Assembly (NCBI GenBank): GCA_027011045.1
Contig: JALVAT010000004.1
Location: 1-40,878 of the forward strand
Reading direction: 5' to 3'
DNA: 40,878 bases
Source: Microcaldota archaeon
Lineage (GTDB): Archaea; Iainarchaeota; Iainarchaeia; JAADDC01
Part shown: positions 1-40,878 of the stretch, piece by piece
How positions within the stretch are numbered: the stretch's first letter is position 1
How the letters are laid out: each line of letters begins with the position of its first letter
Position numbers and translations under genes: made by a program
The notes under the pieces: generated by a model
Databases searched by the model: none
What the model was told of the DNA's origin: nothing
What the model saw: the letters and a program-made list of their open reading frames with translations, nothing else

Positions 1-2
1 TG

Positions 3-470
3 CATACACCCTTCAATGAGGGGGAACTCGCCGTGGTGGGGGAGGGCGTGCCCTTCGCCCTCGAGGTAAAAAATCCCCTGAGATATCCCCGCAACGCAGA
101 GCAACTAATCATCCAAGAGGTTAACCGAAGCTCCAGCGGGGTAGAGCTTCTGGAGCTCAAGAGAGGGAACAAGGGAGCTGTAAAAGCGGTGAAGGAAATA
201 AAAACCCGCTGTTACGAGTTTTTATTCGAGGGCCAGCCGAAGAGCTGCGATAAACGCAAGATCTTCCAGATGATACACGGCAAGGGGAACAGAAGGGTAA
301 ACGTCCTTTCCCTGGAGTATGGCGAAGAGAACGGGCTTCAAAAAATACGCATCAGGTTCGACGGACCCCTGAACGTAGAGCGCTTCGTGAAGGGGGATGC
401 CACAAGGCCGAACCTTAAGGACTTCGCCGAAGTAAGGGGGCCCGTAACCATAAGGGTGTGTGGGACATGA
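3..470 (+). CDS. Unknown protein, 5'-truncated at the window edge; possibly pilus/surface-associated because it directly precedes prepilin peptidase
   Basis: The frame stays open upstream of the listed GTG at 33 to the window start (HTPFNEGELAVVGEG...). It ends TGA at 468-470 and overlaps the next start (ATGATG). Confidence 0.6.
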   Translation, partial: HTPFNEGELAVVGEGVPFALEVKNPLRYPRNAEQLIIQEVNRSSSGVELLELKRGNKGAVKAVKEIKTRCYEFLFEGQPKSCDKRKIFQMIHGKGNRRVNVLSLEYGEENGLQKIRIRFDGPLNVERFVKGDATRPNLKDFAEVRGPVTIRVCGT

Positions 471-1225
471 TGATTGGCTACGTTGCCGCAACCCTGGGCG
501 CCATCGCCGCAGGCATATACGACGCCTTCACGGGGGAGATCCCCGAGTGGATCACGGTGCCGATGATCGTCCTCGGGCTCATATACGCGTGGTGGCAGGG
601 CTTCATAGTCGCTGCGGCGGTCGTAGCAGTTGTTACGTTCATAATCGGGTACGCCTTCTACTATACTGGGCTCCTCGGAGGGGGCGACGGACTTCTACTA
701 ACGGGAATCGCGGCATGGGCTCCCTTCGTTAAGATCGGGGTGGTAAGCCTTCCGACACCCCTCATCGTTCTGCCGCTCAGCCTGGTGCTATCACCGCTCT
801 TCTACGGACCGTTCCTCGCGCTAAGGCTGGCGGAAAAGAGGGCGAGGCTCTGGGCACTGGCGGTAATCCCCGAAATATTGCTACCGCCGGGGTTTGCTGC
901 AGTATACGCCAGCGGGCTCACCGCATACATAGGGGATAAGTACAGGGAAGATCTATTTGTGGAAGAAAAACCCGTAGACGCCCTGGTTCCCGAAGACATT
1001 GTGGCTGAGCCCGTTGACGTGCTGCCACCGGGGAAGAAGGTGCTGGAGAAGAAGGACATAGAGCTGCTACGGAATGCGGGCATAAGGAGCGTTAAAACGC
1101 TGGAACACCTTCCAAGGCTCGGACCTTTCCTCGCAGCAGCCCTAATCTTAACGCTACTCGCCGCTACTGGAGCCGTGGACATCAAGACGTACGGAGCCAG
1201 CCTCTTCCTTTACAACCTCAAATGA
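467..1225 (+). CDS. Archaeal type IV prepilin peptidase (A24 family, FlaK/PibD-like)
   Basis: Multi-TM protein with the YDAFTGEIPEW and GGGDG Asp motifs. The ATG at 467/470 is preferred over the listed GTG at 458. Confidence 0.85.
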   Translation: MMIGYVAATLGAIAAGIYDAFTGEIPEWITVPMIVLGLIYAWWQGFIVAAAVVAVVTFIIGYAFYYTGLLGGGDGLLLTGIAAWAPFVKIGVVSLPTPLIVLPLSLVLSPLFYGPFLALRLAEKRARLWALAVIPEILLPPGFAAVYASGLTAYIGDKYREDLFVEEKPVDALVPEDIVAEPVDVLPPGKKVLEKKDIELLRNAGIRSVKTLEHLPRLGPFLAAALILTLLAATGAVDIKTYGASLFLYNLK

Positions 1226-2203
1226 CTCGCCGAAGAACTGCGAGCAGACCCAGAGATTCGTCACGAGGTGCTCCGTCGGCTCCGCAATACGCACACTCGA
1301 ATCGCCCCTCGCGAGGAAAAGGAAGGGAACGATCTGGTCACCCATATTCGCATCAAAGGGGGCCATGGGGGCGATCTGGCGCAGGTACCAGCGGGCCGCC
1401 CGCTTACCGACCACTTCCGCAAGGATCCCCCGTTCTCCAAGGGAAGAGGCCCCCACGTAGCCCCTGCGCGACCACAGGGTAATGCTCGTGCCAGGGGACA
1501 GAACCTCGGAGCGAGGAATGCGCTGTAGGCCGATTTTACCCACGGAAACGCCAGCGGAACGGAGGATCTGCTCTGCCCCAGCACGCTGGCGCTCTGCAAT
1601 GCCCGGATCAAGACCCGCCGAGATGGAAACACCATCCACGGGCTCGTCGTCCATATCCAACATGCGCACGGACGGCAAATCTCTAAAGGGGGATGCGCGG
1701 AGGACTACCTTGCCACCTCCGCGGGGATAGTAGCCACGGCGCACGACGTCTAAATGCACGTCCGCCCCAAGGTCCCTGAGGAAACGCAGGAAGACATTTT
1801 CGGCATAGTCCACGGTGGGGGCGTGGGGAACCTCCGTCCCCCCGCGGATTACGATCTCCACAGGGCCATCTGCAAAGAGAGCCGGTAAAATGATGGTCTG
1901 GAGGACAAGGGTGACGGCGCCGGCGGTGCCCACGTCTACAGAGTACCGCCCGCCACGTATGAGTCCGGGGGAAAAGTAAAGCTCGCTGGAACCGAGGCTT
2001 GCACCGCGCACCTCGGCGTCCGTCATCTCGGCGAGCAGCTGAACAGAAGCGAGGTGTTGAGATCGCAGCCCGGGCTTGGGACGCTTTGCCCGTATGTTCT
2101 TCACAACAACAGGCCTTTGAAGGACCGCAGAAAGCGCAAGGGCGGTTCTCAGAATCTGGCCGCCACCCTCGCCGTGGGAACCATCGATTACGAGGGGCTC
2201 CAC
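1154..2203 (-). CDS. rtcA: RNA 3'-terminal phosphate cyclase
   Basis: N-terminal IDGSHGEGGGQILRTALALS and full-length family architecture; stop TAG. Confidence 0.93.
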   Translation of the reverse strand: MEPLVIDGSHGEGGGQILRTALALSAVLQRPVVVKNIRAKRPKPGLRSQHLASVQLLAEMTDAEVRGASLGSSELYFSPGLIRGGRYSVDVGTAGAVTLVLQTIILPALFADGPVEIVIRGGTEVPHAPTVDYAENVFLRFLRDLGADVHLDVVRRGYYPRGGGKVVLRASPFRDLPSVRMLDMDDEPVDGVSISAGLDPGIAERQRAGAEQILRSAGVSVGKIGLQRIPRSEVLSPGTSITLWSRRGYVGASSLGERGILAEVVGKRAARWYLRQIAPMAPFDANMGDQIVPFLFLARGDSSVRIAEPTEHLVTNLWVCSQFFGESFEVVKEEAGSVRLDVHGSSSGE

Positions 2204-2227
2204 AAAATAAATTGGAAAAGGTATCTT

Positions 2228-2989
2228 TTAGCGCTTGCGCTCCGCCGAGTGGATGGCGGAGGCGAAGGCGCTCACCGCGGAGTACACGTCGTCGGCACCC
2301 TCGAGAACGGTACCCGTGACGATGACGTCAGCGCCCGCCTGGATCTTCTGGACGGCAACGTCGGGGCTGCGGATCCCGCCACCAACAATGAGCGGTGCGT
2401 TGCCAAGGGCCTTCCTGGCAGCCATTACGAGGCGATCGTCCACGGGGTACGCGGCACCGGAGCCCGCCTCGAGGTAGACGAACTTGTATCCGAGAAAACG
2501 CGCCGATAGTGCATAGGCATAGGTTATGCTGGGTTTCCGGACAGGAAGCGGCCGTGCGTCGCCAACCCAACCAGCTGCCGTCTCCCCACCGGGCTCGGTA
2601 ATGAGGTACGCCGTGGGGATGACCTCGAGACCCCAGCGGAGGATGATGGGTGCGGAAAGAGCCTGAACCCCGGAAATGTAGTAGGGGTTCCTGGAGTTGA
2701 GGAGCGATAGGTAAAGGATGGCGTCTGCGAAGGGGGAGATGCCCGAAATATCACCAGGGAACAGGATAACGGGTATTTTAACGGCATTCTTTATCTTCCT
2801 GACCGTTTCGTCCAGTAGCTCCCCCTGAACACCAACGGTGCCACCAATGAGAATGGCATCGGTGCCAGCACGCTCTGCCTCCGCCGCAAAGCGGGCGGCA
2901 TTGTCGTATCCTATCTCGTCAGGGTCTATAAGGGTAAAATGGAGTGGATGCTCGCGTAGCTTTTCCATAAGGGAATCATACACGGACAT
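2228..2989 (-). CDS. Geranylgeranylglyceryl phosphate synthase
   Basis: FTLIDPDE, GGTVGVQ, FPGD and IVGGGIRSP motifs of the PcrB/GGGPS family. ATGA overlap with upstream egsA. Confidence 0.93.
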   Translation of the reverse strand: MSVYDSLMEKLREHPLHFTLIDPDEIGYDNAARFAAEAERAGTDAILIGGTVGVQGELLDETVRKIKNAVKIPVILFPGDISGISPFADAILYLSLLNSRNPYYISGVQALSAPIILRWGLEVIPTAYLITEPGGETAAGWVGDARPLPVRKPSITYAYALSARFLGYKFVYLEAGSGAAYPVDDRLVMAARKALGNAPLIVGGGIRSPDVAVQKIQAGADVIVTGTVLEGADDVYSAVSAFASAIHSAERKR

Positions 2990-4044
2990 CAGATCACCTC
3001 CACGGTTTTCAAGACAGAACGGGCAAGATCCTCCGTCATCTTAACCCTGTTGAAGATCGTGTACCTCTTGCGGAGCGTCGGGGCAATAACAAGGGCCATG
3101 ACCATCATATCCTCGGGGATTCCAAGGGCCTCCGCGGTGGTGGGGGCGCCCACGTCCTCCAAATAGCGCCGTATGCGCTCCCAGTCCCTGCCCTGAAGGT
3201 ACGCAGCCACAATTGTCCCAAGTCCCACTTGCAGGCCATGGGGGCCCTTGCTGCCGCGCAGATAGTCCAGGGCGTGGGAGATCAGGTGTTCGGACCCTGA
3301 GGCTGGTCGGGAAGAGTGCTGAATACCCATTACGAGCCCGTTCGTCACAAGCGCCTCGAGGAGCACGTTAACCCCTTCCTCCGTTCGAGAAGCAATTGCC
3401 CTACGGAAGCGGACCACGTGGCGGAACGTCATGCGGGCAAGGGCTGCGGAGTAGTGCCCGAAATATTCGCCCGTGTCTATATGCGCCAGCCACCAGTCAT
3501 AGACGGAAGTATACTTGCCGATCACGTCGCCGAAGCCGGACTGAAAGAAGCGAAGAGGAGCCTCAGAGAGTACCTGTGTATCCACGACAACGAGCTCAGG
3601 GGGGCCCACATACTCGGAATACGGATGAGATGTGCCACCTAGAGACACCATGGGGGAAGCAATGCCGTCGTGCGACGGTACGGTGGGCACGGATACCACG
3701 GGAATACCGAGGCGGGCACCGACGAACTTGGCAATATCAATGTTCTTTCCGCCACCCACACCAACAACACAGTCAGCGCCGAGGCGTTTGGCGGCTGAAA
3801 CAGCTTGCTCAGCTACTGACAAGGTGGCACTATCCGCAACAAAGCTGTTATCACCGCTGACAAGCCCGGGAGCGTGGGCGTCCAGAATTTCCCGCGTGCG
3901 CCGACCAACAATGAAGAAGATTCGCGAATACTGATCTAAAAGAGAGGGAAGCTCCGACAGGGCACCAGGGGACATAACAACACGGTGCGGAAGATCGATA
4001 ATGCGCCTTCGCCGCGCATCGTTTTCCTCCGGGAGCGACGTCAC
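2989..4044 (-). CDS. egsA: sn-glycerol-1-phosphate dehydrogenase
   Basis: VGVGGGKNIDIAKFVGARLGIPVVSVPTVPSHDGIASP, SGSEHLISHALDY; GTG start. Confidence 0.94.
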   Translation of the reverse strand: MTSLPEENDARRRRIIDLPHRVVMSPGALSELPSLLDQYSRIFFIVGRRTREILDAHAPGLVSGDNSFVADSATLSVAEQAVSAAKRLGADCVVGVGGGKNIDIAKFVGARLGIPVVSVPTVPSHDGIASPMVSLGGTSHPYSEYVGPPELVVVDTQVLSEAPLRFFQSGFGDVIGKYTSVYDWWLAHIDTGEYFGHYSAALARMTFRHVVRFRRAIASRTEEGVNVLLEALVTNGLVMGIQHSSRPASGSEHLISHALDYLRGSKGPHGLQVGLGTIVAAYLQGRDWERIRRYLEDVGAPTTAEALGIPEDMMVMALVIAPTLRKRYTIFNRVKMTEDLARSVLKTVEVI

Positions 4045-4065
4045 GGGACAATAGGGGTGCTAAAG

Positions 4066-4074
4066 TTTATAATT
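4066..4074 (-). promoter_or_regulatory. Putative TATA box of a leaderless egsA transcript
   Basis: Reverse-strand AATTATAAA centred about 26 nt upstream of the GTG start at 4044, inside the 34-bp gap after polC. Confidence 0.6.
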
Positions 4075-4078
4075 GAGC

Positions 4079-7000
4079 CTACGACCAGAAATCGGCGAGC
4101 GTCTTCTGCTGCTTCCCCTCGCTCTCGAAAACGGACTTTATCTCCTTCTCCAGAATCATCAGGCGCTGCTTCGTGTACTCAGTCAGACCATACTGCTCCA
4201 CCACGCGTTTAGATACATCGAGGTACTTCTCAACAGATCCGCGGGAGACCGTGAGGACGAGCTTGCCCCCGCACTTCCTGCAGACGCCGGCAAGCGGAAC
4301 ACGCCGGTATTTGGTGTTGCACTTGACGCAGCGGAACTCCTGGCGGCCGAAAGCACGCGCGTTGCCCATAATATCCTTGAGGAAGTGATAAACAAGCACG
4401 CGCTCGGCGGCATCCGCGTTGTCAACGGCCACGATCTTCTCCTGGACCTTCAACTGGGTCTCTATCTTTTCAATCATGTTGTTCAGCTTTGAATAAGCCG
4501 TGTGCTCGGGTCCCGCATCAAAGCGCGTCGTTTCGATGGAATACACGAGCTGGCGGAACTGATCTGGGGTCCCTATGATCTCGCCGATAACGTGAACGGG
4601 GGCCTCAGACGCGTCCTTGCGCTCAAGGGTGGCTTTGTAGAAGTCGAGAGTATAGTTGGAATCGTACTCCATCTCGAATACCTCGTCGTCTACCTCTGCG
4701 GGGTTTAGGACTACAGTAACGACAAGGGGAGCATCCATCTTGCCGCCACGCTTCTCAGGCAAGTAGTGGACTGAGAAGTTGAGCAACGCGTCGAGCAAAA
4801 GCAAATACGCGTCTTCATCTCCGTCGGCGTTGCGCCTGCGGGCCAGCATGTAATATGGATGGCAGTACTGGACGTAGCCGCGGGTAAACCCAATTATCCT
4901 GCCAAGGACGCCGGCAGATGTGTGTGGAGCAAGCCCTATGACTAGCTTTCCAACGAGATCCTCCTTCGTCTTGACGTTGTAATACCGGGGGAGGCCGTAG
5001 AACTCCTCAAGAAGATCATCCACGAACTGACAGGCGCGCACGAGGTAGTCTGCAACGTGCTCAGAGATTATCACGTCCGCGGGGAAGAGCTCCACCACCT
5101 GATCTCCACGTTCAAGGGGCTTTCCGTCCTTGTCATGGGTATATCCCAGTTCCCGAAGCTTCTCCACGGAAACGCCGATTTCATCGGGCCGGAAGTGCGT
5201 GAGAGGGAGGTTTGACAGGTCCACGCGAATGGTACCATCCTTGAAGACGTAAACATCGTGCTTCGCGCGCAGTATCGCCTTCTCCAGACGCTCCGGTACG
5301 CGCTCGGGGTTAGTCACACCCATAACGCCCTTCACAACGTCGGGTGCCCTACCCTCGCCAAGGTTTCTGAGGGCTGCATCGAAGAGCGCAGGCACATCAA
5401 GGGGTTTCCGCACGTAGGGGAGCGTCTTGGCGCCACAGTTCTTGCACACGGTCTCGTCGGCGTCCGCCATACGTCCACAGCTCGGACACCAGCGCTTCTT
5501 CACCGTTTCCGATCCGCAGTACGGGCAGCGCCTGTAGGGCATCACCTTGTTGCACTTGGGGCAGTAGTACGCCGCATACTCCACCTCCGGCTTGGACTTG
5601 GAGAGGACTACCTTCGTTATGAGGCGCTGGTTCGTCCCCGCCGTTCCAACGGGGAAGAGACCATGGGGCGGTGGGCTCATCTTTCTGGGCTTGGCGGCCT
5701 CGGGGCGGGCCATGCGCACGCCGATGAAAGTCCCCGCCTTATCGCGGATCTCCACGCCCGCCACTGCAGAAAGCTTCTGGAGCACGTCGCCCTCGGCGCG
5801 CTCAAAGTCGGGCACGGCGGACGGGTTGTAGTAGCCAAAAGTGAGGAGGAATGGGTACACGTAGGGCTCCTCGAGAACAATGCGGTTCTCTCGGTAGAGG
5901 TGCGGGACACCGGTCTTCTCCAAGAGGGGCTTTATCTCGCTGCTGAGGATAGCACGTACAGGAATACCGTCGCGTTCTTCTACCTGCGCCTGCTTCACGG
6001 CTGAAATAATCCTAAGGGCGTCCTCCTCGCTCAGGATGCGGTAGTAGTGGATGTACTTCGGGTGGAGCGGAATCCCGTACTGACGGGAAAGCTTCACGGC
6101 TGTGACGGGATCTACGGAGAAGGGATCCCTGACAAGGCGCTCAAACTCGGGGGGCACCTTTCCCTCCGCAATGAGCTGTTCAAGCTCGCGGGCCCACCAC
6201 TCCTCGACGTAACCGGAGGGCACGAGCTTCTCCCCCGCCTTCCGGAAGTCACCGTAGGCGATGAGTGCGTCGCCAAGGAAGAGGATCTTCTTCACGCGAT
6301 CCCGAATGCGATACGCCGTGTCAACGTCCTGCACCTTGAGCACGTCCCCGTTGTCCAGGAGCACAATGGGGCCCTCTATGCCGTCCACGGGCGTGGCACC
6401 CATGGCCTTGCCGGGAAGCTCTCGCTTCAGCTGCGTCCCCGTGGCGATAAACTCGCCGGTGAGCACCATCGTGGCGGGGTGCACCCCGGAGGCCATGACA
6501 CCCACGTTGCGCGACCTGCCATAACGCACGCGGAAGCCGCCCCAACGACCAGGGTAGGAGAAAACGGGACGGCCAGCCACAAGCCCCTCAAGGTAAACGG
6601 CAAGCGAAGAGGACCCACCCTCCGACTTGTGGTGATGCTTTGCCTCGAGCACCCAGCTCCAGTCAAGTCCAAGCTTCTTTGCGATCTTATTGATTTTCTT
6701 GGCCTTCAGGAGGAGAGACTCTCCCACAGCTATGGCGAGACCGCCGCGTACACGGTTGGACAGACCTGGAAGATCCCTATAGGCAGATACCTCAAAGGAC
6801 TCCGTGGGCTCGCCGTCCGGGCGCACGGGAATATGCTGGTAGACGATCTCAAGCTCCTCCTTCGACGGGCGATACTGGCGGGAGTAAACACGGAAGTAAA
6901 GGAGAGTCTCTTCCACCCAACGCGCGCGCTCGCGCTCCGTGGGTTTCCACACGTCGAGACCAACGCGCTGGCGAAGGTAATCTGCCAAAACAAGGGCAAG

Positions 7001-7492
7001 GGCTGCAGCGGTGCCACCCGCCGATCGAATGGGCCCGGCGAAGCCAACGGAAATGTACTTTGTCCCGTCGGGGTTTTCCAGAACGCGAACATCCGTAATG
7101 CCCTCGATGGGCGCCACTACCACAGCGTCCGTGTAGATGAGGAGAGCCGCCTTTAAGGCGTACTCCAAGCGATCGTCCAGCTTGTCGAAGTTTCCCAGCT
7201 TTCCGTCCACAATTTCCTCCATCAGGCGGACGGAAGTCATGAACTTATCTCCGATCTCGGCGTAGAGCTCCTCGTATCGCTTTGCCAGGCCAGGGACACC
7301 GAGAAGTGCCTCGGCACGCTCAGACATGCGGACGGCGGGCTTTACCTCCACCTCGTCCGTGGGGTCGAGGCCCTTGGCACGGGCGCGCTCCGCAATTTCC
7401 CACTCCCGTCTCGCCTGTTCAAGAAGACGGTCAAAGTACTCCTTGATTTCGGGCCTGCCGATGGGGATGTGGGAGTAATCAATTTGCTGCAT
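4079..7492 (-). CDS. polC: DNA polymerase II (family D) large subunit DP2
   Basis: 1137 aa; NADGDEDAYLLLLDALLNFS catalytic motif, CxxC zinc clusters, and C-terminal QKTLADFW PIP-like box. No intein seen. Confidence 0.96.
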   Translation of the reverse strand: MQQIDYSHIPIGRPEIKEYFDRLLEQARREWEIAERARAKGLDPTDEVEVKPAVRMSERAEALLGVPGLAKRYEELYAEIGDKFMTSVRLMEEIVDGKLGNFDKLDDRLEYALKAALLIYTDAVVVAPIEGITDVRVLENPDGTKYISVGFAGPIRSAGGTAAALALVLADYLRQRVGLDVWKPTERERARWVEETLLYFRVYSRQYRPSKEELEIVYQHIPVRPDGEPTESFEVSAYRDLPGLSNRVRGGLAIAVGESLLLKAKKINKIAKKLGLDWSWVLEAKHHHKSEGGSSSLAVYLEGLVAGRPVFSYPGRWGGFRVRYGRSRNVGVMASGVHPATMVLTGEFIATGTQLKRELPGKAMGATPVDGIEGPIVLLDNGDVLKVQDVDTAYRIRDRVKKILFLGDALIAYGDFRKAGEKLVPSGYVEEWWARELEQLIAEGKVPPEFERLVRDPFSVDPVTAVKLSRQYGIPLHPKYIHYYRILSEEDALRIISAVKQAQVEERDGIPVRAILSSEIKPLLEKTGVPHLYRENRIVLEEPYVYPFLLTFGYYNPSAVPDFERAEGDVLQKLSAVAGVEIRDKAGTFIGVRMARPEAAKPRKMSPPPHGLFPVGTAGTNQRLITKVVLSKSKPEVEYAAYYCPKCNKVMPYRRCPYCGSETVKKRWCPSCGRMADADETVCKNCGAKTLPYVRKPLDVPALFDAALRNLGEGRAPDVVKGVMGVTNPERVPERLEKAILRAKHDVYVFKDGTIRVDLSNLPLTHFRPDEIGVSVEKLRELGYTHDKDGKPLERGDQVVELFPADVIISEHVADYLVRACQFVDDLLEEFYGLPRYYNVKTKEDLVGKLVIGLAPHTSAGVLGRIIGFTRGYVQYCHPYYMLARRRNADGDEDAYLLLLDALLNFSVHYLPEKRGGKMDAPLVVTVVLNPAEVDDEVFEMEYDSNYTLDFYKATLERKDASEAPVHVIGEIIGTPDQFRQLVYSIETTRFDAGPEHTAYSKLNNMIEKIETQLKVQEKIVAVDNADAAERVLVYHFLKDIMGNARAFGRQEFRCVKCNTKYRRVPLAGVCRKCGGKLVLTVSRGSVEKYLDVSKRVVEQYGLTEYTKQRLMILEKEIKSVFESEGKQQKTLADFWS

Positions 7493-9215
7493 CCTTCTTC
7501 ACCCACATCCGGATGTTTGCAAGCTTGTGGTTGGAGAGATCAAACACGGGGATCTCGCCGGGGGTGGGGACGTGCCCGTGCTCCAGCTGGAAGGGCGTCT
7601 GATCCTGGAAGGTCCCTGAGACCACGAGGGAGACGCCGCGGTACCCACCGTATCCATTCTTGTGGACGTGGCCAGAGGTCAAAACGTCGGGAACGCGCTC
7701 AATGACCATATAATCCCTTCTTTCGGGGACGATTGGGTTCTTAAGGCCATACTGGATGGCGAGATGCCTGTGCTTCAAATACTCGCGCAGGGCGTACTGC
7801 GGCTCCGTGTAGGAAAGGTAAGGAACGCGGGAGATAAGGTCGTCCATGGAGGTACCGTGGTACGTGAGGAACTCCACGCCCTCCAGGGAGAAGTAAGCGG
7901 GGGATCCAACGAGGGTGACGTTATCAAACTCGTACAGCGGTGCGGCAAAGTCCTTATCGAGGGCAGGCTGGGGTTCGAGACGGCGAACCGCATCGTGGTT
8001 GCCGGGACCTATGATCACCTCGATGTAGTCTGGAATCTGCTCGAGATACTTTGCGAAGGCGTCATACTGCTTGTATATGTCCTTTATCTCGAGCTCGTCT
8101 ATCTGCTGGGGATAAACGCCCACGCCGTCCACAACGTCGCCGTTTACGATGAGGTACTTCACCCTGCCAGCCAGCTCGCGGCTTCGCTCGTTGCCAATCT
8201 CGCCCCGCAGCCACTTGATGAAGCGCTCAACGGCCTTCTTTATGTGCAAGCGGCTGCCCACGTGCCAGTCAGAGGTGATGGCAACGGAGAGGGGCACATC
8301 GGAGTAGTGTGGCACGCGGTCGAGGGGAACGTCGGGCCAGGCGATGTCAGACACAATGAACATACCCCTGCCGGAAACGCGGCCGTGGAGCAACACAACG
8401 TCGTCGGGTAGCAGAGATTCGGCAAGCTGGGCCACCTTCGGATCCGAGGCCTTTGGTATGATTGCCTTTCCATAGGAATCTGGCGTCTCCAGCTCCACCA
8501 CGAGGTTTCCGCTCTTCGTCTCACGGATGTCGTAAACCATGGCTATAACGTCGATCTCCTCGCCCACGTAACGGTGCATCCTGTCCAACGGCTTGAGGTT
8601 CGTGTGCGGACGTGCCTTGAGCATGGCGGAGAGGCGCTCGTAGCGGTCGCGGAAGTACCGGACGAAGTCCTGAACCGTGCCCTCGCAGAAGGACTTTCCA
8701 GTCACATCAAAGTCTTCAAAGACGCGAATACGGCCATCATACTCCTTGGCAAGCGGGTGCCAACCTTCGCGAAGGACAACGACCTCCTTCTCGGCGGAGC
8801 CATTGTCCACAGCATCTGACCAGACCTCCCCCTCGCCCTCATTGCCAGCAGATTCGACCTCTTCTGAAGGCTGCTGGTTCTCCGTCAGATCGGATTCAGG
8901 GGAACCCGAAACAACGCTTTCATTATCAGTGGAGGGCAGTTCTGGCGCAGCGGACTCCGAAGAATCCGTCACCCCGGTATCCTGCGGTTCATGAAGCTCG
9001 AGGGGCTCAGGAGACGTAGAAGAGGTTCTTCGAGCAAGGACGTCGCGAACAAGGTCAGCATCCACTACAAAAACACCGCGGGAAAGCACCTCGTCGATGA
9101 TTTCCCTATAATCAGGCCTGCCGGAGAGAATTTGAAGCGCGTCGGGGGTTATTATGGCCATTCTCGAGGCGACGTAGCTGACGATCTCACTGGTACCCTG
9201 TGCCTCCGCCTCCAC
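7479..9215 (-). CDS. polB: DNA polymerase II (family D) small subunit DP1
   Basis: C-terminal phosphoesterase motifs SDWHVGS, NGDVVDG, PGNHD and GHVHKNG, plus an OB-fold. GTG start; 14-bp overlap with polC. Confidence 0.95.
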   Translation of the reverse strand: MEAEAQGTSEIVSYVASRMAIITPDALQILSGRPDYREIIDEVLSRGVFVVDADLVRDVLARRTSSTSPEPLELHEPQDTGVTDSSESAAPELPSTDNESVVSGSPESDLTENQQPSEEVESAGNEGEGEVWSDAVDNGSAEKEVVVLREGWHPLAKEYDGRIRVFEDFDVTGKSFCEGTVQDFVRYFRDRYERLSAMLKARPHTNLKPLDRMHRYVGEEIDVIAMVYDIRETKSGNLVVELETPDSYGKAIIPKASDPKVAQLAESLLPDDVVLLHGRVSGRGMFIVSDIAWPDVPLDRVPHYSDVPLSVAITSDWHVGSRLHIKKAVERFIKWLRGEIGNERSRELAGRVKYLIVNGDVVDGVGVYPQQIDELEIKDIYKQYDAFAKYLEQIPDYIEVIIGPGNHDAVRRLEPQPALDKDFAAPLYEFDNVTLVGSPAYFSLEGVEFLTYHGTSMDDLISRVPYLSYTEPQYALREYLKHRHLAIQYGLKNPIVPERRDYMVIERVPDVLTSGHVHKNGYGGYRGVSLVVSGTFQDQTPFQLEHGHVPTPGEIPVFDLSNHKLANIRMWVKKDAAN

Positions 9216-9271
9216 GTAATGGGTTGAGGGGAAGCTATGAAAAAGGGAAGTCCGGAGTCGAAAAATTTTCG

Positions 9272-9535
9272 CTAACCCTTTATTTTCTCCCTGTAGCTCT
9301 CAAGAGCGCCCATAATCTGCCAAACCTGCGTGCGCGTGTGCATTGGCATGTTTATGTCATTGCTGGCTTCGTCAAGCAGATAAATAGCCTCGGTAACGTT
9401 GACAACAGGGTCTCCTTCCTTCTTGAGCACGAGTTCCTTGGCCTGAGCAACGGCGCGCCGTATGTTGCGCGGAACGGAGCTGTCGTTTATGATATCGTCC
9501 ATAATTTGAACCACAGCCTCAATGTCACTCTCCAT
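9272..9535 (-). CDS. UPF0147 family protein
   Basis: Small helical protein typical of UPF0147 (IMDDIINDSSVPRNIRRAVAQAKE...). Confidence 0.85.
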   Translation of the reverse strand: MESDIEAVVQIMDDIINDSSVPRNIRRAVAQAKELVLKKEGDPVVNVTEAIYLLDEASNDINMPMHTRTQVWQIMGALESYREKIKG

Positions 9536-10490
9536 GGTACCACCCCAGGGTCTTCAGTATTTCCGCGCGAAGACGCTCCACGCCCTCTCCCGTGAGGGCT
9601 GATATGGGCAGCGCCCCCAGCTCATCCGCGAGCTGCCGCGCAGCCTGCGGCGCCGCGTCCAACTTGTTGACCACCACGAGAACGGGCGCCCGAATAAGAT
9701 CCCTTACCTTAGTTAATAAATCCCTTTGCTCTTGGAGATCCTGCAGCGGATCGAAGATAAAGACTACAACGTCTGCAAGCTCCCTCAGCGCGGCAATTGC
9801 CTTTTTCTCCTCTGGCTTCATCTCCTCGACGGGTCGATCCAGTAGCCCGGGCGTGTCAATAACCTGGAACCGCTTGAAATGGTGCTCAAAATGCCCTATG
9901 CGGATCTCCTTCGTCGTAAAGGGATACGGCGCGATCTCTGGTTCTGAACCGGTCAGGGCACGGAGCAAGGTGCTTTTGCCAACGTTCGGAAAGCCCGCGA
10001 GGACAATGGTCTGCTCGTCCCTGCGTATCTTGGGCAGCCGCCGAAGGGCCCTGTACATCTTGCCGACCTCGCGGAAGACGCCGCGGTTCTTCTCAAGCAC
10101 GTCCCAAACACGGCCGAGATATGCACGCCTTATGCGAAGCAGCTGGCCCCTGGACTTTGCCTGCGTTATCTGGAAGAGGGCATCGTCGCGAATTGCCGCC
10201 AGCACGCGAGTAAGAGCGGATATCTGGCCAAGCTTCCTCTTCAAGGAGTCTATGGGCATGTGGGCCTCGAGCATCGCCCTGTGAAACGGGTGAAGGCTCT
10301 CAAGATCGGGGAACCTGCGGACAATACTATTCAACTCCTGTGCAAAGGCCTTGTCGTACTGCTTTATGCGAATATGCTCCAACTTCCGGAGTTTCTCGAT
10401 GTTAGAGGGCCCAGGAAGCTTCACGGTTCCCATATACTTGTTAACCCGCCGTATCACCTTGCCGTAGAGAGTATCGATATCAAAAGCCAT
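9525..10490 (-). CDS. NOG1/Obg-family GTPase
   Basis: Walker A GFPNVGKST, DTPGLLDRP, NKLD; NOG1-like N-terminal region. Confidence 0.92.
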   Translation of the reverse strand: MAFDIDTLYGKVIRRVNKYMGTVKLPGPSNIEKLRKLEHIRIKQYDKAFAQELNSIVRRFPDLESLHPFHRAMLEAHMPIDSLKRKLGQISALTRVLAAIRDDALFQITQAKSRGQLLRIRRAYLGRVWDVLEKNRGVFREVGKMYRALRRLPKIRRDEQTIVLAGFPNVGKSTLLRALTGSEPEIAPYPFTTKEIRIGHFEHHFKRFQVIDTPGLLDRPVEEMKPEEKKAIAALRELADVVVFIFDPLQDLQEQRDLLTKVRDLIRAPVLVVVNKLDAAPQAARQLADELGALPISALTGEGVERLRAEILKTLGWYHGE

Positions 10491-10699
10491 ACTACCACCA
10501 CCGCCAGCCCCGCCATGAGCGCGAGGAATGCGGAGCGTCGATCCGTTGCAAAAACGAGCGGAATTGGCCCGATAAACACAACGGCGGCGCCATGCACCTC
10601 TCCGGAGCGTGAAGCGGATAGCAATTCAACTAACAGCCCGATAGCAATAAAAAGCATTCCCAATATTATTAGCACCGTTCCACCAGCAGTCAAATCCAT
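10454..10699 (-). CDS. DUF131 family small membrane protein
   Basis: Two TM segments and VVFIGPIPLVFATDRR signature; ATG (MDLTAGG) start preferred. Confidence 0.8.
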   Translation of the reverse strand: MDLTAGGTVLIILGMLFIAIGLLVELLSASRSGEVHGAAVVFIGPIPLVFATDRRSAFLALMAGLAVVVVWLLISILSTAR

Positions 10700-10718
10700 G
10701 CGATCACCGGGTGTTCTC

Positions 10719-11684
10719 ATGGCGTTCGAAGGGCTTTACCGGAAGCACTACAAGATCCTCTGGTTAATACCCGCTATTCTATTTGTCGCAAACGTATTTA
10801 TCGCGTTTGTGTACCCGGGCATAAAACTCGGTGTAGACTTCCGCGGAGGTATCCTCGTATCCTTTGCCTCCGACAAGCCAGTGCCTGCAGACAAGCTTGC
10901 CGCCGCAGTGAAGGCAGCAACAGGCGTGGCTGAAGTCACCGTGGTCCCAACGGAGAGCTTTGGAACGGGACCGCGCTATGGCGGAATAGTGGAGGTTGTA
11001 TACCCCGAAAACATAAAGCTGGTCCCCGAATCAAACGTCCAGACGCCACAGCTAACGGCTGGCACGGGAAGCGAGCTGACCGCAGACCAGTTTAAGCAGA
11101 AGGTCCTCGAGGCGATAAAGAAGGTCGTTCCCGACGCGCAGAACATCGTGATCCAGGACGTCACCCCCGCCATAGGGAGCACCTTCTGGAACAAGGCAAT
11201 GAACATGGCAATATGGGCCTTCGTGCTCATGGCCATATCCGTCTTTGCATTCTTCAGGAAGGGCATCCCCACGGCAATTATGATCGGTTCCGCAATATTT
11301 GACCTCATAGGGATGCTCGCCCTCATGGCGCTCTTCAACATCCCGCTTAACCTCGACACGATAACGATCCTCCTGATGATGGTTGGTTACTCCATCGACA
11401 CGGACATCGTTCTATCCACGCACCTGCTCAAGCGTACAAAGAGCGAGGAGGGAGACGAGTTCTCGCGCGCCGCAAGGGCTGCCACCACAGGACTTCACAT
11501 GAGCGGAACAACGCTCGTGGCAATGCTCTTTATCCTCGCAGTGGGATACCTCACGAGAAACCTCGCGGTTATGCGCGTAGGTGCCGTGATGATCTTCGGT
11601 GTGCTCGCAGACATCGTCATAACGTGGTTCCTCAACGCACCTGTAATGATTACGTGGGTGAGAAAGCATGCATCCGCTGCTTAA
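10719..11684 (+). CDS. secF: Protein-export membrane protein SecF
   Basis: GVDFRGG and MVGYSIDTDIVLSTHLL motifs. The listed N-terminal extension from 10260 is antisense to NOG1 and spurious. Confidence 0.93.
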   Translation: MAFEGLYRKHYKILWLIPAILFVANVFIAFVYPGIKLGVDFRGGILVSFASDKPVPADKLAAAVKAATGVAEVTVVPTESFGTGPRYGGIVEVVYPENIKLVPESNVQTPQLTAGTGSELTADQFKQKVLEAIKKVVPDAQNIVIQDVTPAIGSTFWNKAMNMAIWAFVLMAISVFAFFRKGIPTAIMIGSAIFDLIGMLALMALFNIPLNLDTITILLMMVGYSIDTDIVLSTHLLKRTKSEEGDEFSRAARAATTGLHMSGTTLVAMLFILAVGYLTRNLAVMRVGAVMIFGVLADIVITWFLNAPVMITWVRKHASAA

Positions 11685-13233
11685 GAGCTGGAGGGTAAGG
11701 CTGCTCATCATATCTGTGCTAATCGCTGCCCTGCTCATTGTGTTCAGGGGAGTGCAGTTTGGCATCGACTTCAAGGGTGGTTCCGTCCTCATCTTCCAGT
11801 TCGACAGACCGCTGACACCGCAGGAAATGCAGCAGGCGGTGCTCATTATAGAGAAGCGTTTGAACTGGACAGGACTCAGCAGCGTGCGGGTCCGCGGATG
11901 GGGAGACCAGCAGGTAGTCATAGAGCTTAGCACGGACAATCCGCAGGAGATCCAGCGTATTAAGGAATCAGTCCTTCGCCAGGGCAAGTTCGAGGCGGTA
12001 GTAGACCAGAAGGTAGTCCTGACGGGCAAGGACATTGCGGCGGTTAAGCCCCCCATCATAACGCCGGCGGAGATCGGCTACACGTGGAAACTCCCCTTCG
12101 TGCTCACACCGGAGGGCGTCAAAAGGTTCTACACGGGTGTACACGGCAAGTGCACCCCCGACGGCCGCTGCGCGTACGTGTTCATGTACATTGACAGGCC
12201 CGTGGGGAAGGTGCTCCTCATTCCAAAGGACATCGCCCAGGAGGAAAACGTTCTAACAACCATTCCCGAGCTCAAGGCAGTAGAACAGGCACCCGCCGAC
12301 CAGCGGATCCCGATGGTAGAGTTCCTCAAAAACGCAGGTCTGAAGAAGTGGTTTATCGTAGACAGGAACTTTAACCCGCAGGTACTCCTGGAGCTGAACG
12401 CCCCTGTGATCCTTGCACCGGAGGAGAACTACCTTGTCCCATTCCTCCAGGAGCACAACATACCGTACACCCTCGTACCAAAACAGCCCGGGGAATCTTG
12501 GATATGGGCAGCCACGAACCTGCGATCCGTGGTGCACCTCACGCCCGACGTAACCAACGTGACCCCCGAGCACGCGAGCAACGAGCTCGTGATCACGGGA
12601 TGGGCAAAGAACTACGAGGACGCAAAGCAGAAGACCGAGACCCTCAGGATCATACTCGAGTCCGGAGCTCTTCCGGCGGGGCTGCAGCTCGTATCTGAGC
12701 GCAGAATACCGGCAAAGTACGGAGAACAGGCGTTCTACACGTTCCTCATCACGATATTCCTGGCGATGATTGCGGTGTCCATATACGTGGCCACCCGATA
12801 CAAGGACCTGCGCATCGCCGTACCCATAAGCATCACGGTCTTCTCTGAGATCGTGATGATCTTCGGGTTCGCGGCCCTAATCGGCTGGAGGATCGACATA
12901 CCGTCCATGATCGGTATCATCGCATCCACGGGTACCGGCGTGGACGACCAGATCGTCATTACGGATGAGGTGCTGCACGGCGGTGCCAAGCGCGAGGAGA
13001 AAGAAAGGGAGACCGGCGAGAAGAAGAGCATATGGAAGAAGATTCGCCGTGCGTTCTTCATCGTCTGGGCAACGGCCAGCGCGCTCATCATGGCCATGCT
13101 GCCCGTGCTCTTCTCGGGCATACCTACGCTCGTAGGATTCGCCCTGACGACGATAGTGGGTGTGCTCGTGGGCGTGTTGATCACAAGGCCCGCCTTCGGA
13201 GAGATCATCCGCTACGTCGTTTCCAGGAAGTGA
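11668..13233 (+). CDS. secD: Protein-export membrane protein SecD
   Basis: GIDFKGGSVLIFQF, large periplasmic-type domain, and GTGVDDQIVITDEV. 17-bp overlap with secF. Confidence 0.93.
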   Translation: MHPLLKSWRVRLLIISVLIAALLIVFRGVQFGIDFKGGSVLIFQFDRPLTPQEMQQAVLIIEKRLNWTGLSSVRVRGWGDQQVVIELSTDNPQEIQRIKESVLRQGKFEAVVDQKVVLTGKDIAAVKPPIITPAEIGYTWKLPFVLTPEGVKRFYTGVHGKCTPDGRCAYVFMYIDRPVGKVLLIPKDIAQEENVLTTIPELKAVEQAPADQRIPMVEFLKNAGLKKWFIVDRNFNPQVLLELNAPVILAPEENYLVPFLQEHNIPYTLVPKQPGESWIWAATNLRSVVHLTPDVTNVTPEHASNELVITGWAKNYEDAKQKTETLRIILESGALPAGLQLVSERRIPAKYGEQAFYTFLITIFLAMIAVSIYVATRYKDLRIAVPISITVFSEIVMIFGFAALIGWRIDIPSMIGIIASTGTGVDDQIVITDEVLHGGAKREEKERETGEKKSIWKKIRRAFFIVWATASALIMAMLPVLFSGIPTLVGFALTTIVGVLVGVLITRPAFGEIIRYVVSRK

Positions 13234-13928
13234 GGCCGTTGCTCCAGCGCCTCGATCCTTTTTTTTGGTTTGACAAGTTCTGGTTCCGCTACGTGGGAAG
13301 GCCGAAGACCGCGGGGGAAGAAGCGGTATACTTCATAGCAGAGGTTTTCTACGCAATACTTGTGGCGTACCTTATGTACCTTCTCCTCGGGTTAATACTG
13401 CACACGCCGAGACCCGCGGTAATCGTCGCATCCCAGTCCATGGAGCCCACCCTTTGGCCAGGGGACATCGCCATCGTAGAGGGGGTTCTTCCGAGCGACA
13501 TAAAAGCGCCAGAGGTAGATGTGAATGCCAAGCTCAGGGATACGCCCCTGGACAGAACGCCAATAAAGGTGCTCAGGGAAGGCGTTAAGACGGTGGGCTT
13601 CCTCGTAAATGGGAAGAAGATCTCCCTGGAGCGTAACGGAGACATAATCGTATACTACAACGACGTGTACCGAAAGGATATCATTCACCGGGCCGTTCTG
13701 AAGATCAAGGCCGCAGATGGCTGGTTCTTCCTAACGAAGGGGGACAACGAGGCAACAAATCCGGCAATAGATGAGGACTGCGACGTGGGGCTCTGCATAT
13801 ACCCGTATCCCGTTCCGGCAGACCATGTGCTTGGCAAGGTGATCTTCGTTATCCCCAGAATCGGAATAATAAAGCTCTGGATAGCGGAACTCATGAGCGG
13901 CAAGCCGCTAACACCGCTGCACATATAA
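13230..13928 (+). CDS. Signal peptidase I (archaeal/ER type)
   Basis: SQSMEPTLWPGD (catalytic Ser), DIIHRAV (His), LTKGDNEATNP. GTGA overlap with the secD stop. Confidence 0.92.
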   Translation: MRPLLQRLDPFFWFDKFWFRYVGRPKTAGEEAVYFIAEVFYAILVAYLMYLLLGLILHTPRPAVIVASQSMEPTLWPGDIAIVEGVLPSDIKAPEVDVNAKLRDTPLDRTPIKVLREGVKTVGFLVNGKKISLERNGDIIVYYNDVYRKDIIHRAVLKIKAADGWFFLTKGDNEATNPAIDEDCDVGLCIYPYPVPADHVLGKVIFVIPRIGIIKLWIAELMSGKPLTPLHI

Positions 13929-13941
13929 AAGAAGGGGGAAA

Positions 13942-14217
13942 TCACTGTTTCTGGAGCTCGTCAAAGGCAGTGCGGAATAGAATAAGGTCTGCCTTCGCCT
14001 TCTCGACTGCAGATTTGAGCAGCTCCCTTGGAGAGCCCTCCTTGGCGCGGAGGTAAAGGTACACCTTGCCCTCGAGGGGGTGGCCCGTGCGTATGGCCAC
14101 AAAGTCAACGCGATCGTCGTCCACAAGGTAAGACTTCACCAGGTACGGGATGGTCTTATCTCCGTAGATCTCGAGCTCCAGCTCGTTCCCTTCGTCCTTG
14201 AGCACGTGAATTTCCAT
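13942..14217 (-). CDS. rpoL: DNA-directed RNA polymerase subunit L (Rpb11-like)
   Basis: TIPYLVKSYLVDDDRVDFVAIRTGHPLEGKVYLYLRAKEG, typical RpoL. Confidence 0.93.
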   Translation of the reverse strand: MEIHVLKDEGNELELEIYGDKTIPYLVKSYLVDDDRVDFVAIRTGHPLEGKVYLYLRAKEGSPRELLKSAVEKAKADLILFRTAFDELQKQ

Positions 14218-14221
14218 ACAA

Positions 14222-14788
14222 TCACCTCGGGAGAACGGGGTTGCCGTAGTCCTCCGCTATCTTGCGTTTCACGGTGAGCTTGCACCGCGGGCAGTAAAGC
14301 GCGGCACCCCTGCGAACAAGGGGCCTGCGGCACTTGGGACAGTATGCCTTGATGACGCCGAAGCGAGAACCCTCCGTGGAGAGATCCACGTAGAAACGCT
14401 TCTGGATCTTGAGAATCTTGGCGCGGATCCAGTCGCCAACGCCAAACTCATCCCGAACGGTCTTCACAAAACCCCTTCGAATGTTCGCAATACGGATCGT
14501 GGACAGCCGAGAGGGGGGGACCAGGCGAAAACGGCGGGTGTTGTAGGGGAATAGCTCCACAACAGCGTACTTATCGTAAACCTGGACAATTCTACCGTAG
14601 ACGATGGATCCCACGACGTTGCGGCGGGGGATCTTGCGCGGGGAGTCGATGCGCACCTCTCGCTCGATCTGATCAAACTTGGGCTCGCCCACCACGGCGG
14701 CAAACACTTCGCCGTCACGCTCGTAGGCGCCCACACCGGGCATAAACTCCTCTGCAATTGCGATGTGCTCGCCAGGGGTTACTACCAA
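14222..14788 (-). CDS. csl4: Exosome RNA-binding protein Csl4
   Basis: N-terminal MVVTPGEHIAIAEEFMPGVGAYE, S1 domain, C-terminal zinc ribbon CPKCRRPL...CPRC. Confidence 0.92.
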   Translation of the reverse strand: MVVTPGEHIAIAEEFMPGVGAYERDGEVFAAVVGEPKFDQIEREVRIDSPRKIPRRNVVGSIVYGRIVQVYDKYAVVELFPYNTRRFRLVPPSRLSTIRIANIRRGFVKTVRDEFGVGDWIRAKILKIQKRFYVDLSTEGSRFGVIKAYCPKCRRPLVRRGAALYCPRCKLTVKRKIAEDYGNPVLPR

Positions 14789-14797
14789 GGGATCACC

Positions 14798-15097
14798 TCA
14801 CTCGTTGTTGGTAAGAAGCTCTGATAGCACGTCCTTTGCCTTGACGGGGCCCTTGGACTCGGACTTTGCCTCAGCAACCTTGTGGGCAACGGGGGCGGCG
14901 CTGCGCTCCACGTGAGGAGCAACGGAGGAGCCCATAATGTCAAGGATCTCGCCCAGCTCTGTATAGACGTGGTCCACCATCTTCTGAAGCATCTCGGCGC
15001 TCCCGGAGACGTCTCCGTGGACCATGTCCTTGAGAAGCGTGACGAGCTCAAAAAGACCCTCCAGGCGGCCGCGCACATAGGACATATCAGTAGCCAT
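14798..15097 (-). CDS. Unknown 99-aa helical protein
   Basis: Intact ORF in operon register with csl4; no recognised family. Confidence 0.65.
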   Translation of the reverse strand: MATDMSYVRGRLEGLFELVTLLKDMVHGDVSGSAEMLQKMVDHVYTELGEILDIMGSSVAPHVERSAAPVAHKVAEAKSESKGPVKAKDVLSELLTNNE

Positions 15098-15117
15098 GCA
15101 AAGAAGAGGAAGGGGGA

Positions 15118-15125
15118 TTTTAAAA
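15118..15125. promoter_or_regulatory. Palindromic TTTTAAAA, putative shared TATA element of a divergent pair
   Basis: Centre 15121.5 lies 24.5 nt from the ATG at 15097 (-) and 24.5 nt from the GTG at 15146 (+). Confidence 0.55.
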
Positions 15126-15145
15126 ACGTGGTAGCAGTGGTTATC

Positions 15146-15943
15146 GTGGTCTTTGAGTACCTCTTCGGCGCAAGGGACGTCGAAGGGCGCCCTCTGCTCA
15201 TGTTCGTGGCAGGGCTCATCTATTCTCTAATTTCCGTACCCCTGGCGCTCTATTTCAGGTCAGACGCGGCAAGTAGCCTTGCAGTAAGCCTAACGACGAT
15301 TGCAGCAGTACCCCTCATCCTCAGGATCATAGACTTCGAGGCGGATATGCTTGATCTCTACCCCGGAAGCGTCATAACGAGGGAAATCCGCGTAATCGGG
15401 CTGTTCATGTGGTTCTTCTTTGGGCTCGTGGCGGGCTACACCATTGCGTACCTTAGCGTGGGCCCAGCACAGTTTCAGCGCGTGGCCAGCCTCCAGCTGA
15501 GCGACATCGCCTTTGCAATATCCGTCAGGAGCGCTATAACGGGTAATGCGCTGTTTCCAGGGCCCATGGGCCCAATATTCTGGCACAACCTGCGCGTTTA
15601 CGTAACGGGAATCGTTCTCTCGTTCATATACGGAACGGGAGGTGTGTTTATACTATCCTGGAACGCGTCCGTAGTAAGCGCGCTGCTCGCAAGCCAGATC
15701 TACAGCACAGGATCCGTAATAAGTGGTATCGCCAGATTCCTCGGCATACTACCCCACGGCATCATAGAATATAGCGCATACATCATTGGGGGCTTCGCAG
15801 CGGCGCTCATCTCGCTGGTCATACTACAGAGAGGATGGAACAGGCAGCTCATGCTTGACGCGATTATATTCATGCTCTCTGGGATCGTGCTGCTCTACAT
15901 AGCGGCGGCGGTGGAGTCAACCCTTATTATCGCTGCCGGATGA
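15146..15943 (+). CDS. SpoIIM (stage II sporulation protein M/DUF95) family membrane protein
   Basis: Multi-TM with LGILPHGIIEYSAYIIGGFAAALIS. Start ambiguous among GTGs at 15128/15137/15146; the listed ORF starting at 14882 is over-extended. Confidence 0.83.
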   Translation: MVFEYLFGARDVEGRPLLMFVAGLIYSLISVPLALYFRSDAASSLAVSLTTIAAVPLILRIIDFEADMLDLYPGSVITREIRVIGLFMWFFFGLVAGYTIAYLSVGPAQFQRVASLQLSDIAFAISVRSAITGNALFPGPMGPIFWHNLRVYVTGIVLSFIYGTGGVFILSWNASVVSALLASQIYSTGSVISGIARFLGILPHGIIEYSAYIIGGFAAALISLVILQRGWNRQLMLDAIIFMLSGIVLLYIAAAVESTLIIAAG

Positions 15944-16891
15944 ACCCTTGCTCCTTTCCTCGAGCATTTTCTTGAAGGCGTCCAGCAGATAGGCGTACTT
16001 CCCCTCGAGATCCTGCTCCACCTTCTTCGGGCTGACCGCACCACCAAGGGCCGCAGATATGCTCTGCGCAAGGGTGGAAATCTCCAGGGGCAGGATGAAC
16101 TTCGTGGACTTGCCCTCTGCAATCTTTTCCAAAGCGCGAATGTAGTAGTAGGCGAGCACCCTATCATCAAGTCCAGTGGCAGCAGCCTTCACCGCCTCTA
16201 TCTTTATGCGTTCGGCCTCCGCCTGTTGCTGTGCTGCCAGCTTCTGCTGCTCTGCCTCCCTGTAACGGTGCATGGCCTTGATAAGCCCCTCCGGGAGCTG
16301 CACGTTCTTCAGCTCTACGGAAACGACCTCCACACCCCACTCCCGAGCAATCTGCTGAAGCTCCTTGCGAAGCTGGTCATTGATCTTGTCCACGTTGGAT
16401 ATAATCTCGCTGGCCGTCATCCGACCCGCAACCTCACGGATTGTGGACTCCACGAAGAGGATGGCGGCGGATTTGTAGTCCTCCACGTTCAGAACCGCCT
16501 TTGCAGGATCAATGACGCGCAGATAGATAACCGCATCTATGACAACTTCGATGTTATCCTTTGTTATGACGGTCTGGGGCTTCACGTCGAGTGTCTGGGT
16601 TCGAAGGTCCACGCGCACGTAGCTCTCAATGCCCGGAAGTATGATCACCCATCCGGGGCCGCGAACGCCCACGAACTTCCCGAAGCGAAAGACAACGGCG
16701 CGCTCATACTCCTTAAGCTGAAGGAGAACGGGATACTTGAGCGACAGGTAAACAAGAAGCACTAGAAGCGCTCCCACGGCCAAGAGAGCCAGCTGATCGT
16801 GAGCAGCTGCGTAAGCGAGCACGGTAACGCCCAGGAGTAGGGCTACGAATACGGCAGAAAAGATGAGGACGCGCATCTTGGCCTCGTCCAT
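15917..16891 (-). CDS. SPFH/stomatin (slipin) family membrane protein
   Basis: Two N-terminal TMs, EYERAVVFRFGKFVGVRGPGWVIILPGIESYVRVDLRTQTLDV, and coiled-coil C-terminus. Confidence 0.93.
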   Translation of the reverse strand: MDEAKMRVLIFSAVFVALLLGVTVLAYAAAHDQLALLAVGALLVLLVYLSLKYPVLLQLKEYERAVVFRFGKFVGVRGPGWVIILPGIESYVRVDLRTQTLDVKPQTVITKDNIEVVIDAVIYLRVIDPAKAVLNVEDYKSAAILFVESTIREVAGRMTASEIISNVDKINDQLRKELQQIAREWGVEVVSVELKNVQLPEGLIKAMHRYREAEQQKLAAQQQAEAERIKIEAVKAAATGLDDRVLAYYYIRALEKIAEGKSTKFILPLEISTLAQSISAALGGAVSPKKVEQDLEGKYAYLLDAFKKMLEERSKGSSGSDNKG

Positions 16892-16893
16892 GC

Positions 16894-16922
16894 TTAAAAA
16901 GAGGGGGACCCCCTATTTAATT
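16894..16922. promoter_or_regulatory. Interlocked divergent promoters with imperfect inverted repeat TTAAAAAGAGGGGGACCCCCTATTTAATT
   Basis: Perfect GGGGGACCCCC core at 16903-16913 flanked by TATA-like arms; SPFH starts at 16891 (-), DUF373 at 16926 (+). Confidence 0.6.
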
Positions 16923-16925
16923 GCA

Positions 16926-18134
16926 ATGCCCGGGCGGAGACTTCTCGTTCTAGTGGTGGACAGGGACGACGACGTGGGCGTAAAGATAGGGACGCCAGGA
17001 CCCGTTATTGGGGAAGAGCAGAACTTGGAGGTAGCACAAAAGCTGGCGCTCGCGGACCCGGAGGACAGCGATGCAAATACGATCTTCGCCGCACTCAAAA
17101 TCTACCGAGAATTAAAGGAGAAGGGCGAGAATGTGGAAATAGCCACGGTTACCGGGCATAAGGCGCTGGGTTTCGTTGCCGATACGAATATAAACAAGCA
17201 GTTGGAGATCGTGTTCAACCAGTTTCCGGCAGACGGGATCGTATTCGTAACGGACGGTGCGGAGGATGACCAGGTAATCCCCATTCTCTTGTCCTATGCG
17301 CCAATCATATCCAAAAAGACCGTTGTGGTCAAACAGGCAGTTCAGCTCGAACGCACCTTTTATGTGATCAAGAACGCGCTCCGCGACAAGGACCTGGCAC
17401 CAATCATACTCGGAATACCCGGGATAGCCCTGCTCGTATGGGCACTCTTCGGGGCGCTCGGTATCCGCCTCTTCCTCACCATAACGGGCGCGTACCTCGT
17501 CCTCAAAGCCTTCGGAATCTGGGATGCGGCAGAGGGTCTCGTCAAGACGATCCTGCGGGGCATATCCCTGAGGGGAAAGGGTGCACTATTCTACATAATC
17601 GCCCTCGCGTTCCTCCCCATCGGCACATACATGGCGTACCAGAACTACACAGCCCTCACAGGAACGGAGGCCATGCTTGAAGCCTTTAGAACGATGGTAG
17701 CAACGATTTCCATCTCAGGGATAGCGTACCTCGTTGGCAGGGGCGTGGATGCACACTTTGAAAAGAGAGCATACGCAATAGGCAGATACATCCGCTACGG
17801 GGCCACGCTGCTCATCGTATGGGCGCTAACGGAGGCGACGGTCAACCTCATCCTGCAGAAGGCAAGCGTGACGGACCTCTACTGGGTAATGGGGGCAGCA
17901 TCGCTCTTTTACATCGTTGTGGTGCAGTTCGCGGACCTATTCGACGAGAGCGTACGGACGTCCAGAAAGCTTGTGGGAGCGCGGGCATACGATAGGCGGG
18001 GCAACGTAGTGGGCGTCGTGGCAGACGTAGATCCGGAAAAGGAGATCATAGTAATCCGTTCAGGGAACAAGCGCATAAAGGTACCAGCAACGAATATATA
18101 CGTGGATACAAAGGGCGTCATCGTACCGCTGTGA
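16926..18134 (+). CDS. DUF373 family integral membrane protein
   Basis: MPGRRLLVLVVDRDDDVGVK N-terminus, VTGHKALGFVADTNI, multi-TM, and C-terminal GARAYDRRGNVVGVVADVD. Confidence 0.88.
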   Translation: MPGRRLLVLVVDRDDDVGVKIGTPGPVIGEEQNLEVAQKLALADPEDSDANTIFAALKIYRELKEKGENVEIATVTGHKALGFVADTNINKQLEIVFNQFPADGIVFVTDGAEDDQVIPILLSYAPIISKKTVVVKQAVQLERTFYVIKNALRDKDLAPIILGIPGIALLVWALFGALGIRLFLTITGAYLVLKAFGIWDAAEGLVKTILRGISLRGKGALFYIIALAFLPIGTYMAYQNYTALTGTEAMLEAFRTMVATISISGIAYLVGRGVDAHFEKRAYAIGRYIRYGATLLIVWALTEATVNLILQKASVTDLYWVMGAASLFYIVVVQFADLFDESVRTSRKLVGARAYDRRGNVVGVVADVDPEKEIIVIRSGNKRIKVPATNIYVDTKGVIVPL

Positions 18135-18135
18135 G

Positions 18136-18918
18136 GTGCTAAGCGTGCTGGCAATCAAGGGAAGCTTCAGACAGATAGTTCTAATGTATGCAATCGCGCA
18201 AATGGCCGCAATACTCATAGGAGCAGTAACGATAAGCCAGATACCCGTACAAAGCGAGGCGAGCCAGCCAAGCTACGCGGGCACGTTCCTCCTGTACATA
18301 CTCATCGCCACGGCGGTGTTCCTCATACTGGCGCGCTTCTTCCCAAGGGGCTTCAGGTGGCTCCTTGCAGCCCTGGAGATTTTCTTCCTATGGGGAACCA
18401 GCACCGTTATGTACAGTCTCTTCCTGCCAGAAACCGCCGCAACAATAGCAGGAATCGTAACGGCAGTGCTCCGAGCCATTTTCTGGAGGAGTAGCATCGC
18501 ACAGAACGTATCCACGCTTATAATTGCCGCCGTGTCCACAGCAGTAGTGGGCCTCAGCGTGGCGCCAGCGGTTGCAGTGCTCCTGCTCGCAATAATGGCC
18601 ACCTACGACTTCATCTCTGTATTCGTCACGAAGCACATGGTAACCCTTGCAAAGGCCCTCGGCGCAAGGGAACGGGGATCCGGGGAAATCCACATGCTCG
18701 GAACGGGGGACATTGTCATCCCAGGGATCGTTGCGGTATCCCTTCTGCGCGTTGGCATCCTACCAGCGGTTCTTTCAGCACTGGGAGCACTCATAGGCCT
18801 GATAACGACGATATGGCTTGCCAGGAGATGGAAGAGAATCCTGCCGGCGCTGCCCAGCATTGGGGTAGTTCAGCTTGCGCTGTCGGCGGTGGGGCTCTGC
18901 ATCACGGCGTTTTTATAA
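18136..18918 (+). CDS. Presenilin/signal peptide peptidase-like intramembrane aspartyl protease (A22-like)
   Basis: Multi-TM with YD (MATYDFISVFVTKHMV), GxGD (LGTGDIVIPG) and PAL (PALPSIGVVQL) motifs. Confidence 0.87.
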   Translation: MLSVLAIKGSFRQIVLMYAIAQMAAILIGAVTISQIPVQSEASQPSYAGTFLLYILIATAVFLILARFFPRGFRWLLAALEIFFLWGTSTVMYSLFLPETAATIAGIVTAVLRAIFWRSSIAQNVSTLIIAAVSTAVVGLSVAPAVAVLLLAIMATYDFISVFVTKHMVTLAKALGARERGSGEIHMLGTGDIVIPGIVAVSLLRVGILPAVLSALGALIGLITTIWLARRWKRILPALPSIGVVQLALSAVGLCITAFL

Positions 18919-19585
18919 CGGTCCCCACAAAGCTCTTGCCCTCAAGCAGGCGACGCAGGTTCCTAAGATCCTTGCCAACTACGTACGTCTTCACCCTGGA
19001 CCTGGCGAGGATGGCAGCAGCCGCACGGTCTACAGGGGCGTGGGCCCCGGGAACCCGCCGGTCAGCAAGATCCACCAGGCGCATCAGCTCGTCGTGGGTC
19101 ATTTGGGCGATCAGCTCGGCGTCCGGATAGACCCGCGGATCCTTCGTGTAGACACCGTCAACATCCGTTATGTTCACGAACACAGCGCCAGCAGCCTCTG
19201 CGAGGAGCGCCGCAGAGAAATCGCTGGTCACGCCTGGGACGCTGCCACGTAGCACGGGCACGTACTTACCGAGGTAGGAGAGGGCGCGCCAGATATCGGA
19301 AATCGGCTCGTAGTACGCATGTTTAACGGCAGATACAAGGAGCCAGCTGTTGAGAGCTGTGGCAAGGATACCTGCCTGATCCTGAAGCGTTTTGGAGCCC
19401 CCGAGCTCAGCCACAGCATCAATGTATCGCCGTGCGGTGTGCCCTCCGCCGGCAACGAGTGCGATTTCAACACCATGCTCAAAGAAACGGTCGACAACGC
19501 GGCCAAAACCACGCAGCCAATCCACGTCAAGGTCGTGGGGAGCGATGACCGATCCGCCCACGGAAAAGACCACGCGCCGGAGCAT
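18902..19585 (-). CDS. pyrH: Uridylate kinase
   Basis: FSVGGSVIAP, ALVAGGGHTARRYID, NITDVDGVYTKDPR; start at MLRRVVFS. Confidence 0.91.
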   Translation of the reverse strand: MLRRVVFSVGGSVIAPHDLDVDWLRGFGRVVDRFFEHGVEIALVAGGGHTARRYIDAVAELGGSKTLQDQAGILATALNSWLLVSAVKHAYYEPISDIWRALSYLGKYVPVLRGSVPGVTSDFSAALLAEAAGAVFVNITDVDGVYTKDPRVYPDAELIAQMTHDELMRLVDLADRRVPGAHAPVDRAAAAILARSRVKTYVVGKDLRNLRRLLEGKSFVGTVIKTP

Positions 19586-19627
19586 GCATAAAAAACGTTG
19601 CCCGAATATAAAAAGGAGGGGGAAGCG

Positions 19628-20839
19628 ATGGAAGAAGCACACCTAAAGCGCCTTATCAGGGAGCTTGAGAGCATAAGGGGTACGGGAACTCAGCTAATTT
19701 CCCTGTACATTCCGCCAAAGTACCCTCGAGGCGAAATATCCTCCATGCTCACCGATGAGCACAGCAAGGCGGGCAACATAAAGGATAAGACGACGAGGAA
19801 GAACGTGCAGGCAGCGCTCGCCAAGATTATGGTCTACCTCAAGTCTATAGACTACAGGCTGCCCGAAAATGGCCTTGTAATATTTTGTGGCAACGTATCA
19901 CCGAAGCCGGGGGAGCAAGACCTCCGCCTGTTCGCCGTGGCGCCCCCGCAGCCCGTGCCGAAGATTTATCGATGTGATTCGACCTTCTACCTCGAGCCAC
20001 TTAAGGAAATGGTCAAGCCCACCGAATACTACGGGATCATCGCCATGGACGGAAAGGAGGCCACAATCGCCCTCATAAAAGGGAATACCTTTGAAATCGT
20101 CTCCAGGATCAGATCCCTCGCCCCAGGAAAGCACCACGCGGGAGGCCAGTCCGCCCGTCGATTTGAGAGGCTGAGGGAGATAGCGGACCACGAATACATG
20201 AAGAAGGTGGCCGAGGAGGCAAAAGAGGTCTTTGTAGAGCTCGGGGACAAGCTGAAGGGGATCATACTCGCGGGTCCAGGCCCGAAGAAGAACGAGTTCT
20301 TCAACAAGGACTACCTCGACCCACGGGTGAAGCAGAAGATCATCGGCATCGTCGACACGGGATACACCAACGAGTACGGGATCAGGGAAGCCATAGAGAA
20401 CGCAAAGGACATCCTCCGCGACGCAGAGATTGTTCAGCAGAAGAAGGCCGTTGAGCAGTTCATCGCGGAAGTGGTAAAGGGGGGGTTGGCGGAGTACGGT
20501 CTAAAGCAGGTCTACAGGGCGCTCAAGGAGGGTAGAGTGGATACGTTGCTCGTTGTGGAGGACGCAGAGGCTTGGGTGGGCAAGTACAAGTGCAAGGACT
20601 GCGGACACGAAGAAGAGGTCGTTGTGAAGAATGCTGACGAGCTACCGGGAACCATGAAATGCCCGATGTGCGGGGGCACCATGGAGCTCGACGTGAAGGA
20701 AGATGCCATAGAGGAAATGATCCAGATGGCCGAAGATACGGGTGCAAAGGTCTTCTTCATCTCGCCGGATACGGAGGAGGGCCAAAAGCTCGCAAAGGGG
20801 TTTGGAGGAGTAGGCGCAATACTGAGGTATAAGGTATGA
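19628..20839 (+). CDS. prf1: Peptide chain release factor aRF1
   Basis: GGQ motif HHAGGQSARRFERLRE, NIKS-position motif NIKDKTTRKN, C-terminal zinc ribbon. Preceded by AAAAGGAGGGGG. Confidence 0.96.
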   Translation: MEEAHLKRLIRELESIRGTGTQLISLYIPPKYPRGEISSMLTDEHSKAGNIKDKTTRKNVQAALAKIMVYLKSIDYRLPENGLVIFCGNVSPKPGEQDLRLFAVAPPQPVPKIYRCDSTFYLEPLKEMVKPTEYYGIIAMDGKEATIALIKGNTFEIVSRIRSLAPGKHHAGGQSARRFERLREIADHEYMKKVAEEAKEVFVELGDKLKGIILAGPGPKKNEFFNKDYLDPRVKQKIIGIVDTGYTNEYGIREAIENAKDILRDAEIVQQKKAVEQFIAEVVKGGLAEYGLKQVYRALKEGRVDTLLVVEDAEAWVGKYKCKDCGHEEEVVVKNADELPGTMKCPMCGGTMELDVKEDAIEEMIQMAEDTGAKVFFISPDTEEGQKLAKGFGGVGAILRYKV

Positions 20840-22344
20840 GGGTGCGACAGCGGGATCTGGCCGCAAGGGTGTTGGACTTCTGGGGTGTGAGGACGCCAGC
20901 CTTCGCCCCCAGCGTGCTTGAACCAGGGGACAGGCAGATCGTCTCAATCAACGCGTACAGGCTCTGGGCCACCAGGGATCACAGGGCCCTGGCGAAGAAG
21001 ATTGCAGAGCGGGACGACGTGATCATCATCCCTGAGAGCGGATACCGCCAGATCAAGAAGTACGACGATGATGTAACCCTGGAGGATATCGTGGAGATTC
21101 AGGTGGAGGCAGGGTTCCCCATCGTAGCCAGCTTCCCATCGGCAAGGGTGGAAGACGCCATTACGAACGCGAGGCTCGCAAGGGAAATTAGTTCGAAGCC
21201 TCTGCTTCTTGAGGTGGAAAGGAGCTGGGACTACGATAAGATCAAGGTATTCACAGACGCCACAGCCGGATGGGCTTGGGGCTACGCGTTGGCCAGCGAA
21301 GACCCCAAGAAGGTTGCAGAACTGGCCAAAGCCATGCCGAGGAACAAGGTGCTCGTTATCTACGGCATCCATCACCCCGCCGTGATCCCCGTCCTCGCAA
21401 TGGTAGGGGCAGACGTGTTCACCTCTGGAGCCCACGCCCGCTACGCCCAGAGGGGGGATTACATAACCGAAGCGAGCATACGCCCAGTCACTGAGCTCCA
21501 GGAGCTCCCCTGCACGTGCCCAGTATGCAAGAACCGCGACCCCTCCGATCTGAGGAGCAGGACGGACCTCATCGAGCTACACAACGAAATCCTCTTCGAG
21601 GAGGAAGCAAGGAAAACGAGAAACGCAATTGCAGAGGGAAGGCTCTTCGAGTATGCCCTGCGGCGGGCACTAACGCACCCTGCCCTGTGGGGTCGCTTCC
21701 TGGAAGCCCTCAAGGGGGAAACCCTTGAGTGGATACTGGAAAACATGCCTTTCCCCAAGAATGCCAGCATATATCGCTTCGATGGGCTCGAAATAAGGAG
21801 ACCTGAGCACATCCTAGGGGAAAGAATGGTAAAGCGGGCAAAGGTTCCCGTGGAGTGGTGTGCATACACGTACCCCTTCGGACAGACGTATCCACCAGAA
21901 ATTACCGCAAAGCCCACGCCGGAGCAGGTTGTAAAGGCTGCGTTCAGGATTCCTTGGGGTATAGATCCGCCAGAAAACGCAAAATGGGTGCTAAGGCACG
22001 GGATTCCGCGCAAGATTCTCGTGAACGGAGAGGAAATAGGGCTTATCCGCTTCGAAGACGGCTTCTTCGTGCCAAACATCAGGGGAGCAAAGTACATAAT
22101 GGAAAAGACCACCCCGCCCCACAGGCGAGTGGTGGTCGACGAAGACGGCGTGGAGGCCGTGCGCGAGAGGAAACCGCTACTTTCGAGCTACGTGCTGGAC
22201 GTGGATCCCGAGCTCAGGCCAAACATGGAGGTAATCGTCGTCGACGCAGAGGACAACGTCGTCGCCACTGGAAAAAGCGCCCTGACCGCGAGGGAGATAG
22301 CAGAAATCGATGGAATAGCCGTCAAGATTCGTCATCGCGCCTAA
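20836..22344 (+). CDS. Archaeosine tRNA-guanine transglycosylase homologue with C-terminal PUA domain; catalytic domain divergent
   Basis: Zn motif PCTCPVCKNRDP...ELHNEI, C-terminal AYTYPFGQ and PUA region align with archaeal TGT. Catalytic Asp motifs altered (see findings). Confidence 0.82.
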   Translation: MRVRQRDLAARVLDFWGVRTPAFAPSVLEPGDRQIVSINAYRLWATRDHRALAKKIAERDDVIIIPESGYRQIKKYDDDVTLEDIVEIQVEAGFPIVASFPSARVEDAITNARLAREISSKPLLLEVERSWDYDKIKVFTDATAGWAWGYALASEDPKKVAELAKAMPRNKVLVIYGIHHPAVIPVLAMVGADVFTSGAHARYAQRGDYITEASIRPVTELQELPCTCPVCKNRDPSDLRSRTDLIELHNEILFEEEARKTRNAIAEGRLFEYALRRALTHPALWGRFLEALKGETLEWILENMPFPKNASIYRFDGLEIRRPEHILGERMVKRAKVPVEWCAYTYPFGQTYPPEITAKPTPEQVVKAAFRIPWGIDPPENAKWVLRHGIPRKILVNGEEIGLIRFEDGFFVPNIRGAKYIMEKTTPPHRRVVVDEDGVEAVRERKPLLSSYVLDVDPELRPNMEVIVVDAEDNVVATGKSALTAREIAEIDGIAVKIRHRA

Positions 22345-22852
22345 GGGACTCCACCTTCTCCGGTGGCAGGATGCCAGAAACGCCGCGGGGATCCTCTATC
22401 TCCAGGGTAAACGTGAGCTTTCCTTCCTTCGCCCGGCGAATCTCATCAAGCGCCTGCTCCTTCAGGCGCCTTTCCTCTTCAGACTCTGGTTGGAATTTTT
22501 TCGTTGCATCCTCGAAGCGGTCCAGAACACCCTCAACAGTCGTGATGAAACCGTTGGAGAACGGACCGGGGTGTATCTCGAGCTCGAGCTCCGGAATTCG
22601 CACACGGCCAGAGGAGGAGCGCACAACAACGTAGTTCAGCTTTTCCGGTGAGTCGACGCGCAGACGCTCCACCTTTTTGCCCCTGTCCTCCAGTTCCATA
22701 ACGTCAGTGTGCGTGTATCCGCAAGAGGAGCACTTGGACGTCACGATGACAGCCCTGCCGAAATGGGGGAGCTCCTTCTCCACAATGACCGTTCTGAGGG
22801 TTTTCTTGCCACATGCGGGGCAAACAGCGTTCTCAACAACGTGCTCAACCAT
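22322..22852 (-). CDS. ZPR1-type zinc finger protein
   Basis: CPACGKKTLRTVIVEKELPHFGRAVIVTSKCSSCGYTHTDVMELEDRG; IHPGPFSNGFITTVEGVLDRF. Confidence 0.92.
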   Translation of the reverse strand: MVEHVVENAVCPACGKKTLRTVIVEKELPHFGRAVIVTSKCSSCGYTHTDVMELEDRGKKVERLRVDSPEKLNYVVVRSSSGRVRIPELELEIHPGPFSNGFITTVEGVLDRFEDATKKFQPESEEERRLKEQALDEIRRAKEGKLTFTLEIEDPRGVSGILPPEKVESLRRDDES

Positions 22853-22870
22853 GAAATGATTTGAACCACT

Positions 22871-22880
22871 CAATAAATAA
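22871..22880. promoter_or_regulatory. Putative shared TATA element (CAATAAATAA) between zpr1 and the GILT/DsbA-like gene
   Basis: ATAAATAA centre 22876.5 is about 24.5 nt from the ATG at 22852 (-) and 26.5 nt from the ATG at 22903 (+). Confidence 0.5.
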
Positions 22881-22902
22881 GCGTTTTGCATCCCGTTCAT
22901 AC

Positions 22903-24312
22903 ATGCCAGTGAAGAGAAGGTCCACAAGAAGGAAGACCGCCAAGAAGGCGGAGGAAACCGCCCCTAAAGCGGAGGAAAAAACGGTAAAGGCGAATGCCGC
23001 TGCGGGCTCTGAAGAAAAGAAGAGAAGCACAAAGCGCTCCAAGAAATCCGCGGGGAAGAACAAGGGAATACGGCCGGAGATTGTCGTTGCAATTGCCGTT
23101 GCCGCACTTGCCCTGGGGGCAGGCATAGCGTACTACTTCGCCAGCACCCAGGGTAGCACTGCAGGGGCGAGTGGTGGTGAAGCGAGCTTTTCTGCGGTAG
23201 GCTACGTGCTGGCAGATCCAAGCTGTTCCACGTGCATGCGGGAGTTCAACAGGGTGTACGACATTCTACTCCAGCGCTTTGACCTGAACTCCGTCAAGCT
23301 AAAGTGGGTTAGCGTGAGCAGCCCTGAGGGCAAAAAGATCTACCAAGTACTCGTGGACAACAACATTGACATCGTCCCACTCATTGTGTTTGAGGGCAAC
23401 ATTGAGCAGACGGCATTCTACAAGGCACTGGACAGGCAGCTCGCCATGTACGGCGGTGCCCAGAGGCTCCTGCTCAAGGTGGGCAACTACTACGTGCTCA
23501 GACCGGGCTGGCCCGTGCGCCGCTACGACCCAAGCAAGCCAGTGACGAAGATAATCCTCGCGGCCCCAGATGAAATAGCAAACCAGATCGAACCGGCGCT
23601 CTACACAACCGTGGTGAACGCGGAAATCGTCAAGAAGGCCCCCGAGGCAAACTACGTCCTCGTTCTGACTGGACCGAAGAACGTGGTGGAGGCGCTCGCA
23701 AGGGCGATACCCACGGCAAAGGTGGAGGGCAACACCCTCTACGTGCCCAAGGACAAGGTTGTGACCATAGACCTCTACGTCATGAGCTTCTGTCCCTTCG
23801 GAAACCAGGCAGAGGACGTTGCAGCCAAGCTCAAGAAGCTATTCGGGGACAGGATCGTCGTAAAGCCGCACTTTATCATCTACAACAACAACGGCAAGTT
23901 CTCCTCGCTCCACGGGCCACAGGAGCTACACCAGGACATCCGAGAGATGTGTGTGAACAACATATACGGGCCAGAAGCATGGCTGAACTTTGCCGTGGCC
24001 ATAAACAACGCGTGCAACGCACAGGACGCAGACAGCTGCTGGCAGAACATAGCCAAGGAGCAGAACCTCGACGCCAACGCAATAGAGGCCTGCTACAACG
24101 CGGACTTCAACACCATTGCCGCTCAGGAAGCCCTGGGGGCACAGCTCAAGGGCGTGACGGGATCACCAACGACCTTCATAGACGGTTGGTTCAGGTACGA
24201 TATAAGGAATCCAGACTTCACAAAGGTACTCTGCGACTTTATGCTGAACCCGCCCAAGGACGCCTGTGGAGCAACCATAGAGACGCCAACAGCACAGGGC
24301 AACTGCGGTTAA
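22903..24312 (+). CDS. Membrane-anchored double thioredoxin-fold protein, DsbA/GILT-like, with lysine-rich N-terminal tail
   Basis: Basic tail, single TM (IVVAIAVAALALGAGIAYYF), CSTC motif, MSFCPFGNQAE, and GILT-like SSLHGPQELHQDIREMC...CW...GSPTTFIDG. Confidence 0.82.
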   Translation: MPVKRRSTRRKTAKKAEETAPKAEEKTVKANAAAGSEEKKRSTKRSKKSAGKNKGIRPEIVVAIAVAALALGAGIAYYFASTQGSTAGASGGEASFSAVGYVLADPSCSTCMREFNRVYDILLQRFDLNSVKLKWVSVSSPEGKKIYQVLVDNNIDIVPLIVFEGNIEQTAFYKALDRQLAMYGGAQRLLLKVGNYYVLRPGWPVRRYDPSKPVTKIILAAPDEIANQIEPALYTTVVNAEIVKKAPEANYVLVLTGPKNVVEALARAIPTAKVEGNTLYVPKDKVVTIDLYVMSFCPFGNQAEDVAAKLKKLFGDRIVVKPHFIIYNNNGKFSSLHGPQELHQDIREMCVNNIYGPEAWLNFAVAINNACNAQDADSCWQNIAKEQNLDANAIEACYNADFNTIAAQEALGAQLKGVTGSPTTFIDGWFRYDIRNPDFTKVLCDFMLNPPKDACGATIETPTAQGNCG

Positions 24313-24368
24313 GGTTATTAACCCCTTTCCCTAATTCTTTTTGTATAACTCAAAAAGGAGGTGTGCCC

Positions 24369-25022
24369 ATGCGCATAAGGTATTTGGGACACGCGGCGTT
24401 CCAGCTCATCGGGTCCAAGAACATCCTCATAGATCCGTTCATCAGTGGAAATCCCCTTGCAGCGGAGCCAGTGGGCACTCCAGACCTCATCCTCGTAACG
24501 CACGCGCACGGAGACCACCTGGGCGACGCTATTGAGATTGCGAAGCGCACGGGGGTGCCCATTGTCTGTATGTACGACATATCGCAGCACATACGGGGTA
24601 TCGAGACCTACGGGATGAACTACGGGCCTGCGAAGATCGAAGGTGTCGACATCGTCATGGTTCCCGCCTGGCACTCTTCGTCCATAGACGGCCAAGAAAT
24701 CGGAAATCCGGCAGGCTATATCGTTAAAATGGACGGAAAAACGGTTTACCACGCTGGAGACACCTTCGTATTTGGCGATATGGCTCTGTTCAGCGAGCTC
24801 TACGGACCAATCGACGTGGCGCTCCTGCCGATAGGGGGATTCTTCACAATGGGTCCAAGGGAAGCGGCGAAGGCTGTAGAACTCCTAAAGCCAAGGATTG
24901 CCATCCCCATGCACTACAACACGTTCCCGCTGATCCGTCAGGACCCAGAGGAGTTCAAACGGATCGTGGATGACAAGGCGCGCGTCGAAATCCTGCCCCC
25001 TGGCGGAGAGTTGGAGGTGTAA
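24369..25022 (+). CDS. UPF0173 metal-dependent hydrolase (beta-lactamase fold)
   Basis: MRIRYLGHAAFQL, THAHGDHLGD, YHAGDT, MHYNTFP; strong SD AAAGGAGGTG upstream. Confidence 0.93.
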   Translation: MRIRYLGHAAFQLIGSKNILIDPFISGNPLAAEPVGTPDLILVTHAHGDHLGDAIEIAKRTGVPIVCMYDISQHIRGIETYGMNYGPAKIEGVDIVMVPAWHSSSIDGQEIGNPAGYIVKMDGKTVYHAGDTFVFGDMALFSELYGPIDVALLPIGGFFTMGPREAAKAVELLKPRIAIPMHYNTFPLIRQDPEEFKRIVDDKARVEILPPGGELEV

Positions 25023-25025
25023 AGA

Positions 25026-25310
25026 ATGGAAGAAATTCCATTACGGAAAACGGAAGTAAGAAAAGTACTAGAACGCCTAGAAAAGGCCCACAGAGAACAC
25101 CTTCTGAAGGACGCTAAGACATTTGATCCTGAAGTCGAGTATGGCATTTTGACACTGACTGAAGAAGAGCACAGAAAAATAGAGAACTTATTGAAAAGAT
25201 ACGAAAAAGAAGCAGAGCGCCGTGAGGAAGTGTTCCATCAAATAAAACCAGTACTCTTGCTGTTTCTCAGGGAAAGAGTGGGTGAATATCGCCCAAAGGA
25301 ACCCCTCTAA
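25026..25310 (+). CDS. Unknown 94-aa charged helical protein
   Basis: Intact ORF 3 nt after the UPF0173 gene; no family recognised; AT-richer composition. Confidence 0.6.
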   Translation: MEEIPLRKTEVRKVLERLEKAHREHLLKDAKTFDPEVEYGILTLTEEEHRKIENLLKRYEKEAERREEVFHQIKPVLLLFLRERVGEYRPKEPL

Positions 25311-25343
25311 TCATACTCTACTTCTTCTTATTCTGAAGAGCGA

Positions 25344-25865
25344 TCACGGATGCGTCTGGTAGAAATAGCGACGGTCGACGGGGCCGAGCTCCGCACCCTT
25401 AACTTCCTCGAAGACCACTTGGGCGATCCTAACACCGGGCCAGAGCCGGATGGGGCGCGGGGAGAGGTTCACAATCTCGAGGATCTGACGGTTGGAAACG
25501 CCCGGCTGTATGAGGTTTGAAGAGACGTGAACGAGCAACCCTATGCGGGCAAAGCGGGAACGCCCAGATATCCACCCCATCACGCGTTCGGAAAGGGTTA
25601 TTCTCTCCTTTGTAACACCTAAAACCAGCTGCCCTGGCTGTATTTCGAGGGGACCATCTATGACGTCCACTAAATCCCCGTACTGGGCTGGGTCAAAGTC
25701 GTCGGAGCGGATATCTATAAATTCAGGCGTTTTATCGAATATGCGGAACTCAGACCCGAGGGCTACATCGTAGGACGCTGGCCCAAGGGCCTTCTCGTCA
25801 AAGGGCTCGATCCTAATGTCTCCGCTCTCCATGAGTGCCAGTATTTCCCTTCTCCCCAGGATCAT
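25344..25865 (-). CDS. dcd: dCTP deaminase
   Basis: SGRSRFARIGLLVHVSSNLIQPGVSNRQILEIVNLSPRPIRLWPGVRIAQVVFEEV. Confidence 0.91.
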   Translation of the reverse strand: MILGRREILALMESGDIRIEPFDEKALGPASYDVALGSEFRIFDKTPEFIDIRSDDFDPAQYGDLVDVIDGPLEIQPGQLVLGVTKERITLSERVMGWISGRSRFARIGLLVHVSSNLIQPGVSNRQILEIVNLSPRPIRLWPGVRIAQVVFEEVKGAELGPVDRRYFYQTHP

Positions 25866-25886
25866 GATGAGAGAACGACGGGACCA

Positions 25887-25893
25887 TTTATAA
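25887..25893. promoter_or_regulatory. TATA element (TTTATAA) between dcd and psmB
   Basis: Centre about 25 nt from the dcd ATG at 25865 (-); also suitably placed for psmB (+) with a short leader. Confidence 0.55.
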
Positions 25894-25939
25894 CAATTTG
25901 CGTGCGCATATGTACGTTCGGTTTCTGGGGTGCGTTTTC

Positions 25940-26569
25940 ATGGAGGCAAAGAAGGGTACAACAACGGTCGGAATAGTGGGAAAGGACTTTGTGGTAGTTG
26001 CTGCTGACAAGATGGCATCCATGGGCGACCTGGCAGCAGATCTGAACATACAGAAGGTCCACCAAATCGCGCCCCACATGGCTATAACCACCGCTGGAAT
26101 GGTGGGTGATCTACAGCTCCTCACGCGCTTCCTGCGGGCAAAGATAAAGCGCCTCACGATAGAGGAGGGCGAGGAGCCCCATCCGCGCCGCATAGCCATA
26201 TACCTGGGGACAATACTGAACTCCACGAAGTACTTCCCATACCTGGTGCAGCTGCTCCTCGCGGGGTACAAGAACGGGCCGTATCTGGCGAGCATAGATG
26301 CGGCGGGAGGCGTAACGGACACTGAGCCCATAAGCGCGACGGGTTCTGGAAGCCCCGTGGCGTACGGTGTGCTCGAGGCTGGCTACAAGGAAGGAATAAC
26401 CAAGAAGAAGGCAATTGAGCTCGCAGTCCAAGCTATAGAGGCTGCTCGCATCAGGAACACATTTACAGGTGGAAGGGAGCCCGGAATTGACGTCGCCGTC
26501 ATAGACAAGGACGGAGTCACGTTCCTCACGAAAGAGGAAATCGCGAAGATCAAGAAGTCCCTCAAGTAA
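25940..26569 (+). CDS. psmB: Proteasome subunit beta
   Basis: Catalytic Thr after MEAKKG (TTTVGIVGKDFVVVAADK), TAGMVGDLQ, SGSPVAYGVLE. An alternative start at 25910 is possible. Confidence 0.94.
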   Translation: MEAKKGTTTVGIVGKDFVVVAADKMASMGDLAADLNIQKVHQIAPHMAITTAGMVGDLQLLTRFLRAKIKRLTIEEGEEPHPRRIAIYLGTILNSTKYFPYLVQLLLAGYKNGPYLASIDAAGGVTDTEPISATGSGSPVAYGVLEAGYKEGITKKKAIELAVQAIEAARIRNTFTGGREPGIDVAVIDKDGVTFLTKEEIAKIKKSLK

Positions 26570-26583
26570 GGAGGGCGGTTCCT

Positions 26584-28470
26584 TTGGCGGACGATCTACT
26601 GAAAAAAGTAGTTGAAATAGTCGGTGAAGAAGCTCAAATAACAAAGGTGGAGCCCGAAGGGCCAGAGCTGGGCATTTACACGCGGAATCCCAAGTACTTT
26701 TTGGAGCACGACGACGCGGTTGCTGCTATCGCATCAACGCTCAAGAAGCGGGTGAATATAAGGAGCGACCCGTCCATACTCCAGCCCCCTGAAAAGTCCA
26801 AGGAGATCATACTCCAAATCGTTCCAGAGGAGGCTGGCATCACGGACATACAGTTCGTCCCCGAAATGGGCACCGTTTACATAGAGGCGAAAAAGCCAGG
26901 ACTTGTGATTGGAAAGGGCGGCGAGACACTCAAGAAAATCGTTGAGCAGATCGGATGGCTCCCCAATGTCTATCGAGCCCCCGCAATGGAGAGCAAAATT
27001 CTGAAGGGGATCAGAAAGGTCCTCATAAAGCACATAAAGGATCGTAGAAAGTTCTACAAGGAAGTCTTCGCCCACATAAACCGCCCAAAGACGTCCAACA
27101 AGCAGTGGGTGCGCGTCCACTTCCTGGGTGCCAGCCGCTTCGTTGGAAGATCGTCATACCTTGTGGAGACACCCGAGAGCAAGATACTGGTGGACGCCGG
27201 TGCCGATGTATCTGGAAACGGCCCCATGATTCCCGAGTGGGAAGTCCTGAGGATGCCCCTGGACGAAATAGACGCCGTGGTGGTGACCCACGCACACCTG
27301 GATCACTCTGGGATGGTGCCATACCTGCTGAAGCTTGGCTACAAGGGGCCCATATACGCAACGCCGCCCACAAGGGATCTGTCCGCCCTGCTACAGTTTG
27401 ACTTCGTGGACGTACTGGTCAAGGATGGAAAGGAACCGCCCTACTCGGAGCGCTGGGTAAAGGAAGCGGCCCTGAAGACCATAACCCGTGAGTACGGAGA
27501 GGTAACGGACATAGCGCCAGACGTAAGGATCACCTTCCACAACGCGGGGCACATACTGGGATCCGCAACGGTGCACATGCACATAGGCCAGGGCTTCCAC
27601 AACATCGTGTTCACGGGGGACCTGAAGTTCGGGTTCTCGCGCCTCCACAACCCCGCAGACACGAGGTATCCCCGCGTAGAAACCGTCGTCATAGAGTCCA
27701 CCTACGGGGGGCGGGACGACGTTCACCCACCCAGACGAGAAACGGAGGAGGCACTCCACAGGCTCATGAAGGATACCCTGGAAAAGGGTGGGAAACTCCT
27801 TATCCCCGCGTTCGCCGTGGGCAGGGCACAGGAAATAATGCTCACGCTGGAGTCCTTCTACAGAAAGCACGGATACGAATGGCCCATATATGTAGACGGA
27901 ATGATTAAGGAGGCCTCCGCCATATACACGGCGTACCCAGAGTACCTGAGGAGGGATGTGCAGCGCAGGATCCTCTCCGACGACTCTCCCTTTGAAATGG
28001 AGCACTTCGTGTACGTGGACAGCTACGCCAAGCGAGACGAGATCATGGAGGGTGGGCCGGCAATCATAATAGCGCCCTCCGGATCGCTAACCGGGGGACC
28101 CGCCGTGGACTACTTCCAGCGGCTCGCGGAGGATGAAAAGAACGCCGTGGCACTAGTGGGATATCAGTTCGAGGGCTCCCTTGGGCGCAAACTACAGAAG
28201 GGCATACGGGAAATCCCCGTTAAAATGAGCAACGGCAAGATGCGTGCCCTCCACGTCAAGGCAAGGGTAGAAACGCTCCACGGGTTCTCGGGCCACTCGG
28301 ATAGGAAACAGCTAGAGGCATTCATACGCCACCTGCCCCAGAAGCCCTCAAGGATCCTTGTGGTCCACGGGGAAGAGGACAAGGCAACAACGCTGGCGAG
28401 GGACCTGGGGCGCATGTACAGGACGGAGTCCTACGCTCCGAGGCTCCTTGACGTGCTACGACTGAGGTAA
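26584..28470 (+). CDS. aCPSF1/FttA: KH-domain metallo-beta-lactamase/beta-CASP transcription termination ribonuclease
   Basis: Two KH domains (GLVIGKGGETLKKI), THAHLDHSG, GDLKFG, ESTYGG, GFSGHSDR; TTG start. Adjacent to psmB as in many archaea. Confidence 0.95.
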   Translation: MADDLLKKVVEIVGEEAQITKVEPEGPELGIYTRNPKYFLEHDDAVAAIASTLKKRVNIRSDPSILQPPEKSKEIILQIVPEEAGITDIQFVPEMGTVYIEAKKPGLVIGKGGETLKKIVEQIGWLPNVYRAPAMESKILKGIRKVLIKHIKDRRKFYKEVFAHINRPKTSNKQWVRVHFLGASRFVGRSSYLVETPESKILVDAGADVSGNGPMIPEWEVLRMPLDEIDAVVVTHAHLDHSGMVPYLLKLGYKGPIYATPPTRDLSALLQFDFVDVLVKDGKEPPYSERWVKEAALKTITREYGEVTDIAPDVRITFHNAGHILGSATVHMHIGQGFHNIVFTGDLKFGFSRLHNPADTRYPRVETVVIESTYGGRDDVHPPRRETEEALHRLMKDTLEKGGKLLIPAFAVGRAQEIMLTLESFYRKHGYEWPIYVDGMIKEASAIYTAYPEYLRRDVQRRILSDDSPFEMEHFVYVDSYAKRDEIMEGGPAIIIAPSGSLTGGPAVDYFQRLAEDEKNAVALVGYQFEGSLGRKLQKGIREIPVKMSNGKMRALHVKARVETLHGFSGHSDRKQLEAFIRHLPQKPSRILVVHGEEDKATTLARDLGRMYRTESYAPRLLDVLRLR

Positions 28471-28474
28471 TCCC

Positions 28475-28993
28475 ATGAAGCTCATCATCACGGGCACCCC
28501 GGGGACGGGAAAAAGCGCAGTGGCCAGAATACTGGGACAGCGCCTCGGCATACCTGTGATAACCGTAAAGGATCTCGTGCGGGGAGAATATATAGACACG
28601 CGCAAACTGCGAATGAAGGCACTCTGGACGCTGAGGAAGATGGACAGGGCGATACTGGAGGGCCACCTGTTCTGCGAAGTTAAGCTCCCCGTCGACACAG
28701 TCATCGTCCTGAGAACGGATCCAGAGGTGCTGAAAAGGCGCCTCGAGCCCAGGAACTACCCTGAAAAAAAGATAAAGGAGAACCTAATGGCCGAATTCCT
28801 GGACTACTGCTTGGTGAGAGCTGCAAGCAAGTATCCGCAGGAGAAGATATGGCAGATCGACACGACGCACAGAACAGCAAAGGAAACTGCCGAGCTCATA
28901 GAGAAGGCACTTCGGGGTGGAAAAAGGATCTACGAAGAGGTTGACTGGTCAAACAAGCTCGAAGAGTGGATCAGAAAGGGATATATTAGCTAA
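28475..28993 (+). CDS. AK6/Fap7-type adenylate kinase
   Basis: ITGTPGTGKSAVARILGQRLG; VLRTDPEVLKRRLEPRNYPEKKIKENLMAE. Confidence 0.92.
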   Translation: MKLIITGTPGTGKSAVARILGQRLGIPVITVKDLVRGEYIDTRKLRMKALWTLRKMDRAILEGHLFCEVKLPVDTVIVLRTDPEVLKRRLEPRNYPEKKIKENLMAEFLDYCLVRAASKYPQEKIWQIDTTHRTAKETAELIEKALRGGKRIYEEVDWSNKLEEWIRKGYIS

Positions 28994-29009
28994 ACTCCAA
29001 ATTCTATGG

Positions 29010-29948
29010 ATGCGGAGAGTATGGGCGCTACTCGCGCTGCTCGTAATGGCTTCCCTCGCACGGGCGCAGACCTTGGCCAGCATGGGGGCAATGCCCACGG
29101 TCTACGCGCCACTCACTGAGAAAAATGTGGCGATCCCCTTCGAATTCACGGGAATCTGCACGCCGTTTCTCGAGCTGCACCTTGTGAGTGGAGTTGCCAG
29201 CGTATACTACGATGGAAGGAAAATATTCACGGCGAAACAGCCGGGCTGGTACCGTGTGCTCCTTCCGACGAAGAAGGGCGCCGTTACCCTCCAAATAAAG
29301 AGACGGAGCTACGAGGACTCCGCAGCTGTGGATCCAGAGGGGAGTTTCGTAGCCTGCGCAAGGGTTCCCATCGTGGACATAAACGCCACCGTGCCAAAAC
29401 TCTGGAAAAAGGGCGGGTACACGGACATATACATAAAGCTGCGGAACACGGGCACCGCCCCGGCAAAAATATACATAAAGATAAGCGATCCCCGAACCTC
29501 GGCGCACCTACCCACAAGGGAGATAACTGTGGCCCCAAGATCCCAAATCATAGAAAGGGTGCGAATGGTAACTGCAAGAGAGACAAACAGGGCGCTTCTG
29601 CTCCCTATCTGTGTGGAATACAAGGACCAATACGGAGAGCAGGAGGCATGCACCGACTTCTACGAGTTTAGGGCGGATAAAAATGTTGCCATCACGCTTA
29701 TCAAGCTCGGCGGAACGTACATCCTTATGAACTCCGGAACGGAGGAGGTAAACCTCGGCTCCCCGCTAAACCCGGGGGATATCGCAGTAACGCACCTGCG
29801 CCCCGAGCTGCGGGATGCGTACGTGGAGAGATACATCGAACTACCCGCAACCCCAATGGCGAAGGTTTCGGATAGAAGTGGCATCGAGGGATTCATTATG
29901 GGCGTCCTCGGCATCCTTTCCCTACTGCTCTCTTCGAAAACCTTATAA
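29010..29948 (+). CDS. Secreted protein of unknown function with N-terminal signal and extreme C-terminal TM anchor
   Basis: MRRVWALLALLVMASLARAQ signal, beta-rich body, terminal GFIMGVLGILSLLLSSKTL. Confidence 0.75.
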   Translation: MRRVWALLALLVMASLARAQTLASMGAMPTVYAPLTEKNVAIPFEFTGICTPFLELHLVSGVASVYYDGRKIFTAKQPGWYRVLLPTKKGAVTLQIKRRSYEDSAAVDPEGSFVACARVPIVDINATVPKLWKKGGYTDIYIKLRNTGTAPAKIYIKISDPRTSAHLPTREITVAPRSQIIERVRMVTARETNRALLLPICVEYKDQYGEQEACTDFYEFRADKNVAITLIKLGGTYILMNSGTEEVNLGSPLNPGDIAVTHLRPELRDAYVERYIELPATPMAKVSDRSGIEGFIMGVLGILSLLLSSKTL

Positions 29949-30004
29949 ACAACCGAAGATATAATATGTGCGATCCGCAAAAACGCGGAGAAGAAAGGAG
30001 GTGG
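29942..30004 (+). promoter_or_regulatory. Histone promoter and leader: TATA-like CTTATAAAC and GATATAATATG, then Shine-Dalgarno AAAGGAGGTGG
   Basis: The SD (29994-30004) ends 6 nt before the ATG at 30011. Confidence 0.65.
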
Positions 30005-30010
30005 ATCCCG

Positions 30011-30223
30011 ATGGCAGAGCTTAAGCTTGCCCAGATTGAGAGGATTATGAGGAAGGCTGGCGCTCAGCGCATCTCTGCTGAGGCCAAGGAGGCACTCCGT
30101 GAGATTCTCGAGGAGATTGCCCTCGAGATCGCTGGCCTCGCAGTTGAGATCGCTCACCACGCCGGCAGGAAGGGCGTTCAGGCCGAGGACATCAAGCTCG
30201 CTGCCAAGCAGCTCCTCGGGTAA
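30011..30223 (+). CDS. Archaeal histone (HMf family)
   Basis: 70 aa: MAELKLAQIERIMRKAGAQRISAEAKEALREILEEIALEIAGLAVEIAHHAGRKGVQAEDIKLAAKQLLG. Confidence 0.95.
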   Translation: MAELKLAQIERIMRKAGAQRISAEAKEALREILEEIALEIAGLAVEIAHHAGRKGVQAEDIKLAAKQLLG

Positions 30224-30238
30224 AGCCCCTTCCCCTTT

Positions 30239-33127
30239 TTATATTCTTGGAAGCCGCCTCTTCGGTTTCTTGCGCTTCCCCTGAATTCTTAGGAAATAAA
30301 CGAGCACGGCGAGAGAAGCCGCTGCAAGCAAGGATGCGTAGAGAGCGTAGCTGTTACCCTCTGGTGGCGCGGGATGCCACTGGGATGCGATCGCGAGAGC
30401 CAACACGTAGTCTCCCGAATTCAGGGCGCGAAGGGCAACAGAACGGGCTGGAACGTTCTCTGGAAGGGCATAGGTCAGCACCCTTGCTCGGCTGCGCAGG
30501 GAATCCAAGCTCTGGCGTGCCAAGGAGAGGGCGGCGGAAACCTCCGTGGGATCGTCGCTATCTGCAGCGGCGTTTAGCTCTCGGACGGTCTTCGCATCGT
30601 ACGGAAGGAGGAAGACGACGTTCAGTTCCTCCGCCCTACGGTAAGCGCGTTCCATCTCAGAGAGTACAGAGAGGAGCTTGGAGCGGAGGGTTTGGGCAAG
30701 CTCGACGTTTGCGTTGATTTCCGCGGCAGGTGGTGAGAAAACAACGGCAGGGGGCATATTCTTATCCGCGAGGACTGGCTGGGGTGCCGCCACGTTTGTA
30801 TCCTGTGAGAAGAAGAAAGCGGCGTCGTTGGATTCGCGAACCCCTGAAAACCGGAGGACCCTGCGCTCAAAGGGATCCAGATTGATCCGGCACAGGGTTG
30901 CATCACCGAGGGGCTCGCAGTAGGAGGGCCTATGCTCTGCGGAGAAGGGGAGAACGACGTCACCACTGTATGGAATCTCTGTCGGGTTGGACACGGTCAC
31001 GGTGGCATCCTCCCCGGAGCGGGATACCTCGACCGCCAGCACCCGCTCCCCAATAATGGCGGAACCGCGACCCCTGAAGTAGACTGCGTTGCTATCATAC
31101 GTGACGGCGCCGGAGACAGCGTAAACCTTTCCAGTATACGCGTATCGCACGGGAATGTCCGAATCGTTAGACACGCGTAGGTACGCAACGCCGCCAGACT
31201 CCCCCAGCCGCTCCACCTTCAAGGAGACTGGAAGGGCAAGGACCTCAAGGAGGGCAGTACCTCCGCCGTGAAGGTATGCCCTGTTGCCGCGGATATTCAC
31301 CACAAGTCCGTTTGCATCCAAGATACGATACCCCGCCGCGGAAAAGGGCAGATCGACCACGGTATCCAGACTCACGCCGGGCACACCAAGGTAGAAGACC
31401 ACAGGAACAAGGGTAGACTCGCGTGCGTCCAGGAAGCCGCGAATATCATAGCTTGCAGAGACGTAGTTCGAGACGCGCTCCCTCACCTTTGCATAGAGGT
31501 CCAGGGCGCGCTTCAGGGCATCCCTTAATGCCTTAGGAGTCGAAACATTCCGCGGAAGTGATGAAAACTCCGCCGCAAGATCCGGAGCATAATAGAAGGA
31601 GAGAAGCTGTCGGATTTTGCCAAGTAACTCTAAATACTGGCGGTACTCAGGAGATGCGCGTAAATCAGCCCTCTGACGCTCCACAAATGATTCACAACAC
31701 TGCAACTGCGTATACAAATCTCCAGAACAGTGCACACCACCAAAGGCAGCTGCCTCACTATAGCAAGCCTTCAAAGCACCCTCTACGGAGGCGTAGTTCT
31801 TGTCAAGAAGTACGTAATGCATCCCCTGGGCACAGTCCGACAGATTGCCACCATGGGCAAGGGCTCGGGCCGCGGCTGTGATATACGGTTTCGCATAGTC
31901 GGACCTGGGCTTGTAGCTACTGAGAAACGCCCTACAGCGATCAACCATGCTCTTATACGAATCGATCATCCGCTGCTCACTGGTGTAAAGCTGGTGCAGA
32001 GCCGAAAGGTTTTCGTCCGCAGCCGCAAGGCGAAGGAAACCGTTTACATCACGGCGTAGATACGCGTTGGCTCCGCTAAGCACGCCCCGGAAGTAGCGGT
32101 CAGCAAGGAGTCTGAAATCATCGGGGGCAGTGGACGGATTTACGCCCTCTGGAACCTCCACAGCCCCCGAAGGAACAAGGTACGACAACATATCGTCATC
32201 GGGAAGGGTGGATACGTAGCGCTGCAGCTCCTCACTGCCCTTATATATCCTATCGCGGAGAGTTTTCGCGTCAGCAATATCCTGCTTGGCCCTATCATCC
32301 ATTTGGCCCATAACAGATATGTATCGCTTGAACAGGGGCCTTGCTTTAGTGTATATGGACTGAGATTCTCCCACAGCGGAATTTATCAGCGATGCGGGCT
32401 GAACATCGGGGGATATGAGATCAACACCCTTCTGGAGCGCATAGATCAACCCATAGGTAAGAACATCGGCTGGAATTATTCGCAGAGGGCCCAGGGACTT
32501 TGAATAGAAGGACGCGGCACCGCGTGGAATCCGTTCCAAGAGGGAAGGACTTAGAACACCGCGGAGCTGAAAAGACAGGCGGTGAATCCTATCGTCGAAG
32601 TCCTTGAGCGCGGAGCCAAGGGGAGATACGTCGCTATCGGACTGGGCAGCCTTGAATTCAGCGTATAGGGAGCGGACTTCAGAGTACGGAGCATACGGTG
32701 CTCCAAGATCCCTGAGCTCTACATACTTTGACGCGACAGCCATGCGAGCAAGATTTACGGAGGAAATTGAGTGAACAAGAGATAGGCGGGCGGACTCATC
32801 CATACTCACCACAACGGAGCGGAGTAGGGCTACCAGCGCATTGAAGTCCATGCTAACGCAGCTGTCCTCAGCAGTTCTGAGTGCAGAATTGTACGCATTA
32901 GCATAGCGCCACGCGGCAGCAACCTCTCGTGAATAAGAATGAAAATCGCTGCCTATTTTAGCCATCGTTAGACAAGTGGCACCAGAACAGGTGGGAACTG
33001 CGAGATACACGAGGGAATTGGAACATATGTACTGGACAGCGGCGTAAACTCCGAGAGACGATAGAATCAATATGACAGCACCAACAACGGCAGGGGCGAC
33101 GCCCCTCGTAGCAAACAGCGCGGCCAC
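30239..33127 (-). CDS. Large (about 963 aa) membrane-anchored extracellular protein, unknown function
   Basis: N-terminal TM, long helical region, beta-rich C-terminal domain, C-terminal TM plus basic tail (FLRIQGKRKKPKRRLPRI). GTG at 33127 preferred because a TATA-like box lies 27 nt upstream. Confidence 0.8.
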   Translation of the reverse strand: MAALFATRGVAPAVVGAVILILSSLGVYAAVQYICSNSLVYLAVPTCSGATCLTMAKIGSDFHSYSREVAAAWRYANAYNSALRTAEDSCVSMDFNALVALLRSVVVSMDESARLSLVHSISSVNLARMAVASKYVELRDLGAPYAPYSEVRSLYAEFKAAQSDSDVSPLGSALKDFDDRIHRLSFQLRGVLSPSLLERIPRGAASFYSKSLGPLRIIPADVLTYGLIYALQKGVDLISPDVQPASLINSAVGESQSIYTKARPLFKRYISVMGQMDDRAKQDIADAKTLRDRIYKGSEELQRYVSTLPDDDMLSYLVPSGAVEVPEGVNPSTAPDDFRLLADRYFRGVLSGANAYLRRDVNGFLRLAAADENLSALHQLYTSEQRMIDSYKSMVDRCRAFLSSYKPRSDYAKPYITAAARALAHGGNLSDCAQGMHYVLLDKNYASVEGALKACYSEAAAFGGVHCSGDLYTQLQCCESFVERQRADLRASPEYRQYLELLGKIRQLLSFYYAPDLAAEFSSLPRNVSTPKALRDALKRALDLYAKVRERVSNYVSASYDIRGFLDARESTLVPVVFYLGVPGVSLDTVVDLPFSAAGYRILDANGLVVNIRGNRAYLHGGGTALLEVLALPVSLKVERLGESGGVAYLRVSNDSDIPVRYAYTGKVYAVSGAVTYDSNAVYFRGRGSAIIGERVLAVEVSRSGEDATVTVSNPTEIPYSGDVVLPFSAEHRPSYCEPLGDATLCRINLDPFERRVLRFSGVRESNDAAFFFSQDTNVAAPQPVLADKNMPPAVVFSPPAAEINANVELAQTLRSKLLSVLSEMERAYRRAEELNVVFLLPYDAKTVRELNAAADSDDPTEVSAALSLARQSLDSLRSRARVLTYALPENVPARSVALRALNSGDYVLALAIASQWHPAPPEGNSYALYASLLAAASLAVLVYFLRIQGKRKKPKRRLPRI

Positions 33128-33149
33128 AATAAAATTGCACGAACCTTGC

Positions 33150-33157
33150 TTAAATAT
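33150..33157 (-). promoter_or_regulatory. TATA box for the 963-aa surface protein
   Basis: Reverse ATATTTAA centred about 27 nt upstream of the GTG at 33127. Confidence 0.5.
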
Positions 33158-33660
33158 CAAGTGTTTGTATCGGGAAGCCTGTGGTGCTCCGCTAGCTCAT
33201 AAACATATCCACGCACGATTTTCTCCCAATTTTCAAACCAGAACCGGCCGTAAAAGCGTTTTCCGCTCAACAGCAAGGGAAACCAGTAGCGATCGTCTTC
33301 CCACATTTTCGAGTAGGGCACAGCATCCCTCGGAAACCAATGGGGCTCAGCCTCGTCGCTCTCGCAGAGCTCCCCGGAGTATGAATCCGTCACAAAGACG
33401 TGCACGATCATCTCGAGGTTTCCATTGTTGTAAAACTCGAGAACACCGCGCCACTGCAGAGGTCCAGGAGATGCACAGAGCTCCTCTATGAACTCGCGGC
33501 GAGCGGCCTCCTCTAAGCTCTCGCCCCTGCGCACCTTACCCCCGGGCCCGTTAAAGAAACCTTCGCCAAAGCCACGCTTCTTTCGAATGAGGAGAACCTT
33601 GTCGTCGCGGATAACGTAAAGGAGCGTATAAACACGGGGCTCTTGAAAGACCTCCTCCAT
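33157..33660 (-). CDS. NUDIX hydrolase, MTH1/NUDT1 (8-oxo-dGTPase)-like
   Basis: NUDIX box GKVRRGESLEEAARREFIEEL; KKRGFGEGFFNGPGGKV and MWEDDRYWFPLLL. Confidence 0.92.
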   Translation of the reverse strand: MEEVFQEPRVYTLLYVIRDDKVLLIRKKRGFGEGFFNGPGGKVRRGESLEEAARREFIEELCASPGPLQWRGVLEFYNNGNLEMIVHVFVTDSYSGELCESDEAEPHWFPRDAVPYSKMWEDDRYWFPLLLSGKRFYGRFWFENWEKIVRGYVYELAEHHRLPDTNT

Positions 33661-33691
33661 GAAGGGGGTGTGGAGAAAAGGATTTTAGAAG

Positions 33692-34441
33692 TCAGCGGAT
33701 GTAGTCGCTGGGTTCAGGGGGTTTTGGCTCTTGCTCCGGAGGCGCGGTCATCCGGTGGAGAATCTCGTCGAACTTGTGTGCGGCATCCTCCAGCTCAGAA
33801 AGATCGACGCCCAGCGGCATGTATTTATCCAGAAGGCTCAGCACGGCAAAGGCTGCCCCTGGATCACCGTGCATGGTCAGCTGCGTGGACGTCTCGCCCA
33901 TGAGGCAGGCTCCACGGTATCCCTGCTGAGCCCCCAGGCCCAAAAGAAGGCCAGCAGCCCCCGAGATCGCCCCAGACTCGTCAACCTTCGCCCCAAGTTC
34001 CACAAAACGGTCCAAGATCTCCTTCTCCGTGGCTGCAACAACAACGCCCGGGGAGCCGGACCAGCGGGCAGGGCCCCTGTCGATTCCAGCCATGGTGTAG
34101 ATCTCCTTAACGCCAAGGCCCTTGAAGAACTCCAGAAAATCAAGCACGTACTCATAGAACTCCGAGGGTGCGGACCCCACAACCTGTGTATCTCCTGTAA
34201 GCACGAAGTAGGGCTCCTCCGAATCCACATAGTACAGTGTGTTAGAGAGCAAGCGGAGGATTCCGTGCTCCACAACCACCTGCGGGGGGAAGTAGGGAGA
34301 GGTGAACTGTGCAACAGGCGTAGCGTTGGATTTATTGATGAGGTATGCAGCGGCGACGTGTCCCACTCTCCCTATCCCTGGAAGTCCGACGAGAACACGC
34401 TCCGCGCGAGGAAGCTCATCCACAAGGGTGACAACGTCCAT
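33692..34441 (-). CDS. PAC2 family (proteasome assembly chaperone-like) protein
   Basis: VLVGLPGIGRVGHVAAAYLI, GLLLGLGAQQGYRGACLMGETS. Confidence 0.9.
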   Translation of the reverse strand: MDVVTLVDELPRAERVLVGLPGIGRVGHVAAAYLINKSNATPVAQFTSPYFPPQVVVEHGILRLLSNTLYYVDSEEPYFVLTGDTQVVGSAPSEFYEYVLDFLEFFKGLGVKEIYTMAGIDRGPARWSGSPGVVVAATEKEILDRFVELGAKVDESGAISGAAGLLLGLGAQQGYRGACLMGETSTQLTMHGDPGAAFAVLSLLDKYMPLGVDLSELEDAAHKFDEILHRMTAPPEQEPKPPEPSDYIR

Positions 34442-34459
34442 ATACCCAAATGAGCGGAA

Positions 34460-34627
34460 CTATATAAGACCCCACTGGAGCTTTGCCCTTCGACGGTACT
34501 CGCCCCAAGGGTCCACGGGGGAAAAGCGAGGGGGATGGGCAGAAACCGTTTCTGCGCCGCAAACAGGACAGCGCTCCTTGAGCGTGTACCTGCCACACTT
34601 GGGGCACTTTCGGAGGCGCAGCTTCAT
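34460..34627 (-). CDS. nop10: H/ACA RNP protein Nop10 (not in the supplied ORF track)
   Basis: Hand translation: [55 protein letters not shown], 55 aa, stop TAG. ATGA overlap with eIF2-alpha. Confidence 0.95.
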   Translation of the reverse strand: MKLRLRKCPKCGRYTLKERCPVCGAETVSAHPPRFSPVDPWGEYRRRAKLQWGLI

Positions 34628-35412
34628 GCCTCAACACGCTCCCAGGATGCAGAACCGCCCTTGCTCTCCACGAACTTCACGAGATCTTCGCAGGCATCCT
34701 GCATAATGCGCTCCGCAGTCTTGTAGTCCGTGGTGGTGATTTCGATTGCGTACGTGGGGGCCCCCACGTAGTATATTCTCGCTTCCGTGTGCTGATTGCC
34801 CTCTATGCGCTCCTTGGCACGCAGGAGAGCTTCCCTAATGTACCGAGCGCCGAAGGGACCCGGAACACGTATCTGAACATTCGCCCTTATCGTGCGGCGT
34901 GGGATCTCAATGGATTTCTTGGCAATCGCGATGATAGCCGCCTTCCAGTCCGCGGAGATGGGCACATTGTCAAGGACGTGCTCCCCCTCGAAGACCACGT
35001 CCTCAAAGGCGGAGAGAACGTCGCCAAAGTGATCCTCGAGAACCTCGGCAACCTTGTCGATTTCCTCTTGGGGCTTAGCGGCAAGGCGGGCCGCAGCGGA
35101 AAGCAGACCACGACCCCTCTTCTTGCGGCGCATCTCCTCAAGCTTGCGCTTCTCGATGGCCCCTGAAACGCGCTTAAGGGAAAGGTCTACCATCCTCTTG
35201 GAAGGAGATACGTTGAGAACCTTCGCTACGCGGAGTTGGCCCTCCTTCACGTGCTGTCTGATGTTTTTAACCCAGGACGTGGAGATCTCGGAGATGTGGA
35301 TAAAACCACGGTAGTCTGGGTACTCCACAAGCTCACAGAACGCACCATAGGGCACGATGTTCGTAATGCGAACGAGGACGTACTCCCCCTTCTCAGGTGC
35401 CTTGGCGCTCAT
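34624..35412 (-). CDS. eif2a: Translation initiation factor aIF2 alpha subunit
   Basis: S1 domain [48 protein letters not shown]. Confidence 0.95.
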
Positions 35413-35594
35413 GTTAACGTCTCCACCACTTTTCCGAGGATTTTTGCCTTACCACCGGTGGGGATCGCGATGGTCTCGCCGCAGTTGGGGCACTTCACCA
35501 CGGTGGCGGCCTTGTTAAAGACGATAACCTCTGCCCCGCAGTTGGGGCACTTGACCCGCAGGAACTTGCTCCTGGGCATGGGGATCTTACGCAT
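35409..35594 (-). CDS. rps27e: Ribosomal protein S27e
   Basis: [52 protein letters not shown]. Confidence 0.94.
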
Positions 35595-36168
35595 CCGATA
35601 TCACCTCTGCAAAGCCTCTGAGCTCCAGGATCTTGGCAACGTCCGTTGGAAGCTCAACCACATCGCCGGGCTGGTACGGACCGTACTTCTTTAGATCCGT
35701 ACCCACAAACGCAGGAATGTTCCTAAGAATTCTAACCCGCACAACATTTAAATCATGCTCTGGTTTCTCCTCCTCAGCCTCGACCTCCGGCTCCGAAGCC
35801 GCCAGACCAATAAGTTCCTCCACGCGCCTGCGGTACTGCTCGAGGACCGAAATAATATCCCGGTACAGATCCTTTTCCCAGCCCACGAGATTTTCAGGTT
35901 CCGGTAGGTTAAGGAACATGGCGGAAACAGCTGCGTTGACCACTTTCCTCTGCCGCAGAGCCACGAGATCTGAGACGAGCCTTTGAAGGTTTGCAAACTC
36001 TATGAGCTTTTGAAGATCCTGTTTCTTCCAAGCTTCCCGAACCGCGCGGCTCTCCTCCTGAAGATACTTCCGCAGAAGGTCGTAGAAATCCGGCTCCACA
36101 CGGGCAAGTGCTTGAGACGCCTTCTCGAGCCTGTAAACGGTTCTCAATCGCGAGTAGCTAAGCTCCAA
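35587..36168 (-). CDS. GINS complex subunit (GINS51-type)
   Basis: Helical A domain followed by B domain [46 protein letters not shown]. Confidence 0.88.
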
Positions 36169-37391
36169 CGGGCTACCCCCTTGCTAATGAGGAATACGCT
36201 CACATGTAATGGGAGTTCGATATTTTTATCCACGTAGGGTCCGTAGGTCTGACCTGCGAACTCGAACTCCGGCGCCATGTCCACGTGAAGGTGCAGATAG
36301 GGCCGCTCGGGCAGCACCACAGCATCGCGGTACGGGTCAAAGGACTTCAGGTTGGATACGGGCATCGCCGCAAGCCCAGTACTGCCGTGAAGGGACCCAG
36401 GAACACGGATCAGGCGGTGAATATCTGCAGACGTCCCCGCGTCGATCTCCTTTCCCATGAAGGGGGACAGAGCCCGCACGAGAGCTGTTATGCTGGCGAA
36501 TACATCCTTTTCCCGGGAGAGGAATGGCCAAACCCCCCGTAGGATACCATCCAGGATCGTTTGGCGTTCCCGCATGATCCTCCTGGCCATCCGCGGATCC
36601 ACGCCAAGCATCACAAGATCCGAGACATCCTTTGACGACCGAATAGCCTTAATAACGGAGCGGGCGATGCGACCGGGCCACCCAGGATCGGAGGGCTTCG
36701 GACCGCGCATGGGCACCGAAGTAACGTCAAAAAAGTACCTGGCGTCCAAGGACTGCCCCGTAATGTACTCGGTCAGCTCCACGCGTGTCTCCTTGTCCAG
36801 CTGGCGCAGCGCCTCCGAGCGCACGTGTATGTGGTACCCCCTGTTACCAGAAAAGTTAACGGATATCTCCCGGCTGGAAATGCCAAAATCCGACATAAGA
36901 AAGTCCTTTATGAGGGTATCAACCTCCTGCTTCAAGCGCTCCTCGCGTTCAGGATCGGGGAACATGATAACCTTCGCGGGATCCTTACACCGGGGACAGA
37001 TACCTGGACGCACGCCCTTCAGATCCGAAACGAACCCCTTGGCGCCGCAGTGATTGCAGATCCAGATGTCCTTCGGGGAGAAGAGGCCGAGCTCGTCGGC
37101 ATCGAACTCGAAGATGAGATCTGCACCCTTCAGACCCTTTGCCTCCATGGGTGTAGCCTCTGGGCGCTCAAAGTAGCCGACGGAGTAGGAAATGTACAAT
37201 GGGGCTTCCTCCCGGAGATACCGCTGGAACTCTCGCTCCGTGGCGAAGCTCATGTGTCTTCTGACGATCTTGCGGCCGTAATCACCCACTCCAAACTCCC
37301 TTTCATCAATGTTGGGCGGCGCTGGTACGCTGTGAGATCTGTAATACCTGCGAAAGGCGTCCTTGAGAACCCTGGCAAGCAGCTCGCTCAC
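36144..37391 (-). CDS. priS: DNA primase small (catalytic) subunit
   Basis: DLIFEFDADEL, zinc motif CNHCG...CPRC, FSGNRGYHIHV, IHRLIRVPGSLHGSTGL. Confidence 0.94.
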   Translation of the reverse strand: MSELLARVLKDAFRRYYRSHSVPAPPNIDEREFGVGDYGRKIVRRHMSFATEREFQRYLREEAPLYISYSVGYFERPEATPMEAKGLKGADLIFEFDADELGLFSPKDIWICNHCGAKGFVSDLKGVRPGICPRCKDPAKVIMFPDPEREERLKQEVDTLIKDFLMSDFGISSREISVNFSGNRGYHIHVRSEALRQLDKETRVELTEYITGQSLDARYFFDVTSVPMRGPKPSDPGWPGRIARSVIKAIRSSKDVSDLVMLGVDPRMARRIMRERQTILDGILRGVWPFLSREKDVFASITALVRALSPFMGKEIDAGTSADIHRLIRVPGSLHGSTGLAAMPVSNLKSFDPYRDAVVLPERPYLHLHVDMAPEFEFAGQTYGPYVDKNIELPLHVSVFLISKGVARWSLATRD

Positions 37392-38272
37392 TGGAACACC
37401 CCCATCTCCTGGAGCATCCTGAACACGTCAGGGCTAACGGCGCGAACCTTCTGGGGGCTCCACGGGTGCAGCCCCTTCCGCTTTACGTTCTCGGCGTCGG
37501 AACGCAGCCAAGACTCGAGGATCTTCGCACCCTGGCGCTCAGCCCACTCCTTCGCAATGGAAACAGCGGTATCAACGTCCAGCCCCTTCACGGTGATGAG
37601 ATATGGCATTATCCAGTAGAGGACGATGCGCTTTCTGCCGTCGGGGATTCCGCTGAGCTTTAGTATGGATTCGATGAATCCCCAGCGGCCGGACTGTCCA
37701 GAACCGCGTGGAAGAGATACCTTTGGGACAGCCTGCTTTGCCCACTTTCTTATAGACTCGGGGATTCTGTCGAGGGGGATAGGGAGCCCCTTGACGGCAA
37801 GGCTGTACGCAACGGCGCCTGCGAGCGCTGGGAGAACGTGATTGGGTACAAACACGACGCCCTTGCTCACGGGGAGGTGGTACAGCTTTGTCTCGGGATA
37901 CACGTGGCGAAAGGACATATACGTGGCAAGGGGAACACCGGCACGCGGATCACCAAGGCCTGTAGCCGAGAACAGGTACATACGATACTCGGAGGGGGCC
38001 CGTTCGGCACGTCGGGCATAGAACTTGCCGAAACGATCATAATACAGGGGTGTATCAAGGGCTGAGAGCATCGCGCGGGCAAGAGCGAAGAAGAGGAGCT
38101 CAGACTTCTCAGACAGCAGTGGCATATCATAGTTTCCGGACAGAATACGCTGCAGGCGTGCCGCCACCGCCGAAAGGATCGTCTCATCGGCAGAGGCGGG
38201 ATTTACGCCAAGCTGCTGCGCCCGGACCCGCGCGTCTGGAAGAAACGGGAAGTACCTGTATGCGTCGCGCAC
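37388..38272 (-). CDS. priL: DNA primase large-subunit-like protein lacking all cysteines (PriL/PriX-like)
   Basis: ATGA-type overlap with priS. C-terminal GIPDGRKRIVLYWIMPYLITVKGLDVDTAVSIAKEW resembles PriX/PolpTN2-type domains. No Cys in 294 aa. Confidence 0.78.
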   Translation of the reverse strand: MRDAYRYFPFLPDARVRAQQLGVNPASADETILSAVAARLQRILSGNYDMPLLSEKSELLFFALARAMLSALDTPLYYDRFGKFYARRAERAPSEYRMYLFSATGLGDPRAGVPLATYMSFRHVYPETKLYHLPVSKGVVFVPNHVLPALAGAVAYSLAVKGLPIPLDRIPESIRKWAKQAVPKVSLPRGSGQSGRWGFIESILKLSGIPDGRKRIVLYWIMPYLITVKGLDVDTAVSIAKEWAERQGAKILESWLRSDAENVKRKGLHPWSPQKVRAVSPDVFRMLQEMGVFQ

Positions 38273-38294
38273 GGAAAAAGAATGGGGGAAAGTT

Positions 38295-39053
38295 CTATAG
38301 TATCATGTGGGCGAGGTAAAAACGCATTCTTATGGGTCCAAGCTTGTAGTTAACCTCGAGCGGAGTGTCCGTCCCGAATTTCAGGTCCAGGAATTCGTCC
38401 GATTCAGCATACCGTACTATGTTCTGCAGTATGGGCAAGGAGTAGCGAGAAGCGGCCTCCGCGGTTGTAGAAACGTTCAGATTGGGGCCAGGCCTCACAA
38501 TGGTGCGCGTGAAGTTGGACTGCGCCCGGGCTTCGATGAGAAGGGCATCATTGCGGGCTACAAGAAGCACAGAGCTGGAGAAGAGGCTCGCGTCGCGAAG
38601 GGCCTCCTTCATAACCTTTGCTGCAAGGGTAACGTGCGCCACATCGGCGGGACGGGAGATCTCCGTGTCGTTATCGGGAACGTCCACGAGGGAGAGGACA
38701 AATTCACGGCGAAGGGTGCCGTCCTGACGCTCCAAAACGGTCTTCAGAACGACATCGTCCAGTTCCATGGAGAGGACGTCCTCAGCACCGGCACGGGCAA
38801 GAATGCGCGAGTAGTCTCCAAGATTGAGGGGCACGCGGATGGGGGGAGTTTTCACCTCGTAGCTCGAAAACATGGATTCAGGGGCGTGCATCTCCACAAG
38901 CACTACCTGCGAAGGGTCGATGGCGCGAAGGTGGACGCCATCCTCCTGGAAGTAAAAAACCGCGTCGGAAAGGAACGCGTGGAGAGCGTCCACTGCATTC
39001 TTCCAGGGGCGAGGATCCTCGAGGGAAAGGGAGAGGAGGGCCATGGGCATCAA
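38295..39053 (-). CDS. DNA polymerase sliding clamp, divergent PCNA paralogue 2
   Basis: PCNA fold signatures (GVHLRAIDPSQVVLVEMHAPESMFSSYEV; C-terminal DTPLEVNYKLGPIRMRFYLAHMIL). Start could be 39044. Confidence 0.87.
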   Translation of the reverse strand: MMPMALLSLSLEDPRPWKNAVDALHAFLSDAVFYFQEDGVHLRAIDPSQVVLVEMHAPESMFSSYEVKTPPIRVPLNLGDYSRILARAGAEDVLSMELDDVVLKTVLERQDGTLRREFVLSLVDVPDNDTEISRPADVAHVTLAAKVMKEALRDASLFSSSVLLVARNDALLIEARAQSNFTRTIVRPGPNLNVSTTAEAASRYSLPILQNIVRYAESDEFLDLKFGTDTPLEVNYKLGPIRMRFYLAHMIL

Positions 39054-39799
39054 CCCGCCTCAATGCGAGGTGCGAGGAAGTAGACGAAGTTCGCATCGCC
39101 GATCGCATAGGAGAGCTTCAGAGGGGCATCCGTGGAGAAGGACAAGGAGATTGCAGCGGTCTTATTTGCCTGGGAGACCATGTCCTCCAGGTAGTCCAAG
39201 GGGTAGGACGCCCGGGCTTCCTCCGTTACGAGGAGGTCCAGAAGGGCGTCGTGAACATCCTTCTTCAGCTCAAGGACATACTCACCCTTGCTCCCGGAGG
39301 CCCGCATGGTAAAGCCGTCGTTGGTAGCCTCCATGGTGACGTGGGTGGAGAAGGCGCTGGCATCGGAAAGCGCAGAGGCAAATACGTCAGCGAGAACCTT
39401 CAGGCTGGCGGAGAACGTGATCTTGGGAAGGGGCAGGTCGATACCTCCAAGATCGAGAACGGGGAGCGTGAACCTGCGTCGGGCGCGGCCAACAAGCTCG
39501 ATAATGAAGCGGGAACCGTCCTCGGATACGCTCATTTCGACCGTTTCCGCAGCCTTCGCCCTCTTGAATATGTTCTGAAGATCGGACATGTTCAAACCAA
39601 CGCGAACGGTGCCCTCCACGTCATACTCCTTGAAGGCGTGCTTGGGGAGCGTAAAGTCAACCATTGCGATCTTGGATGGATCCGTAGCACGAAGCCGCAT
39701 GCCCTCATCGTCAAATATGAACTCACCCTCGTCTATGAGGGCAGACAACGCCTTGACGCTCTTCTTCAGAACGTCGGCACCCTCAAAAACCACTTTCAT
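39050..39799 (-). CDS. pcn: DNA polymerase sliding clamp, PCNA paralogue 1
   Basis: MKVVFEGADVLKKSVKALSALIDEGEFIFDDEGMRLRATDPSKIAMVDFTLPKHAFKEYDV; STDAPLKLSYAIGDANFVYFLAPRIE. Confidence 0.94.
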   Translation of the reverse strand: MKVVFEGADVLKKSVKALSALIDEGEFIFDDEGMRLRATDPSKIAMVDFTLPKHAFKEYDVEGTVRVGLNMSDLQNIFKRAKAAETVEMSVSEDGSRFIIELVGRARRRFTLPVLDLGGIDLPLPKITFSASLKVLADVFASALSDASAFSTHVTMEATNDGFTMRASGSKGEYVLELKKDVHDALLDLLVTEEARASYPLDYLEDMVSQANKTAAISLSFSTDAPLKLSYAIGDANFVYFLAPRIEAG

Positions 39800-40157
39800 T
39801 GTAGACCCTCCTCTCCAGCTCTCTAACACGTCTGTAAAGTGCGGGATCAACACCGTCCATGGGTTGGACGATCTCCGCCCTTATGATAATGGCGTCATCC
39901 GATTTATAAGCCCTGCCCAGAAGGCGAACAAGGCTTCCCTCCCGCATCCTTTCGGCGAAGAGGACGTCATCGAGCACCACGCGCGCAGTGCCCGTCCCAT
40001 CATCCACAATACCCTCGAGCCTGCCGGAGTCAAAGGAGACCACGGTGCAGAGAACGGCAACCCGCTCGCCCTCTCCAGTTAGCTCAGAAATGGTGACATC
40101 ACGCGATGGGGCTCGCCTGCGCCGGCGCGCCGCAGAAAAAGAGCTACCCTCATCCAC
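39783..40157 (-). CDS. OB-fold nucleic-acid-binding protein, RPA-associated/RPA32-like
   Basis: ERVAVLCTVVSFDSGRLEGIVDDGTGTARVVLDD...GSLVRLLGRAY OB-fold pattern. GTG at 40157 matches a leaderless start. Confidence 0.68.
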   Translation of the reverse strand: MDEGSSFSAARRRRRAPSRDVTISELTGEGERVAVLCTVVSFDSGRLEGIVDDGTGTARVVLDDVLFAERMREGSLVRLLGRAYKSDDAIIIRAEIVQPMDGVDPALYRRVRELERRVYNESGF

Positions 40158-40181
40158 AGGGTACTTTAGAGTGGAAGCGCA

Positions 40182-40185
40182 TATA
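40182..40185. promoter_or_regulatory. Shared TATA element (within GCATATAAACAA) of a divergent pair
   Basis: TATA centre 40183.5 is the exact midpoint between the GTG at 40157 (-) and the ATG at 40210 (+). Confidence 0.6.
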
Positions 40186-40209
40186 AACAACCTCGCCCAT
40201 CTTAAGAGC

Positions 40210-40878
40210 ATGGAGCGCGCACCGACTGGAATAGATGGTCTGGACGAGCTTATCGAGGGTGGTATTCCAAGGAGGCGTATGGTCCTCGTTTCGGGATCCT
40301 GCGGTACGGGAAAGACTATTTTCTCGGCACAGTACCTCTACAGGGGAGCTGTGGATTACGATGAACCGGGTATATTCGTAACGTTGGATGAGCGGCCAGC
40401 CACGATCCGCGAGGATATGCTGCAGTTCGGGTGGGATCTCAAGGCGCTTGAAGAGAAGGGAATGCTCCGCATTATAGATGGAACGGTAACGAAGGTGGGC
40501 ATTCCCTCCGAGGAGGAGTTTTCCCTGCCAGAAACGGGGTTCAACCTTGACAAGCTCCTCGTAGAAATTATAAAGAGCATAAAGGAGCTCGGGGCAAAGC
40601 GCCTCGTTGTGGACTCGCTTCCAGCACTCGGATTCAAGTATGATACGGAAGCAGACGTACGAAAGGCTATTCTAAAGATGTCGTACGTCCTTTCCAGGAC
40701 AGGGGTTACGTCCATCGTCACAACGGAGATTCCAGAGAACGCAGGGGTCTACTCCAAGTACGGCGTCGAGGAGTTCGTGGCGGATGGCGTAATCGTCCTA
40801 CAGTACGGGGGACTCGGAGCAAACGCCACGAGAACGCTCCACGTAAGAAAGATGCGAGGCACGAAGCACTCCGAGCAC
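40210..40878 (+). CDS. KaiC/RecA-superfamily ATPase, 3'-truncated by the window end
   Basis: Hand translation MERAPTGIDGLDELIEGGIPRRRMVLVSGSCGTGKTIFSAQYLYRG...LVVDSLPAL...; Walker A GSCGTGKT. Not in the ORF track because it is open at the edge. Confidence 0.9.
   Translation, partial: MERAPTGIDGLDELIEGGIPRRRMVLVSGSCGTGKTIFSAQYLYRGAVDYDEPGIFVTLDERPATIREDMLQFGWDLKALEEKGMLRIIDGTVTKVGIPSEEEFSLPETGFNLDKLLVEIIKSIKELGAKRLVVDSLPALGFKYDTEADVRKAILKMSYVLSRTGVTSIVTTEIPENAGVYSKYGVEEFVADGVIVLQYGGLGANATRTLHVRKMRGTKHSEH

Follow-up and report, generated by a model that had tools for sequence, protein, structure and literature searches.

Gene content of the primase locus

The window (the whole 40,878-nucleotide stretch of archaeal DNA analysed here) encompasses a replication cluster on the reverse strand that includes the genes for the catalytic primase subunit PriS, a GINS subunit, two PCNAs and a primase large subunit that we denote PriL-X. 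The features of this cluster are as follows.

35587-36168, minus strand: GINS subunit, on the downstream side of the cluster (PF22090, NF053565)
36144-37391, minus strand: PriS, catalytic primase subunit, partner of PriL-X (NCBIfam PriS, 2.4e-61; motif alignment)
37388-37391, minus strand: GTGA, 4-base overlap of the priL-X stop and the priS start (sequence)
37388-38272, minus strand: PriL-X, primase large subunit, fusion of a PriL N-terminal domain (NTD) and PriX, 294 aa, GTG start (Pfam and NCBIfam PriX; PDB 5ofn_B across both parts; AlphaFold2 model)
37718-38272, minus strand: PriL N-terminal domain, aa 1-185 (canonical-PriL profile, hhalign, NTD tree, Foldseek)
37685-37717, minus strand: linker forming the junction, aa 186-196 (AlphaFold2 pLDDT below 50 at 186-194; alignment)
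37403-37684, minus strand: PriX domain, aa 197-290, predicted to bind the initiating NTP, cysteine-free, without the Fe-S subdomain (PF18689, Foldseek 4wyh, HMM)
37628-37642, minus strand: DGRKR, aa 211-215, the counterpart of PriX D70-R74 and predicted triphosphate-binding motif (alignment, residue table; function per PMC5700102)
38295-39853, minus strand: PCNA gene pair, upstream of priL-X (PF00705)

As the earlier note had reported, the 294-aa open reading frame contains no cysteine and overlaps the start of priS, the overlap being the four bases GTGA, through which the two genes are probably translationally coupled. The partner PriS, encoded in the same operon, has an intact active site: the DxD and SGxxGxHxH motifs, motif III and the zinc cysteines are retained in all ten members of the window's family (motif alignment), in agreement with the earlier proposal of a separate PriS that keeps its zinc motif. 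In several Micrarchaeota, the zinc ribbon of PriS is missing or reduced (priS of L011, L027, L039 and L042), whereas it is kept in the family of the window. The fusion gene lies upstream of priS in 10 of the 10 family genomes, and both the priL-priS order and the locus are unchanged in canonical relatives.

The crenarchaeal look of the paired PCNA genes was dropped from consideration, two PCNA genes being usual in the class. Upstream of the PCNA pair, the window encodes a small OB-fold protein (39783-40211) that matches Ten1_2 (CST complex subunit) just above the cut-off and is likely an RPA-type subunit.

A PriL N-terminal domain fused to PriX

The absence of cysteine from PriL-X is, on its own, weak evidence because the adjacent GINS and both PCNA open reading frames are cysteine-free as well. 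Across the family alignment, nine of the ten PriL-X proteins lack cysteine and one contains a single cysteine; given this near-complete absence throughout the family, together with the positive identification of the C-terminal domain (CTD) as PriX, the Fe-S-less PriL is real. The Pfam PriX profile (PF18689) matches aa 199-289 with E=5.9e-20 (71.8 bits, against a cut-off of 25), the NCBIfam PriX profile (NF033412) gives E=8e-20 (71.1 bits, against a cut-off of 50), the two together assigning residues 198-289 to PriX, and the PriX profile scores above the cut-off in all ten family members. The Pfam/NCBIfam scan of PriL-X yielded no match to the PriL Fe-S domain (PF04104), and the Pfam scan found no AEP domain.

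In a single-sequence search, the best PDB match was 5ofn_B (1.4e-18, residues 126-284), a chain entered in the PDB as a PriL-X fusion, and in a search with the family profile, 5ofn_B (2.5e-28) outscored PriX alone (4.6e-24) because the match extends through the PriL part as well. The AlphaFold2 model, built from ten family sequences, has a mean pLDDT of 90.2 and a single disordered link, at residues 186-194. In a Foldseek search, this model matched PriX (4wyh; TMt 0.85, rmsd 2.0) and the PriL core (1zt2, 2dla), the C-terminal domain adopting the helical fold of PriX. By alignment, the junction lies approximately where the Fe-S domain begins in the relatives.

Two claims of the earlier note, that the protein is a PriL devoid of the [4Fe-4S] domain and that its C-terminus is PriX-like, are thus borne out, and the structural comparison upholds the relationship to both PriL and PriX. 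The likeness to PolpTN2-type plasmid primases that it drew in addition is loose, the literature giving PolpTN2 a predicted 4Fe-4S cluster: in those primases, an AEP domain and a predicted 4Fe-4S PriL-like domain share one chain, and neither was found in the cysteine-free PriL-X.

Distribution in the family and the class

The fusion is present in all ten genomes of the window's Micrarchaeota family, spread over two genera, with approximately 31-48% identity to the protein of the window. These genomes are separately binned, fragmented MAGs from several studies, 68-92% complete; that of the window is 92% complete and consists of 54 contigs. Given that every genome is a MAG, an assembly chimera might be suspected, but the same fusion recurs in all ten of these bins, at this level of sequence divergence. 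Truncation of the gene conflicts with the overlap of the priL-X stop codon with priS, which leaves no room for a lost tail, and the probability of an artefact of either kind is practically nil.

The Fe-S domain profile PF04104 detected no match in any of the 10 family genomes, compared with 41 of the 45 other class genomes searched, although this profile also misses some PriX-bearing Thermoproteota. Conversely, among 77 other genomes of the class, the PriX domain was found in only one, G010. A cysteine-containing PriL elsewhere in the genome would have undermined the earlier note; neither PF04104 nor a profile of 14 canonical PriLs revealed a second PriL in the genome of the window, the sole match of the latter profile being the N-terminal part of PriL-X itself (37721-38254, E=9.6e-10), where it stops just short of the expected start of the Fe-S domain. 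Within the family, the canonical profile matches nothing beyond the N-terminal part of PriL-X, and in the second genus (five genomes), even this part falls below the threshold, so that the domain there is very divergent. Because the family genomes are fragmented and incomplete, they could conceivably still encode an additional Fe-S subunit that has diverged too far to be recognised by these profiles.

Loss of Fe-S cluster assembly in the family, after which the Fe-S primase domain had to go, would fit the small size of these genomes (0.4-1.0 Mb). However, SufB/SufD homologues are encoded in 8 of the 10 family genomes, on which ground this cause of the swap was rejected, and many Micrarchaeota without a SUFBD homologue, including the 99% complete G014, nonetheless keep an Fe-S PriL, so this explanation is scarcely tenable.

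Different affinities of the two domains

In the phylogenetic tree of the N-terminal domain, PriL-X joins 28 canonical PriLs of Micrarchaeota, against Thermoproteota (support 100/98), and in the PriS tree, the family falls inside the class; hhalign, run with the profile of the family against that of canonical PriL, gave 98.9%. The C-terminal domain of PriL-X, together with PriX and the AEP-PriX proteins, separates from every Fe-S domain (100/99) and is sister to the cellular PriX plus the Desulfurococcales-type AEP-PriX fusions of mobile genetic elements (97/97), in a tree of 90 columns that gives no direction of transfer. The family C-terminal domains score 64-83 bits to the PriX HMM vs about -1 to that of the Micrarchaeota Fe-S domain, and the long motifs VKGxxxDE and SWxxS...VKxKGxxPWS are common to them and PriX. 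As judged from these comparisons of sequences, PriL-X has kept the N-terminal domain of the lineage's own PriL, whereas PriX accounts for the C-terminal domain alone. The earlier note had seen in this gene either an intermediate state or a replacement by a mobile-element-type subunit; with this composition, the protein is not foreign as a whole, nor is it simply a PriL that has degenerated.

Alternatively, the lineage's own Fe-S domain could have decayed in place, losing its cysteines and its second subdomain and coming to resemble PriX without any transfer of the latter. PriX and the C-terminal domain of PriL have a common fold (PMC5862659), the C-terminal domain tree is short, and the AU test does not reject a topology in which the family is basal on the PriX side and adjoins the Fe-S domains (p=0.445). 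The disparity of the HMM scores, the shared motifs and the well-supported grouping with Thermoproteota PriX all argue against decay in place, which we consider unlikely but not negligibly so.

PriX domains occur on mobile-element-like primases, where they are fused to PriS-like AEP domains, which could point to displacement of the entire PriL by a mobile-element subunit. The affinity of the N-terminal domain to Micrarchaeota PriL and the location of the gene in a replication cluster that is conserved and includes priS and GINS led us to reject such whole-subunit replacement, and relatives of PriL-X were absent from the viral contigs, plasmids and phages scanned, all of which makes it very unlikely. 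Foldseek against viral structures likewise gave no meaningful match for PriL-X. Among the genome contigs, a single-sequence scan detected no relatives, and an alignment-based scan recovered the family and one Desulfurococcales AEP-PriX.

With the N-terminal domain taken as the lineage's own and the C-terminal domain as PriX, a mobile-element origin of the family's PriX domain is possible. Possible sources are the PriS-like AEP proteins fused to PriX that are encoded on mobile-element-like contigs of Desulfurococcales-type genomes (L071/L073, L088 and L093). More distant PriX-domain proteins of 330-392 aa are present in other Thermoproteota genomes (L089, L091, L094 and L090); their N-terminal part had no Pfam match in the two that were scanned.

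Predicted nucleotide-binding residues and a proposed mechanism of initiation

Sulfolobus PriX holds the initiating nucleotide by its triphosphate through residues D70, R72 and R74, and the R72A substitution abolishes initiation while extension is kept; a chimera of PriL 1-211 and PriX 42-154, without the Fe-S domain, primes at the wild-type level (PMC5700102). In the PriL-X family, the equivalents of D70 and R74 are invariant (10 of 10), as is that of K73, and the R72 equivalent is arginine in eight members and lysine in two. The D140 equivalent is aspartate in 9 of the 10 members and serine in the protein of the window. The equivalent of Y103, which buttresses R72 in PriX, is not kept, being replaced by A, L or I. 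Sulfolobus PriX grips the C-terminal domain of PriL by its N-terminal tail (PMC5700102), a tail that is dispensable in PriL-X because the two parts are covalently joined.

By analogy with the Sulfolobus chimera, the PriL domain of PriL-X would dock PriS and support elongation, and the fused PriX domain would hold the initiating nucleotide, probably staying on the 5' end of the primer and thereby setting the primer length as a caliper. With the two domains in these roles, the primase would be a heterodimer of PriS and PriL-X that is predicted to be metal-free in its large subunit and to start primers without any Fe-S cluster. We estimate at about 90% the probability that this gene is the family's replicative PriL, with the [4Fe-4S] C-terminal domain replaced by a joined PriX, and that the PriS/PriL-X heterodimer initiates without Fe-S. 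Points against this reading are the lysine in place of R72 in two members, the replacement of Y103 and the serine at the D140 position in the protein of the window.

Comparison with known primases

The closest known counterpart of PriL-X is the engineered Sulfolobus 'Chimera' (PDB 5OFN; Holzer et al. 2017, PMC5700102), with the same domain order, the same PriX nucleotide-binding motif, no Fe-S domain and about the same junction. The Chimera, however, was man-made from Sulfolobus parts, whereas PriL-X is natural, belongs to Micrarchaeota, carries its own N-terminal domain and is the sole PriL found. Compared with canonical archaeal and eukaryotic PriL, the N-terminal domain, the gene position and the PriS partner are alike, but the four-cysteine C-terminal [4Fe-4S] domain is missing. 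In Sulfolobales and some Desulfurococcales, PriX is a homologous domain with the D70/R72/R74 motif; there, it forms a separate third subunit of ~155 aa tethered to a PriL with a (degenerate) Fe-S domain, whereas in PriL-X it is fused and the Fe-S domain is gone. Because PriL-X thus lacks one defining feature of PriL, the Fe-S domain, and one of PriX, the separate subunit, neither name alone is proper.

The Thermoproteota AEP-PriX fusions on mobile-element-like contigs (e.g. L073, L088 and L093) also carry PriX in cis with a primase protein, but theirs is joined to a catalytic PriS-like domain and that of PriL-X to the PriL N-terminal domain. The monomeric primase of Nanoarchaeum equitans and the PriS-PriL proteins of DPANN Cluster 2 are similarly compact DPANN enzymes with a helix-bundle initiation domain (PMC11009956; PMC7414124), but combine PriS and PriL in one chain, whereas PriS is separate in the window's family. 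In PriX-bearing Thermoproteota (L099-L106), the Fe-S domain of PriL is degenerate, with the cysteines kept and the H..RF segment lost, and PF04104 misses some of these genomes.

PriX has been reported as specific to Sulfolobales (PMC9258230), and Micrarchaeota as possessing canonical priS and priL (PMC7414124). In our searches, a Desulfurococcales MAG and genomes like it also encoded PriX, and its range now widens from a crenarchaeal speciality to DPANN. The domains and the mechanism are already known; the natural architecture and the lineage are new, a natural PriL-PriX fusion being unreported in full-text literature searches (PriX with DPANN or fusion), whose coverage omits most subscription journals. 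The debate on whether primase needs its Fe-S cluster, structurally or for redox signalling, has reportedly drawn on mutants and one engineered chimera. An entire archaeal family appears to live with the architecture of that chimera, naturally occurring evidence that chromosomal priming can do without the cluster, and PriS/PriL-X, as a compact heterodimer, lends itself to structural studies of initiation.

A possible second case of domain replacement

In G010, which belongs to another family of the class, the protein encoded in the priL position (L011:997-2097) combines N-terminal similarity to PriL with a mobile-element-like PriX C-terminal domain that scores 55 bits to mobile-element PriX vs 0.2 to the Fe-S domain. 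This C-terminal domain may represent an independent second swap; a single origin for it and the domain of the window's family is compatible with the tree data (p=0.266). A broader scenario, which we regard as conceivable but doubtful, is that exchange of the C-terminal domain of PriL for PriX rendered the chromosomal primase of a cellular lineage wholly Fe-S-free, that such swaps occurred more than once, as in G010, and that Sulfolobales PriX may derive from a fused domain rather than from a duplication of crenarchaeal PriL.

The C-terminal domain of the G010 protein retains several cysteines. Because this domain scores to mobile-element PriX, these cysteines are no evidence of a retained canonical domain, and on the two bit scores we rejected a halfway form with a canonical Fe-S domain.
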